Shown one piece after another: positions 1 to 64,000 of a stretch of DNA of 64,000 nucleotides. The notes beneath the pieces are model-generated. The model was not told where the DNA came from. It searched no databases and saw only the letters and a program-made list of their open reading frames with translations. The stretch's first letter is position 1. Each line of letters opens with the position of its first letter. The stretch is from Magnetococcales bacterium WMHbinv6 (GTDB lineage Bacteria; Pseudomonadota; Magnetococcia; Magnetococcales; Magnetaquicoccaceae). A program made the position numbers and the translations under genes. The stretch is from NCBI GenBank assembly GCA_002753135.1, contig PDZV01000001.1:124001-188000 (forward strand). The letters run 5' to 3'.

Positions 1-332
1 ATTTCATGGATCGTTGTGGTCAACCGTTCCAAATGTTCGCTGGGAGTAATGCCCGGCTGCTCATAAATATGCCCCAACCAATAATCAAAAAAATCCCCTT
101 CGGAGGCCTGCAACTCCTGCCAGATCCGTTTATGGCGCTCCTTGTCACTGGCCAACTCTTCCAATTTGTGTGGATTATAATATTGTACCTTCAGTGTTTC
201 GGCCAAGCGGGCGGCCAAATCCCCCATCCCTGATCCAAACGGACCAGAGACCATCACCAACGGTTGGGTTGCAACAATGCCCTGTTTTTGTTTTTTCGGT
301 TTGGGCATATGTACGACATATTTGTTAACCAT
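1..332 (-). CDS. Cytidylate kinase-like protein, 3' end missing at window edge
   Basis: About 110 N-terminal residues are visible; the gene continues past base 1. After a short basic leader a P-loop of the form GPFGSGMGDLA (about residues 30-40) is followed by an ARLAETL helix and YYNPHKLEELA. This is the arrangement of the Cytidylate_kin2 family (PF13189), P-loop proteins related to CMP kinase. Family members bind a nucleotide, but the substrate of most is unknown. The start is the ATG at 332, just before the P-loop. No close ribosome site stands out. The next gene on this strand ends at 634, so the 301 bases between are its likely promoter region. It is not the canonical cmk, which has a different N-terminus and usually precedes rpsA. 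Confidence 0.7.
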   Translation of the reverse strand, partial: MVNKYVVHMPKPKKQKQGIVATQPLVMVSGPFGSGMGDLAARLAETLKVQYYNPHKLEELASDKERHKRIWQELQASEGDFFDYWLGHIYEQPGITPSEHLERLTTTIHE

Positions 333-633
333 ACGAGTTCCTCTGTTTCACAAGCAAACAATCAACACCATGCACGATCTGTCATCACAACGGCACCGGT
401 TACGCTCAAAACAAACTGGCAGCAGCACATTAAACAAACATTACATGTAATTACAAGCAGCTCCCGCACCGTTACAATACACGAACAGTCTGTGGAGTCA
501 ATTAAAATCTCTTCTTGCCAAACGAAGAAGAAGGAACCTGTCATTGCTCAAAAACAGCCTGGTTGCTTGCTGGTCATCCTGCTGCCAAACGACTTAATGC
601 CGCAACAGGGGCCTCTCTCGTGGCCAACAGCCA
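333..633. other. Intergenic region, 301 bases
   Basis: No credible gene is seen. It is AT-richer than its flanks and contains the perfect 10-bp palindrome TTACATGTAA at 441-450, upstream of the minus-strand kinase-like gene, a possible operator. A short imperfect stem (GTGGC...GCCAC) lies just beyond the stop of the GGDEF gene but has no T-tract. Confidence 0.4.
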
Positions 634-2397
634 CTAGGAAGCGGTTGCCATGATCACCCGGTTGCGACCGCTGTGCTTGGCCTGATAAAGGGCTACATCG
701 GCTTTTTCCATCACCGATTCCAAACTCTCTTTGGGCTGACGCATACTCACCCCGGCGCTAATGGTAAAGCGGCGACCATGCAAGGCCCCGGGCAGGGTGA
801 GTTGTTCAACACGCACGCGGATTCTTTCGGCCACTTCCATGGACTCTTGCATTCCTGAGCCAACCATCAAAAGCAAAAACTCCTCGCCCCCCAATCGCAC
901 CGGAATATCCATGGTGCGCGTCTCCGAGAGCAAAATCTGCCCCAGAGCGCGCAGGACATCGTCCCCGGCCCCGTGCCCGTAAGTATCATTGACACTTTTG
1001 AAAAAATCCAGATCAAAGGCGGCAAACGAAAGTTGGGTATGGGAATCCCGATCTTGAATGTCGAACAAGCGGCTTGCAGACTCACGCAGATAAAAGCGGG
1101 TATACAAATTGGTCAACGGATCACGAATCGACCGTTCGTAGTAGCGTTGACGTTCGCCTTCCAATTGGTAGTGCAAAATTTCCCGCATCGCGGCGACACT
1201 GAGGGCATCTCCCATGCGATGCAAAATCTGCCCCTCTTCCTGGGAAATGGCGATGGCGCGTTGCAGTCGGAACAAAGCCAACCCTTTGACACCACCACTT
1301 TCAGAATCACGCAGGTGCAGCAACAAAGCCGGTTTTTGCTCTTCGGGAAGAAAACAGATATAGACCCCCCGCACCGACCAATCGCTATCCTGCTCGGTCA
1401 GTTGAAAGAGTGCCTCCACCTCTTGGTTCGGGGCAATTTGTCGACGCTGGTAGTGGTTATCCTGTGCCCAGAGCAGATACTCCTGCTCATCCAACTGCCA
1501 ATGGATGTCCAAACTGACCAACGGCAACAGTTGACCGGCCAATTGGGCCAACGTCTCCAGTACAGAGCGAAACTCGCGAACAAAAACAAGATCTTTAAAA
1601 AATTTTCGCAACAACAGATTCAGACGAGACAAGCGCTGAATGTCGGTACTGCTTTGCGCCAGCGAAAACAGACCGCAATCCAAATCCTTCAAGCGGTCAA
1701 TCATGAAACGAACCAGATGCTCAGGAATGATCGAACCGTGCTGCGGCGCAATCATGCGGATCGGCAACGGTGAGAGTTTCAGCAAACCATCAAACAAGAT
1801 GGTTTGCGATGGCATGTAATGCTCATGAAACGGACGCATTGCCTCAAAATAGCTCTCATCCTGGGCAAACAGATGCCACTGTTCCGTAAAGCCTCCGAAC
1901 AAATCGCTGGAAAAAAGAATACCGCTATTTTCATCGAAGGTGCAGAAGGCACCAGGAAAATGCAAATAGGGGGTAAAGACAAACTGAATATGGCACTGCC
2001 CGACATGCATCCGCCAACCCATCTTTTCAATACATTGGAACGGGATACGAATATTGTAATGTTTCAGCAGGGCAATAGCGCGCCAATGGGTCAATACCAC
2101 CGCATCCGGGCGGGTGATCAATTGGTCCAGGGCTGGCAAGCTGGCGGTAATATCGGGATCCTGGTGCTGACAGATCACCCAACGCACATGAGACAAGGGT
2201 ATGATGCTCTCCACCTTGCGCAACATGGCTGCAAAATTGATCATTGAACCAGGATCAATCAGAATTGATTCGGTACCATTTTCGATCAGGTAGGTATGAC
2301 ATTGAAAAGAGTCGTCCAGCAGCGGGGCACCCACCCACCAGACTTTATCTGCGATGGCAATCGGTTGAGTCCAATCAGGTGTCGAGTCATCAACCAT
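634..2397 (-). CDS. ODP (MBL-fold diiron) sensor - GGDEF diguanylate cyclase
   Basis: 587 residues. Residues 1-230 are a metallo-beta-lactamase-fold domain of the ODP type (oxygen-binding diiron protein), with the HQDPD metal motif near residue 90 in place of the hydrolase HxHxDH, and later histidines in FSSDLFGG and APQHGS contexts. A middle region (about 240-420) resembles a GAF-like linker. The C-terminus is a GGDEF domain: LTNLYTR start, RTMD inhibitory I-site five residues before the GGEEF active site (near residue 500). Such proteins make cyclic di-GMP, probably controlled by oxygen or NO binding at the diiron centre; no membrane segment is visible. I chose the ATG at 2397 because GGGGAGAG lies seven bases upstream. 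An in-frame ATG at 2460 would add 21 residues without such a site. Active-site and I-site residues are intact, so activity is likely. Confidence 0.9.
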   Translation of the reverse strand: MVDDSTPDWTQPIAIADKVWWVGAPLLDDSFQCHTYLIENGTESILIDPGSMINFAAMLRKVESIIPLSHVRWVICQHQDPDITASLPALDQLITRPDAVVLTHWRAIALLKHYNIRIPFQCIEKMGWRMHVGQCHIQFVFTPYLHFPGAFCTFDENSGILFSSDLFGGFTEQWHLFAQDESYFEAMRPFHEHYMPSQTILFDGLLKLSPLPIRMIAPQHGSIIPEHLVRFMIDRLKDLDCGLFSLAQSSTDIQRLSRLNLLLRKFFKDLVFVREFRSVLETLAQLAGQLLPLVSLDIHWQLDEQEYLLWAQDNHYQRRQIAPNQEVEALFQLTEQDSDWSVRGVYICFLPEEQKPALLLHLRDSESGGVKGLALFRLQRAIAISQEEGQILHRMGDALSVAAMREILHYQLEGERQRYYERSIRDPLTNLYTRFYLRESASRLFDIQDRDSHTQLSFAAFDLDFFKSVNDTYGHGAGDDVLRALGQILLSETRTMDIPVRLGGEEFLLLMVGSGMQESMEVAERIRVRVEQLTLPGALHGRRFTISAGVSMRQPKESLESVMEKADVALYQAKHSGRNRVIMATAS

Positions 2398-2563
2398 GCT
2401 TGTATCTCTCCCCTTCCCGCCGATCATCAATCCATTGATACAAATTTTGACTTTCATCACCCAGCATCGTAACAGATCACATGAAACTGGTAAAAGAAAA
2501 TTTCATCCCGATAACAGGCACCGCACAACTTGCCATGCTTCAGCCAAACTCTACAGACCCCCC

Positions 2564-2593
2564 AAAAAAAAGGCACCCTGTGCGGGGGTGCCT
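2564..2593 (-). terminator. Rho-independent terminator of the HTH-only gene
   Basis: On the minus strand an 8-bp perfect stem (2586-2593 with 2571-2578, loop of 7) is followed by a run of eight T (2564-2571). It lies 55 bases beyond the stop of the minus-strand gene 2648-3139. Confidence 0.85.
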
Positions 2594-2647
2594 GGAGTGC
2601 TTGCAAAAACAGATGCAATCAATGGTGGAAAAATTTTTCAGCCCGAA

Positions 2648-3139
2648 TCAACGACTCTGCATACGCATGCTGTCCGGTACGGTTTGATTGGCTTCCGTGC
2701 CGTTGGCGATGGAACAGTCTCGATTCAGACGAATCCCTTCACGGCGCAACAGGCGCGAAACCGCATCGTCAGAAACTTGCAAGGCGTTGGCAATGGCAAC
2801 ACCGCTCCAACGATTCCGACCATCCGGTGGTGGCATATCCAACAACCGTAACACGGTATCGCGAAATTCGGTATCATAGCGGGCTGGTCGACCGCTACGC
2901 GGCATATCGGTCAAACCCTCAATGCCAGCCTGGGCATAACGATCACGCCAAAAAATAACGGTATTGGTTGTGGTTTGGAAACGCTCGGCCACCTCGCGAA
3001 TGGCGGCACCATTCAGACAGGCCAAAACCATTCTTGCCCGTTCAACCAGACGAAATTCCGACTTTTTACTGCGAACCAACGCTTCCAATTGTTGCAAAGA
3101 TTCAACATCGCAATCCAATTGTTTAGCTTTCCTGGACAT
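2648..3139 (-). CDS. IS630-type helix-turn-helix protein lacking the transposase catalytic domain
   Basis: 163 residues with the two tandem helix-turn-helix units that begin IS630/Tc1-mariner transposases: ERARMVLACLNG...IREVAERFQTTTNTVIFWRDRY, then AGIEGLTDMPRSGRP (the usual hinge) and a second HTH ending SDDAVSRLLRREGI. A full transposase of this family continues for about 180 residues with the DDE domain. Here the chain ends after a 28-residue unrelated tail, and no DDE remnant is found downstream; instead a clean terminator follows. It is either a fossil or a domesticated DNA-binding protein. The start is the ATG at 3139; a TTG seven codons upstream is possible. It is not related in sequence to the IS630 copy near 56 kb beyond shared family architecture. 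Confidence 0.7.
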   Translation of the reverse strand: MSRKAKQLDCDVESLQQLEALVRSKKSEFRLVERARMVLACLNGAAIREVAERFQTTTNTVIFWRDRYAQAGIEGLTDMPRSGRPARYDTEFRDTVLRLLDMPPPDGRNRWSGVAIANALQVSDDAVSRLLRREGIRLNRDCSIANGTEANQTVPDSMRMQSR

Positions 3140-3283
3140 GGCGGGTAACCCAATCAGCAAGGAGAAAAAAGGACCGTGACTGAAATAGATACTACAAGAT
3201 CCACGCCAACTGTTTGCAACAAAATTTGTTATATGTTTTTCAATTAGATGATAATATTATCCACAGTTTGATATTGAAATGTG

Positions 3284-3391
3284 GGGTGCAGCATATTATG
3301 CACACCCCAGGCAATCAGACAGAATAATTTAATAAAAATCAAATATTTATTCTGCATTTTTCGCTTGCTGCATTTTCAAAATGCTGCACCC
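3284..3391. repeat. Nested inverted repeats in an AT-rich intergenic region
   Basis: Outer arms GGGTGCAGCAT (3284-3294) and ATGCTGCACCC (3381-3391) are perfect complements 86 bases apart. Inside lie AGAATAA (3321-3327) with TTATTCT (3347-3353), and GCATTTT-C-AAAATGC around 3370-3384 overlapping the right outer arm. The interior is very AT-rich. It sits between the end of the sigma-54 activator gene and the start of the HTH-only gene, both minus strand. It could be an operator cluster for that protein or a small mobile-repeat relic. Confidence 0.55.
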
Positions 3392-3407
3392 TATACTGTG
3401 AGAGTCA

Positions 3408-4865
3408 TCAGGATGGATCAAGAGGCGAGGTCAACAAGCGGCGGTTCAAAGATTGGCGAGAAATGCCCAGCACAGCAGCAGCATTGCCTTGATTGCCATC
3501 CGCTTGCCGCATTGCCTCATTGACCAGCCATTGCGTTGCTTCACGCAAGGTTGGCAAGCGGCCAGGGGCAATCAGCAGATGATTTGCAACGCTCTGCTCC
3601 CCATCGCTGTGGCCTGTCAGCACACCAACACCATCCCGTTTGCCCCGACCATGCGCCCGGACGGCAGCACGAAAACGATCCAAAGGCAAAACCGGTCCCC
3701 CGGCATGATTGGCAACAGCATCGTAGATCAACGCCCGCAACTCACGCACATTACCTGGAAACAGATAAGCAGAAAGCAACGAATAGATTTCTGGTGGCAC
3801 CTTGAGTGGCGAACGATTGAGGGATTCTGCTGATTTGCGGATAAAATGTTCAATCAATAACGGTAAATCTTCCAACCGATCACGGAGTGGTGGAATATCG
3901 ACCATATGACTGGACAAACGGAAAAAGAGATCGGGTCGAAAAGTACCCTTTTGCATCTCATGCCGCAAATCCTTGTTGGTTGCTGCAATAATCCGTGCTT
4001 GAGAAGTACGCGGCACATCCGATCCCAGAGGGTAATATTGTCCATCCTGAATCAAACGCAGCAGTTTCACCTGCGTCGAATGAGCCAGATCACCAATTTC
4101 ATCCAGAAAGAGCGTCCCATCCCGCGCCTGGGCGATCAAACCCAAGCGCTCGGTCGTCGCACCGGTATAAGCACCACGCACATGGCCAAAAAGGGTATCG
4201 GAAAACATCACATCATCCAGACCGGCCACATTGATCGACACCATTTTTCCGGGTCGACCACTGGCATGATGCGCCGAGGAGGCGATCAACTCTTTTCCGA
4301 CACCGGTTTCACCGGTAATCAAAATCGGTTCCGTGGAGCAGGCCACCGCTTCCAGATATTGAAAAATGGTCAACATGCGACGATTTTTGGTCAAAATAGA
4401 TGCAAAACAATCCGGGTTGCGCAACTGCCCGGAAAAAATCACCTGCCGTAATGTTCCAACATGTTGGCGCAGCGCAGAAATTTCCAGCGCACGGCGTACC
4501 GACGCAATGAAACGACTCTCTTCAACCGGTTTAATCAGATAATCGAAAGCACCCTGTTTCATACAAGAGACAGCCCACTCCACATCCTGCGAAGCGGTCA
4601 GGACGACCACGGGAATTTCTGGCCGCAGGGCAATAATTTTTTTCAATAATTCTGGTCCGGGCAGATGCGGCATGATCAGATCCAGCAAAACCATCCCGAC
4701 CGTATGATGCTCCAACCAGGGAATGACCTGTCTGGGATCAGAAAAGGTTACCGACGGACCGATCCCATGGCTTTCCAAAAGATAGCTGCTGCTGAATAGA
4801 ATATCTTCTTCATCATCCACCAGCACGACCGAAATCTGCTCGCCAGGCGGTTGTGCCTCAAACAT
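3408..4865 (-). CDS. NtrC-family sigma-54-dependent response regulator
   Basis: 485 residues in three domains: receiver (VVLVDDEED acidic pair, phospho-acceptor Asp62 in LLDLIMP, conserved K in DYLIKP), AAA+ sigma-54 interaction domain (Walker A GETGVGKE, sigma-54 contact loop written GAYTGA rather than GAFTGA, Walker B LFLDEIGD, arginine finger region FRPDLFFRL) and a C-terminal Fis-type HTH (GNQGNAAAVLGISRQSLNRRL). It activates RNA polymerase carrying sigma-54 after phosphorylation. The start ATG at 4865 has AAAGGAG five bases upstream and overlaps the last 8 bases of the sensor kinase gene, so the two are translationally coupled and are almost certainly cognate partners. The targets are not visible here. 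The GAYTGA variant is known in functional activators. Confidence 0.93.
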   Translation of the reverse strand: MFEAQPPGEQISVVLVDDEEDILFSSSYLLESHGIGPSVTFSDPRQVIPWLEHHTVGMVLLDLIMPHLPGPELLKKIIALRPEIPVVVLTASQDVEWAVSCMKQGAFDYLIKPVEESRFIASVRRALEISALRQHVGTLRQVIFSGQLRNPDCFASILTKNRRMLTIFQYLEAVACSTEPILITGETGVGKELIASSAHHASGRPGKMVSINVAGLDDVMFSDTLFGHVRGAYTGATTERLGLIAQARDGTLFLDEIGDLAHSTQVKLLRLIQDGQYYPLGSDVPRTSQARIIAATNKDLRHEMQKGTFRPDLFFRLSSHMVDIPPLRDRLEDLPLLIEHFIRKSAESLNRSPLKVPPEIYSLLSAYLFPGNVRELRALIYDAVANHAGGPVLPLDRFRAAVRAHGRGKRDGVGVLTGHSDGEQSVANHLLIAPGRLPTLREATQWLVNEAMRQADGNQGNAAAVLGISRQSLNRRLLTSPLDPS

Positions 4866-7050
4866 GTTCACTCCTTTCTTTGCCATCACCATGTCCTGGC
4901 AACTTGCGTACCGGGGCAGGCGGTCGTCCCTCCTGGGTGATGTCCAATGGCATCAAAATGGTAAACTGGGTTCCTACACCAGGTTTGGAAAAGAGATGAA
5001 TCGAACCCCGATGGTTATTGACAATCTCCTGCACCAGCGACAGGCCTAAACCAGTCCCTCCCTGATCGGAACGTGTCGTAAAAAAAGGGTCAAAGACAAA
5101 AGGCTGCACACTGGGATCAATACCACAGCCCTCATCTTCGACAATGATCCGCACCGAATTGTCAACGCAATCGGCCAGCAGACGCACCCCTTTGCCGCGA
5201 TCCGGCAGCGCAAACAACGCATTCATCACCAGATTGATGACCACTTGTTCCAATTGCTGAAAATTGCCCCAAACCAACAATTGCCCATCCATGGAAGAGG
5301 TACCATCGATTGCAACCGTAAAATGGTCAGTGTGCCGTTTAACCTGATGTTCCAGCAAGGTGACCGAGGCGCGAATGACCTCTTCGACATTGACAAAATG
5401 GCCCATACTGCTCATATCATCGCGGGCCAGGGCTTTCAAACTTTCGATAATTTTACTGATCCGTTCCGCCCCGTTGCTGATACCTGCCAACAGACGCGGA
5501 ATGGCTTCAACTGCCCGACTGAAAGGGACACCAGCCAAGGAAAATTCCCTTACCGTCTGATGGTACTCCTGCAACACCTCCAGGGCATCATGCCAACTGC
5601 GTTTCAACAAGGAGGCGTTAAAGGTCACGGCATTGTTGGGATTATTGATCTCGTGGGCAATTCCTGCCGCCAACGTGCCCATCGACGCCAGACGGGCATT
5701 GCGCAAGGCTTTGAGTTCCAAGGTGCGCCGTTCACTGACATTGGTGAACAAGACCATGGTTTCGATTAACCGATTATCGCGACGTATCGGCGCAATACGC
5801 ACCTCCCACCAATAAAATTTTCCCACCTGATGGGAAAATTGATGCGGTTGCCCGGTTTGTAACACCATATTGATTGCCGTCTGACACACCTCCATCAAAT
5901 CGGGCGGCAGAATGGAGAGAAAATTTTGCCCTTGCGGTTGATGTATCGTATCACTTTTCTCACCCAATTGCGGAAACTCCCTGTTCACCGCCCGAATGAG
6001 ACCCTCCCGATCAACAATCAATATCGTATCCGGTGATTGCTCAAAAAAAACCCGCAGCGTGGTCTCCGATTTAGCCAACTCCTCATACAACAGGGTTCGT
6101 TCAATCAAAGAGCGCCGCGTCCAGTAAAAAAAGAAAGTGGTCACGGCAGTCAGCAACAAGCCCATCAGCAGGGCCGCCATCGGTGCATGCGAAAAACCTT
6201 CGGCACTGCGAAATTGTGGCGTTGCCGCACAGGTAATTGACCATACCCGATCCGCCACTTGAAAATACTCTGACAAATAGAGTGCATGCTGCCGTCGCCA
6301 CTCCTGCCAGTTATCGTTGGTAACAGCTTCACGGTGCGCACTGCCCAAACGACTGGCATAAAAATCCAAAAATTGTGGATCGTGGGGCATGGTCATATCC
6401 AGCAACAAAAATTCCACCCCACGCGGTTCCAGAATGCTGATTGACAGGTTGGCCAATTGCGAAATATCGATCGTACCCACCACCAAACCCAACAAGGGGC
6501 TATTTTCCGGCCCGCTGTTGAGATTCCGTTGATTGGCCAAAACCGGAACAACAATGTAGACTTTCACGGTGTTCAATTCACCGTGCTTGGCCAGAAGAAA
6601 AGTCGCCGTCATCCGCCGCAAGGTACGTGCCCGTTGCATACTCTCTTTGACCGGCCCATTTTGTAAATCCGCTTCTCCTTCCACCGAAACTGAGTTGCCA
6701 TTCTCAGGCAACCAACTCAATGAGGATAGCCACGGGTGATCGAACAATAATTTATGATAAAAAGAACGCAGTCGAGCCAGATCCAAAACCTCAGCATTTT
6801 CCACAAAATTGCCTGACAGTTGAATTGCATCGACAGCCGAGGTGATGCCACGTTGGAAAATGCGGTTCCGGTTCTGAGCAACCCAGTTGAACTCCACCTG
6901 ATGATAGAACATAAGTTGTCTATCCATCATCGCCCAGGCTGCCAATGAGGCTACCATACCAATCACCAGAACCAGCAAGGTTGCCAAGTGACGATCAGGG
7001 CTGACCAATCGTTTGACAAGGTCAGGCAAGGCTTGCAAAGCATCCCTCAT
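4858..7050 (-). CDS. Membrane sensor histidine kinase (CHASE, PAS, HisKA, HATPase)
   Basis: 730 residues. A membrane helix at about 22-43, an extracytoplasmic CHASE domain (about 70-230; pattern R..FQRGI...AV..I..LS and PWLSSLSWLP), a second helix at about 288-310, a PAS domain (FEQSPDTILIVDREGLIRAVN), the phospho-acceptor box AGIAHEINNPNNA near residue 462, and a complete ATPase domain (N box NLVMNAL, G1 DEGCGID, G2 GGTGLGLSLV). CHASE domains usually sense small extracellular ligands. It is the first gene of a two-gene operon with the sigma-54 activator, overlapping it by 8 bases. The start at 7050 has only a weak ribosome site (GGAA about 10 bases upstream). Confidence 0.93.
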   Translation of the reverse strand: MRDALQALPDLVKRLVSPDRHLATLLVLVIGMVASLAAWAMMDRQLMFYHQVEFNWVAQNRNRIFQRGITSAVDAIQLSGNFVENAEVLDLARLRSFYHKLLFDHPWLSSLSWLPENGNSVSVEGEADLQNGPVKESMQRARTLRRMTATFLLAKHGELNTVKVYIVVPVLANQRNLNSGPENSPLLGLVVGTIDISQLANLSISILEPRGVEFLLLDMTMPHDPQFLDFYASRLGSAHREAVTNDNWQEWRRQHALYLSEYFQVADRVWSITCAATPQFRSAEGFSHAPMAALLMGLLLTAVTTFFFYWTRRSLIERTLLYEELAKSETTLRVFFEQSPDTILIVDREGLIRAVNREFPQLGEKSDTIHQPQGQNFLSILPPDLMEVCQTAINMVLQTGQPHQFSHQVGKFYWWEVRIAPIRRDNRLIETMVLFTNVSERRTLELKALRNARLASMGTLAAGIAHEINNPNNAVTFNASLLKRSWHDALEVLQEYHQTVREFSLAGVPFSRAVEAIPRLLAGISNGAERISKIIESLKALARDDMSSMGHFVNVEEVIRASVTLLEHQVKRHTDHFTVAIDGTSSMDGQLLVWGNFQQLEQVVINLVMNALFALPDRGKGVRLLADCVDNSVRIIVEDEGCGIDPSVQPFVFDPFFTTRSDQGGTGLGLSLVQEIVNNHRGSIHLFSKPGVGTQFTILMPLDITQEGRPPAPVRKLPGHGDGKERSEHV

Positions 7051-7204
7051 GCGCGTCGATTTCCATTCGTTGGAAGGCCCATACCAGATCCAGAATGTGA
7101 ACTCTACAACGGGGTTTTCGGTTCGTCAAAACGATTCCATTGCAACTGCTGATTTCTTGCGGATTGTAAGAACATGCTGTTGAAAAAATCGTCATCTGCA
7201 CAAA

Positions 7205-7284
7205 GCTCCGACCAACTGTTCGGAGCGATTGATTACTACAGCATTTCTGCCTCTGCAAGAGAAAACTCTCCTGCAGAGGCAGAA
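7205..7284 (-). terminator. Two stem-loops after the PiT-DUF47 operon
   Basis: A perfect 13-bp stem (7245-7257 with 7272-7284) is followed on the minus strand by a second hairpin GCTCCGA/TCGGAGC (7205-7211, 7220-7226) and TTTGTG. They lie just beyond the stop codon at 7292. The T-tract is short, so this may be a processing or stability structure rather than a classical terminator. Confidence 0.5.
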
Positions 7285-7291
7285 CATTACC

Positions 7292-8041
7292 TTAAACCTG
7301 AACCATGATATCGTACAACACCGTCCCAGCAAGCGCGACCTCGTCGCCCAGATTGGAAAGATGCCGATACAATTCCCGGTGACGGAAAATTTCAAGGGTG
7401 TTGGACAACAAACGCAGTTCCACATCCCCTTCAGCAGATGCTGCCACCTGTTGGGCCCGTTCCTGCCCATCCAGCAACGCCGCCAACGACTGCCAGTAAC
7501 AGTTTTCTACGTCATGCTCGGATTGTTGCACCAACCGTTCATCTTCCACGGCTCCCAACGGATCAAAAGCCAGCTTGACATAACCCCGATGCAAGGCATC
7601 GGTACCACGCTTGAGGATTTTGACCATCTCCACCATTTGGGCTGTGGGTGCCAACTGCAACGCCTCAATCTCCCTTACCGTGGTTTTGGCATAGTTGGGA
7701 ATCATATCGATGGTGGTAATTGCCCGATAAAGATCCTCCCGATCCAGAGGTGTGGAAAACGCTTTGGCCAGGATGGCAAAGTTGCGTGCTTGCACAATAT
7801 CACCCTGTTTTTCCAACTCACGGACCAACGTCCCTTTTTCCGGATCGCCGCTCTCCATGAAGGCCTGCAAGGCCTCCATGCTCTGCGACATCACCTCGCA
7901 TTGTTCGACCAGCAAGGCAAAAAAATCCGGCGTCTTGGGAAAAACATTTTCCAGCAACCGGACCCAGACCGAAGGATGGGGGGTATTGACCTCCAAACGC
8001 GCTCTGGCCTTGCCGCTTAATGGTTGTTCTTCTTCGCTCAT
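7292..8041 (-). CDS. DUF47 (PhoU-like) phosphate transport partner, second copy
   Basis: 249 residues, all-helical, of the DUF47/TIGR00153 family distantly related to PhoU. Visible family features are the N-terminal FPKTPDFFALLVEQCEVM segment, the D-R-E-D-L-Y-R-A-I-T-T-I-D motif in the middle and the FRHRELYRHLSNLGDEVALAGTVLYDIM C-terminus that contributes metal-binding residues in PhoU-type proteins. Members regulate or assist the PiT phosphate transporter next to which they are encoded. It follows the first copy by 11 bases and is clearly a diverged duplicate of it. The start ATG is at 8041, preceded by TAAGGAGAG. Confidence 0.87.
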   Translation of the reverse strand: MSEEEQPLSGKARARLEVNTPHPSVWVRLLENVFPKTPDFFALLVEQCEVMSQSMEALQAFMESGDPEKGTLVRELEKQGDIVQARNFAILAKAFSTPLDREDLYRAITTIDMIPNYAKTTVREIEALQLAPTAQMVEMVKILKRGTDALHRGYVKLAFDPLGAVEDERLVQQSEHDVENCYWQSLAALLDGQERAQQVAASAEGDVELRLLSNTLEIFRHRELYRHLSNLGDEVALAGTVLYDIMVQV

Positions 8042-8052
8042 TGGCTCTCTCC

Positions 8053-8748
8053 TTAAGAGACCTGAACCACAATGTCGTGCAAGACCGACCCGGCTTTCGC
8101 AATCTGATCACCGGCATTGGAGAGATGACGATACAGTTCGCGACGTTTGAAAATTTCCGTCACGCTGCCCATCACCCGACCTTCTACCGTGCTTTCCTTG
8201 CTCAATTTCATTTTTTCCAGATGAACTTCTGCCTGGAACAAACTGCTCAAGGCTTTGCGATAGGCTTTTTCCACATTACGCTCTGACTTGCGCACCGCCA
8301 GGGCATCATCTTCGGCCATCGCCGGATTGGTACCCAGTTTGGCGAAACCCAACTTCAGGGCATCGGTACCTTCGCTGAGAATACGTGCCATATCCATCAT
8401 GTGTTGATCAGGAGACAATTTGAAATAGCCAACCTCCTGAATGGTGGTATAGGCATAATGCAGCACGGTATCGATTGCCGTAACGGCCCGGTAGATATCC
8501 TCCCGGTCCATGGGTGTTGCAAACGATTTGTTGAGTACATACATGCTGCGGTTTTTAACTTCGCTGCCTTTTTTTTCCAGATCAGCGATCAACGTAGCTT
8601 TGCTCGAATCGCCACCCATAAATTCCACCAAAGCCTCCATGGCTTCGGAAACCAGGGCACACTGTTCGTTGATCAACGTATAGAAATCGGGAACCCGCGG
8701 ATAAACATTGGCCAAAATTTTGGCTGCCATAGGGGAACTGCCGCTCAT
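8053..8748 (-). CDS. DUF47 (PhoU-like) phosphate transport partner, first copy
   Basis: 231 residues of the same DUF47 family, with YPRVPDFYTLINEQCALV at the N-terminus, MDREDIYRAVTAIDTVL in the middle and FKRRELYRHLSNAGDQIAKAGSVLHDIV at the end. I prefer the ATG at 8748, which has GGAGG seven bases upstream; the ATG at 8754 would sit only one or two bases from that site. It lies 92 bases downstream of the PiT gene and 11 bases upstream of the second DUF47 gene. The role is inferred from family and operon: control of PiT-type phosphate uptake or of intracellular phosphate. Confidence 0.87.
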   Translation of the reverse strand: MSGSSPMAAKILANVYPRVPDFYTLINEQCALVSEAMEALVEFMGGDSSKATLIADLEKKGSEVKNRSMYVLNKSFATPMDREDIYRAVTAIDTVLHYAYTTIQEVGYFKLSPDQHMMDMARILSEGTDALKLGFAKLGTNPAMAEDDALAVRKSERNVEKAYRKALSSLFQAEVHLEKMKLSKESTVEGRVMGSVTEIFKRRELYRHLSNAGDQIAKAGSVLHDIVVQVS

Positions 8749-8840
8749 TTGCATACCTCCACTTCGCTTGGGGCCTTAACAGCCCACTCGGTTAACTGGT
8801 CCGAACGGTCGAAAAAGGGTCGTGCCGATGCCTGTTTGCA

Positions 8841-9875
8841 TCAACCGGTGATCAGTTTGACCAGATAATAGGTCAGAATGGCTACCAAACCCGAACCCGG
8901 AATGGTGATCAACCAAGTACTGACAATCTCTTTTGCTTTTGCCCAACGCACCGCTTTGGGCCGCTCGGATGAACCAATTCCCATGATTGCCGAACTCACC
9001 ACGTGCGTCGTTGAAACCGGCGCACCAAAGATTGAAGCCGACAAAATCAGCACGCCAGAAGTCAACTGGGTATCCAGAGCATGCAAAGGACGCACCTTGT
9101 AGATACCAAATCCGACGGTACGGACAATACGCCAACCACCGGACAGAATACCCAGCGTGATGGCAATGGCACAGGAGAGAATCACCCAACCCGGCACGAC
9201 AAACTTGTCGACAAAACCTCCCAACACCAACACCAGGGTGATGATACCCATACTTTTTTGTGCATCATTGGCCCCATGGGAAAAGGCCAAACCTGCCGCC
9301 GTAACAAATTGAAACCGTTTCAGCCAACGATTGGCCGAAGGCTCTTCATTGCGCAACAGCCAGCGCATGCCTCTGTGAATAAAATATCCTGCCCAGAAGC
9401 CCAACACCGGGGAAACGATCAACGACAACAAAATTTTGATGAAACCGGTAAATTTGCCTTGCGCCAGTTCGCTGAAACCCCAAATAACATTCTGGGGACC
9501 AGCCGAAACAACCACGGCACCGATCAAGCCGCCGACAAGCGCATGGGAAGAAGATGAGGGAATGCCATACCACCAGGTTGCCATATTCCAAAAAATTGCC
9601 CCCCAGATACCACACAACACAATGGTCAGTGACAGGGTAGCAGGCACATCACCGATGGTGATGAATTTACCAATCGTATTGGCAACAGCGGTTCCTCCCA
9701 AGATCGGCCCTAAAAATTCAAAGGTACCGACAATGATCACCGACTGAATCGGCGTCATGGCGCGGGAGGCAATAATGGTTCCGATAATATTGGCAGCATC
9801 GTGAAAGCCATTGGTGTAATCGAAAATCAATACGATCACCACGGCTGTCACTGCCAGGGTAAACAGTGTATCCAT
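8841..9875 (-). CDS. pit: PiT-family low-affinity inorganic phosphate transporter
   Basis: 344 residues, strongly hydrophobic, about ten membrane segments. The two PiT signature repeats are visible: NGFHDAANIIGT near the N-terminus and SHGANDAQKSMGI in the second half, containing the conserved HDAAN/HGANDAQK core, plus SSSSHALVGGLIGA and APVSTTHVVSSAIMGIG. It moves metal-phosphate with H+ or Na+ across the inner membrane. It is the first gene of an operon with two DUF47 proteins. The ATG at 9875 is chosen because it begins directly at the first membrane helix; GGAGAG lies about 12 bases upstream. A TTG start 12 codons further upstream is less likely. Confidence 0.92.
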   Translation of the reverse strand: MDTLFTLAVTAVVIVLIFDYTNGFHDAANIIGTIIASRAMTPIQSVIIVGTFEFLGPILGGTAVANTIGKFITIGDVPATLSLTIVLCGIWGAIFWNMATWWYGIPSSSSHALVGGLIGAVVVSAGPQNVIWGFSELAQGKFTGFIKILLSLIVSPVLGFWAGYFIHRGMRWLLRNEEPSANRWLKRFQFVTAAGLAFSHGANDAQKSMGIITLVLVLGGFVDKFVVPGWVILSCAIAITLGILSGGWRIVRTVGFGIYKVRPLHALDTQLTSGVLILSASIFGAPVSTTHVVSSAIMGIGSSERPKAVRWAKAKEIVSTWLITIPGSGLVAILTYYLVKLITG

Positions 9876-10517
9876 AGGTTTTTTATTCTCTCCGATGACC
9901 ACGTTAGACAAATGTGAGTCGCCGCAAACTTTTCAGCTCAGCATAAATTGACCGGCTTTCTGGACGGCGCGCCTCGTACTGGTCACCTGGTCAACCTCTT
10001 TTATGTGCGCTTGCTGTATGCGTACCACTCCGCAACGGAACGAAGACGGAGTATACATCCGCCATGAGTCTCTTCAAAGGAGATTTTACGATTGTCGCAA
10101 AAATAGTTTGCATTATTTTACCATAATGACCCCGACATGTAACAAAGTGTGTATTTTATTTAATGGTTATTAAAGGATATTTCCATGTTGTACACACATG
10201 ATGTGTGTATGCTATTTTTGCGAAAGCATCTCATGTGTGAAATGATGCGACCTGGCGATCCCCCCTCAACGGGCAGTAGAGCAGAACCATGGCAAAGTGC
10301 AACTGTGTGATTTCACTCTGCTCACCTGTGTGAAACCACACAGTTTATGCCAGCTCAAGAGTCATGATTTGACTAACATATTAATTATTATAGACAATGT
10401 TATTGGCATAACAAATGCGGGACGAACAGGTTGACGGTTGCCGATCACAATGCAGCTTGCAGGGTATCAATTTTTTTCCTGCAACGGGATTTATCCTGAC
10501 TCGGGAGTTTCGGCTGG
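9876..10517. other. Divergent intergenic region between pit and the TonB-family gene
   Basis: 642 bases without a credible gene, AT-rich in the middle. It carries the perfect palindrome ACACACAT-G-ATGTGTGT at 10192-10208 and a 14-bp inverted repeat with one mismatch (CTGTGTGATTTCAC at 10303-10316, GTGAAACCACACAG at 10330-10343). Both lie on the TonB-gene side and could be regulator sites. I could not find a convincing Fur box or PhoB box by eye. Confidence 0.5.
10303..10343. repeat. 14-bp inverted repeat upstream of the TonB-family gene
   Basis: Arms 10303-10316 and 10330-10343 match as inverted repeats with a single mismatch, 13-base loop. No T-tract follows on either strand. Possible operator or RNA hairpin in the leader of the gene starting at 10518. 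Confidence 0.5.
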
Positions 10518-11357
10518 ATGCACTGCCAATGCCTATCGCTTGTTGTACCGACTCGCACCGATGATGTCGCCTTGACAGATGACTTCACCCTCCTTGCTCG
10601 CCAAGGCATTGCGATACCGGCACAACGCCCACAGCAACGGTCGGCCTTGCTTGCTGCCCTGTTATTGCACATTCTGCTGTTGACATGCTTTGCCTGGTAC
10701 TGGCCAACGCAGGCCGCCAACTCTCCCCCACTGATTATTGTCGAACTCATTCACTTGCCCGAAACAGTTGTGCCTGCCCTGCCCGTTGCGCAAGCCAGCG
10801 CTCCAGAGCAGGCAGAAGCAATAAAGGCGGAAGAGGGGCCAATCGTGGCTGAGCAAGAGGCAGAAACGCTTCCTCCCGAACCAACCGTCGTTGCCCCCCC
10901 GCCTCTTGTCGCCGTACAACCTGTCACAAAAAAAGATATACCACGCAAAGCTGTAAAAAAAGTGACCACCTCTGCAGCCCCCAAAGAGCAACCGAGAGAC
11001 CACTCCCCTACTCTGCCGACAGGTGAAACAACCTTCTCCCCGCTTGCATCCCCCTCCCCGCTGCCGCCAGACAGTGCCCCTCTGAGCCAAGCCGCCTATC
11101 TGGACAACCCAAAACCGATCTACCCGCCCTTTGCTCGCAAACAGGGACGACAAGGAACTGTACTCTTGTTGGTGGTTGTGGAAAGCAACGGCCATCCTGC
11201 CGCCGTGCAACTCAAACAGAGCAGCGGCTCAGAACTACTGGACCAGGCAGCCATTGCGGCAGTCAAAGAGTGGCGTTTTGTTCCCGCCTATCGGCATGGC
11301 ATGGCCGTGCGGGAGAGCGTGGAAATTCCGATTCGTTTCCATTTGGACAAGCCTTGA
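10518..11357 (+). CDS. TonB-family energy transducer
   Basis: 279 residues with classic TonB architecture: a single membrane anchor at about 43-62 (SALLAALLLHILLLTCFAWYW), a Pro/Glu/Ala-rich periplasmic spacer (about 75-175) and a C-terminal TonB domain (about 190-279; NPKPIYPPFARKQGRQGTVLL, SSGSELLDQAAIAAVKEWRF, VEIPIRF). TonB passes proton-motive energy to outer-membrane receptors. ExbB and ExbD are not next to it, so it must use partners encoded elsewhere. The 42 residues before the anchor are longer than usual, so the true start may be internal; GGGAG lies about 11 bases before the ATG at 10518. It stands alone between two minus-strand units. Confidence 0.87.
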   Translation: MHCQCLSLVVPTRTDDVALTDDFTLLARQGIAIPAQRPQQRSALLAALLLHILLLTCFAWYWPTQAANSPPLIIVELIHLPETVVPALPVAQASAPEQAEAIKAEEGPIVAEQEAETLPPEPTVVAPPPLVAVQPVTKKDIPRKAVKKVTTSAAPKEQPRDHSPTLPTGETTFSPLASPSPLPPDSAPLSQAAYLDNPKPIYPPFARKQGRQGTVLLLVVVESNGHPAAVQLKQSSGSELLDQAAIAAVKEWRFVPAYRHGMAVRESVEIPIRFHLDKP

Positions 11358-11427
11358 ACGACCCGATTGACCGCGCACCACATACACCCTCTCCGTCTGG
11401 ATTGAGTGCAGCGCTTGGCTGGAAAAA

Positions 11428-13557
11428 TCAATAGTTGGCTTTGGCCTGCTGACGACGAATCTGCACCATGCTTTGTGAGGCTTGCATGGCCAGACCGAGA
11501 GTGGAAATGCCTTTTGCTTTCAGCAAATTAAGCAGCTTCAAAAAAACCTCTGCCGTGACTTCGGTATCGCCCATGGCCGTATGGCGATCACGGATGGTGA
11601 CGCCCAATCGTTCGGCGATGGCGTCGAGAGTATGATCGGTCACCTCTTCATGCAAATAGACCGATAACAGCAAGGTATCCAACACCGGATTGTCAAAGCG
11701 AACCTTGCATTCCGACTCTTTCATTTGCAGAAATTTCATATCAAATGCGGCGTTATGGGCGACAAGTACCGCATCGCCAACAAACTCTTTAAACTGCGGC
11801 AACACCTCATGAATGGTTGGTTTATCCGCCACATCTGCATCGGTCAAACCGTGGATTCGCGTCGATTCCGCAGGAATTGGCCGACCGGGATTGATCAATC
11901 GTTCAAACGTTTCGCCAGTCAACGCACGACCATTGACAATACGGACTCCAGCAATCTGAATGATTTCATCCCCCTTGGAAGGGTGCAAACCGGTTGTTTC
12001 GGTATCAAAAACCACATAATGCAACGTGCTGAGGGAACGGACGACCATACGTCCCAGACCGGCAAAAGAGTCCATCAAGGAAAAATCATAAAATTCTGGT
12101 CGTTCTGGCATTTCATCCTGTGGCAACTGCCATTGTCGTGGCGATGGGGTAATCGGCACCCGCAACATGGCAAATCCATCCCGACGGTGCGCCCGGCTCC
12201 ACAATTCGCAGCCATGTCGATCAAGAATTTCCTGTAACGATAAGGACATGCTGCCATCCGAGACAACAATCGTGCGCCAGGATTCCACTTCGGTTGCCGG
12301 AATGACCCGTCCATGCCAGACAAAGTCAACATAGACCCGTCGATCCCCCATCAAGGCCTCCACCTCAATGAGCCTCTCCTCGCTGTAGCTGAGCAGTTCT
12401 GTCACCAATTTTTCCAAAGCCAACAGCAACGCCGGGGCATCGGCCCGTATCCACAGCGGTTCACCCATAATCTGCAAGCGCAGATCGCCATGCCGTTGCA
12501 GACGACGTTGCAAACCAAGCAGCAGATCAGAACTCAACACATCGGTCTGCAACCAGTGGTCAGCTGCCAGGTTATCCGCTTCCCCGGCAATCCAATCCAA
12601 CTGCTGTGACATTGCCTCCCCTTCATCATGGATCACCTGCACAAATTGCTGCCGCAGTTCCCCCTCCATGTCAGGATGCAAAAGCAAGGTTTCAGCCGCA
12701 GCCCGCAAATTGGCCACCGGCCCGCGCATGTTTTCCAAACCATGGTGAATCAACAGATCTTCTTGCCGCAAAGCGGCCAGGCTTTTCGATGCCTCCTCCA
12801 GGGTAAGCAAAAATTGCACTTTGCCGCTGCTCGTTCGTGGCAACAAACTCATCCGACAGTCCAGCATCCGTTCATCCTGCACCACAGCACAAAAAAAGCG
12901 CACGCCATTGTTAACGCTACACTCTTGTTGATTGTTACAGTGACTGAGTAACGCCATGGTGGTCTCCACCGGCATGCGGGCGCATAACTCATAGAATGAA
13001 CGTCCCAACCCTAAAAATTCGGCGCGGTGGCGAAACAGATTTTGTGCGGCAGCATTATACAACAAAATGCCCGCTTCACTGTTGATCACCACCAGTCCGA
13101 TATGCAGATGTTTGAGCAATCGCTCCAAACGCTCCAAACCATCCATGCCATGGGTCAACGCCTCTTTGACTTGACGACGGGCATGATACAAAGCGGTTGC
13201 CAGTTGCCGGGCCGTGGATGGCAAATCTCCCAGCAGATGGTCGGTACGTAAGGCGAGTTGATGATTGGGATCGGCATTGGCCATGATGGCCATACTGCGT
13301 TCCAATTGAGACAAGGGTTTGATCAATACCCGATCAAGCCAGCTCCAGATTTGCAGCAACAATAAAAGCAGAATAAAAAAGCCGAACAGCAACAGAACGG
13401 AGAGATTTTGCAGCCAAAGGCGAACTTCGTCGCCAAACTCCGGCACCTCGCGCAGCCCCAGCCACAGCACGGCACCACCGAGGGCCAGCACCGACAGCAG
13501 AAGGAGCAGCAGAACCCCCCAAAATTTTCCGCGACTGCTCACAGTCTCACAATCCAC
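11428..13557 (-). CDS. Membrane protein: degenerate histidine kinase fused to DEDDh 3'-5' exonuclease
   Basis: 709 residues. Two membrane helices (about 10-32 and 48-68), a HAMP-like stretch, a PAS-like domain (about 155-260; [28 protein letters not shown]), a region shaped like HisKA in which the His box reads ENMRGPV instead of HELRTPL, and a poorly conserved ATPase-like region without G boxes. The C-terminus (about 515-685) is a full polymerase III epsilon-type exonuclease: ExoI FDTETTG, Exo[11 protein letters not shown], Exo[13 protein letters not shown]. Family knowledge: similar fusions sit beside actP-type symporters and DUF294/CBS proteins in other proteobacteria. It lies 3 bases after the receiver gene. 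The nuclease is predicted active, the kinase not. Its role in carbon or nucleotide signalling is unknown. Confidence 0.88.
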
Positions 13558-13560
13558 GCC

Positions 13561-13941
13561 TCAAGTGTCACTCTGCAGTCCAAGCAGAGTGCGAACTTTG
13601 AGTACCAGATCACGGGTTGAAAAAGGTTTGGTCACATAATCGTCAGCACCCAACGCCAACCCTTTTTCCTGTTCCACCTCGCGTCCTTTGGCGGTCAACA
13701 TGATGATGCGCACCCCCTGCCAGAGCGGGTTGGCCCGAATCGCTTCACACACATCATAACCGTTGCGCTTGGGCATCATCACATCCAGCAAAACCAAATC
13801 CGGTTTTTTTTCCGCGACAGCCCGCAATGCCTCCTCGCCATCACTGGCTGAACGGACGGAAAAACCCTCCTTTTTCATCAAAAATTCCAATGAAAGCACG
13901 ATATTTGGTGCATCATCGACGATCAAAATTTCTACCGGCAT
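13561..13941 (-). CDS. Stand-alone response-regulator receiver
   Basis: 126 residues, one CheY-like receiver domain with no output domain. Acidic pair in ILIVDDAPN, phospho-acceptor Asp in LLDVMMPKRNGYDV (about residue 53), conserved Thr in IIMLTAKG and Lys in DDYVTKPFS are all present. Encoded between the DUF294 protein and the membrane exonuclease on the same strand, 3 bases before the latter. Because the neighbouring kinase-like protein lacks its His, the phosphodonor must come from elsewhere. It probably acts by protein contact. Confidence 0.92.
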   Translation of the reverse strand: MPVEILIVDDAPNIVLSLEFLMKKEGFSVRSASDGEEALRAVAEKKPDLVLLDVMMPKRNGYDVCEAIRANPLWQGVRIIMLTAKGREVEQEKGLALGADDYVTKPFSTRDLVLKVRTLLGLQSDT

Positions 13942-13982
13942 AACCTTACCCTCTTCTCGGCTTGTTTGCCCCGTTTGTTTGG

Positions 13983-15422
13983 TTACTGCAGTCCCCTCAG
14001 ACGAAAATGATGGATCAACAACTGTTTGAAACGATCAACAATTTCAAAACAGTCGCGCAACTTTTCCCGATCCAATCTGCCCAACGAGTTGAGCAGAAAA
14101 TGATCATTGCCCGGCTTTGCCTCCTCCAGGTTACGCAAGCGGCTGTGAATGCGCAAACCGTACATAAAATCAAACGCATCTACCAAATCCGTTCCCATCG
14201 CAGCATCCAACACCCCTTTGCGCACCAAACCACGAAGGCGGCGTATCGTATTGGGATCGCGTAAACGCTGCTCCAAAGCCAAACTGCGCGCGCCGTGTAC
14301 GATGGGAAAAATACCGCCCCTTTTGAGATCAATCTCCCCCTGTTTGTTTCCCTTTTCGACAATGAAACGTTTAAAAATGCCTAACGGCGTCTTAAAATTG
14401 AGCAAGGGTAGGGCAAATTGGCCATAAAACAGCGGATCGGCTGGCAAACTGGCCAACAAATAGTCTCGTGCAGCCCGAAACAGCTTGACATCACCAACTA
14501 CCGCACGCGCATCATAAAGGATGGCCAACTGCATCAGGTTATCGGGCGTTGGCGCTTCAAGCCAGGAACTGATGCGGTTCTGAAAGGTGCGCAGCCCACT
14601 TCCCCAGAGCGGATTGCTCATCATCACGTTGCCCGGACAGGGCGGATAACCCAATTTGATCAGGGCATCGGTAAACGCATGGCGAAAATGAAACATCTCC
14701 TCTGCCGGAAGCAGTTCATCGGCCAACAAGGCATTATCCTGATCGGTTTTGACAATCTGCTCGCCTCTTCCTTCACTGCCCAGGACCAGAACACACAAAT
14801 GTTCCAATACCTCTGGCGTGGTGATCAAATGGGCTACCTTGATATAGATGTGACGATCCAACTCCCGAACCAGCCGACCAATATAGCGGACCTGCATCCC
14901 TTTGGAAAAGAGAGAATTGACCCAGTGGCTTTGATGCTGCACGGCATTGGCCAACTCGTCGATCGAGGTTGCCTGGTGAATACGTTGAATACTCAGGGAG
15001 GCATGGTTGGTCAGATAGGAGAGCAGTTCGGTCAGCCCCAAAGTGGCCAGAACATTTTCTGAGGTACCCACCACCAAACGGTTGACCCCCCGCTTGGTCA
15101 TCAGCAAAAGAGCTTTAAAAAGCAACTCGTCCGATGAGGCCGTCACCAGATTCCAGGAGGCAATTTCATAAATCGGGGTTTCTACCGGCAAAGCAGACAA
15201 TGCCAAGGCGTCACGAATATCGGCACTGGTGATAATACCATGTTGTCCGTCACGAGAGACCAAGACGCTATCGATACGTCGCGCCCGCATCTGTTGCGCG
15301 GCCTCACGTATGGTGGTCGTATCATCCAGGATGACCGGTTTGGTCAGATTAAGATCCCGAATACGAGAGGTCAGAATGGAAGTAACCGAACCTTCGGAAT
15401 CCCATTCACGAGTTTTGGTCAT
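13983..15422 (-). CDS. CBS-pair / DUF294 putative nucleotidyltransferase
   Basis: 479 residues: two CBS motifs (about 15-125; [22 protein letters not shown] and GVNRLVVG), then a DUF294 nucleotidyltransferase-like domain with the GSEGRGEQ...TDQDN signature near residue 215, and a DUF294_C helical end. The family resembles GlnD-type uridylyltransferases and adenosine nucleotides usually bind the CBS pair. The ATG at 15422 overlaps the actP stop (ATGA), and is preferred because the CBS domain begins shortly after it; the frame is also open back to 15554 across a terminator hairpin. It belongs to the operon running from actP to the exonuclease, an arrangement seen next to acetate permeases elsewhere, suggesting a regulatory role in acetate use. 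Confidence 0.88.
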
Positions 15423-17206
15423 GGCCGCCGCCAACCACGCCTGAAAAAGAATAATGGAAAATAAAGAAAAAAGGACTCCCTGCTGCCAGGGAGTCCGGGA
15501 ACTGACAAAACTCGTGGCTTGGAGGCTTCGGCGATACCGATACCGATTTCGCAACGCACTTCTTGGGCTTCATAGCGGGCTTTTTCTGCTTTGGCCCGTT
15601 CGCTGAAGTCCAGCTTGGAGAAAAGCCAACAACCAAGGAAGGCGATGGTCATCGAGAAGATGGCCGGATCCTTGTAGGGGAACAGAGCGGCTTTGTTGCC
15701 AAACACGTCCACCCAGACAGTCTTGGAAAGCACCACCATGGTCACCGTGGTGATCAGACCCAGAGCGCCACCAACCACTGCACCCAGGGTGGTCAAACCT
15801 TTCCAGTGAATCGAGAGCAACAGGATCGGGAAGTTGGCCGAAGCCGCGATGGCGAAGGCCAAACCGACCATGAAGGCCACGTTCTGTTTCTCGAATTGAA
15901 TTCCCAACCAAATGGCGATAACACCAATCACCAGGGCAGAAATTTTTGAGACACGCATTTCGGTGACTTCGTTGACATTACCACCGCAGATGGCGCTGGC
16001 AAACAGGTCATGAGAAACCGCCGATGCACCGGCCAGGGTCAAACCGGAGACCACGGCCAGAATGGTTGCAAAAGCCACAGCAGAGATGAAGCCCAGGAAG
16101 AGGTCACCACCGGTTGCATGGGCCAAGTGGATGGCGGCCATGTTGTTACCACCGGCCAACACCCCTTTGGCGGCATCCATGTACTGCGGATTCGGAGACA
16201 CCATCATCACCGCACCAAAACCGATGATGAAGGTCAAGATGTAAAAATAACCGATGAAACCCGTGGCATAAAAGACCGACTTGCGGGCCTCTTTGGCGTT
16301 GGGCACCGTGAAGAAGCGCATCAGAATATGCGGCAAACCCGCTGTACCGAACATCAAGGCCAAGCCCAGAGAGATGGCGGAAACCGGATCGTTAATCAAT
16401 CCCCCTGGGGCAAAAAAGTCCTTTCCGTCAGCGACAATTTTTTTGTGGTCGGCCAGGGCACTGGTTTTGATGCTTTCCAGAGCGGTTTTGAAGAAGAGTT
16501 CCAGGTTGAAACCGGTATGGTTGAGTGCGGTCAAAGCGATAAACGTGGCACCAGTCAACAGCAACACCGCTTTGATGATTTGCACCCAGGTCGTTGCGAT
16601 CATGCCGCCAAAGGCCACATACAGAACCATCAAACAGCCGACCACAATCACCGCATACTCATAGGGCAAGCCGAACAGGGTACGGATCAACTGACCGGCA
16701 CCCACCATCTGGGCGATCAGATAAAAAATGACCGTGAACAACGTCCCAATAGCCGACATGGTACGAACCGGCACCTGCGAAAGACGGTATGAGACGATAT
16801 CGGCAAAAGTGTAGCGGCCCAGGTTGCGGCACTGACCTGCAATCAGGAAGAGAATCACAGGCCAACCCACCAACCAGCCGATGGAATAGATCAATCCGTC
16901 ATACCCTCTGGCAAACACCATCGAGGAGATACCGAGAAAGGAGGCTGCCGACATATAGTCTCCAGCAATGGCCAAACCATTCTGGAAACCGGTGATGCCC
17001 CCACCGGCTGCATAAAAATCTTTGGTGCTTTTGGTGCGGGCAGCAGCCCAATAGGTAATACCTAAGGTTACCACCACAAAAATGAAGAACATGATAATGG
17101 CGGTCATGTTCAAAGCGGATTCCGCCTTGCCTGGTTCTGCTGCCCAGGCAGCTGTTCCCCACAAGGCAACCGGCAGTGCCAACAATGCCCCTGTCAGTTG
17201 ATTCAT
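15419..17206 (-). CDS. actP: Sodium/solute symporter, acetate permease ActP type
   Basis: 595 residues, SSSF family, about 13 membrane helices after an N-terminal signal-like hydrophobic segment ([14 protein letters not shown]). Family features: [52 protein letters not shown], and a Na+-site segment near [13 protein letters not shown]. It imports acetate and other short carboxylates with Na+. It overlaps the stop of yjcH by 4 bases (ATGA-type) and is co-oriented with acs. The last 30 or so residues (from about SKPRVLS) are unlike ActP C-termini and are encoded across the terminator hairpin at 15463-15496, so the protein seems extended beyond the family's usual end, by loss of a stop codon or by a sequence error. 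Confidence 0.92.
15463..15496 (-). terminator. Strong rho-independent terminator inside the 3' end of actP
   Basis: On the minus strand a perfect 10-bp stem (15487-15496 with 15473-15482, 4-base loop) is followed by TTTTTTCTTT. All three minus-strand frames are open through it, and the actP frame runs on to 15419. It probably ends most actP transcripts and lowers expression of the downstream DUF294-receiver-exonuclease genes. Confidence 0.85.
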
Positions 17207-17526
17207 TTGACATCCTCCTTGATTTGGCTGACCAGCTCATCATACTTTGAGTTTGCCTTGTATACATAAATACCGGTCAGAATAAAGGCAGACACAATGA
17301 CGGAGACACCAAAGGGAATACCAACCGAAATAATGCTATCGGGAGAAATTTTGGTGCCCAACGATTTCGGCGCAAAGGCCACAACCAAAATGAACGAGAA
17401 GTAGATAACCAGCATGACGACGCTGAGAACCCACTGGGTGCAGGACCGGCCGGCAACCAGTTCCTGGTACTTCGGATTTGCTGTGATCCGTTTGACGAGT
17501 TCCTTTTCAGCGGAATCCGTACTCAT
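17203..17526 (-). CDS. yjcH: DUF485 inner-membrane protein YjcH
   Basis: 107 residues with two membrane helices (about 32-52 and 70-92) and the family pattern [10 protein letters not shown] at the start, FAPKSLG in the loop and [24 protein letters not shown] in the second helix, very close to Escherichia YjcH in layout. DUF485 genes are almost always cotranscribed with actP, as here where the two overlap by 4 bases. The protein likely assists the acetate permease. The ATG at 17526 follows a 219-base gap after acs in which no gene is convincing. Confidence 0.92.
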
Positions 17527-17745
17527 AACGTATACTCCTGACTAGCGTTAATGAAGTGATGGCATTGCACACCTATCGGATTGCCATCGGCTTGCAATCG
17601 CTGCTCCTGTACAACCAAGCGCCAACCGCCCTTATCAAAATGGGGATTGCCTGACCCATTTTCCTGGAACGCTTTGCCGGCCCAGGAACACAGCGAAAGG
17701 TGTTCGTGGTCCCTTGTTCCGTTTACCGTCGCAGGCAAAACGGGC

Positions 17746-19683
17746 TCAGGTCGGCTGACGTTCGTTGATCAGGGACTGCACGACAGAGGGATCGGCCAAC
17801 GTGGTGGTGTCACCCAGACTGTCCAACTCATTGGAGGCAATCTTGCGTAGAATGCGGCGCATGATTTTTCCGGAACGGGTTTTCGGCAAACCGGGAGCCC
17901 ATTGCATAATATCGATGTGGGCAATCGGGCCGATCTCTTTACGCACCAATGCCCCCAACTCTTTGCGCAACGCCTCGGTTGGTTCTTCTCCGACCATCAA
18001 AGTGACGAAGGCATAGATACCCTGACCTTTGATGGGATGCGGGTAGCCAACCACGGCTGCCTCGGCCACTTTTTCGTGCAGAACCAGGGCTGACTCAATT
18101 TCAGCCGTACCCAGATTATGGCCGGAAACGATGATAATATCATCAACACGGCCCGTGATCCAGTGATAGCCGTCTTCATCGCGGCGGCAACCGTCACCGG
18201 GGAAATAACGTCCCGGATAAGCAGCAAAATAGGTATTGAAGAAACGGGCATGATCACCGTAGACGGTGCGCATCATGCCTGGCCAGGGCCGGGTAATGGT
18301 CAGAATGCCGGAGGTGGCACCCTCTTGGACGACCCCTTTTTCATCTACCACTTCGGGCACGACGCCGAAGAAAGGCAGAGTGGCCGAACCGGGTTTGGTA
18401 CCAATGGCACCCGGCAACGGGGTGATCATGATGCCGCCGGTCTCCGTCTGCCACCAGGTATCGACAATCGGGCAACGTCCATCGCCGACAACGTGGTAAT
18501 ACCATTCCCAGGCCTCCGGGTTGATTGGCTCACCCACCGAACCGAGCAAACGCAACGATGTGCGGCTGGTATTTTTCACAAAACTGTCACCCTGAGCCAT
18601 CAAGGAACGGATGGCTGTCGGCGCGGTGTAGAAAATATTCACCTGATGTTTATCAATAACCTGCCAGAAACGTCCGGCATCGGGATAGGTGGGAATACCT
18701 TCAAAAATCAGGGTGGTGGCACCATTGGAGAGCGGACCGTAGACAATATAGCTGTGGCCGGTGATCCAACCCACATCCGCCGTACACCAATAGACATCAC
18801 CATCTTGAATATCAAAAATATAGCGATGGGTGATGGTCGCGTAGAGAATGTAGCCACCTGTGGTATGCAACACCCCCTTGGGTTTACCGGTCGAACCGGA
18901 GGTGTAGAGAATAAACAACGGATCTTCGGCTTCCATCGGTTCTGCCGGACAAACCGGGCTGGCGGCAGCAACCGCTTCGTGATACCAAACGTCACGGGCC
19001 GGATCCATCGACACAGAACCACCGGTCAGACGAATGGTGACCACCGTATGCACGGAGGGACAGGATCTGACGGCTTCATCCACGTTGACACGCAAGGGAA
19101 TTTTCTTGGCACCACGCACCCCTTCATCGGCGGTAATCACCGCACAGCTTTGGGCATCCTGAATTCGATCCTTCAGGGATTCAGGCGAAAAGCCACCAAA
19201 AACCACCGAATGGACAGCACCGATGCGCGTGCAGGCCAACATGGCGACTGCCGCTTCCGGAATCATCGGCATGTAGATACATACCCGATCCCCTTTATTG
19301 ATATTACGCGATTTCAATACGTTGGCAAAACGGCACACCTCTTCATGCAGCTCTTTGTAGGTAATCCGTTTCGCTTGCTTGGGGTCATCCCCTTCCCAGA
19401 TGATGGCGGTCTGATCGCCCCGGCTTTCCAGGTGACGATCCAGGCAGTTATAGGAGACATTGAGCTGCGCCCCATCAAACCAGCGAATGTGGGCTTTATT
19501 GAAATCCCAATCAAGAACGGTATCCCACTTTTTGAACCAGTGAATGAATTTATCCGCCTGTTCTGCCCAGAATCCCTCTGGATCTTGTACCGAGCGGGCA
19601 TACATTTCTTCGTATTTTTCCCGGTTGATGTGCGCTCTGGCAGCGGCTTCAGCGGGAACTGGGTAAATCTTGTCACTACTCAT
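17746..19683 (-). CDS. acs: Acetyl-CoA synthetase (AMP-forming)
   Basis: 645 residues, the usual length. It activates acetate with ATP to acetyl-AMP and then acetyl-CoA. Motifs: ATP loop [20 protein letters not shown], the hinge region [25 protein letters not shown] and the C-terminal catalytic Lys606 in TRSGKIMRR, the site that protein acetyltransferases modify to switch the enzyme off. The ATG at 19683 has AAGGAG nine bases upstream. It heads a minus-strand group with yjcH and actP and is divergent from the acyl-CoA synthetase/CoA-transferase pair, whose GNAT domain might act on Lys606 (inference). Confidence 0.97.
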
Positions 19684-19978
19684 TCCATTGGCTCCTTATT
19701 TAGTCTGGTCTTGCAATGCAGATTAGGAGGGTCTGCCTGAGTTGATCAAGCAATTCTCCAATAATAAATCGCAAAAAGCGATCACCCCAGGTAAATTACC
19801 CCCGGCACCAACAAACAATAATTTACCCCCACCCCCTCATCGAACCTTGAGCCTAGCAGCAATAACTGTATGATTCAAGAGATAATATTCGTTTGCCTCC
19901 TTTTACCGGGTCCGACGATTATGAACAAATCCTGTTAATCCTTCAAAAAAAAACGATTTATTCCACGAAAGAAGATAC
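19684..19978. promoter_or_regulatory. Divergent promoter region between acs and the acyl-CoA synthetase-like gene
   Basis: 295 bases without a gene separating two divergent acetate/CoA units. It contains a small stem ATCGC-AAAAA-GCGAT around 19776-19790. I could not identify a convincing sigma-54 or CRP site by eye. Confidence 0.4.
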
Positions 19979-22105
19979 GTGAATTACGGTACTCAATCAC
20001 TGACTCCGATATTTGCACCGCGTTCGGTGGCTATTGTCGGTGCCTCGCGTTTTGCCCACAAACTGGGGCATCTGCTGCTGGCCAATTTACTGGCCGGCGG
20101 CTATCGCGGTGCCATCCATGTCATTAATGCCAATGGCGGAGAAATACTCGGACGACCTGTCTTGAAAGAGCTGTCTGCCGCTCCTCGAGGCATCGATCTG
20201 GTGGTTTTGGCCATTCCGGCCCACACGGTTCTGGCAACTGCCAAACTGGCCATCAACCGCAATTGTGCTGCCCTCATGGTCTTGACCGACGGTTTTCGTG
20301 ACCGGGATGTCGACGGCGCGACTCGTGAAAACGAATTGGCCAAACTGTGTCGGGATCGGGGGATCCTGTTGTTGGGGCCCAATTCTCTCGGCGTGGTGCT
20401 GCGCCAGGATAATTTCAATCTTTCCCTGCTCTCTGCCTTGCCACCTCCTGGCGGAATCTCTCTGTTTGCGCAGTCTGGAGCAGTTTGTGCTGCCACGTTG
20501 GACTGGATGGCCTCCCGGCAACTGGGATTGGCGAAAATGATCGGTCTCGGCAATCAGGCCGGCCTGCGTGACGCGCAAATTCTCTCTTTTCTCGCCCACG
20601 ATCCAGATACTCAGGTGATCGCCTGTCACCTGGAATGGGTGGCAGGCGGCAGCGAATTTCTTAAAGCGGCCATGGAAGCCTCCCACAACAAACCGGTGGT
20701 CTTGTTGCTGGGTGGTGGCAGCTCCTGGTATACCACCACCAGCTTGCGGCAACCGGGGTGTCATATCCACTCTCCCAGCGTTTTTTCCGCCGCCTGCGAC
20801 CGTACCGGCATCATCCAGACCAACCATTTCCAACAATGGCTGGATATTCTGCTGGCCGTGGCGCAATCTGCCTTACCAAGCAACAAACGTATCGCCGTAC
20901 TGAGCAATGGCCGTGGTCCTGGTTTATTGACCTCGGATATTCTTGATCATCTGGGTTTGCTCAGCAGCGGCTTGCCGGCGGAGAGGGCACAACAACTGCA
21001 AACAGAGCTTCCTCCCCGCAGTGCTATTGATGGCCCCTGGGATCTCAGCGGCATTGCCCAGGCGGAACATTATCGCATCGCTCTGCAGGCAGCTCTGGAT
21101 GAAAGCAGCATCGGTGCGGCCATTGTGGTGATCACCCCCCACCCGCTGGCCAACCCGGAAGCGATCGCCCGCACCCTGTGCCAAGAGGTCAAGCACAGCA
21201 AACCCATTTTGGCTGTTTTGATGGGTGGCAATCAAATGCGCCCGGCAGTCGCCTTGTGCGATCAGCACGGCATTCCCTGCTATCCGACCCCGGAACGGGC
21301 CGCCAGCGCCCTCTCCGCGCTCGATCAATACCGGCAATGGCGTCAGCGTCCACCCCGCCTGATCACCCAGTTTGCCGTCAATCAAAGTCGTGTGCGTCGT
21401 CTGCTGCAACGCTTTCGCATGCTGCACATTCGCCATCCGGTCGATCTGGACGGCAAAGAGTTATTGCATGCCTACGGCATTACCGTACCGGATGGCGAAG
21501 CCGCCCATTCAATCGATGAGGCGCTGCGCGTTGCCGAACGGCTGGGTTATCCGGTTGCCTTGCATCTGTTGTCACCCGAAATTCATTTGGCCGACAACAT
21601 GGAAGTTCACCGGATCGACGTCAGCGAACCGGGAGCGGTGCGCGATGCTTTCGATCTGTTGACCTTGCGTTTTGCCCGGCGTGTGCCAGAGGGTCGCCTG
21701 GATGGTGTCTTCGTGGAAAAGCAACATTCGCATGGTCGACCGCTGCTGATGGGTATGCGACGGGATGCCCAGTTCGGACCGCTCTTGCATGTCGGTGCGG
21801 CCCACCCGTTATCGCTGAATGATGATCTGTGCGAACTGGCACCGATTACTGCCGAAGAGGCGGTCACCATGTTGCGGGCATCCTGTCGTCAACCTCCGGA
21901 TGAAAACGAGACCTTTGAAGAGATCAGCGAAGGAGAGTGCCATATTGTCGCCGAAGTGCTGCAACGGATCAGCCAACTGGCCATCGACTTCCCAGCCATT
22001 CGCAGCATCAAGATTCATCCTTTGATCGTGCGCCGCAACGGTCTGCCCCCATTGGCGACCGAATGCGAAATTGAATTGGATTTTACCAATGAGCCAACAC
22101 CATGA
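19979..22105 (+). CDS. NDP-forming acyl-CoA synthetase-like protein (ACD alpha/ATP-grasp)
   Basis: 708 residues. The N-terminus is a CoA-binding Rossmann domain (FAPRSVAIVGASRFAHKLGH), followed by succinyl-CoA-ligase-like domains (LLGPNSLGVV, ISLFAQSGAV, GLGNQAGLRDAQILSFLAHD) and a C-terminal ATP-grasp portion (LLHAYGITVPDGEAAHSIDEA to about 690). This is the layout of ADP-forming acetyl-CoA synthetases and of the non-catalytic part of Pat-type lysine acetyltransferases. The segment that carries the phospho-His in true enzymes (usually SHTGALAG) is replaced by a sequence with CHIHSPS, so catalysis is uncertain. It starts with GTG at 19979 and overlaps the next gene by 4 bases (ATGA), so the two proteins probably work together. 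Confidence 0.85.
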   Translation: MNYGTQSLTPIFAPRSVAIVGASRFAHKLGHLLLANLLAGGYRGAIHVINANGGEILGRPVLKELSAAPRGIDLVVLAIPAHTVLATAKLAINRNCAALMVLTDGFRDRDVDGATRENELAKLCRDRGILLLGPNSLGVVLRQDNFNLSLLSALPPPGGISLFAQSGAVCAATLDWMASRQLGLAKMIGLGNQAGLRDAQILSFLAHDPDTQVIACHLEWVAGGSEFLKAAMEASHNKPVVLLLGGGSSWYTTTSLRQPGCHIHSPSVFSAACDRTGIIQTNHFQQWLDILLAVAQSALPSNKRIAVLSNGRGPGLLTSDILDHLGLLSSGLPAERAQQLQTELPPRSAIDGPWDLSGIAQAEHYRIALQAALDESSIGAAIVVITPHPLANPEAIARTLCQEVKHSKPILAVLMGGNQMRPAVALCDQHGIPCYPTPERAASALSALDQYRQWRQRPPRLITQFAVNQSRVRRLLQRFRMLHIRHPVDLDGKELLHAYGITVPDGEAAHSIDEALRVAERLGYPVALHLLSPEIHLADNMEVHRIDVSEPGAVRDAFDLLTLRFARRVPEGRLDGVFVEKQHSHGRPLLMGMRRDAQFGPLLHVGAAHPLSLNDDLCELAPITAEEAVTMLRASCRQPPDENETFEEISEGECHIVAEVLQRISQLAIDFPAIRSIKIHPLIVRRNGLPPLATECEIELDFTNEPTP

Positions 22106-23979
22106 GCCAACCATATCCTGAAACCGATCCCCGTTGGCAGATCCGCTATGCTGCCATGGTCACGGAAGCACAAATCGCCGTGCGTCGCATCAAGCCGGGG
22201 CAAAGGATTTTTCTCGGCAGCGGTGCCGCCGTGCCGCAAGTTCTGCTGCGTGCCTTGCTCAACGAGCGCAGCCGCCTGGCCGATATTGAAATTGTCACCC
22301 TGTTTGTTGCCGGTGAACTGCCACCGATCCTGCGCGAATTATCGGATATTTTTACCATCAACACCTTTTTTATCGTCGATTCGGTGCGGGAACTTGTACA
22401 AACCGGCAAGGCGGATTATACGCCGATTTTGATTTCTGACCTGCCACGCCTGTTTGCCAACGGCCAACTCCCCCTGGATGTGGCCATGATTCAGGTCGCC
22501 CCCCCGGATAAAGAGGGGCAGGTCAATCTGGGCATCAATGTCGATGTGGTGCGCAGTGCCACGGAAAATGCTCGCCTGATCATGGCGCAGGTCAATCCGC
22601 AAATGCCTCGCACATTGGGAGATTCCACTTTGTCGGTCTGGGATCTGGATCTGCTGATTTTTGGCGAGGAGCCGCTGCCGGAGCTTCCTCTCCTGGCCAA
22701 CGACGAAACCATTACCCGCATCGGCAAACATGTCGCCGCACTGGTTCCTGACGGTGCCACCATCCAGATGGGTATCGGTCGCGTGCCGCAGGCGGTGGTC
22801 CGACAACTGACCGGAAAAAAAAATCTCGCCATCCATACCGAGATGATTTCCGATGCCGTACTGGATCTGCTGCATTCAGGGGCCTTGTCGGACGAACCGG
22901 ACAGCCCGCCGGAAGCGGAAAGGGTGGTCAGCAGTTTTGCCCTCGGCAGTCGGAGCCTGTATGAAGCGGTTGGCGATAATCCGGTCTTTCGTTTTCGCCG
23001 CACCGAATATGTCAACGATCTGCAACAGATCAGCCGCCATCAACGCATGATCTCCATCAACGGAGCGTTGCAGATTGATCTGACCGGACAGGTGTGTGTC
23101 GACTCTTTGGGGGCACGTTTTTATTCCGGCATTGGGGGAATCGTCGATTTCAACAGCGGTGCCGCTGCAGCTGCCGAAGGCAAAGCGATCATCGCCATGC
23201 CCGCAACCGCCCGCAAAGGCAAAACCTCGCGCATTGTGGCCCGTCTGACTTCAGGTGCCGGAGTGGCCTTGAACCGGGGCATGGTCCATTATGTGGTCAG
23301 CGAATTTGGCGTGGCCTATCTGTTCGGTAAAACCATTCAGGAACGGGCCTTGGCACTGATCAGCATTGCCCATCCCGATTTTCGTGTCTCTCTGTTGAAA
23401 CGGGCGGTAAAACTCGGCTTTGTGCGCCCGGAAATTGGGGAGGTGGATGGACAAATCTGGGTTGGCAGCCGGGAATTGCGCACCTCTTTATTGTTGGAAA
23501 ACGGACAAATGTTGACTTTCCGCTCCTCCCGTCCCACCGATTGGAAGGCGATCAAAAAAATGCTCTATTCGCTCTCCGAAGGGACGGTCTACCGTCGATT
23601 CATGAGCCATGTTAAACGTTTTCCCTTCAACCGCCTGAAAAATTTCACCTTCATCGATCAGCGGCGAGATGTGGTGGTGGTGGGTACGGTGTTCGACGGG
23701 CAGAGTGAAGTGATCATCGCCATTGGCGGTTATAATGTGGACGGCCCCTCCAACCGGGCGGAAGTGGCCTTTTTGGTGCGGGACGATTGGCAGGGGCAAG
23801 GAATCGGCAGTTTCATGATGCGCCATTTGGCCAATATGGCCCGCAGTGCCGGTCTGGCCGGTTTGACCGCAGAAACCTTGGTCGACAACCGCCCGATGCA
23901 AGGGGTCCTCAACAAATGCGGCTTCTCTGTCACCACCCGCTCGGATGGAGAAACTGTGCATTTTGATATTGATTTTTAA
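22102..23979 (+). CDS. Acetyl-CoA hydrolase/CoA-transferase fused to GNAT acetyltransferase
   Basis: 625 residues. Residues 1-430 form a class I CoA-transferase of the acetyl-CoA hydrolase / 4-hydroxybutyrate CoA-transferase group (GSGAAVPQVLLRALL, IQMGIGRVPQAVV, IHTEMISDAVLDLL, YSGIGGIVDFNSGAA). Residues 470-620 form a GNAT acetyltransferase (AEVAFLVRDDWQGQGIGSFMMRHL acetyl-CoA loop with Q-G-x-G, then ETLVDNRPMQGVLNKCGF). Such fusions are known in Geobacter-like bacteria. Coupled by a 4-base overlap to the acyl-CoA synthetase-like gene and divergent from acs, it may link acetyl-CoA balance to protein acetylation. The combination of the two polypeptides recreates the parts of a Pat-type enzyme plus a CoA-transferase. 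Confidence 0.9.
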   Translation: MSQPYPETDPRWQIRYAAMVTEAQIAVRRIKPGQRIFLGSGAAVPQVLLRALLNERSRLADIEIVTLFVAGELPPILRELSDIFTINTFFIVDSVRELVQTGKADYTPILISDLPRLFANGQLPLDVAMIQVAPPDKEGQVNLGINVDVVRSATENARLIMAQVNPQMPRTLGDSTLSVWDLDLLIFGEEPLPELPLLANDETITRIGKHVAALVPDGATIQMGIGRVPQAVVRQLTGKKNLAIHTEMISDAVLDLLHSGALSDEPDSPPEAERVVSSFALGSRSLYEAVGDNPVFRFRRTEYVNDLQQISRHQRMISINGALQIDLTGQVCVDSLGARFYSGIGGIVDFNSGAAAAAEGKAIIAMPATARKGKTSRIVARLTSGAGVALNRGMVHYVVSEFGVAYLFGKTIQERALALISIAHPDFRVSLLKRAVKLGFVRPEIGEVDGQIWVGSRELRTSLLLENGQMLTFRSSRPTDWKAIKKMLYSLSEGTVYRRFMSHVKRFPFNRLKNFTFIDQRRDVVVVGTVFDGQSEVIIAIGGYNVDGPSNRAEVAFLVRDDWQGQGIGSFMMRHLANMARSAGLAGLTAETLVDNRPMQGVLNKCGFSVTTRSDGETVHFDIDF

Positions 23980-23998
23980 AGCCTTGCCAATGCGTTTT

Positions 23999-24032
23999 TT
24001 TCACCGTCAAGCTATTCTCATTGGCGGTGAAA
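23999..24032. other. Stem-loop between convergent genes
   Basis: TTTCACCG (23999-24006) pairs with CGGTGAAA (24025-24032). It lies between the convergent ends of the CoA-transferase and DUF790 genes. T-runs sit on the wrong side for a classical terminator on either strand, so only a weak terminator or RNA-end function is suggested. Confidence 0.35.
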
Positions 24033-24051
24033 TATTTCGATGGCCCGGCAT

Positions 24052-25329
24052 TTATCCCTCCCCCGGCAAAAAACTGCGCAATGCCGTCACCAACCGTTTG
24101 ACAGGGGGAATCTGGTGATAGACAAATCCATGCTGCTGGAACCAGGTCGAATTTTCCAACAGGGATTGTATTTCCGCCTGTTTGCTCAGGGCACGATCCA
24201 CGCCGATTACCAACTCTGGCGGTTGGCGGCGCAGCTGGGCCAGGGAGTGTAGACGGTGTTGCAGTTGACCCGCATGCCAGCGGTGGAACAGTTCCACATG
24301 GACAACCTGACCACTGACATGGCGGAAACTCCAATCCGGAATCACCCACTCCTGCCGGTCCAGTTCGAGCAGAGCAGAACTTTCGCGCACCGTCCAATCA
24401 TTGACCTGCGCGGTAAACAGGGTGGTGAAATGGTTGAATGCCTCAGGCACCACATCCGCTGTCTGCTGCAAATGGCTGCGCAAACCGGATCCATGGTCCA
24501 ATTCCAGCAGGAGCGGACCACTCAGCGGTTTGCCAGCGCGACCCTGTTTTGCCTGGCTGGCAGGAAGATCAATCTGGGCCTGCAAATGCCAGCGACTGAG
24601 CAAACAGATTGCCGACAGCATACTGGCCAGCAAAAATCCATATTTGAGATTTCCTTCCGGCAACTGCAACGGGCCGTCCAACTGCAGACGATAGCTTCCC
24701 GCCGCCGTGCGCTGCAGGCGTGCCAATAATTGCAACCATTTCAAATGCCGAAAAAAACGCCGCCGCACACCAACATCCGGCTCCTCCAGGTGCAGTTGCA
24801 GCGATTTGGCCCACTGCAACGGCCCCTGCGCCAGGGCCAGATTATAACGCTGCAACAACCCCTCGGCACCAATCGCCTCAAAGGATAACACGATCTGCCG
24901 ATCCGGCAGATCGGCGTACAAACGGGCTGCCAACTGATCGGCATCCTGTTGTCTGGTTGCAGCAACCGCTTGCCGATAACATTGCAAATCGTTACTGCCA
25001 GCCCCCTGTTCCCCTCCAGGAAAAAAAAGTTGCGCCGCAGTCAAAAAGACCTCCTTGCGCAACTCCTCCAGTTCGTCATCATGCTCCTGAAAAGTGCATC
25101 GATCCGACAACAACTTGAACAACCCCTTGGCAACCAACGGCGATCTGGCCCCGTGCATGATCGGTACCGCCGCCTCCTGCAACTCTTCCCGACTGCTGCC
25201 GATTGCTGTTTCACAAACACTGATCAAGCCCCTCGCCACCTCTTGCCACGAGCGATCCTGGGTATCGACAAAACGGGGATACAATCGGTGTTGACGAATA
25301 TCATAACGCAGCAGCTCCCGTGTCAACAT
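24052..25329 (-). CDS. DUF790 (Bax1-type) predicted nuclease
   Basis: 425 residues. The N-terminal signature ELLRYDIRQHRLYPRFVD matches DUF790 (COG3372), the family of the archaeal XPB-partner nuclease Bax1. The C-terminal third has a restriction-endonuclease-like core: LELDRQEWVIPDWSF (metal-binding Asp) followed by a strand with VVHVELFH, where the usual ExK is only partly kept. A DNA- or RNA-structure nuclease role is inferred. No XPB-type helicase is adjacent; instead the gene overlaps the end of cca by 7 bases and follows rtcB, so translation is coupled to tRNA-repair genes. The ATG at 25329 is preceded by GAGGAGGGCAGGAG, which decides this start over an upstream alternative at 25482. 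Confidence 0.75.
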   Translation of the reverse strand: MLTRELLRYDIRQHRLYPRFVDTQDRSWQEVARGLISVCETAIGSSREELQEAAVPIMHGARSPLVAKGLFKLLSDRCTFQEHDDELEELRKEVFLTAAQLFFPGGEQGAGSNDLQCYRQAVAATRQQDADQLAARLYADLPDRQIVLSFEAIGAEGLLQRYNLALAQGPLQWAKSLQLHLEEPDVGVRRRFFRHLKWLQLLARLQRTAAGSYRLQLDGPLQLPEGNLKYGFLLASMLSAICLLSRWHLQAQIDLPASQAKQGRAGKPLSGPLLLELDHGSGLRSHLQQTADVVPEAFNHFTTLFTAQVNDWTVRESSALLELDRQEWVIPDWSFRHVSGQVVHVELFHRWHAGQLQHRLHSLAQLRRQPPELVIGVDRALSKQAEIQSLLENSTWFQQHGFVYHQIPPVKRLVTALRSFLPGEG

Positions 25330-26576
25330 GCTCCTGCCCTCCTCGTTTCGGCCAACAACTGCCGCACCCGATCTATGCGTTGACGATGAATCGCCTCGCC
25401 CAATAAACGCCCCTCCAAACCACTGGCACGCAAGGCGTTGACATCCACGGAGGCCGCTGCCTGTCGACAGCGTCGCCAACAAGCGATGTGCGCTACCGGC
25501 TCCACGGCTCTGCCTCCTCGACCCAACACATCCGCCTGACAGGCCGTCAACACCTGTTCAAACCATTCGTTATGGCTAAACGCCTGCAGTCGCTCCAAGA
25601 GGTTGACGACGGATTTGGCCCTCATCTCGGCAAGACACGACACCCGCCCATGTTCCGCAATGACCGCCAGCGCCAATTGGCACACCCGATTCGGCAAACG
25701 CAAACGATCCGCCAGGCTCTGCATGGCCTGCAGCCCTCGATGCTCATGGCCGATGTGGCGCGGCCACTGTTCACGCGGCGTCAACCCCTTGCCCAGATCA
25801 TGCAACAGGGCGGCAAAACGAACTTCTGGATCATCAGTCAAGGCAGAGGCCGCCTGCAACGTCAAGCGACTGTGCTGCCAGGCATCCCCTTCCGGGTGGT
25901 GTTGTGGCGGTTGACTCACACCTTGCAGGGCTGCCAATTCAGTAAACCAGACCGACAGGGCTCCACATTGTGCCAACAGATCAAAATAGGTAACCGGTGC
26001 CGCCGTGGCGAGTCCCTTCAGCGTCTCTCGCCACACCCGCTCCGGAGAGAGCGCTTGCAGCTCCCCGGAACTAACCAAAGTTTTCATCAACTGCAAAGTC
26101 TCATCGGCAACCCGAAAGCCCAGGTCAGCAAAACGGGCCAAAAAACGTGCCACCCGCAACACGCGCAGCGGATCTTCCACAAAGGCCGGAGAGACATGGC
26201 GCAACAGGCGGGCTTGCAGATCCCGATAACCTCCGAAAGGATCGATCAAACGCCCTTCGTTATCCAAGGCCATGGCATTGATGGTCAAGTCGCGACGGGC
26301 CAAATCTTCTTCAACCGTCACCTCTGGGGCAAAAAAACAGTGAAAGCCCCGATAACCAGGGGCAGTTTTTCTTTCCTGACGGGCCAGGGCATAGGCATCA
26401 CCGCTTTCCGGGTGCAAAAAGACGGGAAAATCGGCACCAACCTGGCGAAAGCCTCGCCGTCGCATCGATGCCGGCGTCTCGCCAATGACCAACCAATCGC
26501 TATCGGGAGGGGTGAGCCCCAGAAAATGGTCCCGAACCCATCCTCCCACACGGTAGACCTGGGTTAATGGCTGCAT
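25323..26576 (-). CDS. cca: Multifunctional CCA-adding tRNA nucleotidyltransferase
   Basis: 417 residues, very close in layout to the Escherichia enzyme. It adds or repairs the 3' CCA of tRNA without a template. Visible: VGGWVRD (nucleotide-binding), DSDW catalytic aspartates (DxD), RRDLTINAMA, the DPLRVLRVARF helix, and a C-terminal HD domain (RFAALLHDLGKG, GHEHRG) that gives 2',3'-cyclic phosphatase/phosphodiesterase activity in this class. It lies 37 bases after rtcB and overlaps the DUF790 gene, forming an RNA-repair operon. ATG at 26576 starts two residues before the YRVGGWVRD core and is preferred to the upstream ATG at 26648. Confidence 0.96.
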   Translation of the reverse strand: MQPLTQVYRVGGWVRDHFLGLTPPDSDWLVIGETPASMRRRGFRQVGADFPVFLHPESGDAYALARQERKTAPGYRGFHCFFAPEVTVEEDLARRDLTINAMALDNEGRLIDPFGGYRDLQARLLRHVSPAFVEDPLRVLRVARFLARFADLGFRVADETLQLMKTLVSSGELQALSPERVWRETLKGLATAAPVTYFDLLAQCGALSVWFTELAALQGVSQPPQHHPEGDAWQHSRLTLQAASALTDDPEVRFAALLHDLGKGLTPREQWPRHIGHEHRGLQAMQSLADRLRLPNRVCQLALAVIAEHGRVSCLAEMRAKSVVNLLERLQAFSHNEWFEQVLTACQADVLGRGGRAVEPVAHIACWRRCRQAAASVDVNALRASGLEGRLLGEAIHRQRIDRVRQLLAETRRAGAC

Positions 26577-26613
26577 GGTTCCAGTTCCGGAAGAGGTATT
26601 GAAAAATCGGTGC

Positions 26614-27837
26614 TTATCCTTTGACACAGACAATCTGCTTGAGTACATGGAGAATTTCCACCAGATCGGACTGCCTGGCCATCACTTTGTCGATATCCTT
26701 GTAGGCGGCTGGAATTTCATCCATCACCGAGGCTGTTTTGCGGCAGGCTACGCCAGCGGTCTGTTGCTGCAAATCGGCGGTGGTAAAACGGCGTGCCGCT
26801 TCGTTGCGGCTCATTTTGCGCCCTGCGCCGTGCGCACTGGAACAAAAAGTTTCCGGGTTGCCTGTGCCGCGCACGATATAACTTTTTGCACCCATAGAAC
26901 CGGGCACAATACCCAAATCGGTTTTGCGGGCACGGATTGCCCCTTTGCGGGTCACCCAGAGGGTGCGTTGGAAATGTTCTTCACGTTCCATGGTGTTGTG
27001 ATGACAATCAATCACTTCACCCACCACCGACGGCGGACGCCCCAACACCCTGCCGATGGCCTGCAACGTTGCCTGCATCATGAAGCGTCGGTTGGCTTTG
27101 GCATAGTCCTGGGCCCAGGCCACCGCTTGAACATAATCCTGAAAAGATTCGGTTCCTTCCTGCAACCAGGCCAGATCGGCATCGGGCAGTTTTTGCAACC
27201 GGGATCCCATCTCCCGCCGCGCCTGCTCGATAAAGTAGGTGCCAATACGATTGCCAACCCCCCGGGAACCGGAGTGCAAAACCACCCATACCTTTTGCGT
27301 TTCATCGAGAGAAATTTCGATGAAATGGTTCCCGGTACCCAAGGTACCCAAATGGCGTTCGGCGTTGACCCGTTTGTGCAACAATTTGGGGTGATGTTGC
27401 AGTACCTGCGGCAAACGTTGTTCGATACCCTGTTTGGCCCAATAGGCACGAATTGCCTCTGGCACCGTTCGCCAGGCCCCCTGATCATTTGCTCCACCCT
27501 GATCGGTGCGACCATGTGGCACCGCCTGTTCGATCGCCTCGCGCAGATCTTCCGCCCGCCCTTGCACATCTTCCGCATGCAGCGCCAGTTTGACCGCTTG
27601 CATGCCACAACCGATATCCACCCCGACTGCTGCCGGAATCACCGCTTTTTCGGTCGGAATCACTGAACCGATCACAGCCCCCAAACCGGCATGCACATCG
27701 GGCATCGCCGCCACCTGGCGGAAAACAAAGGGCAGATTGGCCACATTCATCAACTGCCGCCGAGAGGTATCATCCAAATCGTCGGCGTACACATGTACTG
27801 GTACCCGACCCGTATGGATCACTTCATAAATCGGCAC
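26614..27837 (-). CDS. rtcB: RtcB-type RNA-splicing ligase
   Basis: 407 residues. It joins RNA 2',3'-cyclic phosphate and 5'-OH ends using GTP and Mn2+. Motifs: metal site GVDIGCGM, GTGNHFIE, HSGSRGVGN, and the guanylated His336 in SSAHGAGRKMSR near the C-terminus. The GTG at 27837 is chosen because GGGGAG lies eight bases upstream; a TTG two codons earlier is possible. The typical rtcA cyclase and rtcR regulator are absent. Instead it precedes cca and a predicted nuclease, which suggests a tRNA break-repair group. Confidence 0.95.
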   Translation of the reverse strand: MPIYEVIHTGRVPVHVYADDLDDTSRRQLMNVANLPFVFRQVAAMPDVHAGLGAVIGSVIPTEKAVIPAAVGVDIGCGMQAVKLALHAEDVQGRAEDLREAIEQAVPHGRTDQGGANDQGAWRTVPEAIRAYWAKQGIEQRLPQVLQHHPKLLHKRVNAERHLGTLGTGNHFIEISLDETQKVWVVLHSGSRGVGNRIGTYFIEQARREMGSRLQKLPDADLAWLQEGTESFQDYVQAVAWAQDYAKANRRFMMQATLQAIGRVLGRPPSVVGEVIDCHHNTMEREEHFQRTLWVTRKGAIRARKTDLGIVPGSMGAKSYIVRGTGNPETFCSSAHGAGRKMSRNEAARRFTTADLQQQTAGVACRKTASVMDEIPAAYKDIDKVMARQSDLVEILHVLKQIVCVKG

Positions 27838-27867
27838 AACCAAGACTCCCCACGCTGCTTTGGTTAA

Positions 27868-28635
27868 TCAGAAGGAATTTCTTTTTTTACGAATTGAGGT
27901 AAACACATGCTCCGCACTGTAACCGGACAGACCGATGTTCTTGGCAAATTGAATATCATCGGCCCGCAAAAAGGGGTTATACTGTTTCTCTTCGGCAAGT
28001 GGAGAGGGCATGGTGGGTAATTCCATATCCGTCTGTTGAAAAATCTGCTTAAGCAAATTCTGCAAGGCCTGGTTATTCGGCTCCAGCGAACAGGCAAATT
28101 GCAAATTGACCAGCGTATATTCGTGGGCAGCACACAGGCGGGTATCATCCGGCAAGCGGCGCAGCTTTTGTAGCGAATCCCACATTTTTTCTGGCGTACC
28201 TTCAAAAAGCCGTCCACAACCGAAACGAAACAAAGTATCCCCGGCAAACAACACATCATCAACCAGATAGACCACATGGCCAACCGTATGGCCCGGCACG
28301 TCAATCGCCTGCCCCTGACAACCACCCAGGTCGATCCGCTGACCGTCGTTAACAGGCAGGTCCAACGGCGGTAGTCGGCTTTGATCCTTCTCGGCACCGA
28401 CAACCATCGCCGGATAGTGCGCCCGCAACTCTGCGACGCCGCCGATATGATCATGATGGTGATGCGTCAACAAAATGTGCGACAAGGTGGCCTCCTGAAC
28501 CGACAAAAATTGCCGCACCGGGTGCGCTTCACCCGGATCAACGGCTGCCCAGGTTCCATCACCGGTAGCAAACATCCAAATATAATTGTCCTTCAAAGCA
28601 GGGACAGGCTCGACCATCAGCGATTGTTGAGGCAT
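27868..28635 (-). CDS. gloB: Hydroxyacylglutathione hydrolase (glyoxalase II)
   Basis: 255 residues. Metallo-beta-lactamase fold with the binuclear metal motif THHHHDHIGG, further ligands in DVPGHTVGH, FAGDTLFRFGCGRLFEG and CAAHEYTLVNLQFA, and the HAGH C-terminal glutathione-binding domain ending with FLRADD. It hydrolyses S-lactoylglutathione to lactate and glutathione, the second step of methylglyoxal removal. N-terminal PVPALKDNYIWM is typical of the family. Divergent from the methyltransferase gene with only 43 bases between, a pairing common in proteobacteria. An ATG six codons in is an alternative start. Confidence 0.96.
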   Translation of the reverse strand: MPQQSLMVEPVPALKDNYIWMFATGDGTWAAVDPGEAHPVRQFLSVQEATLSHILLTHHHHDHIGGVAELRAHYPAMVVGAEKDQSRLPPLDLPVNDGQRIDLGGCQGQAIDVPGHTVGHVVYLVDDVLFAGDTLFRFGCGRLFEGTPEKMWDSLQKLRRLPDDTRLCAAHEYTLVNLQFACSLEPNNQALQNLLKQIFQQTDMELPTMPSPLAEEKQYNPFLRADDIQFAKNIGLSGYSAEHVFTSIRKKRNSF

Positions 28636-28678
28636 AATTTGCTTTCTTTCCCATTAAAACCAAACGAGACTCCTGACC

Positions 28679-29455
28679 ATGATGCTGGAAGCGGTCCGAT
28701 TACATGATTGGTACAACTCCCCACAAGGGCAAACCGTAGTCGATCTGATCGGAAACAGTATGGTGCAATGGTTGAATGTCAACCACCCCACCATGCAACT
28801 TTTGGGGCTTGGCTATACCCAGCCCTATCTGGATCGCTTTGTCCACTCGTTGACGACCCAGCAATGCGCTCTGCCGTTGGCGGCCTCTCCTGCCGAAATG
28901 GGCGTTATCCCCTGGCCCAGCAGCCAAGCCAACCGCATTGCGCAAGTGCGACCAGACGCCCTCCCTTTTGCCGACACCCAATTCAACCAGGTGCTGATGG
29001 TTCATTTTCTGGAGAGCTGCGATTCTCCTCAAGGGGCCCTGCGCGAAACCTGGCGTATCCTTACCCCTGGTGGACGCTTGCTGATCGTGGTGCCCAATCG
29101 TGGTGGTCTGTGGGCCCGACGCGATACCACCCCTTTTGGCTGGGGTCGCCCTTACTCTCCGGGCCAACTGGCTGAGCTGTTGACCGATTCCCTTTTTATT
29201 CCCCGGCAATCCCGCTTCGCACTCTTTATGCCACCCGTGGGCAAACGCTATTTTCCGCAAGCCGCCCCCGCTTGGGAAAAAGCGGGCGATCGTTGGTTTG
29301 CCCCGTTGGGGGGGGTCATTCTATGCGAAGCGGAAAAGGTCGTCTATGCCTTGACACCACTGGCCAAACAATCGGCCCGTCGCACCCTGCAGCGCCCGTT
29401 GTCGCAAGGGTTGGCACCCCGCTTCCACAACGACAGCGCCGAACCGACACCATGA
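28679..29455 (+). CDS. Class I SAM-dependent methyltransferase
   Basis: 258 residues of the Methyltransf_11-like group commonly found divergent from gloB. LLGLGYTQPYL stands where motif I should be, DALPFADTQFNQVLMVHFLES is the acidic motif and following strand, and LTPGGRLLIVVPNRGGLWARRDTTPFGWGRPYS is the post-III region. The family's substrate is not known. Its stop overlaps the xerD start codon by ATGA, so the two are translationally coupled. The true start may be either of the two adjacent ATGs at 28679/28682. Confidence 0.85.
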   Translation: MMLEAVRLHDWYNSPQGQTVVDLIGNSMVQWLNVNHPTMQLLGLGYTQPYLDRFVHSLTTQQCALPLAASPAEMGVIPWPSSQANRIAQVRPDALPFADTQFNQVLMVHFLESCDSPQGALRETWRILTPGGRLLIVVPNRGGLWARRDTTPFGWGRPYSPGQLAELLTDSLFIPRQSRFALFMPPVGKRYFPQAAPAWEKAGDRWFAPLGGVILCEAEKVVYALTPLAKQSARRTLQRPLSQGLAPRFHNDSAEPTP

Positions 29456-30357
29456 CCATGCAAGATTCCGACCTGATTGCCTCGTTTCTCGATGATCTGC
29501 TGGTAGAAGAGGGGTTAGCCGATAACACCCTCGAAGCCTACCGGCTCGACCTGAACGATTTGTCCACCTTTCTGGCGCAACAGGCAAATCCTGCCACCAC
29601 CCTGTTGACCATGACGCCGGAAGATTTGGCCAACTATATGGAGCAACTCTATAGTCGGAACCTGACCGCCACCACCGTCGCTCGCAAAATGTCGGCCATT
29701 CGCCACTTTTGCCGCCACCTGTTGGTGACCGAACAGCGACTGGATGATCCGACCCGCTTGTTGCAACTGCCGAAAATTCGTCGCCCTCTGCCGAAAATTT
29801 TCGATGAACAGGAGGTGGAAGCGTTGTTGGCCGCCCCGGAGCAAACCACCGAATTGGGTTTGCGTGATGCCGCCATGCTGGAACTGCTCTATGCGACCGG
29901 ATTACGTGTCTCCGAACTGGTCAATTTGAGTACAGACAGCCTGGACGATCAGGCGGGCATCATTCGGGTGATCGGCAAAGGCAACAAAGAGCGACTGATT
30001 CCGGTTGGTGAAGTGGCCCGTGAACGGGTGGCCCATTATCGACAGGCCGCCCGCCCCCTGCTGCTGGCCGGGCGCAATACGACGGCTTTGTTTGTCACCG
30101 CCCGCGGAGGGGCGATGACACGGCAAAATTTTTGGTTTCTCATCCGCCGTCACGCCATGATGGCCGGCATCCGCAAAACCATTTCACCCCATTTGTTACG
30201 ACACTCTTTTGCCGTGCATCTCTTGAACCATGACGCCGATCTGCGTGCCATCCAAATGATGCTGGGACACGCCGATATTTCCACGACCGAAATTTACACC
30301 CACATCTCCAAAGTGCGCATGAAGCAGGTCTATAACCGCTACCATCCGCGAGCCTGA
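29452..30357 (+). CDS. xerD: Site-specific tyrosine recombinase XerD
   Basis: 301 residues. N-terminal SAM-like core-binding domain (FLDDLLVEEGLADNTLEAYRLDL) and C-terminal catalytic domain with the full set R-K-H-R-H-Y: ATGLRVSEL, GKGNKERLIP, HLLRHSFAVHLL, LGHADISTTEIYTH. The C-terminus ending YHPRA and the segment LLNHDADLRAIQMMLGH are XerD-like rather than XerC-like. Together with XerC it resolves chromosome dimers at dif. The ATG at 29452 overlaps the previous stop by 4 bases. No dif-like site was recognised in the window. Confidence 0.92.
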   Translation: MTMQDSDLIASFLDDLLVEEGLADNTLEAYRLDLNDLSTFLAQQANPATTLLTMTPEDLANYMEQLYSRNLTATTVARKMSAIRHFCRHLLVTEQRLDDPTRLLQLPKIRRPLPKIFDEQEVEALLAAPEQTTELGLRDAAMLELLYATGLRVSELVNLSTDSLDDQAGIIRVIGKGNKERLIPVGEVARERVAHYRQAARPLLLAGRNTTALFVTARGGAMTRQNFWFLIRRHAMMAGIRKTISPHLLRHSFAVHLLNHDADLRAIQMMLGHADISTTEIYTHISKVRMKQVYNRYHPRA

Positions 30358-30359
30358 AC

Positions 30360-31400
30360 ATGACCCCTTCGGCCCCCTCTTCCCTGCCGTCCGGCAGTTC
30401 GGCAGCCCGCCTGCTCAATGGGATCAAACTGGCCTTCGGGCTGCTGGTCGCTCTTCCTTTTCTGCTTCTCTTGTTGCCTCTCTGGTTTCTCTATCGGTGG
30501 CATGAGCGAAAAAACGGCCAAGCAGATCCAGAAGCGCCCTGGCGGATTTTGTGGAACGCCTTATCCGGCAAACGGGACGAGCAAGAGTGGTTTACGCTGC
30601 CAGCCACGCCTGACAAAACAGGCCATTCCATGCTTACCCCTCTGCCTGGAGCAGCCGTTGCAGCTGCTCCGGGCACTTTGGCCCTGTTGACCGGGGGCAG
30701 CAGTCGTTTGGGCAACCTGATCGGAGCCGATTTGGCACGGCAAGGATACCGGGTTATCGTCACCTATTACCGCTCAGCAGAACGGGCCGCCGCACTGGTG
30801 GAGCAGATAACGGCTCAAGGGGGTGAAGCCTATCCCTTTTCCCTCGATCAAAGCGACCCGGAACAGGTGGAACAGGCCCTGTCACGCATTGAAGAGCGCT
30901 GGGGCACGCCACGACTGCTGATCAATAATGCCTCTCTTTTTCAAGCGACCCCGTTACAGACGGTTGACTGGCCAACCCTGGAACGGTTGCTGCGCATCAA
31001 TCTGCATGCCCCTTTGTGGCTCTCCATCGCTCTGGGAAGGCGTCTATACACCCTGGCAGAAGCGGGAGAAACGGGCGGACAGATTATTCAACTGTGTGAC
31101 ATCTGGGGAGAACGACCCTTGGCAGCCCATACCGTTTACAGTACCGGCAAGGCAGGTTTGATCATGGCAACCCGTTCGCTGGCCCGGGAACTGGCCCCCC
31201 TGGTGCGGGTCAACGGCATTGCTCCCGGCGCGGTGATGGGCGATGCCGACGATCCCGGCTGGCAAACGCTGTTGCGCCACACCCCTCTGGCGCAACAGGC
31301 TGCTCCTCATGCCATCCTGCATGCCATTCGTTATCTGTTGCAAGCCTCTTTTGTTACCGGCGAAATTCTTCATGTCGACGGAGGACGCCGTTTGCATTGA
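30360..31400 (+). CDS. Membrane-anchored short-chain dehydrogenase, pteridine-reductase-like
   Basis: 346 residues. The first 90 residues carry one membrane helix (about 22-45, AFGLLVALPFLLLLLPLWFLY) and a charged linker. The rest is an SDR domain: TGGSSRLGNLIGADLARQG cofactor loop, LINNASLF, and the active-site Tyr and Lys in YSTGKAGL preceded by LCDIWGERPL, a pattern of pteridine/dihydromonapterin reductases. It ends VTGEILHVDGGRRLH, typical of the family. NADPH-dependent pterin reduction is likely. The membrane anchor is unusual for this family. It begins 2 bases after xerD and probably shares its transcript. Confidence 0.83.
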   Translation: MTPSAPSSLPSGSSAARLLNGIKLAFGLLVALPFLLLLLPLWFLYRWHERKNGQADPEAPWRILWNALSGKRDEQEWFTLPATPDKTGHSMLTPLPGAAVAAAPGTLALLTGGSSRLGNLIGADLARQGYRVIVTYYRSAERAAALVEQITAQGGEAYPFSLDQSDPEQVEQALSRIEERWGTPRLLINNASLFQATPLQTVDWPTLERLLRINLHAPLWLSIALGRRLYTLAEAGETGGQIIQLCDIWGERPLAAHTVYSTGKAGLIMATRSLARELAPLVRVNGIAPGAVMGDADDPGWQTLLRHTPLAQQAAPHAILHAIRYLLQASFVTGEILHVDGGRRLH

Positions 31401-31477
31401 CAGCTTCTGCTTCCGCGCTTTACGGTGTAACCTGTCGGCGTATTGTTCTGTTATCTTGCACGTGTTGGAGAGTTGCC

Positions 31478-31600
31478 ATGAACCGCAAGAGGTCCAAACC
31501 TCGCACCAACGGACAACCCATGCCCTACTGTTCTCTCTGCTGCCTGCCAGCGCCTGGCAACAACCTCTGTCGGAACCCATCTCCCCGTGCCGAACACTGA
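31478..31600 (+). CDS. Possible 40-residue Cys-rich leader peptide before rarA
   Basis: An ATG at 31478 has GGAGAG five bases upstream, one of the better ribosome sites of the region. It encodes 40 residues, basic at the N-terminus (MNRKRSKPRTNG) with four cysteines in CSLCC...LC. The stop overlaps the rarA GTG start by 14 bases, which could couple translation. No homologue is recognised, and a chance reading frame cannot be excluded. Confidence 0.35.
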   Translation: MNRKRSKPRTNGQPMPYCSLCCLPAPGNNLCRNPSPRAEH

Positions 31601-32936
31601 TCCGCTCTGCCGGGAGTCGCCCCGGCGCGTTGCACACAGGCCGTTGGCTGAACGCATGCGCCCGGTTGCGATGGAGGAACTGCTTGGGCAGGGGCATCTG
31701 ATCGGTCCGGATCGTTTGTTGACGCGGGCTTTGGCGGAGCGACAGCTGCCGTCGATGATTTTTTGGGGACCACCCGGTTGTGGCAAAACCACCCTGGCCC
31801 GTCTGTTGGCCAACCAGTGTCAACTGCCATTCACAGCCATGTCTGCCGTCTTTTCTGGTGTCAAAGAGGTGCGGGCAGTGGTGGATGAGGCCCGACAGCG
31901 TCACCACAACGGGCTGGGCAGCACCATCCTGTTCATGGATGAAATTCACCGCTTCAACAAGGCACAGCAGGATGCGTTTTTGCCTACGGTGGAGGATGGC
32001 ACGATTATTTTGCTCGGTGCCACGACAGAAAATCCCTCCTTTGAACTCAATGGTGCCCTGCTTTCCCGCTGCCGGGTGGTGGTGTTACAAAGTTTGCAGG
32101 AGAGCGATTTATTGCTTTTGCTGCAACGGGCACTGCAAGACCCGCACCGCGGTTACGGTCACGCTGCCATCTCGCTGAGCGAGGGTTTGTTGCCCTCTTT
32201 GGCGGCTGCGGCACAAGGGGATGCCCGTTATGCGCTCAACCTGCTGGAAACATTGGTAACAGTCAGCGGGGTACTGGATGCGCCGCGCACCCTCAACGAG
32301 GGGGATTTGCAGCACACTCTGCAACAGCGAGCGGTTCTCTACGACAAAAGCGGAGAGGAACATTACAATCTGATCTCCGCCTTGCACAAATCGCTGCGCG
32401 GCTCTGATGTGGATGCCGCACTCTATTGGTTGGCCCGCATGCTGACCGGCGGTGAAGATGGTCTGTATGTGGCGCGTCGCTTGGTCCGTTTTGCTTCGGA
32501 AGATGTGGGCAATGCCGATCCGCAGGCGCTGGCGGTGACCTTGCAGGCCCGAGATGCCTACCATTTTCTCGGCCCGCCGGAAGGGGAACTGGCCTTGGCC
32601 CAGGCGGTCGTCTATTTGGCCACTGCCCCGAAGAGCAACACCATTTATCGCGCCTATCAAGCCGCGCAACAGGCAGCCCGGCAAAGCGGCCACCTGCCCC
32701 CGCCTCTGCACATCCGCAACGCCCCCACCCGTCTGATGAAAGAGCTGGGCTACGGGGCCGACTACCGCTACCCGCACGATTATGAAAACGGTTTCGTTGC
32801 CGAGACATATCTGCCGGAACCCTTACGCGGACAACGTTTCTACCAACCGGTGGAACGGGGTTTTGAACGGGAAATCAGCAAACGACTCGCCTATTGGCAG
32901 CGCCTGCGACAGCAGACGGCAGAAAAATTGTCCTGA
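31587..32936 (+). CDS. rarA: Replication-associated recombination protein A (RarA/MgsA)
   Basis: 449 residues, clamp-loader-like AAA+ ATPase acting at stalled forks. PLAERMRP...LLGQGHLIGP at the N-terminus, Walker A GPPGCGKTT, Walker B FMDEIHRFNKAQQD, sensor 1 GATTENPSFELN, and the conserved tetramerisation C-terminus (LKELGYGADYRYPHDYENGF-like). GTG at 31587 is the best supported start upstream of the conserved PLAERMRP; an ATG at 31656 would cut into it. It lies 186 bases after the SDR gene. Confidence 0.95.
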   Translation: MPNTDPLCRESPRRVAHRPLAERMRPVAMEELLGQGHLIGPDRLLTRALAERQLPSMIFWGPPGCGKTTLARLLANQCQLPFTAMSAVFSGVKEVRAVVDEARQRHHNGLGSTILFMDEIHRFNKAQQDAFLPTVEDGTIILLGATTENPSFELNGALLSRCRVVVLQSLQESDLLLLLQRALQDPHRGYGHAAISLSEGLLPSLAAAAQGDARYALNLLETLVTVSGVLDAPRTLNEGDLQHTLQQRAVLYDKSGEEHYNLISALHKSLRGSDVDAALYWLARMLTGGEDGLYVARRLVRFASEDVGNADPQALAVTLQARDAYHFLGPPEGELALAQAVVYLATAPKSNTIYRAYQAAQQAARQSGHLPPPLHIRNAPTRLMKELGYGADYRYPHDYENGFVAETYLPEPLRGQRFYQPVERGFEREISKRLAYWQRLRQQTAEKLS

Positions 32937-32990
32937 GATTGGCCCGGCAATCCAACCGTTGCAATCCGGTATTATCTTTCAGGCTTTTGC

Positions 32991-33019
32991 TTGACGAAAC
33001 AAGGGATTCAGTGTAGTTT
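32991..33019 (+). promoter_or_regulatory. Candidate sigma-70 promoter of the carbonic anhydrase gene
   Basis: TTGACG at 32991-32996 and TAGTTT at 33014-33019 are separated by 17 bases, 60 bases upstream of the start codon at 33080. Confidence 0.45.
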
Positions 33020-33079
33020 TCCCAGGATTTTTTCTTACGTTCCCTCCATCGATTTTATCCCTTAGAGGAGTTTGATCGT

Positions 33080-34165
33080 ATGTGTGATTCTCCTGTTATT
33101 TCCCGCCGTTTGCTCCTGTCCGGCTTGGCGGTCGGCTTTGGGGCTTTGGTGCTGCCAAAACTGCCGTGGATAAGCGAGGCCGCTGCTTCCGGTGCTGCCT
33201 CCTCTGTGACGCCAGAGCAGGCCCTGCAATGGTTGAAGGAAGGCAATGCCCGTTTCACCTCTGGCAAAGTGCAAACCCCCAACCTGACCCCGCAGCGGAT
33301 TGCCGAAACCTTCTCCAAGGGTCAACACCCCTTTGCCACTCTGATCTCCTGCTCTGACTCCCGGGTACCTGTGGAACACATTTTCGATCGGGGCATCGGG
33401 GATCTGTTTGTGATCCGGGTCGCGGGTAATGTGGCAGATACCGACGAAATCGGTACCGCAGAATATGGTGCCGGCCATTTGATGACCCCGTTGCTGGTGG
33501 TGGTTGGTCACACCAAATGCGGTGCGGTGACCGCCGTGGTCAAAGGAGATCAAGTGGGCGGCAGCATTCCACAACTGGTCGATAACATTGTGCCCGCTGC
33601 CACACGTTCCAAGGCCAAAGGGTTGAGCGGTGAGGCCCTGATTGTCGATGCCATCCGGGAAAACGTCTATCAATCATTGCAAGATTTGCGTGAACACAGC
33701 GAAGAGTTGAGCCATCTGGAACAGCACGGCAAGTTGAAGATGGTCGGTGCCCTCTACCACATCGAAGATGGCTCCGTTGAGTGGTTGCCAGAGCGCGTAC
33801 CGTCTGCTGCCGCCAGTGCAGCGCGTGATGCCGTGGAACAAGCGGTCTATGCCTGGGCCACCGCCTGGTCAGCCGGTAAAGTGGACAACTATCTGGCCTG
33901 CTACTCCCCACGCTTCCACGCCACAGGCTTTGCCGGGCGCAAGGCATGGGAAGCCCAGCGCCGGAAAACCATTCAATCTGCCGGCTCCATCACCATCACC
34001 ATTGAACAGTTGCAAATCACCCTGCAGGATGCCTCCCAGGCCACGGCAACCTTCCTGCAAGGTTATCGCGGCAAATCCTACCAGGATAAGGTCAAAAAAA
34101 GCCTTGCTTTGCAACAGGAAGGAGGCAAATGGAAAATTGTTCGGGAAGAGAGCGGTAAAGCCTGA
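33080..34165 (+). CDS. Exported beta-carbonic anhydrase fused to an NTF2-like domain
   Basis: 361 residues. A twin-arginine signal (SRRLLLSGLAVGFGALVL, then a small-residue region) marks Tat export. Residues 40-230 are a beta-class carbonic anhydrase: zinc ligands in ISCSDSRVP (Cys, Asp/Arg pair) and GHTKCGAV (His, Cys). Residues 240-361 look like an NTF2/SnoaL-type domain (VYAWATAWSAGKVDNYLACYSPRF, ending with a WKIVREE strand), a module usually found alone or on L,D-transpeptidases. The enzyme interconverts CO2 and bicarbonate, here in the periplasm. AGAGGAG nine bases before the ATG supports the start. The C-terminal fusion partner is unusual and its ligand unknown. Confidence 0.9.
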   Translation: MCDSPVISRRLLLSGLAVGFGALVLPKLPWISEAAASGAASSVTPEQALQWLKEGNARFTSGKVQTPNLTPQRIAETFSKGQHPFATLISCSDSRVPVEHIFDRGIGDLFVIRVAGNVADTDEIGTAEYGAGHLMTPLLVVVGHTKCGAVTAVVKGDQVGGSIPQLVDNIVPAATRSKAKGLSGEALIVDAIRENVYQSLQDLREHSEELSHLEQHGKLKMVGALYHIEDGSVEWLPERVPSAAASAARDAVEQAVYAWATAWSAGKVDNYLACYSPRFHATGFAGRKAWEAQRRKTIQSAGSITITIEQLQITLQDASQATATFLQGYRGKSYQDKVKKSLALQQEGGKWKIVREESGKA

Positions 34166-34273
34166 TCGGTTTGTTTGTCCGGCCTGATTGTTTCCAGGGC
34201 CTGCCAGTGGCAGGCCCTGGCCGCGCCACCCAAATGGCCCCATGCGCTTCAATTAACCAGCAGTACGGATACC

Positions 34274-35242
34274 ATGACCAGCCATCCCACCTTTCTGCAT
34301 ACCATCCGCCCCTTTTTACAGCAGGATCAACTGACCAGTAACCGATTGGAGATCGTGCAGCTCAACCTGGGCCCGCGATGCAATCTGGAGTGTCGGCATT
34401 GCCATTTGGCGGCATCGCCCCGACGTTCGGAGAGCATGAGCTGGCCGGTCATAGAGCAGGCTTTGCAGCTGGTTGCCGCCAGCGGTTGTCAGGAGGTCGA
34501 TTTGACGGGAGGCGCGCCGGAATACCACCCGCACTTACGACCCTTGATCGAAAAAGTGTCAGCGATGGGCGTACGCATCCAGTTGCGCAGCAATCTGGCG
34601 GTATTGATGGAGCCGCAACAGCACGATCTTGCCGCTTTTCTGTGTCAGCACCGGGTGGCGCTGACCGCTTCGTTGCCTTGTTATCTGCAACAAAATGTCG
34701 ACAGTCAGCGAGGGGATGGCGTTTACCAACAGGCAGTCGCCGCCTTGCAACATCTCAACAGCCTGGGCTATGGCATGCTGCCGGAACTGCCGTTAAATCT
34801 GGTTTATAATCCGGGCAGAGCAGTTCTTCCTCCCAATCAGGCCCGCCTGGAACAGGATTACCGCCTTGCTTTGCGGCAAAGTCATGGCATTGCATTTCAT
34901 CGTCTGTTCACCCTGACCAATATGCCGATCGGACGCTTTTTGGCCGACTTGCGCCGCACGGGTCAGGAAGAGCATTACGGGCAACTGCTGCGCGACAGCT
35001 TCAATCCAGCCACCCTGGAACCATTGATGTGCCGTAAACAGATCACCATCCGCTGGGATGGAACTCTGTTTGATTGTGATTTCAATCTGGCCCTGGGCTG
35101 GCAGGCAACCCTGCCGCAAACCACCCCCATGCCGGTCTATGATCCCGTGCAGATCAGCCAACGACCGATTGTCACCGGCAACCACTGCTTTGCCTGTACT
35201 GCCGGGTGTGGCTCCTCGTGTGGTGGCGCATTGGCTGCCTGA
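34274..35242 (+). CDS. arsS: Arsenosugar biosynthesis radical SAM protein ArsS
   Basis: 322 residues. Radical SAM CxxxCxxC written CNLECRHCH in LNLGPRCNLE, GG motif DLTGGAPEYHPHL, and a C-terminal Cys-rich domain (MCRKQITIRWDGTLFDCDFN, then CFACTAGCGSSCGG) matching the ArsS family (TIGR04167). In arsenosugar-forming bacteria ArsS adds 5'-deoxyadenosine to dimethylarsinous acid. ArsM is not adjacent, so the arsenic role is by family only. The ATG at 34274 begins near the conserved TFLHTI; ribosome site weak. A membrane protein of the TVP38 family starts 10 bases after it, a frequent neighbour. Confidence 0.88.
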   Translation: MTSHPTFLHTIRPFLQQDQLTSNRLEIVQLNLGPRCNLECRHCHLAASPRRSESMSWPVIEQALQLVAASGCQEVDLTGGAPEYHPHLRPLIEKVSAMGVRIQLRSNLAVLMEPQQHDLAAFLCQHRVALTASLPCYLQQNVDSQRGDGVYQQAVAALQHLNSLGYGMLPELPLNLVYNPGRAVLPPNQARLEQDYRLALRQSHGIAFHRLFTLTNMPIGRFLADLRRTGQEEHYGQLLRDSFNPATLEPLMCRKQITIRWDGTLFDCDFNLALGWQATLPQTTPMPVYDPVQISQRPIVTGNHCFACTAGCGSSCGGALAA

Positions 35243-35252
35243 CAACAGAGCC

Positions 35253-35933
35253 ATGAAACACCCTTTCCAGGTTTTTGCCTTGATCCTGTTCCTGGTACTG
35301 ATCGGCTGGCCGTTGCAGCAGATATTGACCCTGGATAATCTTAAGGCTGTCTACCACGAACTGGAAGCCTGGCATCATCAACAACCGGTTTGGTCAGCTC
35401 TGCTGTTTTTTGTCACCTATCTGAGCATGGTTGCTTTGTCGTTGCCGGGTCTGACACTGCTGATGTTAACCGGTGGTGCGTTGTTTGGCCTGACTCTGGG
35501 CACGGTTTTGGTCTCTTTTGCCGCCAGTATCGGTTCCACTCTGGCCTTTTTATTGTCACGTCACCTGTTGCATGATTGGGTGCAGGCACGTTGGGGTGAA
35601 CGGTTAACGACCATCCAAAACGGCTTTGCCCGCGATGGTACCATCTATCTGTTGACCTTGCGCCTGTTGCCGGTCATTCCATCCTTTCTGGTCAACCTGT
35701 TGATGGGATTGACTCCCATTCCGGTACGAACGTTTTACTGGGTCAGCCAGGTGGGTATGTTGGCTGCCACGCTGCTCTATGTGCAAGCAGGCACCCAACT
35801 GACGCAACTCAACCAGCCATCGGATATTCTTTCGCCTGAGCTTTTTGTTGCCCTGTTGTTGCTGGCGTTGTTGCCTGTGCTTGCCAATGTGTTGTTGAAG
35901 CGATATAAACAATACCATACAAATGTTGCATAA
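35253..35933 (+). CDS. TVP38/TMEM64-family membrane protein
   Basis: 226 residues with about six hydrophobic segments, of the VTT/SNARE-associated (DedA-related) group. The family core GLTLLMLTGGALFGLTLGTVLVSFAASIGSTLAFLLSRHL and the later LTLRLLPVIPSFLVNLLMGLTPI (re-entrant loop region) are evident. DedA-like proteins are thought to move lipids or take part in membrane homeostasis. It begins 10 bases after arsS and is probably cotranscribed; the link to arsenic is not understood. Confidence 0.88.
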   Translation: MKHPFQVFALILFLVLIGWPLQQILTLDNLKAVYHELEAWHHQQPVWSALLFFVTYLSMVALSLPGLTLLMLTGGALFGLTLGTVLVSFAASIGSTLAFLLSRHLLHDWVQARWGERLTTIQNGFARDGTIYLLTLRLLPVIPSFLVNLLMGLTPIPVRTFYWVSQVGMLAATLLYVQAGTQLTQLNQPSDILSPELFVALLLLALLPVLANVLLKRYKQYHTNVA

Positions 35934-35988
35934 CAGCTTGTAAATCACTTGCTTGTTATGGTGATTTCCGGCCTTTTCGGGAGAGAGC

Positions 35989-38109
35989 ATGACCCGCCAA
36001 ACATCTCCATCACCCCAAATCCATGAACAATTCAATGCTGCCTGGCAAGGTGACCCTGCGGCGCAAATGGCTTTGGCCATTGCCTGCCACGAGGGCAAAG
36101 GAGTGGCTGCCGATGACGAAGCGGCGCGCAAATGGGCCAGCAAGGCGGCGCAACAGGGGTATCTGGAGGCCCAATTGTGGTTGGGTGATCTGTACAGCGA
36201 TGGCGACGGTGTCGAACAGGATGGCATCCAGGCATTGCATTGGTACCTGCTGGCTGCCGAACAGGGCAATCCGGAGCATCAGTTGTTTGTCGGGCATATT
36301 TATTATAACGGTCAAGGAGTCGCGGCGGATTGGCAACAGGCGGCTCTTTGGTACCGAAAAGCTGCCGAACAGGGGGCTGCCGATGCCCAATTCAGCCTGG
36401 GGCAGATGTACCGGATGGGACAAGGGGTTGCCCAGGATCCGGTGCAAGCCGTTTCCTGGTTGAGCAAAGCGGCGGAGCAAGGTCACTCTGTGGCCCGGAA
36501 AAATTTGGCACAACTTACCCTTGAGCATCCGGATTGGCTGCAAAGTGGGGCTGATCGTCTGCCCTATTACCGCAAAGCCGCCGATCAGGGACAAGCCTCT
36601 GCTCAACGACAACTGGGCTTGATGTATGCCCAGGGGGATGGCATCGAACAAAACCATGCTGAAGCGGTCTTTTGGTATTACAAAGCTGCCGAGCAACATG
36701 ATCGAGAGGCCTGTTATCTGCTGGCGATGGCTTATGCCAAAGGGGTCGGAATCGGTACCGATGAGCGGGTTGCAGTGCGTTGGTTGCGCAAAGCAGCCGA
36801 TGCCGGCCATGGGGAAGCCTGTTTTGCTTTGGGCAACGCCTACCGCAAAGGACAGGGAGTCACGGCGGATGATACCCAGGCGGTAGAGTGGTACCGCAAG
36901 GCAGCGGAACAGGGGCATGCCGGGGCACAGACAGCCTTGGCAGCCCGTTATGCCGACGGCCAGGGTGTGACGCAGAATCTGCAGGAGGCACTCCGCTGGT
37001 ATCGTGCAGCGGCACAACAGGGACATGCCAACGCCCGCAACAATTTGGGCAATCTCTATCGCAGCGGCAAAGGGGTGGAACGTAACGATACCGAGGCAGT
37101 CCGCTGGTTTCGCATGGCAGCTGAACAGGGGCACAGCGTCGCCCAATACAATCTGGGACAATGTCACGCCCATGGCCATGGGGTCAGCCAGGATGATAAA
37201 GAGGCTATGTTCTGGTACCGCAAAGCGGCCACACAAGGACACAAAGGGGCCCAGTTGCAACTGGGTCACTGGTTGCAGCAAGGACGAGCCGGGACGGTAG
37301 ATCACAAAGAGGCGATTGTCTGGTATCGCAAATCTGCCGAGCAAGGGTATGCTGCGGCGTTATTACAGCTCGGTCATTGTTATGCGCAGGGCATTGGCGT
37401 AAGCCAGCAATGGGCAGAAGCAGTGCGCTGTTATCGTCAAGCGGCAGAAGCGGGTGCCGTGGAGGCCTATTACCCGTTGAGCCGCATCTATTGGCAGGGT
37501 TCGGGCGTGGCACGGGATCAAGAGCTGGCGCAACGACTCTGTCGACAAGGGGCCCGTCTGGGGGAAATTGCCGCCCAACGGGAGTTGGCACTCCGTCTAT
37601 TGAGCGGGGATGGCATCAAAAGCGACCCGACCGAGGCAGCGCTGTGGTTGCGCAAAGCGGCAGCGCAAAATGATCCCGAAGCACAGACCCGTCTGGCGAC
37701 GTTGTACCGTGATGGCATCGGGGTAGCGGCGGATGGTCGGGAGGCGTTGCGCTGGTTCAACCGGGCGGCAGACCAGGGCTATGCGGAGGCACAAAATCAA
37801 CTGGGCAATCTGTTGGCCTTTGGCGAAGGGGTGGCGCAAAATCTCCCCGAGGCGGAACAGTGGTACCGCCTGGCAGCAGAACAAGGACATGCAGAGGCGC
37901 AATACAATCTGGGCATGGTATTGGAAGAGGCAGAAGGGACAAGGAAAGATCCGGCGGCAGCCCATGCCTGGTACACGTTATCGGTCATGCATGGCTACCG
38001 GGCAGCTTCCAAGGATAAGGAACGACTAACCAATCACCTGACCCGGGCACAACTGGCAGAATCACAGCGTCAGGTACGAGCCTGGGTAGAAAGGCAGTCC
38101 CACAAATGA
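35989..38109 (+). CDS. Sel1-repeat protein, about 18 repeats
   Basis: 706 residues made almost entirely of about 18 tandem 36-residue Sel1 (TPR-like) units of the form AEAQYNLGxxYxxGxGVxxDxxEAxxWYRKAAEQGH. The fifth unit is degenerate (SVARKNLAQLTLEHPDW). No signal peptide or membrane segment is seen, so it is probably a cytoplasmic scaffold. GGGAGAGAG lies directly before the ATG. Its stop overlaps the start of the next gene (ATGA), placing it first in an operon with a phosphate-binding-like protein, a sensor kinase and an HD-GYP regulator. Sel1 proteins in bacteria often serve as adaptors in signalling complexes. Confidence 0.92.
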   Translation: MTRQTSPSPQIHEQFNAAWQGDPAAQMALAIACHEGKGVAADDEAARKWASKAAQQGYLEAQLWLGDLYSDGDGVEQDGIQALHWYLLAAEQGNPEHQLFVGHIYYNGQGVAADWQQAALWYRKAAEQGAADAQFSLGQMYRMGQGVAQDPVQAVSWLSKAAEQGHSVARKNLAQLTLEHPDWLQSGADRLPYYRKAADQGQASAQRQLGLMYAQGDGIEQNHAEAVFWYYKAAEQHDREACYLLAMAYAKGVGIGTDERVAVRWLRKAADAGHGEACFALGNAYRKGQGVTADDTQAVEWYRKAAEQGHAGAQTALAARYADGQGVTQNLQEALRWYRAAAQQGHANARNNLGNLYRSGKGVERNDTEAVRWFRMAAEQGHSVAQYNLGQCHAHGHGVSQDDKEAMFWYRKAATQGHKGAQLQLGHWLQQGRAGTVDHKEAIVWYRKSAEQGYAAALLQLGHCYAQGIGVSQQWAEAVRCYRQAAEAGAVEAYYPLSRIYWQGSGVARDQELAQRLCRQGARLGEIAAQRELALRLLSGDGIKSDPTEAALWLRKAAAQNDPEAQTRLATLYRDGIGVAADGREALRWFNRAADQGYAEAQNQLGNLLAFGEGVAQNLPEAEQWYRLAAEQGHAEAQYNLGMVLEEAEGTRKDPAAAHAWYTLSVMHGYRAASKDKERLTNHLTRAQLAESQRQVRAWVERQSHK

Positions 38110-39140
38110 ACCGTTTTTCAGCTCTGACCAGCAGTTGCCGCACAGTGTTTGCATGCTTGCTGTTTTGTGTTCTATTGGCCTGGTCACATTACGCACAGGC
38201 AGAACATCCTGTACCGACCATCTTGCGTGGCCCGGCCTTTTCCGATCCAGATGAGTTGACCGATAAACCGGAGTCGTGGCAACAGCAACCCATTCGCTAC
38301 CGTGAACAGGATCAGGGCGCAGAAGTTGTTTTGTTGCTGGATCAAAACATCTATCCCGGGTTGTTGCCCTTGGTGCAGGAGTTTGCCCGCAACCACAAAA
38401 TCAATGTCCTGGTACGGGAAGGAACCTGCGGACCTGCTGCCGAAGGCATCAACCGCAAAGAGGTGGATGTGGGAGGATCCTGTTGTCCGGCTGCCAAAGT
38501 GGATCGTCTGCCCGGTTTGCAGTGGCATACGATAGGGATTTCACCGTTGGCCATGCTGGTCAACGCCGCTGATCCGGTACAGCAATTGACCACCGAACAG
38601 GTACGGGATATTTATCGAGGCAAGATCAATCGCTGGTCTCAGTTGCCGGGTGTTGGTTCCCTCTACAGCAAAGATTTGCTGATTCGACCGGTGACCCGAT
38701 TGCACTGTAAATTTCGTCCGGGTCATTGGCGCTTGATTCTTGACCATGAGGATCAGTTCGGTTCGCGCATCAATGAGGTGGGGACCATTCTCGATATGGT
38801 CACCACGGTTGCCAAAAATCCGGGCTCATTCGGCTACCTGGAAAATTGGCAGTTACTGACCGAACCTCGCTTCAAAAAGAGCCTCAAGGCCATCTCGATC
38901 AATGGAGAAAATCCGCATGATCTGAACACCCTCAAAGAGGGTCGCTACCCTTTTTACTGGGTGTATAATGTTTCCACCTGGAGCAGCGACCATCTCAGCA
39001 ACCCCAAGGCCCAACAATTGGTGCAATACCTGATCGACCAGGCCGAGCGGATCGATCCTGCACTGCATTTGGTCTCTGCCGGAGAGTTGCGAAAAAAAGG
39101 ATGGAAATTCAGGGGAAATGAATTGGTGGGTGAGCCCTGA
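38106..39140 (+). CDS. Periplasmic PstS-like substrate-binding protein
   Basis: 344 residues. A signal peptide (hydrophobic 12-27, cut after YAQA) precedes a periplasmic binding-protein fold of the PBP_like_2 group: VVLLLDQNIYPGLLPLVQEFARN, VGISPLAMLVNAADP, LTTEQVRDIYRGKINRWSQLPG, the last being the phosphate-binding PstS signature region. Cysteines in GTCGPAAEG and GGSCCPAAK are unusual and might form disulfides or bind metal. No permease genes follow; instead it overlaps by one base a membrane sensor kinase, so a ligand-delivery role to the kinase is more likely than transport (inference). Confidence 0.85.
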   Translation: MNRFSALTSSCRTVFACLLFCVLLAWSHYAQAEHPVPTILRGPAFSDPDELTDKPESWQQQPIRYREQDQGAEVVLLLDQNIYPGLLPLVQEFARNHKINVLVREGTCGPAAEGINRKEVDVGGSCCPAAKVDRLPGLQWHTIGISPLAMLVNAADPVQQLTTEQVRDIYRGKINRWSQLPGVGSLYSKDLLIRPVTRLHCKFRPGHWRLILDHEDQFGSRINEVGTILDMVTTVAKNPGSFGYLENWQLLTEPRFKKSLKAISINGENPHDLNTLKEGRYPFYWVYNVSTWSSDHLSNPKAQQLVQYLIDQAERIDPALHLVSAGELRKKGWKFRGNELVGEP

Positions 39141-41113
39141 TGCGTGATCGATTGCCCACTCTCGCCAAGCTATGGAAAAAAATCTGGCGCATTACCCCGA
39201 TCACCAGCAAGGCGTTGTTTGTCACGGTGCTGATGGGGGTCATCTTTTGGGTTGGGCTGGATTGGTGGCAATCGACACGTATTCGGGAACTGTTTCGGGA
39301 ACGCACGATAGAAGAATTGGAACGGCAGGCGGAGAAAGATCGCCGCCTTTTTGATGAGTATGTCCGCCAACAGGAGCAAGTGGCACGCATGCTCTCCCAA
39401 TTGACCCCTCTGGTTCAGTATGTGGAGCAGATAGCGGAGACATGGCTCACTCCTCCCGGCAATAGCCTCAAATGGGACAGTGACAACCGCCCTCCCTGGT
39501 TGCCACCTCGTTCCACAATGCGTTCCTGGGTAGCGGCCCCCTATATTCTGCTGCTGGATCAGCATGGACGACTGCGTGAGCAATATTTGCGCGATAGCGG
39601 AATTTCTCCTCTTAGCGATGCCCAACTGAATCAATTTTTACCCCATTTATTGACATCGGCAGATACGACCCATATTGCCTCCGATGGCCAAGAACAGATC
39701 TTTCTGATCTCTGTCTCCGGCATCAACGGAGAAAACCCCAGCCACCATCCCAAGGCGCTGCTCCTGTTTTTTGCCCCTCTGAACCATGATTTTCTCGCCT
39801 TGTTTCGCAGCAAAACGGATACCCGCAGTGTTGTGGCTTTTTTGCATGGTGAAAGCAATCGCGTTTTCGCCTCGACACAACCTGAAACCGTCTCAGTTGG
39901 CGCACATATTGACGAGTTACAAGAAAAATATTTTGTTCTCGGAAAAAAATTTCTGGATTATAACTTTTCCATCGACATCCCGATTCATTTTGCCACCCTG
40001 GAACCGAAACAGACGGTTGACGAAGCCAGCGAACATATCGTGCAAGTGGAACGACATCAGCGCACCATAGGCTATTTGGGGATGGCGGCTCTTTTTCTCG
40101 TACTGGTTTTTACCATTGCCAAACGAATACAAAATTTTACCGAAAGAGTGCTTGGTGTAGCCATTGACCGACTCGGATTGAAACGCAAAAAAGTCGCTGC
40201 CGGTGATCAATTGCTGATGATGGCCGAACAGTTTTATTGGATGACCAACAAAATTGTCAAATCGCGCCGACAAGATGCAGCCCGCCAGATGGAATTGCAA
40301 CAAAGCAATGAGGCATTGCAACACTCGCTGGTGATGATCAAACGGACACAAGCACAATTGATGGAGGCAGAGAGAATGGCCTCATTGGGTAGCCTGGTCG
40401 CAGGTGTCGCCCATGAGATCAACACCCCCGTTGGCACAGGGTATACGGCCATCTCCTTTCTGGAACAGCGCGGCAAAGCCTGCCAACAACTCTTTGAGCA
40501 AGGTAATCTACGGAAATCGGACCTGGAAAATTTTTTCCGTGACTTGAGTGAATCAACACAAATGATCGAGCAGAATCTTTCCCGTGCTGCCGAGTTGATT
40601 CGCAGTTTCAAGCTGGTTGCCGTTGATCGCACCAATGAAGAGCGACGTCGATTCCAGTTGTATGAATACATTATGCATGTGTTGCAAAGTTTACGCCCTC
40701 ATTTAAAGCTGACCCGTCATTCGGTTGCCGTGCAGTGTCCGGAAGGATTGGAAGTAAACAGTTATCCGGGAGTTTTTTCCCAGATCATTGCCAATTTGTT
40801 GCTCAACTCTTTGCAACATGCCTTCCAACCTGAGGAAGCAGGAAATATAATCATTCAGGCGGTGGAAACAGAGGGTGACATCTTGTTCAGTTACTCCGAT
40901 AATGGCTGTGGCATGCAGGAACAAGATCGGGAGCGGTTGTTTGAGCCGTTTTTTACCACTGCCCGACACCGTGGGGGGACAGGCTTGGGTATGCACATTG
41001 TCTATAATTTAGTCACCCAGGTTCTCAAGGGTACGATTCACTGTTTCAGCCAACCGGGTCAGGGAACCCGTTATGAAATTCATATCCCTTCTGAGAATAC
41101 ACACGAGGGTTAG
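39140..41113 (+). CDS. Membrane sensor histidine kinase
   Basis: 657 residues. Membrane helices at about 25-44 and 313-333 enclose a periplasmic sensor domain of some 265 residues. A coiled linker (about 370-420) leads to the phospho-acceptor box ASLGSLVAGVAHEINTPVG, then the ATPase domain with N box NLLLNSLQHAF, G1 YSDNGCGM, F box FEPFFTTARH and G2 GGTGLGMHIV. The start overlaps the binding-protein stop by one base (TGATG) and the next gene starts at the base after its stop, so kinase, binding protein and HD-GYP regulator are produced together. The ligand is unknown. Confidence 0.93.
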   Translation: MRDRLPTLAKLWKKIWRITPITSKALFVTVLMGVIFWVGLDWWQSTRIRELFRERTIEELERQAEKDRRLFDEYVRQQEQVARMLSQLTPLVQYVEQIAETWLTPPGNSLKWDSDNRPPWLPPRSTMRSWVAAPYILLLDQHGRLREQYLRDSGISPLSDAQLNQFLPHLLTSADTTHIASDGQEQIFLISVSGINGENPSHHPKALLLFFAPLNHDFLALFRSKTDTRSVVAFLHGESNRVFASTQPETVSVGAHIDELQEKYFVLGKKFLDYNFSIDIPIHFATLEPKQTVDEASEHIVQVERHQRTIGYLGMAALFLVLVFTIAKRIQNFTERVLGVAIDRLGLKRKKVAAGDQLLMMAEQFYWMTNKIVKSRRQDAARQMELQQSNEALQHSLVMIKRTQAQLMEAERMASLGSLVAGVAHEINTPVGTGYTAISFLEQRGKACQQLFEQGNLRKSDLENFFRDLSESTQMIEQNLSRAAELIRSFKLVAVDRTNEERRRFQLYEYIMHVLQSLRPHLKLTRHSVAVQCPEGLEVNSYPGVFSQIIANLLLNSLQHAFQPEEAGNIIIQAVETEGDILFSYSDNGCGMQEQDRERLFEPFFTTARHRGGTGLGMHIVYNLVTQVLKGTIHCFSQPGQGTRYEIHIPSENTHEG

Positions 41114-42670
41114 ATGACAACGGATCGTGATCAACTGGAATTTGTTTCCGATGCGCAGGCCAGTCTGGCGGCCATGAGCGAACTTGTCCCATGGAAGGTG
41201 ATGGTCATCGATGATGACAACGATGTCCATTCACTGACCCACATGGTGTTGAGGGAGTTTACCTTTGAAGGACGAAAACTGGAATTTTTGTTCGGCCATT
41301 CCGGACAGGATGCCAAACGTCTGATGGAGGAACATCCCGATACGGCGGTCTTGTTGCTCGATGTGGTAATGGAGAGGGAAGAGGCGGGTCTGGAAGCGGT
41401 GGAATATATCCGCAACACCCTGGGCAACCGTTTTGTCCGGATTATCTTGCGCACAGGCCAACCGGGACGCGCCCCGGAACAAAGGGTGATCACCAGCTAT
41501 GACATCAACGACTATAAAGAAAAAACCGAACTGACCTCGCAGAAACTGATGACCGCAGTAACAGCAGCCTTGCGGGCCTATCGGGATCTGAAAATCATCG
41601 ATGAAAACCGGCGAGGGCTGGAAAAAATCATTCTTGCCACCCAGAGCCTGTTTGAGGTCCACTCCTTGAAAAAACTGGCAACCGGCATTTTGATTCAGCT
41701 GGTTGCCCTGCTGGAGTTGGAAGAAGGGGCGTTATACGTTCATCCGGCGGGTTTTGCGGCCAGCGATCTCGACGCCGATTTGACCCTCTATGCCGGAACC
41801 GGCCCGTATGAAGAGTTGATCGGAAAAACGGTCCAGGATACCGGCAACCCGAGGGCAATCGCTCTGGTGGAAAAGGCTTTGCAACGTCAAGAGAGCTTTT
41901 GTGAAGAAAATTGCTATGTTGGCTATTTCCGCACCAAAAACGGTTCATTGAACTTGCTCTTTCTGCAAGGCAGCAAACCACTCAATGCTTTGGATCAAAA
42001 ATTGATTGCCATCTTTTCCAACAATGTGTCTCTGGCATTTGATAATGCCTACACCAATCAGGAAATGTTGGAAACACAACAAGAGTTGACCTTTTCACTG
42101 GGAGCGGCGGTCGATTCGCATGTCCATCAATCGGAGTATCACTTACGGCGGGTCGCGGCATCGGCACGCCTGCTGGCCAATCTGGCTGGCTTGAGCGAGG
42201 AAGAGGCAGAACTGCTCGAATTGGCCGCCCCGCTACACGATCTGGGTAAAATTGCCGTGCCGGACACCATTTTGACCAAACCGGGTCGACTCTCCCCGGA
42301 AGAGTGGTCCATCATGCAGGCACACACCCATGTTGGTGCCCGTCTGCTGCAGAACAACAAGCAACGGGTTCTGCAAGCCGGAGCCATTATCGCCGGAATG
42401 CATCATGAACAGTGGGATGGCAAAGGATATCCCAATGGTTTGAGTGGTGAAGAGATCCCCATTTTTGCGCGCATCACCTCCCTGGTCGATGTCTTTGATA
42501 CCCTGGCACATGATCGCTATTATGAAAAATCATGGAAAATCAATACAATAATTGACTTTATCACCCAGAATCGCGGCACACTGTTCGACCCTGACCTGGT
42601 TGATCTTTTTCTTGAACATCTGCCAGAATTTCAAGCCATTCAAACGGCTCTACCCAATCCGGGCAGTTGA
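41114..42670 (+). CDS. Response regulator with receiver, DUF3369 and HD-GYP domains
   Basis: 518 residues. Receiver (VMVIDDDNDVH acidic residues, phospho-Asp in LLLDVVMERE), a DUF3369 GAF-like middle (about 170-320) and a C-terminal HD-GYP phosphodiesterase: metal residues in PLHDLGKIAVPD, MQAHTHVGARLL, GMHHEQWDGKGYPNGL and SLVDVFDTLAHDR. All HD-GYP metal ligands are present, so hydrolysis of cyclic di-GMP is expected on phosphorylation by the kinase encoded immediately upstream. It is the last gene of the operon; a terminator follows at 42751-42779. Confidence 0.94.
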   Translation: MTTDRDQLEFVSDAQASLAAMSELVPWKVMVIDDDNDVHSLTHMVLREFTFEGRKLEFLFGHSGQDAKRLMEEHPDTAVLLLDVVMEREEAGLEAVEYIRNTLGNRFVRIILRTGQPGRAPEQRVITSYDINDYKEKTELTSQKLMTAVTAALRAYRDLKIIDENRRGLEKIILATQSLFEVHSLKKLATGILIQLVALLELEEGALYVHPAGFAASDLDADLTLYAGTGPYEELIGKTVQDTGNPRAIALVEKALQRQESFCEENCYVGYFRTKNGSLNLLFLQGSKPLNALDQKLIAIFSNNVSLAFDNAYTNQEMLETQQELTFSLGAAVDSHVHQSEYHLRRVAASARLLANLAGLSEEEAELLELAAPLHDLGKIAVPDTILTKPGRLSPEEWSIMQAHTHVGARLLQNNKQRVLQAGAIIAGMHHEQWDGKGYPNGLSGEEIPIFARITSLVDVFDTLAHDRYYEKSWKINTIIDFITQNRGTLFDPDLVDLFLEHLPEFQAIQTALPNPGS

Positions 42671-42750
42671 TCGAACAGCAGCGTGATAGCAGAGCCTGCT
42701 GCTGTTGACTGAGCAAGCAGTGCAGGCAAGGCGGTGTCATGCACAAGCAA

Positions 42751-42779
42751 GCGGCACCGCAACCCTGCCGTTTTTTTTT
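42751..42779 (+). terminator. Rho-independent terminator after the HD-GYP operon
   Basis: Short G/C stem CGGCA/TGCCG (42752-42756, 42766-42770) with a 9-base loop followed by nine T (42771-42779). Confidence 0.65.
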
Positions 42780-42802
42780 AGCCATTGCACAACGGAGTAG
42801 GC

Positions 42803-43660
42803 ATGACCGATTCGATTGCCCAGCACACAAACCACCCCTTCCCCGGCATGATTGTCTCAACGGAATGGTTGGCTGACCATCTGCAAGAGGTCGGCTTGCG
42901 GATTCTGCAGATTGGCGGTGAAAAATATTTCCCACAATTTCACATACCTGGCGCTATCTTGTTGTCGTACAGTGATCTGGTCGTTCAGCGTGACGGTGTA
43001 GCAGGCATGCGCCCTGATACGGCAACGTTGACAGAGCGATTTGCCCAACGGGGCATTGGCAGGGAAAATCCTGTCCTGGTCTACGATACCGGCGGAGGCG
43101 CGGATGCCGCCCGTGCGCTGTGGACGTTGGCCACTTTAGGGCATACGTCGTGCGCCATACTGGATGGCGGTTTGGGGTTATGGTATCGGGAAAACCGACC
43201 GATGCATTCCCAACCCACGCCGCTTCAATCAACACTCTATTTTGCCGCCCCAGACAACACCTGGTTGGCGGAAGAGACGGAAGTTTTGGCAGCCTCTGCC
43301 CCGGATTCCACCGTTCTTCTGTTGGATACCCGCAGCCCGCAAGAGTATCAAGGACAAACCACCCGCGCCCCGTTTGGCCATATTGCCGGTGCCCGATTGT
43401 TCAACTGGATGGATGCCCTGCAAAGTCAGTATGATCCACGACTGAAAACCGAGGATAACCTGCGCCTGTTGTTGGCCCAGGCAGGTGTCAGCGATCCTGA
43501 GCAGGAGATTATCACCTACTGCGAAACCGGCCATCGTGCGGCACATACCTGGTTGTTATTGCGGGCGTTAGGTTTCAGCCGAGTGCGCCTGTATGATGGT
43601 TCGATTGCCGAGTGGCGTTTGTTGGCGCATCCGGTTGTTGCCGGTCCCCTGCCCCGCTGA
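42803..43660 (+). CDS. Two-domain rhodanese sulfurtransferase
   Basis: 285 residues with two rhodanese domains. The first is inactive (DTGGGADAAR in the loop position), the second carries the catalytic Cys in YCETGHRAAH. It transfers sulfur from thiosulfate or 3-mercaptopyruvate to an acceptor; the CETGHRA loop differs from CRKGVTA of thiosulfate and CG-GVTA of mercaptopyruvate enzymes, so the donor is uncertain. GGAG five bases before the ATG at 42803 decides the start against an upstream TTG. No signal peptide. Confidence 0.88.
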   Translation: MTDSIAQHTNHPFPGMIVSTEWLADHLQEVGLRILQIGGEKYFPQFHIPGAILLSYSDLVVQRDGVAGMRPDTATLTERFAQRGIGRENPVLVYDTGGGADAARALWTLATLGHTSCAILDGGLGLWYRENRPMHSQPTPLQSTLYFAAPDNTWLAEETEVLAASAPDSTVLLLDTRSPQEYQGQTTRAPFGHIAGARLFNWMDALQSQYDPRLKTEDNLRLLLAQAGVSDPEQEIITYCETGHRAAHTWLLLRALGFSRVRLYDGSIAEWRLLAHPVVAGPLPR

Positions 43661-43701
43661 ATCATTTTTCCCAACTGTTGCCGCCATTAGGAAACTTAAG
43701 C

Positions 43702-45054
43702 ATGTTTGACTCTCTCTCTGATCGCTTTGAAGCCGTATTCAAAAAACTGCGTGGTCGCGGCAGCCTCAATGAAGGCAATATTCAGGAGGCCATGCGCGAA
43801 GTACGGATGGCCTTGCTGGAGGCGGATGTCAATTTGAGCGTGGTCAAAGCCTTTATCGCCAAGGTGAGCGAAAAGGCCATCGGTCGTGAAGTGCTGGATT
43901 CGCTGACGCCGGGCCAACAGGTGATTCAGGTCGTTTATGAAGAGCTGGTGCAGTTGATGGGGGAGAAAAACAGCCGCTTGAACCTGGCGGCGCAACCTCC
44001 AGCGGTGGTGATGATGGTCGGCTTGCAGGGTTCAGGAAAAACGACGACAACAGCCAAGCTGGCAGGCTGGTTGCGCGAAAAAGAGCGGAAAAAATGTTTA
44101 CTGGCCTCGCTGGATGTCTACCGACCGGCAGCCATGGAACAGTTGGCAACCGTTGGCGAACAGGTCAAGGTGGCCACCTTGCCCATTCAAAGCGGACAAA
44201 AACCGCTGGAAATCGCCTTGCGTGCCATCGATGCAGCCCGCAATGGCGGCTATGATGTATTGTTTTTGGATACGGCAGGACGTTTGCACATCAACGAGGA
44301 GTTGATGCAGGAGTTGCAAACCATCCGCGAACGGATCAATCCCGTGGAAATTTTGCTGGTCGCCGATGCGATGACCGGTCAGGATGCCGTCACGGTATCG
44401 CGCAGCTTCAATGAGCAGTTGGATGTCACCGGTATCGTCTTGAGCAAAACAGATGGTGATGCCCGAGGCGGTGCGGCCCTTTCCATACGCCATGTGACCG
44501 GCAAACCGATTAAATTTTTGGGTACCGGTGAAGCGCTCGACAAACTGGAAGCGTTTCATCCGGAACGTTTGGCCTCGCGGATACTGGGCATGGGCGATGT
44601 CCTGACCCTGGTGGAAACTGCCATGGCCAAAGTCGATTTGACAGAAACGGCCAAGCTGCAGCAAAAATTGCAACACTCTTCCTTCACTCTGGAAGATTTT
44701 CTCGCCCAGATGAGCCAGGTAAAAAAAATGGGTTCCTTAAGCGATTTGGTCAGCATGATTCCCGGCGTCAAACAGGCGATTAAAGGGCAGGATCTGTCGG
44801 CAGGTGAGTCACAAATGAAAAAGACTGAAGCGATTATACAGTCGATGACCATGCAGGAACGACGCAAACACATGATTCTCAATGCGTCGCGCAAACGGCG
44901 AATCGCCAAAGGTTCGGGAACGACGGTACAGGATGTCAATCAGTTGCTCAAACAGTTCATCCAGGCACAGACCCTGATGAAACGGTTGGGTCGTCTCGGA
45001 CAGAAAGGAATGATGCGTGGCGGTTTGCCGAATTTTTCCCGTCGTCCTTTTTAG
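43702..45054 (+). CDS. ffh: Signal recognition particle protein Ffh
   Basis: 450 residues. N domain (SLSDRFEAVFKKLRGRGSLNE), GTPase domain (G1 GLQGSGKTTTTAKLA, DTAGR G3, SKTDGDARGGAALS G4) and a C-terminal methionine-rich M domain with the RNA-binding SKRRIAKGSG-like motif (written RKRRIAKGSGTTVQDVN). It binds signal sequences on ribosomes and directs them to FtsY. AGGAA upstream of the ATG at 43702 fits. The usual downstream rpsP-rimM-trmD genes are missing; mdh follows instead. Confidence 0.97.
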   Translation: MFDSLSDRFEAVFKKLRGRGSLNEGNIQEAMREVRMALLEADVNLSVVKAFIAKVSEKAIGREVLDSLTPGQQVIQVVYEELVQLMGEKNSRLNLAAQPPAVVMMVGLQGSGKTTTTAKLAGWLREKERKKCLLASLDVYRPAAMEQLATVGEQVKVATLPIQSGQKPLEIALRAIDAARNGGYDVLFLDTAGRLHINEELMQELQTIRERINPVEILLVADAMTGQDAVTVSRSFNEQLDVTGIVLSKTDGDARGGAALSIRHVTGKPIKFLGTGEALDKLEAFHPERLASRILGMGDVLTLVETAMAKVDLTETAKLQQKLQHSSFTLEDFLAQMSQVKKMGSLSDLVSMIPGVKQAIKGQDLSAGESQMKKTEAIIQSMTMQERRKHMILNASRKRRIAKGSGTTVQDVNQLLKQFIQAQTLMKRLGRLGQKGMMRGGLPNFSRRPF

Positions 45055-45227
45055 CTCATACTGACCAGGAATTGCACCCTCAACACTTGCCATTTACACG
45101 CAGGTAGGTCATCCTGCACGGCGAAGAGGTGTGCTTTTCCTGATCAATTATGGAAAATAATTCACTTATTTTGACTTTTTTAAATATACTATTTTCAATA
45201 CCACCATCACCTGCCAGGGAGAAGAGT

Positions 45228-46211
45228 ATGTCCAAGCCGATTCGTGTCGCGGTCTCCGGTGCTGCCGGTCAAATCGCCTACAATCTGTTGTTCCGCATTG
45301 CATCCGGCCAATTATTCGGCAAGGAACAACCTGTGCATTTAAGTCTGTTGGAAATTCCCCAGGCAATGACCGCCTTGACCGGTGTGGTGATGGAGTTGGA
45401 GGATTGTGCCTTTCCCACCCTGGCGGGAATCGATATTTCCGATCAAGCGGACGTGGCTTTTGATGGCATCAACTGGGCCTTGCTGGTGGGTTCCCGCCCC
45501 CGTGGTCCGGGAATGGAACGGGCTGATTTGATTCGGGTCAACGGCCCGATTTTTGTCGGACAAGGACAGGCACTCAACAAGGCCGCCGATGACGTGCGCA
45601 TCATGGTGGTGGGCAATCCCTGCAACACCAACTGCTTGATTGCCATGAACAACAGTGAAGTGCCTGCCGATCGTTTTTCGGCCATGATGCGCCTTGACCA
45701 GAACCGGGCCTCGGCGGCATTGGCAAAAAAGGCCGGTGTTTCGGTCTCTTCCATCACCCATATGGTGGTTTGGGGCAACCATTCCAATAATCAATATCCC
45801 GATTTTGAAAATGCCCACATCAACCATCGTCCGGCCAGTGAAGTGATCGGTGATTTGACCTGGCTGCAGGAAACTTTTGTCAAATCTGTTCAGGAACGGG
45901 GGGCGGTGATCATCAAAGCCCGTGGACTCTCCAGCGCCGCTTCGGCGGCAGCGGCAATCATCGACCATGTCGGTTCCTTGATTCATGCCACCCCGGCAGG
46001 AGATTGCTACTCGATGGCGGTTCGCTCCGAAGGAACTTACGGTGTTGATCCGGGTCTGATGTTTGGGTTTCCCATGCGGACTTTGATCGATGGCAGCAAA
46101 GAAGTGATCGATGGTTTGACCTTCAGCCCCTGGGCAAAAGAGCGGTTTGAGTTTGTTTTGAACGAATTGCGCAGCGAACGGGAAGTGGTCAAAGATTTAC
46201 TGCGCAAATAG
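45228..46211 (+). CDS. mdh: Malate dehydrogenase
   Basis: 327 residues, of the longer cytosolic/NADP-like MDH type 2 class. NAD-binding [20 protein letters not shown], substrate loop [20 protein letters not shown] with the substrate-binding Arg, and the proton-relay His in [11 protein letters not shown]. It oxidises malate to oxaloacetate in the TCA cycle. GGGAGAAGAG lies just before the ATG at 45228, which decides the start. AT-rich DNA directly upstream (TTCACT...TATACT around 45161-45190) may hold its promoter. Confidence 0.96.
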
Positions 46212-46304
46212 AAACCGACCGATCCACGACGCCGTCGGTCCGTGCGTCGTGGATCAAAACAAACGGGTCGGCTGGCACATGCGATCGCGTGGATGGAGAA
46301 GAAC

Positions 46305-47498
46305 ATGAAGTACGTGATATTTCTTGGCGACGGAATGAGTGACCGGCCGATGGCGGAGTTGGATGGACGTACGCCCCTGATGGTTGCCCGCACGCCAAAT
46401 CTGGATCGCATGGTTCGGGAGGGTATTGGTGGATGGTCTTTGAACACGCCTCCCGGTTATTATCCTGGTAGTGATATCGCCAATTTGGGTGTGTTGGGTT
46501 ACGATGTCACGCAAAGCTATACCGGTCGCAGCCCTCTGGAAGCTGCCGCCATGGGTGTGGTTTTGGGAGATCAGGATGTGGCCTTCCGCTGCAATCTGGT
46601 CACCCTCTCCGACGATTATCGCCGGATGGAAGATTTTTCTGCCGGTCATTTTCCCACCGAACCGGCGGCAGAAATTATTCGCTTTATCAACGACCGACTG
46701 GGCACGGAAACTTTTCAATTCTATCCCGGTGTCAGCTATCGCCATTTATTGGTCTGGCGCAATGGTCGGCAAAAGGTCAGTTCCGTACCGCCACACGATA
46801 TTACCGGCAAAGAGATCGAACCCCATCTGCCGCACGGAGAGGATGCCGAACCGATTGCCGCTTTGATGCGGGCCTCCTGGCCCTTGTTGGCCACGCATCC
46901 GGTCAACGTCGCCCGTCGGCAACAAGGGGAAAAGGCCGCCACCAGCCTCTGGTTGTGGGGTCATGGCACCAAACCTTTGTTGCAGCCTTTCCGGGAACGT
47001 TTTGGTCTTTCCGGTGGCATGATTTCGGCGGTGGATTTGATGCGGGGTATCGGCACCCACATCGGTTTTGAAGTTATCCATGTTCCCGGGGCAACCGGTT
47101 GGATCGATACCGATTATGAGGGCAAGGCCAATGCCTGTTTGGACGGACTGACCCGGCACGATATTCTGTTCGTGCATGTGGAATCCCCGGACGAAGCGGG
47201 GCATGCTGGTCGTTTGGATTATAAAATTCAGGCGATTGAAGATTATGATCAACGGCTGATTGGGCCGGTTTTGCAGAAACTGGCAGAGCGGGGACCTTTC
47301 CGCGCCGTTGCCTTGCCGGATCACCCAACGCCGGTCGCCACCCGAACCCACAATTCGGATCCGGTTCCTTTTGCCATGTATGGCAGCGGCATCGCTGCCG
47401 ACTCAAACACGGCTTATGACGAAAATCTGTTGCAAACCGGATCTTTGCAGTTCAACCCCGGCACACAACTGATGCGCTATTTATTGAACGTTTCTTGA
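46305..47498 (+). CDS. apgM: Cofactor-independent phosphoglycerate mutase, ApgM type
   Basis: 397 residues of the alkaline-phosphatase superfamily. Metal and catalytic residues: FLGDGMSDRP (Asp), GSDIANLGVLGYD (catalytic Ser), HVESPDEAGHAG and LPDHPTPVATRTH near the C-terminus. It interconverts 3- and 2-phosphoglycerate without bisphosphoglycerate; bacterial members of this subgroup have also been proposed as alternative homoserine kinases, so the assignment is not unique. GGAG six bases before the ATG at 46305 selects this start. It follows mdh by 93 bases. Confidence 0.88.
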   Translation: MKYVIFLGDGMSDRPMAELDGRTPLMVARTPNLDRMVREGIGGWSLNTPPGYYPGSDIANLGVLGYDVTQSYTGRSPLEAAAMGVVLGDQDVAFRCNLVTLSDDYRRMEDFSAGHFPTEPAAEIIRFINDRLGTETFQFYPGVSYRHLLVWRNGRQKVSSVPPHDITGKEIEPHLPHGEDAEPIAALMRASWPLLATHPVNVARRQQGEKAATSLWLWGHGTKPLLQPFRERFGLSGGMISAVDLMRGIGTHIGFEVIHVPGATGWIDTDYEGKANACLDGLTRHDILFVHVESPDEAGHAGRLDYKIQAIEDYDQRLIGPVLQKLAERGPFRAVALPDHPTPVATRTHNSDPVPFAMYGSGIAADSNTAYDENLLQTGSLQFNPGTQLMRYLLNVS

Positions 47499-47531
47499 TG
47501 GTTTTCTGACGATTGGGCCTTGTTCGTTTGC

Positions 47532-47569
47532 ATCCCCTTCCCGCGGGACACGCGCGGCGGGAAGGGGAT
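47532..47569. terminator. 13-bp hairpin between convergent apgM and rpmB
   Basis: Perfect inverted repeat 47532-47544 with 47557-47569, 12-base GC-rich loop. It lies 34 bases past the apgM stop and 20 bases past the rpmB stop. No T-tract follows on either strand, so it may act as a bidirectional RNA 3'-end stabiliser or a weak terminator. Confidence 0.55.
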
Positions 47570-47588
47570 TGCAATCGACGGTCAGGTG

Positions 47589-47882
47589 TCAGGCGTTGGC
47601 AGCAGCCATCCGTTCGGCGATCAATTTTTGCAGGTCACGAATGGGACGTTGCAATTGATCGGCAGGAGCAGCCAACAGATAGCTGTCCAGGCCACCGACA
47701 TGGTCGATGGTACGTAACACACAGGAAGGCAGCGATAAACGGACATGCCGCTTTAACGTGGCGCTGTAGAGCGAACGCTCCTGCATGTTGACCAGCCACC
47801 GGTGACTGGTACGACGATGGGAATGAGAAACATTTTTTCCTGTTTGCGGGGCCTTGCCGCCAAGGGAAACTTTCTTGGCCAT
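47589..47882 (-). CDS. rpmB: Large ribosomal subunit protein bL28
   Basis: 97 residues. The core GKAPQTGKNVSHSHRRTSHRWLVNMQ followed by KRHVRLSLPSCVLRTIDHVGGLDSYLL is that of bL28, with the longer C-terminal tail common in some proteobacterial classes. The N-terminus begins MAKKVSLGGKAP, lacking the zinc-binding Cys pair of other members. AAGGAA six bases before the ATG. Unusually rpmG is not its neighbour here. Confidence 0.92.
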   Translation of the reverse strand: MAKKVSLGGKAPQTGKNVSHSHRRTSHRWLVNMQERSLYSATLKRHVRLSLPSCVLRTIDHVGGLDSYLLAAPADQLQRPIRDLQKLIAERMAAANA

Positions 47883-48067
47883 AATGGGTTCCTTTTACTG
47901 ATCAGGGATGATTGTGCTGGATGATTCGCTAAAAACGCGCTATCTTATCCTTGTAGTGTGGTACTCGTCAAGACTATGATTAACGCAGAGGAGATCACTG
48001 CCCGATAAACGGTGACAAATAACGGGGAGTGATTGCTGGCGCGAACGGTTTACCGTTGGAGATAACC

Positions 48068-48280
48068 ATGACAGGGGAGATTGACCCAACCAAGAGCATG
48101 GCTCAGTTGGTGCAAGAGTTTCCACAATTGGCGCGTATTCTTTGGGATCAAGGCATCGAGTGTGCCGAATGCATGGCATCACAGGTGGATACCTTGAACG
48201 ATGTGGCGCGCATGTACAAACTGGACATTAAACGTTTGATCCAACAAATTCATTCGGCAGGAACCAGTGCGACGACGTGA
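48068..48280 (+). CDS. DUF1858 redox-disulfide domain protein
   Basis: 70 residues, a complete DUF1858 (hybrid-cluster-protein-associated disulfide) domain: SMAQLVQEFPQLARILWDQGIECAECMAS, then VDTLNDVARMYKLDIKRLIQQI. The CAEC pair could form a redox disulfide or bind metal. GGAG seven bases before the ATG at 48068 sets the start. Stand-alone DUF1858 proteins are common in microaerobic and anaerobic bacteria; function unknown. Confidence 0.88.
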   Translation: MTGEIDPTKSMAQLVQEFPQLARILWDQGIECAECMASQVDTLNDVARMYKLDIKRLIQQIHSAGTSATT

Positions 48281-48390
48281 CATTTCTCTGGATACCGGCT
48301 ATCCTGCGTTAACGTGAGGCAGTTGGCTTCATGACTGCTCATGTGCATCAGAAACTTTAATGGCTGTTCGTGTGCCGGGTGTAGAGTTCT

Positions 48391-50271
48391 ATGGATTTCA
48401 ATGAGTGGATTGCGAAACGATGGGTCCGTGTCTGGGTGAGCGCGGGCTTGTTGTTGTCGTTGTTTACCGCCCTTCTTGGGGGATGTTTTGCGCCGGGTCT
48501 GATCGATATGGCGGATGGGGAGAGTGTTGCCGGCAGTTCGGCAGAGGAGCCACATTTAAAAGCGGTTGCCCCCACCCTGCCCGTCACTACCCAGCAAGGG
48601 GATCCGTTTGCGGTCGAAATTCGTGAAGGCCGGGCCTACTATTTTTATCTGCTGGGTCAATTTTTGCTGCGCGAGCGCAACTGGCATGATGCGGAACGGG
48701 CTCTGACCGAAGTGGCGCGCGCCGATCCCTCATCGGCAGAAACCCGATTGATGGTTGCCCATTTGGCCACCCAGCGTGGCGATTTGAACAAGGCGATTCA
48801 TTTTGCGGAAGAGGCGATCCAACTGGATGCCAAAGATGAAAAAGCGCGGCAACTGCTTGCCGGCTTGTTGACCGCAACCAAAGCCTACGACAAAGCCGCG
48901 CAGCAATATGAAGAGATTTTGCTCCTCAATCCTGACCAACTGACTGCCCGTCTGCAATTGGCGCAACTGTACGGTCGGACCAACCATATTGAGCAGGCCA
49001 AAAAAAGTCTGGCTCCTCTCTTCAACAAATCGGCACAGGCCTGGAAAGCCCATCTGGCTTTAGGCCGAGCCTATGTCAATGTCCCCGACCTGGAAAAAGC
49101 GGTGGTCCAGTTCCGCAAAGCCTATCAGCTTGATCCCGACAAACTGGAAGCGGTGTTGGCTTTGGGTGCCGCCCTGCAAGAGTTGAAACGGCCCAAAGAG
49201 GCAGAGGCGGTATACCGCAGCTTTCTGAACACCCATCCAGACAGTAAAGAGATTCACGGCCGCATGGGTCGCCTGATGTTGAACCAGGATGACCAGGAGG
49301 CGGCCTTGAGTGAATTTCAGGCCATCAGTCAAATTGCCCCGGACAGTGTTCCGGCCCGCTTGACAACCGCCTTGATCCTGTTGAGCCAACGTCGTTTTGA
49401 GGAGGCGTTGCAGGAGTTGCGCCTGGCGGAAGCGTCCCGTTCCGAAGATGGACGGGTTGCCTTCTATTTGGGTCAGGTGCTGGAATCTTTGGACCGCTTT
49501 TCGGAAGCAGAAGAGACCTACAATCGTATTCAAACCAGTGAGCCGTTTTATTCGGATGCCCAACTGCGGCTGGCATTTCTCGAGTCCGAAAGCGGCAGAC
49601 GAGAGGCAGGCATCAATCGTATTCGCGCTTTACTGGCGGCACACCCGCTCTCCAGCAAAGCGGCTCCCGACAAGTTGGCAACCACCGCCTCCGATCCCAA
49701 GGTACGGGTCACCCTGCTGGTTGCCCTGAGCATGATGCTGATGCAAGATGAAAAATATGCAGAAGTGTATGAAACCACAACACAAGGGTTGCACATTGAA
49801 CCGGATCACCATCGCTTGCGTTTCAGCCGCGCCATCGCCCTGGATAAACTCAATCGCTGGCCGGAAGCGGAACAGGATCTGCTGCGTCATCTCAAACTGA
49901 ACCCCAATGATGCCAATGCCTTGAATTATCTTGGTTATACCTGGACAGAGCGCAATGAACGTCTGGAGGAGGCGTTAACCATGCTGGAGAAGGCGTTGGC
50001 CCTCTCTCCCGGTGATGGTTTCATAACCGACAGCGTCGGCTGGGCCTTGTTTCGTTTGCATCGTCTGGATGAGGCTTTGCTGCGCATGCGCGAGGCGGTT
50101 CGTCTCGAACCCAAAGATCCCACCATCACGGAACATTTGGGAGATGTTCTGCATGCGCTCGGCAAACAGGAAGAGGCCAACAGTTACTGGAAAAAGGCTC
50201 TGGAACTGGATCCGGGCAATGAACGGTTACAAAAAAAGATGCCTGCCAGCTCAACATCCCCCACTCCCTAG
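48391..50271 (+). CDS. TPR-repeat lipoprotein
   Basis: 626 residues. A signal peptide ends in a lipobox (ALLGGC; Cys32), so the protein is probably lipid-anchored and periplasmic. The rest is about 13-15 TPR units (for example DLNKAIHFAEEAIQLDAKDEKARQLLAGLL and RLEEALTMLEKALALSPGDGFITDSVGWALFRL). The C-terminal repeats resemble those of proteins encoded beside lolB and ispE in other proteobacteria, where an envelope-assembly role is suspected. It precedes lolB by 22 bases in the same direction. Confidence 0.9.
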   Translation: MDFNEWIAKRWVRVWVSAGLLLSLFTALLGGCFAPGLIDMADGESVAGSSAEEPHLKAVAPTLPVTTQQGDPFAVEIREGRAYYFYLLGQFLLRERNWHDAERALTEVARADPSSAETRLMVAHLATQRGDLNKAIHFAEEAIQLDAKDEKARQLLAGLLTATKAYDKAAQQYEEILLLNPDQLTARLQLAQLYGRTNHIEQAKKSLAPLFNKSAQAWKAHLALGRAYVNVPDLEKAVVQFRKAYQLDPDKLEAVLALGAALQELKRPKEAEAVYRSFLNTHPDSKEIHGRMGRLMLNQDDQEAALSEFQAISQIAPDSVPARLTTALILLSQRRFEEALQELRLAEASRSEDGRVAFYLGQVLESLDRFSEAEETYNRIQTSEPFYSDAQLRLAFLESESGRREAGINRIRALLAAHPLSSKAAPDKLATTASDPKVRVTLLVALSMMLMQDEKYAEVYETTTQGLHIEPDHHRLRFSRAIALDKLNRWPEAEQDLLRHLKLNPNDANALNYLGYTWTERNERLEEALTMLEKALALSPGDGFITDSVGWALFRLHRLDEALLRMREAVRLEPKDPTITEHLGDVLHALGKQEEANSYWKKALELDPGNERLQKKMPASSTSPTP

Positions 50272-50293
50272 CTGCCTGCCATTGTTTTCGGTT

Positions 50294-51091
50294 ATGGGCA
50301 ACCATTTTTCCCTTCTGCGACGGTACGGTTGGCTGCCGCTGTTTTTGTTGTTGGCTGGAGGCTGTAGCACAGTACCCAAAACAACGGCGCTGGACATGAG
50401 TGTCGACCCTCGACTTGTCGAGCAACGTTACCAGCAGGATCAACAACAGCGTCTCCGGCACCTGCGCCAATGGCAAGCCACCGGCGTGCTGGAGATTCGC
50501 AGCGACAAAAACAATCGGCGGATCCGAACCGAAGTGCAGGGGCAAGGCCATGAAAAGGCCAAAGTCACCCTGTTCGGTTTCATGCAACAAGTGGCTGGCA
50601 TTCTGCTTGTCGACGCGGACAAAATTCAACTGGTGGACCCCGAAAAGCAGCAGATTTTGGTGGTTCCGGCCAACGCATCCGGCCTATACCATCTGATCGG
50701 CGTGGCCTTGGAACCTGATGATTTGTTTGCCTCCCTGTTGGCGCAGGCCGCCCCTCTGCAAGGCAGCGATCCCGAAGTGGCCGGAGGATGGTTGACCCGA
50801 CAAGGCGAAACGGTTGTGCTGGATCCCGTGCGCGGCGTGATCCGGGAACGGCACGGGCATAGCGCCGAGGGGAGTCATTATCGGGCGGTCTATCTCTGGC
50901 CGGAAGAGGGTGAAGAGAATCCGCTGCCCCTGCCGCAACAGGTCAGCATTGAGTTGCAACCGGGCAATACCCGTATCCAGTTTCAAGCCCGTCGTTGGCA
51001 ACTGCCTGAGCAATCCTTCGCCGCTGCGCAGTTTGCCGCAAGAGAACTCTATCCCGATTTTGTTGTTGAATATCCACTGCAAGCCAAATAG
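50294..51091 (+). CDS. lolB: Outer-membrane lipoprotein LolB-like
   Basis: 265 residues. Signal peptide with lipobox LLLAGGC (Cys24), then a LolB-like hydrophobic-pocket barrel: WQATGVLEIRSDKNNRRIRTEVQGQG, KAKVTLFGFMQQVAGIL, and a C-terminal stretch with strands around VVLDPVRGVIRERHG. LolB receives lipoproteins from LolA at the outer membrane. Similarity is low, as usual for this family, but position between a TPR lipoprotein and ispE with tRNA-Gln after it is the standard lolB neighbourhood. The ispE start codon follows its stop with no gap. Confidence 0.75.
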   Translation: MGNHFSLLRRYGWLPLFLLLAGGCSTVPKTTALDMSVDPRLVEQRYQQDQQQRLRHLRQWQATGVLEIRSDKNNRRIRTEVQGQGHEKAKVTLFGFMQQVAGILLVDADKIQLVDPEKQQILVVPANASGLYHLIGVALEPDDLFASLLAQAAPLQGSDPEVAGGWLTRQGETVVLDPVRGVIRERHGHSAEGSHYRAVYLWPEEGEENPLPLPQQVSIELQPGNTRIQFQARRWQLPEQSFAAAQFAARELYPDFVVEYPLQAK

Positions 51092-52006
51092 ATGCCTGCT
51101 CAGCCCCTCACCTTTGCCGCCCCGGCCAAAATCAATCTGGCTTTACGCATTGTCGGCAGGCGCCCGGATGGTTACCATCTGCTGTGGACAATCATGACCT
51201 TTTTTCCGCTTTACGACCGTTTGACCTTTACCCTGTTGGATCATGAACAGATTTCGGTCCACTGTGAGCCGCCGGTAACCGACAACCCGCAAGAAAATCT
51301 GGTCTGGCGCACCGCCCGCAAGCTGCAACAGGAGAGTGGCTGTCGGCAGGGGGTTGCCATCGACCTTGTCAAACAGATTCCCCACGGTGCTGGTTTGGGC
51401 GGTGGTTCGTCTGATGCCGCCTTGACCTTGCTGGTTCTGAACCGCTTGTGGCAGCTCAAGCAGCCACTGCCGCAACTGCTGCAACTGGGTGTCAGCCTGG
51501 GGGCAGACATTCCGATTTTTTTGGGAGAGATGGCCGCCTTGGCCGAAGGGATTGGTGAACGCTTGACCCCCCTGCCCCACTTACCCTCTTTGCCCATGAT
51601 TCTGATCCATCCGGGTTGTTCCCTGGCAACGGCCACCGTTTTTCGCCAATGGCATGCCACACGGGATCCGCTGCAACCCTATCCCACCGCCCCAGCCACA
51701 CTGCCAACCGAGCGCCAACCTCTTCTGCACTGCCTGCACAATGATCTGCAGTCCACCGCCATCTCTCTGCAACCGGAGATTCAAACCGTGCAGGCGGCGC
51801 TGCAGCAACAGGGAGCCGTGGCTACTTTGATGTCGGGAAGTGGCACATCGGTGTTCGGTATTTTTAATGATGACAAAGAGTTAAACCATATTGCGCAGCA
51901 GTTGCGCCAACGTCATGGCCATTGGCGTATTTTTAGTGGTTGCAGTTTCAATCAACATCCCTTTTCCTCCGCGTGGGAATCTGTTATAAGGGGGGTCAAC
52001 TTGTAG
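51092..52006 (+). CDS. ispE: 4-(cytidine 5'-diphospho)-2-C-methyl-D-erythritol kinase
   Basis: 304 residues. GHMP-kinase fold: APAKINLALRIVGRRPDGYH at the N-terminus with the catalytic Lys/His region, the ATP loop PHGAGLGGGSSDAA, the conserved LGADIPIF, and the C-terminal LMSGSGTSVFGIF motif. It phosphorylates CDP-methylerythritol in the MEP isoprenoid route. Directly abuts lolB and is followed six bases later by tRNA-Gln, the classical proteobacterial order. Confidence 0.96.
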   Translation: MPAQPLTFAAPAKINLALRIVGRRPDGYHLLWTIMTFFPLYDRLTFTLLDHEQISVHCEPPVTDNPQENLVWRTARKLQQESGCRQGVAIDLVKQIPHGAGLGGGSSDAALTLLVLNRLWQLKQPLPQLLQLGVSLGADIPIFLGEMAALAEGIGERLTPLPHLPSLPMILIHPGCSLATATVFRQWHATRDPLQPYPTAPATLPTERQPLLHCLHNDLQSTAISLQPEIQTVQAALQQQGAVATLMSGSGTSVFGIFNDDKELNHIAQQLRQRHGHWRIFSGCSFNQHPFSSAWESVIRGVNL

Positions 52007-52012
52007 CGGTGT

Positions 52013-52087
52013 TGGGCCGTCGCCAAGCGGTAAGGCCCCGGATTTTGATTCCGGTATCCCCAGGTTCGAATCCTGGCGGCCCAGCCA
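52013..52087 (+). tRNA. tRNA-Gln (anticodon TTG)
   Basis: Cloverleaf: acceptor TGGGCCG (52013-52019) pairs with CGGCCCA (52077-52083), anticodon stem CCGGA/TCCGG with loop TTTTGAT giving anticodon TTG, T-arm CCAGG-TTCGAAT-CCTGG, and encoded 3' GCCA. Reads CAA and CAG. Confidence 0.97.
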
Positions 52088-52121
52088 ATTTATCTTTTTT
52101 TGCTTTGCACCCTCCTTCGGT

Positions 52122-52502
52122 ATGATATACCGCCTGCTCGCCGACGCAACCGCTCTTCTCCATATCAGCTTTGTTCTTTTTGTCTTGTTCGGTTCGGCCC
52201 TGGTGGCTCGTTTTCCCTCTCTGTTATGGCTCCATTTGGCGGCAGTTGCTTGGGGAGTGGCCATCGAACTGATCGGCTGGCGCTGTCCGTTGACCCTGGT
52301 GGAAAACCATTTTCGCCAACTGGCGCTGCAGGCAGGCCAGGGATGGAGTTGGATTGACCTCAATCTGTTGCCGTTGATTTATCCGGACTTATGGTTTCCC
52401 GGCGGTTTTCCGTCCTGGGGGTATTGGGGAATCGGTATCGCGGTCGGGCTGATCAATCTGCTTGCCTATCGGCGCATCTTTCTGCAGCAACACTTTCTTT
52501 GA
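52122..52502 (+). CDS. DUF2784 membrane protein
   Basis: 126 residues with three to four membrane helices. The family pattern YRLLADATALLHISFVLFVLFG, WLHLAAVAWGVAIELIGWRCPLTLVENHFR and YPDLWFP matches DUF2784, small inner-membrane proteins of unknown function. It follows tRNA-Gln by 34 bases and may share its transcript. Confidence 0.88.
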   Translation: MIYRLLADATALLHISFVLFVLFGSALVARFPSLLWLHLAAVAWGVAIELIGWRCPLTLVENHFRQLALQAGQGWSWIDLNLLPLIYPDLWFPGGFPSWGYWGIGIAVGLINLLAYRRIFLQQHFL

Positions 52503-52521
52503 GTGCATGGCTTGCGTCTGA

Positions 52522-52560
52522 CCCCTGACAGGCTGCCCTTGACAAGCCTCCTGCCAGGGG
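52522..52560. other. Stem-loop between convergent DUF2784 and DUF2252 genes
   Basis: CCCCTGACAGG (52522-52532) pairs with CCTGCCAGGGG (52550-52560), one mismatch, 17-base loop. No T-tract on either side. Possible bidirectional 3'-end structure. Confidence 0.45.
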
Positions 52561-52568
52561 GAAAACAA

Positions 52569-53789
52569 TCAGATAATTGTTGAAAACTGGTGCTGCAGCA
52601 ACCTGATCATCTTTTTGGTTGCCTTTTTTATCTCTGCTCTCTTTTTGTCGATCTGTTTGGCAAAAGGATGGGGATGTTGCAAGCCACGCCGATGGGTTTT
52701 GCCCAGGGTATGACATTCCAGCCGAATCATCTCTTTTTTCTTGATCTGTTCATCCTGCATCTGACTGATGCTGACGCCCGCTTCTCCCGGATTGCGAAAA
52801 CGGAGCAGGAAGGCCCCCAACGGCGGGATGGCCAACGGTTTACAACTGCTTTTTCCTCCGCGTTCGACATGCAGATTTTTTTTGACCCGCTTGACGATCC
52901 GTTTTGGTTGCAGGGAACAGAGCTGTTGGCTGGGTGCTGCGAGTTGTTTGCCACACAGGCAGTGCAGCGGATAGGTACTGGAGCGCAATTCCGGCTTCAG
53001 GTCGATGACGATCAATGATTTATTGTTGTGGTCGCTGCAGGGATTGTTGTCTGATTTTTTCAGTTTGCTCAACAGAAAGCGGTACTGGAGCAAGCCGCCT
53101 GAGCCACCACCATCCTTTTTGAACTGGAAAGAGTCACAGATCACATACTCCGGGCAGGCCTGCAAAACCGCATCGTGGAGGATCGTTTTTGCCTGGCACT
53201 CATCGATATCACACAGGAGGGAATATATTTTGTGATCACGGATCAGACGCCAGCGACCATGCTGCCATTCGTACAGATCGCTGGGGTCAGACAATTTTTT
53301 GCGCAGTTTTTTCATGCTGCCGTCATGGCACGAGGAACGCGACTTGCCTTGCAACCCCTTGAGATAACAATTGATGGCCTTGTCCCGATCATAGCTGGAA
53401 CCGGCAAAATGGTAATTGACCAGATAACGAAGCAAATCGGCGACAGGGTAGCCATGGGCACCATCATCGGGATCGTTCGCGACAAATTTATAGCGACCAT
53501 CCGCTTTGCCAGCACAGGGACAACCGGTATGGACAAAGCCGAAATTTTCCATATGCGGATCGCCGACGCACCACCCTTCCTCTTTGCCGGCCTTGCCCAA
53601 ACCGGACAATATTTTTTCCTGACGCAACAGGTCATAAAAAAGGGGGACCAAGGCACGAAACAGCAAAAACTCTCTCTCCAGCCGATTGCTGCCGCTATTT
53701 TTGGCGAAGCGGATTTTGTTCTTGATGTCGGCACGGCTCAAATGAGGATATAAGGTGTGGCAATGATTGATTACCGTTTGTTTATCCAT
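52569..53789 (-). CDS. DUF2252 family protein
   Basis: 406 residues. The kinase-like-fold signatures of DUF2252 are visible: CVGDPHMENFGFV and VANDPDDGAHGYPVADLLRYLVNYH, followed by IVIDLKPELRSS and a basic C-terminus. The family resembles aminoglycoside/choline-kinase-like enzymes but no substrate is known. GAGGAG four bases before the ATG at 53789. It marks the start of the accessory-looking region. An AT-rich gap with a strong hairpin separates it from the next minus-strand gene. Confidence 0.85.
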   Translation of the reverse strand: MDKQTVINHCHTLYPHLSRADIKNKIRFAKNSGSNRLEREFLLFRALVPLFYDLLRQEKILSGLGKAGKEEGWCVGDPHMENFGFVHTGCPCAGKADGRYKFVANDPDDGAHGYPVADLLRYLVNYHFAGSSYDRDKAINCYLKGLQGKSRSSCHDGSMKKLRKKLSDPSDLYEWQHGRWRLIRDHKIYSLLCDIDECQAKTILHDAVLQACPEYVICDSFQFKKDGGGSGGLLQYRFLLSKLKKSDNNPCSDHNNKSLIVIDLKPELRSSTYPLHCLCGKQLAAPSQQLCSLQPKRIVKRVKKNLHVERGGKSSCKPLAIPPLGAFLLRFRNPGEAGVSISQMQDEQIKKKEMIRLECHTLGKTHRRGLQHPHPFAKQIDKKRAEIKKATKKMIRLLQHQFSTII

Positions 53790-53929
53790 AATACTCCTCG
53801 ACTGTTGATGAAGTGATGGCCATGAAACTGGTAACTATTGATGATAAAAATGATCTATCAGCCTGGGATTGTCTATAGATATTGATATTCTGTTTGTCAA
53901 TACTTTTCTATGTATCTCAGACAACAGCC

Positions 53930-53962
53930 GCCCACCCTCTCAGAGAGCCTGAGGGGGTGGGC
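53930..53962. other. GC-rich hairpin downstream of the MdaB-like gene
   Basis: GCCCACCC (53930-53937) pairs with GGGTGGGC (53955-53962), with further CTCA/TGAG pairing inside. It lies 18 bases beyond the stop of the minus-strand gene ending at 53980. No T-tract, so a terminator role is uncertain. Confidence 0.5.
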
Positions 53963-53979
53963 ACAAGAGGAGAGAAAGA

Positions 53980-54573
53980 TCAAAGTGCAGGAAAATGTTG
54001 CGCCAAATGGGCAGCAAGGCGGGCAAAGTCGGCTTCGACGGTGGGGGCTTTCATCACATCAAAGCAGACAAAGGTTGGCAGAGGAGCCATACCGATAAAA
54101 CGAAAATTTAAATGGCAGGGCAAAAACATATCATCCACACTTTTGCCGGCCATAAAGGGTTCGTCTGGATTGTCGAAGGCTTCTGCCGGGGCGTTATAGG
54201 TCAAGGAGAGCATATAGCGGCGCGGGGCCATGCTCCCCCCGGTGCCATAATTTTTTTTTGGATCGGCTGATGAGCGCCCGTCACTGCTGCAGAAACCGGC
54301 CATGATCCCCGCCGAGTAGATCTCATCGATATATTTTTTGCCGGTCCAGGGCAGCCCCATCCAGTTGACCGGCGTTTGCAGAATGACCACATCAGCCCAA
54401 TGGTGCTTTGCCACCTCTTCGTCAACCTGATACCCCTCCTGGATGGTGGTCACCCGCACTTCGTAACCTCGTTCTTGCAAAATCGCCTGCATCCGTTCCA
54501 CCAGCGAAGCGTTCAAACGACCGGGCGAAAAGGGATAGGGCAGGTGACAATTGATGATCAAAACCTTGTGCAT
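53980..54573 (-). CDS. NAD(P)H-dependent quinone reductase, MdaB-like
   Basis: 197 residues, flavodoxin-like fold close to Escherichia MdaB. VLIINCHLPYPFSPGRLNASL, DVVILQTPVNWMGLPWTGKKYIDEIY, SDGRSSADPKKNYGTGG and YMLSLTYNAPAEAFDNPDEPF follow the MdaB order and spacing. It uses FAD and NAD(P)H to reduce quinones by two electrons. AGGAG nine bases before the ATG. It lies 33 bases downstream of the truncated caspase-like gene on the same strand. Confidence 0.93.
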   Translation of the reverse strand: MHKVLIINCHLPYPFSPGRLNASLVERMQAILQERGYEVRVTTIQEGYQVDEEVAKHHWADVVILQTPVNWMGLPWTGKKYIDEIYSAGIMAGFCSSDGRSSADPKKNYGTGGSMAPRRYMLSLTYNAPAEAFDNPDEPFMAGKSVDDMFLPCHLNFRFIGMAPLPTFVCFDVMKAPTVEADFARLAAHLAQHFPAL

Positions 54574-54606
54574 GCTGGCAACTCCTGAACAGTTTGTACT
54601 CCGTTA

Positions 54607-55075
54607 TCATTTGACCAGAGCAATAGGGAAGTCGATGGTGATTTTGGACTTGACAGAGATGGGGGTCTGTTCGCCTTTGGTCAACTCCTTGACCCGTTTC
54701 GCCAAGTAGTGATCCAGTTGGCTCAGGGTGATGCTCCCGTCCTGAATGTTCTTGGCCTGACCGCTTAACCCCTCCACCAATGCTTTGGTAAAAGCTCCGT
54801 TGTTCCACCCTTCATTCTCCAGGGAATACTGTCGCCCGGTAGAGGATGTAAAAACCACCACGCCGTTTTCCGCTGAAACCAGATCGTTGACAATTTCATC
54901 CACATCTACCGGCACTCCACGACGATCTCCCATCACGTTGCCGGAATGACAGGTATCCAAAAACAACAAGACTTTGCCGGGCATCCCACTCAGGGTACTC
55001 TTGAAAGCGGTATGGATCACTCCAGAACTCTTGATGGCATCAAGATTGCCATCCGTGGGCATAAAATAATTAAAA
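54607..55075 (-). pseudogene. Caspase-fold (peptidase C14) protease, 5' part cut off by an IS200-type element
   Basis: About 152 residues remain from an internal ATG (55062). They include the p20 catalytic Cys strand KVLLFLDTCHSGN and the following VVVFTSSTGRQYSLENEGWNNGAFTKALVEGL of bacterial caspase-like proteases. The preceding NYFMPTDGNL is in the same frame upstream of that ATG, showing that the gene once began further up. The strand that carries the catalytic His, plus all of the N-terminus, is missing; the frame runs into the terminal hairpin of an IS200-type element at 55083. Nothing matching the lost part appears on the other side of the IS cluster. Bacterial caspase-like proteins often act in regulated cell death or phage defence, which fits the neighbourhood. 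Confidence 0.75.
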
Positions 55076-55732
55076 CAGGTAAACCACCGGCTATGCCGGT
55101 GGACTAACCAAGGCTATGCCGTTCCGTCGTGCTGTTAAAGGGTGTAGATAACCTCCTTTTCAACGAACCGCCAAGTTCATAAAAAGGAGGCTATCATGCG
55201 AGACTGGCAGAGCCAGACCCACGTCCGTTGGCATTGCAGGTATCACTTGGTTTTTGTGCCGAAATACAGGCACAAGGTGATCTATGGGAATTTGAGAAAG
55301 GGTATAGGTGCGATCCTTCGGGAGTTGTGCCAGCACCAGGGGGTGGAGTTGATAGAGGGGCATGCCATGCCCGATCACATTCACCTGTTGGTCAGTATAC
55401 CACCGAAATTCAGTGTGGCCAATACGGTTGGGATGTTGAAAGGCAAGTCAGCTATTCGGATTCATCGTGAGTATCTGGGCAGGAAGCAAAATTTTACCGG
55501 GTTTCATTTTTGGGCGAGGGGATATTGCGTCAGTACGGTTGGTTTGGAAGAGAGTGTGATCCGAGAGTACATCCGAAACCAGGAGCAGGAAGAGAAGCGG
55601 CAGGAACAGTTACAATTCTGGGGGCCTTTGCCTCCTTCATAAGGGAAAAGGCCCCTGAAGGGGCCTTCATAAGGACAATGGCCCCCTACGGGGGCCTTCA
55701 TCAAACCACCCGCTACGCGGGTGGTACGTGAT
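55076..55732 (+). mobile_element. IS200-type insertion sequence (tnpA only)
   Basis: A single tnpA gene lies between terminal hairpins of equal design, 8-bp stems with 3-base loops: left 55083-55101, right 55706-55724. Two further GC hairpins with repeated GGGGCCTTCAT lie between tnpA and the right end (55655-55700). Ends are approximate because IS200/IS605 elements make no target duplication. The left end cuts a caspase-like gene and the right end cuts the tail of an IS630 transposase gene, so this is the youngest insertion of the cluster. Confidence 0.85.
55196..55642 (+). CDS. tnpA: IS200/IS605-family TnpA (Y1 HUH transposase)
   Basis: 148 residues, full length for an IS200 TnpA. HUH motif HIHLLVSIP in GHAMPDHIHLL, N-terminal WHCRYHLVFVPKYRHKV, and the catalytic Tyr in the C-terminal helix (IREYIRNQEQ). 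It cuts and rejoins single-stranded DNA at hairpin-guided ends. AGGAGG is just upstream of the ATG. The gene looks intact. No tnpB accompanies it. Confidence 0.95.
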   Translation: MRDWQSQTHVRWHCRYHLVFVPKYRHKVIYGNLRKGIGAILRELCQHQGVELIEGHAMPDHIHLLVSIPPKFSVANTVGMLKGKSAIRIHREYLGRKQNFTGFHFWARGYCVSTVGLEESVIREYIRNQEQEEKRQEQLQFWGPLPPS

Positions 55733-56422
55733 TTTGATCCTCGCATCCTGGGTCGTGAACTGCCAATTCACTTTGCAGTCTCTCCGATTGCGCTCTTTTT
55801 CCCACGCGGAAACTTCCCTGTCCAGCGTCTCTCTATCAGGAATCCGCCGGTCCAAACACTGATTACTGAGGACGCTTAACTCGATTTCTGCCATATTTAA
55901 CCAACTGCCGTGTTTCGGTGTATAATGGATCTCAAGACGATCCAGTATCCTGCGTGCTTCCGCCGGTGCAAATGCCTGATACAATGACGCTGGCTTGTGT
56001 GTGTTCAGGTTGTCCATCACAAGGACAATCTTGTCAGCATCAGGGTAGTATTTATCCACCACATCACGAATTACATGAGCAAAATCAACCGACGTCCTAC
56101 GGTCAGTACTCTTGACGCGCCGTTTCCCTGAGAGTGGTTCAAAGATCATGAACATGTTGGCCGTTCCATTCCGCTCGTATTCATAATCGAATCTCTCGCT
56201 TTGACCCGGTCTTGCTGGAGTCGGTTGCCGCGTATCCTTCACCAGTTGCTTGAGAATCTCATCAAAACAGACCACAGGTCGTTGCGGATCGTAGGGTCGC
56301 TTGTAGACAGCAATCACATCCTCCATGGCACATACAAATTCTGCGTCAGCTTTTGGTGGAATCACCCATTGCTCTTTAAGCCACGGTTTAAGTTCGTTTT
56401 TTTTAGAACAAGACGGACACAC
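55667..56422 (-). CDS. IS630 transposase second frame (DDE domain), C-terminus interrupted
   Basis: Encodes the DDE_3 catalytic domain: VVCFDE (first Asp), VLVMDNLNTHK (second Asp) and HYTPKHGSWLNMAEIE (Glu). It is read by a -1 frameshift from the upstream frame at A8 on the minus strand (56397-56404), a standard slippery run. The C-terminus departs from the family after TTQDARIK: the last 20 or so codons lie in the IS200-type end, so the natural tail of the transposase and the terminal repeat of IS630 on that side are displaced or lost. The element is therefore probably inactive. Confidence 0.85.
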   Translation of the reverse strand: MCPSCSKKNELKPWLKEQWVIPPKADAEFVCAMEDVIAVYKRPYDPQRPVVCFDEILKQLVKDTRQPTPARPGQSERFDYEYERNGTANMFMIFEPLSGKRRVKSTDRRTSVDFAHVIRDVVDKYYPDADKIVLVMDNLNTHKPASLYQAFAPAEARRILDRLEIHYTPKHGSWLNMAEIELSVLSNQCLDRRIPDRETLDREVSAWEKERNRRDCKVNWQFTTQDARIKITYHPRSGWFDEGPRRGPLSL

Positions 56423-56880
56423 TCCGACGTAATGCTGTCTACCACATTCAATTCAACCAACTTGTCCGCCAACAGATTCAGCGTCCATCGTTTTCGACCT
56501 TCCGGTGGGGCACTACACGCCAACACGGTTAATAGTGCCTCCTGCTCCCCATCCAGTTTCCGAAACTGGCGTCCTTGGGGTTTCTTCCGGTACAGAGCTC
56601 CGTCATACCCGGCTTCAACGAACTCTTGCCGAACACGGTGGATGGTCGACAAACTGGTATCCAGAGCCTCTCGTATTTTTTCATCAGACCAATTTGGCCC
56701 GTCATCACCCTCGTCTGCCTTGAGCAAGATCCTGGCACGCAGAAGAACGGATGCTGCTGCTCGGCCCTTGCTGATCGATTCCTCCAACTTTGCTCGCTCT
56801 ATCGGCGTCAGACGTACCACATACTTGACCATGTCACACACTCCCGCTCGAATCTCCTGGAGCAAGGAGTATAACAGATT
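55733..56880 (-). mobile_element. IS630-family insertion sequence, 3' end truncated
   Basis: Two overlapping transposase frames (56362-56832 and 55667-56422) form one IS630 transposase via a -1 frameshift. The low-coordinate end is cut by the IS200-type element; the high-coordinate terminal repeat is not clearly recognised, so that limit is approximate. Confidence 0.75.
56362..56832 (-). CDS. IS630 transposase first frame (helix-turn-helix part)
   Basis: 156 residues: tandem HTH domain (RLTPIERAKLEESIS, SDEKIREALDTSLSTIHRVRQEF, GEQEALLTVLACSAPPEGRKRWTLNLLADKLVELN) up to LVLKKTN, then it leaves the family frame. The next codons in the -1 frame read NELKPWLKEQW, the usual continuation, so the full protein requires ribosomal slippage on the A8 run at 56397-56404. 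ATG at 56832 has GGGAG nine bases upstream. Confidence 0.85.
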   Translation of the reverse strand: MVKYVVRLTPIERAKLEESISKGRAAASVLLRARILLKADEGDDGPNWSDEKIREALDTSLSTIHRVRQEFVEAGYDGALYRKKPQGRQFRKLDGEQEALLTVLACSAPPEGRKRWTLNLLADKLVELNVVDSITSECVRLVLKKTNLNRGLKSNG

Positions 56881-56889
56881 AACGAAAGC

Positions 56890-57062
56890 CTGTCAGGTTA
56901 GCTCTGTCGTCCCACTAGTCGCTTTCCGCACGACACGCGATCAGGTCCGACAAGTCGGCAGGGCTTGGAACAAATCAAACGTCCCGAGAAGGGCTACGCC
57001 GTAGGCATATTGCCTGAAAAGTCAAACTGTTCCGGTCCCCCGGCAAAGCCGGGGGATTACCC
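56890..57062 (+). mobile_element. Orphan right end of a second IS200/IS605-type element
   Basis: A perfect hairpin CCCCCGGC-AAA-GCCGGGGG (57037-57044, 57048-57055) has the same 8-bp stem and 3-base loop as the two ends of the IS200 copy nearby. It lies about 33 bases after a plus-strand stop codon (57002-57004) that closes a short open stretch resembling the low-complexity tail of TnpB proteins. No transposase or nuclease domain is left. Probably the remnant of a tnpB-bearing element whose body was replaced by the IS630 insertion. Confidence 0.45.
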
Positions 57063-57075
57063 ATTGGATTTATTG

Positions 57076-59382
57076 TCAGTCAATAACTTTAATGTAGCTT
57101 CTGACATCCTTCAACATGGAAGTTAGAAATGAATCGTAGAAATTCGGCTTCCTGTGCGCACTGTTCAACTTAAGGTGGCAAAGCAGTGAAAAAGCTTTAC
57201 CTACCGATGCAGTATCTGAAAAGGGACAAAACGTTCCGATAATGTGGATCCGATGATTGAGGCTAATGCCCCGAAAACGACTGCCGTTGGGTTGCTGCCC
57301 GTATTTGAAGTGCCTCATTTTGTCCGGTTCGACTCCTATACCGAGCTGCTGCGCTAATACCAGTTCCCTTTCCTGGTCGCTGCCAATTTCCATGGCTAGG
57401 TAGAGATCCACCCCAGCATTGGCCAGGGTAGCCACAAGCCATTGCAGCATAGGCCAACCAGGAGCGGTCGAGTCAGGTGGACCAGTAAACAGGTTGAGTA
57501 CCGGTCGTAGCCCGACTCGAACGTCGATACCCAATCGCTTGCTAAGTGCCTGAAGCGCAAGGCAGGCTAGCCAACGCCAATGTTCGTCCCCGTTGACCCT
57601 GCGAAGTACGACCAGAGCTACCCTCTCCAATTCCAAGTCGATCTCATTAAAGGATCGATCCAGCTCGGTGGTCATCTCGTCAAGCTTCTGGCGATGATCC
57701 GTCCCAAGCGATGGATCATCCTCATTCCCCTTTTGTAGAATCGCCGGACGACCCGGTTCGTCGGACATACTTAGGGAGAGCAATGTGGTAGACCAGTCCT
57801 GGGCGAAGGCTTCGCAGCGGTGCCATAACTTATGAATTCTATCAGTCAGTCCTCTTTCTGGTGGGGGATCAAAGAGTTGATGACTGATCCGGGTGGCGTA
57901 GGGCTGGTCCACCTGCAGGTGCCGGAACCGCCACTCCTCCAGCATCTCTTCCCCTGTGCCCACATCCACAGCCTCGGCAACCCGGTCCAGCATCAGCTCC
58001 CCGGCGGCGGAACCGTGCAGACCCAGCATAGGCCAGCCCTTGCCCAGAGGACCTCGAGGTCCATAGAGGACGTAACGCCCATCTCGGCTTAGCCAGTTGC
58101 CGCTTAGGGAGTGGGTCGGCAGACACATTGCTTGGATGCCCGATGTCCCTGCAAGCAGTGCCGTGAGTCGCTGGTCGTGCGGTTCCAGTGGTTCGTAGAA
58201 CAGCAGAACAGTAGGTGCTGTCTCACTGTCACCGCGATTGTTACGCCAAAATGCCAATTGCTCTAACAGAAAGTCATCAACCTCTGTAAGTGCCAACACG
58301 GAAAAATAGCTGCCCGGTTTTCGCAACCATTCCCCCAACGAATTCTTCTGGAACACGTTGCGGTTCGGCAGAGTTAAGTCCAGTCGAATCAGTTCATCGG
58401 ACGTTTCGACCACTGCCCGATAAGTCTCCGAGATCGCCTCCAGATCCTCCGGCCCAGATGTGCCGTTCGCCAGATTTTTCAACCAACTATGGCAGTGTTG
58501 CTGCCACGCGTTCAGTTGTTCCTGAATGGGATTTTCCAGACGACAGCGGGTCTCTAACTCCCGGATAACCTCCTCCCGGTCCACCGCCGGGTTGGGCTGG
58601 GGATACCAGCGTCTCGCCCGGTCCACCTCCAGCAGAGCCACCTTGAGCGGATGCATTTGGACACTCTTGTCGTTAAGGGATCTGTTAAGTGTCTGAACCC
58701 ATGACGGAGGTAGCTCCGGTAGTTCGACGAAACGCAGCAGGTGGTCGTAGTCCTGTTCATCTTTCAGGTAGGCGTTGCCCAGGGGAAGATAGAGATTCAC
58801 TCGCCAGCGACCCTCCTGGGGGGGAAGGCGGTCGATGACGCGGTCCAGTATGAACTCGGGGTTGCGCTCCAACCCGAATGCCAGTGGCATACGGTTCAGA
58901 TGCTGGATCAAGCGGGCATGGGGGATCTCAGGAAAGTAGTCCTTCTGCAAGTCAAATGTGTCCTGGGAAAGGTCACTCAGAGTGATCATCTCGGCTGTCA
59001 TTGGGGACATAGCCTGATATTTGCGGACCATCTGCCAGGGAAGCAGCCAGCCTGTATGGTCATCCTGCCATACCTGGATGGTCGACCCCGGCTGGCGAGT
59101 AACGCGAAAACGTTCAGATGCAGTCCTCTGCACCTTCTGCACCGTGAACCCTTCCAAATCCAGGATGGCCAAATTGAAACGGATCAGTTCGCCTAATGCC
59201 TGTTCAATGAAACGGGGTGGCAGGCCGAAGGAATTGATGAGTCGGTCGATGTCATTAACCTGGTCCAGCACCTTCTCATAGAGAAACGCCGCAAATGGGC
59301 TGGGCCGAGACAGTGCCAAGTAAACCGGAGTTGCCGTATAGCGGTTGCCGGTCAGGTGCAGATAGAACCGAGATTCGGACAC
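57076..59382 (-). CDS. Mokosh-type MkoB candidate: large protein with PLD-like C-terminus
   Basis: About 768 residues from GTG at 59382, which has AGGGAGA nine bases upstream; an ATG at 59472 gives 798 residues but no ribosome site. No recognised N-terminal family; the first 650 residues look soluble and mixed helical. Near the C-terminus, a strand and helix (GVDLYLAMEIGSDQ), an HFK triplet (residues 721-723 of the longer form) and HRIHIIGTFCPFSD are what remains of a phospholipase-D-type HxK...GS nuclease half. The match is weak and the aspartate of the HKD motif is not in place. It lies downstream of the kinase-helicase gene on the same strand, and together they have the layout of Mokosh type I (helicase plus PLD protein). 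Its 3' end touches the IS cluster, the stop codon being 13 bases from the orphan hairpin region. Confidence 0.6.
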   Translation of the reverse strand: MSESRFYLHLTGNRYTATPVYLALSRPSPFAAFLYEKVLDQVNDIDRLINSFGLPPRFIEQALGELIRFNLAILDLEGFTVQKVQRTASERFRVTRQPGSTIQVWQDDHTGWLLPWQMVRKYQAMSPMTAEMITLSDLSQDTFDLQKDYFPEIPHARLIQHLNRMPLAFGLERNPEFILDRVIDRLPPQEGRWRVNLYLPLGNAYLKDEQDYDHLLRFVELPELPPSWVQTLNRSLNDKSVQMHPLKVALLEVDRARRWYPQPNPAVDREEVIRELETRCRLENPIQEQLNAWQQHCHSWLKNLANGTSGPEDLEAISETYRAVVETSDELIRLDLTLPNRNVFQKNSLGEWLRKPGSYFSVLALTEVDDFLLEQLAFWRNNRGDSETAPTVLLFYEPLEPHDQRLTALLAGTSGIQAMCLPTHSLSGNWLSRDGRYVLYGPRGPLGKGWPMLGLHGSAAGELMLDRVAEAVDVGTGEEMLEEWRFRHLQVDQPYATRISHQLFDPPPERGLTDRIHKLWHRCEAFAQDWSTTLLSLSMSDEPGRPAILQKGNEDDPSLGTDHRQKLDEMTTELDRSFNEIDLELERVALVVLRRVNGDEHWRWLACLALQALSKRLGIDVRVGLRPVLNLFTGPPDSTAPGWPMLQWLVATLANAGVDLYLAMEIGSDQERELVLAQQLGIGVEPDKMRHFKYGQQPNGSRFRGISLNHRIHIIGTFCPFSDTASVGKAFSLLCHLKLNSAHRKPNFYDSFLTSMLKDVRSYIKVID

Positions 59383-59583
59383 AAGGCTTTCTCCCTGATA
59401 GTGTTTCAGATCCGTACTTCCTGGATAAGATAATCCTGGAAATCGAGCTATGGTGTTTTGCGATTTTTTCATTCATCCGGCGCGCCGAACATCCGTTTAT
59501 CCTAATCGACCATGCCAAGCGGGGCACCAATTTTGCCACGGGCCATGGAACAAAACGGCGGCGAGATGGATCACAGCTCATGG

Positions 59584-62500
59584 TCAGTGGTAGCTACGCA
59601 CCACATCCCGCGCATCAATGACTGCATCCATCTCGTAACACAACTGAAAGAACCGCCACAGTTGGTTCTCAGCATCGGCTGCATCCCCAGGGAGATCGGG
59701 AAGTCGCTTCTGGGTCCAACGCCCTTTGGTGGCCCCTGGATTGATCTGCCGGGAACATCCCACAACTATCAACAACCGTTCAGCGCGAGATAGCATCACA
59801 GTGGCGCGGGAGGGGTCTTGCAGAAAACCGAGACGCTGGTTGATGCCACCATCGCTGGAGTTGTTGCGGGTCAAGCTGACCGCCACAATGTCCGCCTGAC
59901 GGCCTTGAAAACTGTCCACAGTAAAAACCCGCTTTCCCAAGGGGCCGGTGAATGGGTTGTCCCAATTGGCGAAATGTTGACGAAACATGCTGACCTGGGC
60001 TCGGTAGGGCGCGATGATCACCATTTTGCGGGACTGATGTCGGTAACCTCCTAAGCGCAGAAAGCCGAGTTGAGCACTCAAAAAGTCATGCAATACCCGG
60101 CACTCATACCTGTTGACGTAGCCTCCCCCCTTGGCTGCTTTCTCCCCCATATTCAGCCGGTCCGACTCCGACAATTCGGTGTCGTCGATGCGTGGGATAT
60201 CCAGCCACACCACCGTCCCAGGCCAGAATCGATACCGCGAGCCGGCAGGCATGTCATGCCGTTTCTTGGCATCAAATGATTCCAACTCGTCCAACGGCGG
60301 GTTTTGTAACTTTCCTTGGTAGAAGGCTTGGCTGACAAGGGTGCCGATGGTGGAATGCATGCGCCACTGGGTGTCCAACATGCCGGCTCGGCGCGGCCGT
60401 AGGACGGCGTTATTCTCATAGGCGCGTTCGAACAGGCGTAGCCAGTAACGGGTATCATCCACCAACTCACCGACCGTACTATAAGTGCTGTCATCATCCC
60501 GATTAGCCGAAGCCGCAGAGGTTCCGGCCAGCAACTCGAGGGGAAAAGAGGACGCTTCCTGGGCGTCACGCTCCGGGGTCAAGCCATATGCTGCGGCGGT
60601 CTGTTGCCGGAGAAAGGCCTCCTTGCGGCGCTCCAACAGGGCAAACATCTCTTTGATGCCGAACGGTGGCAATTGGTGGTGATCTCCGATCAACACCCAC
60701 CAGCGGGCCATTCGCATGGTGCCCAGCAGTTCAAGAGGGTGACCTCGGGCTGCCTCCTCGAAGATGACTAAGTCGAAGTTCTGGTCGCTGAGGCTATCCA
60801 GCCGGTTGTCGTTGGAGGTCGCATAGACCAAATTGGCCGACTGCACGAAGGCGTCGACGAAATGGGCCGAAACGCCTTCTTTCAGCTCCGTGTTGACCCA
60901 TTCCGCCCAAGCCTGGAGAATATCCTCATCTGCAACCTGACGCCTCTGCGAAAGCTGATTCGGTCTCCAATTGCGGGCCTTTTCCAGACAGGCCCGAGCC
61001 TGCTCCTCCGGACTGAATTTCTGCAGCAGTTCCGAAGCCTCCGAGCGTTGGGCATGGGCCAGACGTACACGGATGGGTTTCTGAAATCCCGCCCACGCCA
61101 CCTCCTGATTGGCTGTGAAGTCAGGCAGGGCGTTCTCAATGCGTTCCAGTAGATTGTTTAACGGGTCGTGGCCCTGTGAGGTGACCAGGATGCGGGCCGA
61201 TGGGTTCTCGGCCAGGACTTGCAGCACAAGTTCGGCGGCAAAGGTGGTCTTGCCGGTGCCGGGTGGGCCCTGCACGCAGAAAATCGGCCGTTGATCGAGG
61301 CACGACTGAACCAAGTCCTTCTTGGCCTTATCCAGAGGCTTTATGAAGGGCTCCCTGGCGATTACCCCAAGGCGCGGAGATTTGATGTGATGTCTGACTA
61401 GCACGGACTCCAGCAGATAGGGATCCTGGTAGATATCCTGCAGAACGCGCTGTCGCCGCTGGAACAGCGGCTGCATGAGTTCCACCGAGACCGGTCGTAG
61501 AAACCCCTGACGACCCAGCGACGGTCCCTCGCCAACCAACTGTTGGCGTAGGATCACCGCATCCTTCTCCAAATTCTCGACGTACCAGGAGTATGCCTCC
61601 CGATCGTGAAACCGCATGGGGTCCTGGGAATGACTGAAGATGAACCGGTTGTCCGAGTGGGAGCGGTTGCGTTCCACCATGTCCAAAAGATCCTGCTCGC
61701 CCACCTTGCGCTCAGAGGACCTCAGCATGTTCTGTTTGATCCGGATGCGCCGGAAACCATCCTGGTTCGGCAACGCCTCCACATCGCAGTCGATGATGAA
61801 CGATTCCTGCAACTCCTTCTCCAGGTCCGCAGTCAGCCCCAAGAGTTTCCAGAAACGGAGTTGAGCAGGATTCAACTCGTTCTCTTCATGTTGGACTAGC
61901 TCAAACAGAGGCTTCCAGGATTGGTTGTCCTCTCCTCGCAACTCCGGAATCACCGATGGATCGAAACCGCGCAAGGCGACTCCGCCAGTCAGCTTCATCA
62001 GAGGTTCTCCCACCGGTCGGTGGGATATAAAAGCCAGGGTGATGTAGGCAAAATCGTGCCTAGACGTTTGACTGTTCCCAACACCAGTGGTATAGGGCTC
62101 GGCGCGAAACAGGCATTTGGTTCCCTGCAGCAGAATGGCCGGTTTTTGTGGCGTGCTCGCACTATCCTTGAAGACTAGGGCGTTCTTCAACTGCGCCATG
62201 ATAATGTTTAGCCAGTGATTCCGAACTGCATCTGGGGACAGATGTTCAGTCGGTCTCAACTCCGGGTGCGCTTTGTGTAGCACATTTAGGATGTTATAGG
62301 CGTGATCCGGGTTGAGGTTCAGGAACCCCAGAGGCGGCTTGTCATTGAATTCGGCGACCAGATCGCCATCGAAGCGGGCAAACCGCCGCACTTGCTCAAG
62401 GACTGGATCCAGGTCGCTGACCCGCTGGGTATGATCGAAAACCAGCATGCTCTTGATGACGTCGGCTTCGTTGGCGGTCAGGTCGCCTGCATCGACCGCG

Positions 62501-64000
62501 TTTTGTACCTCCTCATGGCGCCGCGTGACCCACCTTTTATGATCATCATAGCTGTAATGGCCCAGGGATGTAGCTTCGTGGCGTTCGCCGGAATCCAGAC
62601 GCCGCACTAGGCATTCGAACAGCACGAGACCCAACCCGTAGATGTCCACGCCAAACCCTTCACCTCGCACCCGCTCACTCTCTTCCCTCCAACTACGAAG
62701 TGCTTCTGGGGCGACATAATAGTCGACGGGCAGTGCCATCTGCTCTGCCTGGCAGTTGACGGCGGCGTGCAGGTAAAGCGACATCTCGAAAAAGCCCAGT
62801 TTCAGCAGTGGATTGGACTTTTCAATCTCGCTTCCACCAGAGATGAAGATGCTGTCTGGACGGATAAAGCGGTGCAGAAAATACCTCTGGTGCATGTTGG
62901 CTACGGCGGTCAACACATAACCCAGGTGGCGCCACAGGTGTTTTCTGTTACCCGGTGCCAGCAAACCAATGCGGCCCTGGTCAAGCATGCTGCGTAATGT
63001 GCCATGCTTGGTGTGTTCGCTCAGCAGGAACAAACGCCGACCATCATGGGAAAAAGCCGCTTGGTGCAGGCGAATCAGTGCCTTACCGGAGGACCGGGTA
63101 CTCAGGTGGTCCAGAACCCGACGCTCGGCGGCCCAGATCGACTGCAGCAACCCCCGACTGGTCTCGGAACCTCCCGCCAAGCCATAGACGCGCATGGTGA
63201 GTTGTTGGCCCCGGGTGGTCACCAAATAGGCCCGCACTGAATCCAGCTTAAAACCCGGCAGCAGAGACCAGGAGATCGGTGTTATAATTTCCAGATCATT
63301 GCTGATGGCTTTTCTGGCCGCTTGACGGTCTTCCTCTTTCAGTGCGGACTCCTCAAATATGTGCTGTTGGGTTCCAGTTAGGGGCTCCTGCAGGAACTTG
63401 TCACTCCGTATTTTCGACAATGTTTCGCACAAATTCTTACGCCAGCCCCCTTGAAGGCCTGGCGCGTCACCCTCTGGATGCATCCTGGGTCGGGGGTGCC
63501 ACAGACGCTCCCTGCCAGTCAACAGGACATTCCAATCGTTCCAGGCTTGGCGGTAGTCTGATGTGGCATACTGGTTGTCGGGAGAGATGGGAGTGAGATT
63601 CTCGAACAAATATCGGATTTGCTCCACAGCGAGTTTGCCGAGGGATTCCTGATCCGACTCGGCGAACGTGTCAATCTGTTCGAAAACCAGTTTGTAGAGT
63701 TGGCATAGCACGCCGAATAAATTAAAAAAATTATTAAAATCTTGGTTGTCGGTACGCAACAGGGTTTCATCCAGGTTATCAATGAACTCTTTCGTGGCTT
63801 TGACGATGGCGTCAGCCGGGGTCCCCATTACCTTTAGGCGCCAAGCAGCCTCAGCCTCTTGGGGGCGATTACACAAAAGGCTGGGTAACACTTTTCCCAG
63901 ACGTTCCCGGACCAGGGTGTTCAATGCCTCCTTGTTTGCGCCCGGCGGCAACTGATCACGCACATCCATCAGCGCCCGGGCCGGAAAGTTGCCCGTATCG
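59584..64000 (-). CDS. Mokosh-type MkoA candidate: pseudokinase fused to SF1 RNA/DNA helicase, 5' end beyond the window
   Basis: At least 1,461 residues. The ATG at 63969 has no ribosome site and the frame stays open to base 64000, so the true start is probably outside. After about 230 unassigned residues comes a protein-kinase-like domain (about 235-560) with APE (YVAPEAL) and DIYGLGLVLFECL, but the HRD loop reads LHRFIRPDSI, the DFG site reads LGFFE and the VAIK Lys is Arg: probably a pseudokinase. Residues about 880-1440 form a UPF1/Dna2-type SF1 helicase: Walker A GPPGTGKTT (about 900), motif II FEEAARG, motif III GDHHQLPP, motif V VDSFQGRQADIV, motif VI LSRAERLL. Followed 112-200 bases later by the PLD-like gene. 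This matches Mokosh type I helicase proteins. It could also be another kinase-helicase defence protein. Confidence 0.8.
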   Translation of the reverse strand, partial: DTGNFPARALMDVRDQLPPGANKEALNTLVRERLGKVLPSLLCNRPQEAEAAWRLKVMGTPADAIVKATKEFIDNLDETLLRTDNQDFNNFFNLFGVLCQLYKLVFEQIDTFAESDQESLGKLAVEQIRYLFENLTPISPDNQYATSDYRQAWNDWNVLLTGRERLWHPRPRMHPEGDAPGLQGGWRKNLCETLSKIRSDKFLQEPLTGTQQHIFEESALKEEDRQAARKAISNDLEIITPISWSLLPGFKLDSVRAYLVTTRGQQLTMRVYGLAGGSETSRGLLQSIWAAERRVLDHLSTRSSGKALIRLHQAAFSHDGRRLFLLSEHTKHGTLRSMLDQGRIGLLAPGNRKHLWRHLGYVLTAVANMHQRYFLHRFIRPDSIFISGGSEIEKSNPLLKLGFFEMSLYLHAAVNCQAEQMALPVDYYVAPEALRSWREESERVRGEGFGVDIYGLGLVLFECLVRRLDSGERHEATSLGHYSYDDHKRWVTRRHEEVQNAVDAGDLTANEADVIKSMLVFDHTQRVSDLDPVLEQVRRFARFDGDLVAEFNDKPPLGFLNLNPDHAYNILNVLHKAHPELRPTEHLSPDAVRNHWLNIIMAQLKNALVFKDSASTPQKPAILLQGTKCLFRAEPYTTGVGNSQTSRHDFAYITLAFISHRPVGEPLMKLTGGVALRGFDPSVIPELRGEDNQSWKPLFELVQHEENELNPAQLRFWKLLGLTADLEKELQESFIIDCDVEALPNQDGFRRIRIKQNMLRSSERKVGEQDLLDMVERNRSHSDNRFIFSHSQDPMRFHDREAYSWYVENLEKDAVILRQQLVGEGPSLGRQGFLRPVSVELMQPLFQRRQRVLQDIYQDPYLLESVLVRHHIKSPRLGVIAREPFIKPLDKAKKDLVQSCLDQRPIFCVQGPPGTGKTTFAAELVLQVLAENPSARILVTSQGHDPLNNLLERIENALPDFTANQEVAWAGFQKPIRVRLAHAQRSEASELLQKFSPEEQARACLEKARNWRPNQLSQRRQVADEDILQAWAEWVNTELKEGVSAHFVDAFVQSANLVYATSNDNRLDSLSDQNFDLVIFEEAARGHPLELLGTMRMARWWVLIGDHHQLPPFGIKEMFALLERRKEAFLRQQTAAAYGLTPERDAQEASSFPLELLAGTSAASANRDDDSTYSTVGELVDDTRYWLRLFERAYENNAVLRPRRAGMLDTQWRMHSTIGTLVSQAFYQGKLQNPPLDELESFDAKKRHDMPAGSRYRFWPGTVVWLDIPRIDDTELSESDRLNMGEKAAKGGGYVNRYECRVLHDFLSAQLGFLRLGGYRHQSRKMVIIAPYRAQVSMFRQHFANWDNPFTGPLGKRVFTVDSFQGRQADIVAVSLTRNNSSDGGINQRLGFLQDPSRATVMLSRAERLLIVVGCSRQINPGATKGRWTQKRLPDLPGDAADAENQLWRFFQLCYEMDAVIDARDVVRSYH

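What the first reader, a model, noticed from the sequence alone, without database searches (positions are those of the whole stretch)
57076..64000. Two-gene Mokosh-like anti-phage locus at the right edge
A very large protein joining a kinase-like domain to a UPF1/Dna2-type SF1 helicase is followed on the same strand by an 800-residue protein with a PLD-like C-terminus. This is the gene order and domain content of type I Mokosh as I know it (helicase with kinase domain plus PLD nuclease). Surroundings (caspase-like protease, MdaB, DUF2252, several IS) look like a defence island. The members here are divergent enough that a new subtype is possible.
Basis: partly seen in the sequence, partly recalled or inferred. 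Interest (0 to 1): 0.85.

Follow-up and report, generated by a model that had tools for sequence, protein, structure and literature searches.

The report
Mokosh-like defence locus with NLR-type switch
This is a bacterial anti-virus gene cluster related to the known Mokosh system, but its giant helicase protein carries an extra sensor-type ATPase at its front, and its partner protein lacks the nuclease active site that normally defines the system.

Summary
On the source contig the helicase gene runs about 2.2 kb past position 64000. It encodes about 2,212 aa: an N-terminal STAND-type ATPase (NLR-like), an about 600-aa region of unknown fold, a kinase-like domain without its catalytic residues, and a UPF1-like SF1 helicase with all checked motifs intact. 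The kinase+helicase half is a clear MkoA homologue (PADLOC E=8e-168) but only 25-31% identical to other MkoAs. The 768/798-aa downstream protein sits where MkoB should be. It resembles MkoB only weakly, in an N-terminal segment, and has no HxKx4D motif and no detectable PLD domain. A 361-aa orphan gene lies 7 nt upstream, and a Lamassu-type operon lies upstream of that. The segment is absent from a sister species, so it is a variable defence island. I file it as a Mokosh type I-like variant, not a complete type I Mokosh: MkoA membership is supported, the defining PLD nuclease was tested and not met. No second example of the fusion was found, so nothing shows conservation, and function is inferred. 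Side finding: 9 of 12 comparison MkoAs carry a pseudokinase.

The parts
59584..64000 (-). C-terminal two thirds of the giant MkoA-like gene. The gene continues outside the window to 66222-equivalent (G000:C1:183584-190222), 2212 aa in all.
   Evidence: one open frame, codon-position GC pattern continuous over codons 1-2212. PADLOC MkoA 7.8e-168.
62416..63126 (-). Kinase-like domain. VAIK Lys is Arg, HRD is HRF, DFG is GFF/E; APE and subdomain IX Asp retained: predicted pseudokinase.
   Evidence: Pfam Pkinase 1.1e-11; alignment of 14 MkoA-like proteins.
59752..61335 (-). UPF1-like SF1 helicase core: GPPGTGKT (61269), FEEAARG (60762), GDHHQLPP (60687), WRMHST (60366), DSFQGRQAD (59916), MLSRAER (59796).
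   Evidence: Pfam AAA_11 1.9e-24 and AAA_12 1e-33; PDB hits IGHMBP2/UPF1/SEN1; motif positions.
57076..59472 (-). Second gene at the MkoB position: 798 aa from ATG 59472, or 768 aa from GTG 59382 (better ribosome-binding site). No HKD motif, no detectable PLD domain.
58984..59301 (-). MkoB-like N-terminal segment (probable winged helix), the only stretch with a family match.
   Evidence: PADLOC MkoB E 0.0018, residues 58-163; hhalign single-comparison E 0.005; 39 of 3000 shuffles score as high against a 12-sequence MkoB HMM: weak.
55667..57004 (-). Insertion sequence bordering the system downstream (two overlapping transposase-type ORFs; family, IS630-like, named from recall). It does not truncate the second gene, which has its own stop at 57076.
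   Evidence: ORF list and sequence.

Best explanation
A divergent, Mokosh type I-related anti-phage operon in which an NLR-like STAND ATPase has been fused to the front of MkoA. Proposed mechanism: the STAND module (intact Walker A and B, GxP motif) is the NTP-dependent switch. On recognising an invader, through the uncharacterised middle region and possibly the 361-aa upstream protein, it binds or hydrolyses ATP and multimerises. The pseudokinase couples that state to the SF1 helicase, which engages and translocates on invader nucleic acid. The downstream protein docks through its MkoB-like N-terminal segment and acts as adaptor or effector, but not through a canonical HKD PLD active site. 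The outcome would be blockage of phage nucleic acid or abortive infection. Shown here: the ORFs, the MkoA relationship, STAND and helicase motifs, loss of kinase catalytic residues, absence of HKD, gene order, island context. Inferred: defence function, switching, complex formation, outcome.
For: MkoA HMM 7.8e-168. Single continuous 2212-codon frame with uniform codon-phase GC. N-terminal AAA_16 3.5e-8, ATPase_2 3.2e-7, NACHT 0.0028, with GPRRIGKTS, VIILDEFDE and QGYPLAVNC at residues 63, 172 and 274. The six helicase motif blocks compared are conserved with other MkoAs. qC-qA spacing 7 nt, all three genes co-oriented. Adjacent Lamassu operon (LmuB 2e-128, LmuA 9e-56). The segment C1 178.6-195.6 kb is missing from sister species G020, whose matching sequence ends at MdaB on one side and at C1 195556 on the other. 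Precedent for STAND modules as NTP switches in bacterial conflict systems: PMC7159879, PMC8195603.
Against: No second locus with this fusion, with the downstream protein or with the upstream protein was found: 48 class genomes; about 400 phylum, 289 and 303 class-level genomes (helicase matches only); plasmids, phages, IMG/VR patterns. Operon membership and function therefore lack conservation support. The downstream protein's match to MkoB is weak. Without a recognised nuclease the effector step is unspecified. No phage assay exists.
Confidence: 0.6

Rival explanations
1. Ordinary type I Mokosh, merely divergent: the downstream protein is an MkoB with a PLD nuclease too diverged to detect, and the N-terminal extension only regulates it.
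For: Gene order and MkoA family match. MkoB models match the N-terminal segment. Another divergent MkoB (L046) has decayed HKD motifs yet still matches MkoB (2e-36) and PLDc_2 (7e-7). By eye, SGNWLSRD and RFRGISLN could sit where HxKx4D should be.
Against: No HxKx4D anywhere. C-terminal half no better than shuffles against both PLD-half profiles. Even if the fold is PLD, the catalytic His/Lys pairs are absent.
Confidence: 0.25
2. An NLR/Avs-like system in its own right: the STAND protein is the sensor and pseudokinase-helicase is its fused effector; the downstream gene is an unrelated neighbour.
For: STAND module at the N-terminus with active-site motifs. Downstream gene separated by 111-201 nt and only marginally MkoB-like.
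Against: In the annotated type I Mokosh loci read here the gene after MkoA is MkoB-like or unnamed at the same position, and the gene in this position has at least a weak MkoB segment.
Confidence: 0.15
3. A decaying, non-functional island: pseudokinase, lost nuclease motif, nearby caspase fragment and IS copies reflect degeneration.
For: IS and a caspase-domain fragment lie directly downstream.
Against: 2212-, 798- and 361-codon frames are intact, with coding-type codon-phase GC in the two large ones. Helicase and STAND ATP sites are intact. The pseudokinase state is shared by 9 other MkoAs, so it is not local decay.
Confidence: 0.1

Closest known systems
Mokosh type I (mkoA-mkoB)
   Same: Kinase-like domain plus UPF1/COG1112 helicase in one protein, partner gene directly downstream on the same strand.
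   Different: About 1,000-aa N-terminal STAND-containing extension (canonical MkoA about 1,100-1,250 aa); helicase only 25-31% identical; partner lacks HKD/PLD signature; extra 361-aa gene upstream.
Mokosh type II (mkoC)
   Same: Related SF1 helicase (MkoC HMM 2e-19).
   Different: Type II has helicase and PLD in one protein; here no PLD is found at all.
STAND/NLR-like bacterial defence NTPases (Avs, bNACHT, conflict-system STANDs)
   Same: Walker A GPRRIGKTS, Walker B DEFDE, GxP motif; AAA_16 and weak NACHT Pfam matches.
   Different: Fused to pseudokinase+SF1 helicase rather than to the effectors usual in those systems (comparison from literature and recall, not a survey).
Active/inactive STAND pairs described in eLife 2021 (PMC8195603)
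   Same: Possible parallel: the upstream 361-aa protein by eye shows a STAND-like strand order with eroded motifs next to an active STAND.
   Different: Not supported by a pairwise test; no HMM match; model too poor to use.

Membership tests
Mokosh type I | COG1112/UPF1-type SF1 helicase (MkoA) | tested here: met
   PADLOC MkoA 7.8e-168; six motif blocks aligned.
Mokosh type I | Serine/threonine-kinase-like domain in the helicase protein | tested here: met
   Pfam Pkinase 1.1e-11. Catalytic residues absent, as in 9 of 12 comparison MkoAs with a complete kinase domain.
Mokosh type I | Separate partner gene adjacent to and downstream of MkoA | tested here: met
   ORFs 59584-66222 and 57076-59472, same strand.
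Mokosh type I | Partner belongs to the MkoB family | tested here: inconclusive
   PADLOC E 0.0018 over 106 aa; 39/3000 shuffles as good against a 12-sequence HMM.
Mokosh type I | Partner carries a PLD-family nuclease domain | tested here: not met
   No HxKx4D, no Pfam PLD at E<=10, no profile signal. Degenerate PLD fold not excluded: structure model unusable (pLDDT 36).
Mokosh type I | Anti-phage activity | not testable with these tools
   Needs expression and phage challenge.
Mokosh type II | Helicase and PLD fused in a single protein | tested here: not met
   No PLD match in the 2267-aa ORF.
STAND NTPase | P-loop Walker A/B and C-terminal GxP motif | tested here: met
   GPRRIGKTS, VIILDEFDE, QGYPLAVNC; AAA_16 above cutoff, NACHT 0.0028 below cutoff.
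STAND NTPase | Ligand-induced multimerisation | not testable with these tools
   Needs biochemistry or structure.
   None among the 18 PADLOC matches of the whole protein; the top two are MkoA.

The most novel reading that the evidence does not exclude
A third architecture of Mokosh: an NLR-like STAND switch fused to a pseudokinase-SF1 helicase, working with an upstream inactive-STAND-like protein and a downstream partner that has lost PLD catalysis. Sensing, signal coupling and nucleic-acid translocation would then lie in one chain, with the nuclease dispensable or replaced.
Probability: 0.3. Interest if true: 0.72.

Novelty: new variant of a known kind. Interest (0 to 1): 0.52.

Why it matters
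How Mokosh senses infection is not established in the papers read here. A natural fusion of its helicase to an NLR-type switch would suggest that the helicase module is an effector placed under NTP-switch control, and would make that testable by Walker-motif mutants. The side finding, that most compared MkoA 'kinases' lack the catalytic Asp residues while a minority keep them, suggests that phosphorylation is not the general output of type I Mokosh.

Tried and rejected
AlphaFold2 on the downstream protein and on the 361-aa protein gave unusable single-sequence models (mean pLDDT 36.2 and 38.5), so no fold search was run. A genome-contig scan with conserved helicase peptides returned only unrelated Bacteroidales helicases. 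IMG/VR scans found one canonical type I locus (L032) and nothing like the fusion. Pairwise and profile tests for a PLD half-domain in the C-terminus were at noise level. A pairwise test of the 361-aa protein against the STAND module was negative (z -0.95). Truncation of the second gene by the neighbouring IS was rejected: its stop lies outside the IS ORFs. A DISARM/BREX or type II assignment was rejected by HMM ranking. In the helicase tree the protein is a deep, unresolved branch (support 45/50, long-branch warning), so no subgroup is claimed.

Full report
What is in the sequence. The window is positions 124001-188000 of a 243-kb contig in a genome of 3.84 Mb. The first is cut by the window edge: on the contig it continues, in the same frame, to L002:14387, i.e. 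2267 codons. The most likely start is the ATG at L002:14222, 7 nt after the stop of an upstream gene, giving 2212 aa. Codon-position GC content keeps one coding phase over the whole length, so this is one gene, not a frameshift artefact.

Domains of the giant protein. Residues about 30-300 (from the ATG) are a STAND-type P-loop NTPase: AAA_16 at 3.5e-8, above its cut-off, ATPase_2, and a weak NACHT match spanning the module, with Walker A GPRRIGKTS, Walker B VIILDEFDE and a GxP motif in QGYPLAVNC. About 600 residues after it have no Pfam match. Then follow a kinase-like domain and a UPF1-like helicase. PADLOC's MkoA model matches the kinase+helicase part at 7.8e-168; no DISARM or BREX model is among the 18 PADLOC matches. 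PDB relatives are IGHMBP2, UPF1 and SEN1.

Comparison with other MkoA proteins. I assembled 13 further MkoA-like proteins from plasmid records, public genomes and one viral contig. The alignment shows the query shares the helicase motif blocks with all of them. Two groups appear. Three proteins (Nostoc, Tolypothrix, Agrobacterium CFBP5877) keep HRD and a D-[FY]-G motif (DYG in CFBP5877) in the kinase, and DEAS in helicase motif II. Nine others, and the query, have lost the HRD and DFG aspartates and carry EEA or EES in motif II; one further protein is N-terminally incomplete. So the query's 'kinase' is a predicted pseudokinase, but this is common in the family. Helicase identity to the others is 25-31%, and the tree places the query on a long, unsupported branch. 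None of the 13 reaches the query's length: annotated or read lengths are 804-1254 aa.

The downstream protein. Canonical MkoBs mostly have HxKx4D motifs, usually two, and Pfam PLDc_2. This protein has none. Its only family signal is PADLOC MkoB at E 0.0018 over residues 58-163, the region where canonical MkoB has a probable winged helix. Against a 12-sequence MkoB HMM, 39 of 3000 shuffled copies score as well, and the two PLD-half profiles give nothing. By eye, SGNWLSRD and RFRGISLN could occupy the HKD positions of a decayed PLD, but no statistic supports that. Two other divergent MkoBs show such erosion is possible: L046 (no canonical HKD but PLDc_2 7e-7) and L050 (MkoB 1.7e-37 with neither HKD nor PLD match).

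The upstream gene. L002:14230-15315 encodes 361 aa with no convincing match in Pfam, PADLOC, NCBIfam or PDB. By eye its strand order (GWTVLPITL ... KFLIVVVNTHFL ... NNVVLLLSNT) recalls a STAND domain with eroded Walker motifs, which would parallel the active/inactive STAND pairs described in PMC8195603. A pairwise test against the neighbouring STAND module was negative. It remains a hypothesis.

Context. Upstream and co-oriented lies a Lamassu-type operon: LmuA 9e-56, LmuC 3e-6, LmuB 2e-128. Sister species G020 shares the ispE - tRNA-Gln - MdaB side and, on another contig, sequence from C1 195556 onward at 96% identity, but nothing between C1 178.6 and 195.5 kb. That interval is therefore a variable, roughly 17-kb defence island. 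It also holds IS copies and a caspase-domain fragment.

Rarity. No relative of the N-terminal half, the downstream protein or the upstream protein was found where each was searched: 48 class genomes (downstream protein); 398 phylum genomes (N-terminal half); 72,556 plasmids for all three; 50,697 phage records (downstream and upstream proteins; whole helicase protein); IMG/VR pattern scans. Searches with the whole giant protein in 398, 289 and 303 genomes returned only canonical helicase matches. These searches are not exhaustive; the one scan of 85k species genomes used exact peptides and would miss diverged relatives.

Interpretation. Mokosh is defined in the literature as an RNA helicase (COG1112) plus a PLD nuclease, type I having them in separate genes with an added kinase domain (PMC11672841). 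The helicase protein passes as MkoA. The locus does not pass as complete type I Mokosh, because the PLD nuclease was looked for and not found. The best reading is a Mokosh type I-like variant whose helicase is under an NLR-type NTP switch. What is shown is anatomy; sensing, switching, complex formation and outcome are inferred from the families involved.

Noticed in passing
L008, L009, L030, L031, L032, L046, L047, L052, L053 versus L049, L050, L054: Kinase-like domain of type I MkoA falls into two states: HRD plus D-[FY]-G kept with helicase motif DEAS (3 proteins), or both catalytic Asp lost with EEA/EES in motif II (9 proteins plus the query). Suggests most 'STK' domains of Mokosh are pseudokinases.
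   Followed up: partly
L050:4667-11481: Agrobacterium CFBP5877 plasmid locus: kinase-kept MkoA, an MkoB with no HKD motif or PLD match, then PP2C phosphatase and DUF3800 genes; possible Mokosh variant with a replaced nuclease and a phosphatase partner.
   Followed up: partly
L002:15536-19228 (window-equivalent 67536-71228): Lamassu-type operon lmuA (weak Cap4 nuclease, CTD7) - lmuC (MC3) - lmuB (DUF3732), immediately upstream of the Mokosh-like operon.
   Followed up: partly
window 54607-55062 (-): Caspase-like ORF matching only the C-terminal half of Peptidase_C14 (positions 109-231 of 233): a truncated fragment next to IS copies.
   Followed up: no
L070 (G020:C525) versus L071 (G020:C536): In the sister MAG one flank is 96% identical to this genome while the ispE flank is 67% identical: recent transfer, or a misbinned contig.
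   Followed up: no
L002:14230-14350: Imperfect two-copy repeat of about 55-60 nt at the end of the 361-aa gene, just before the start of the giant gene; found once in the genome.
   Followed up: partly
window 55634-55693: Two tandem 30-31-nt units beside the IS200-like ORF.
   Followed up: no
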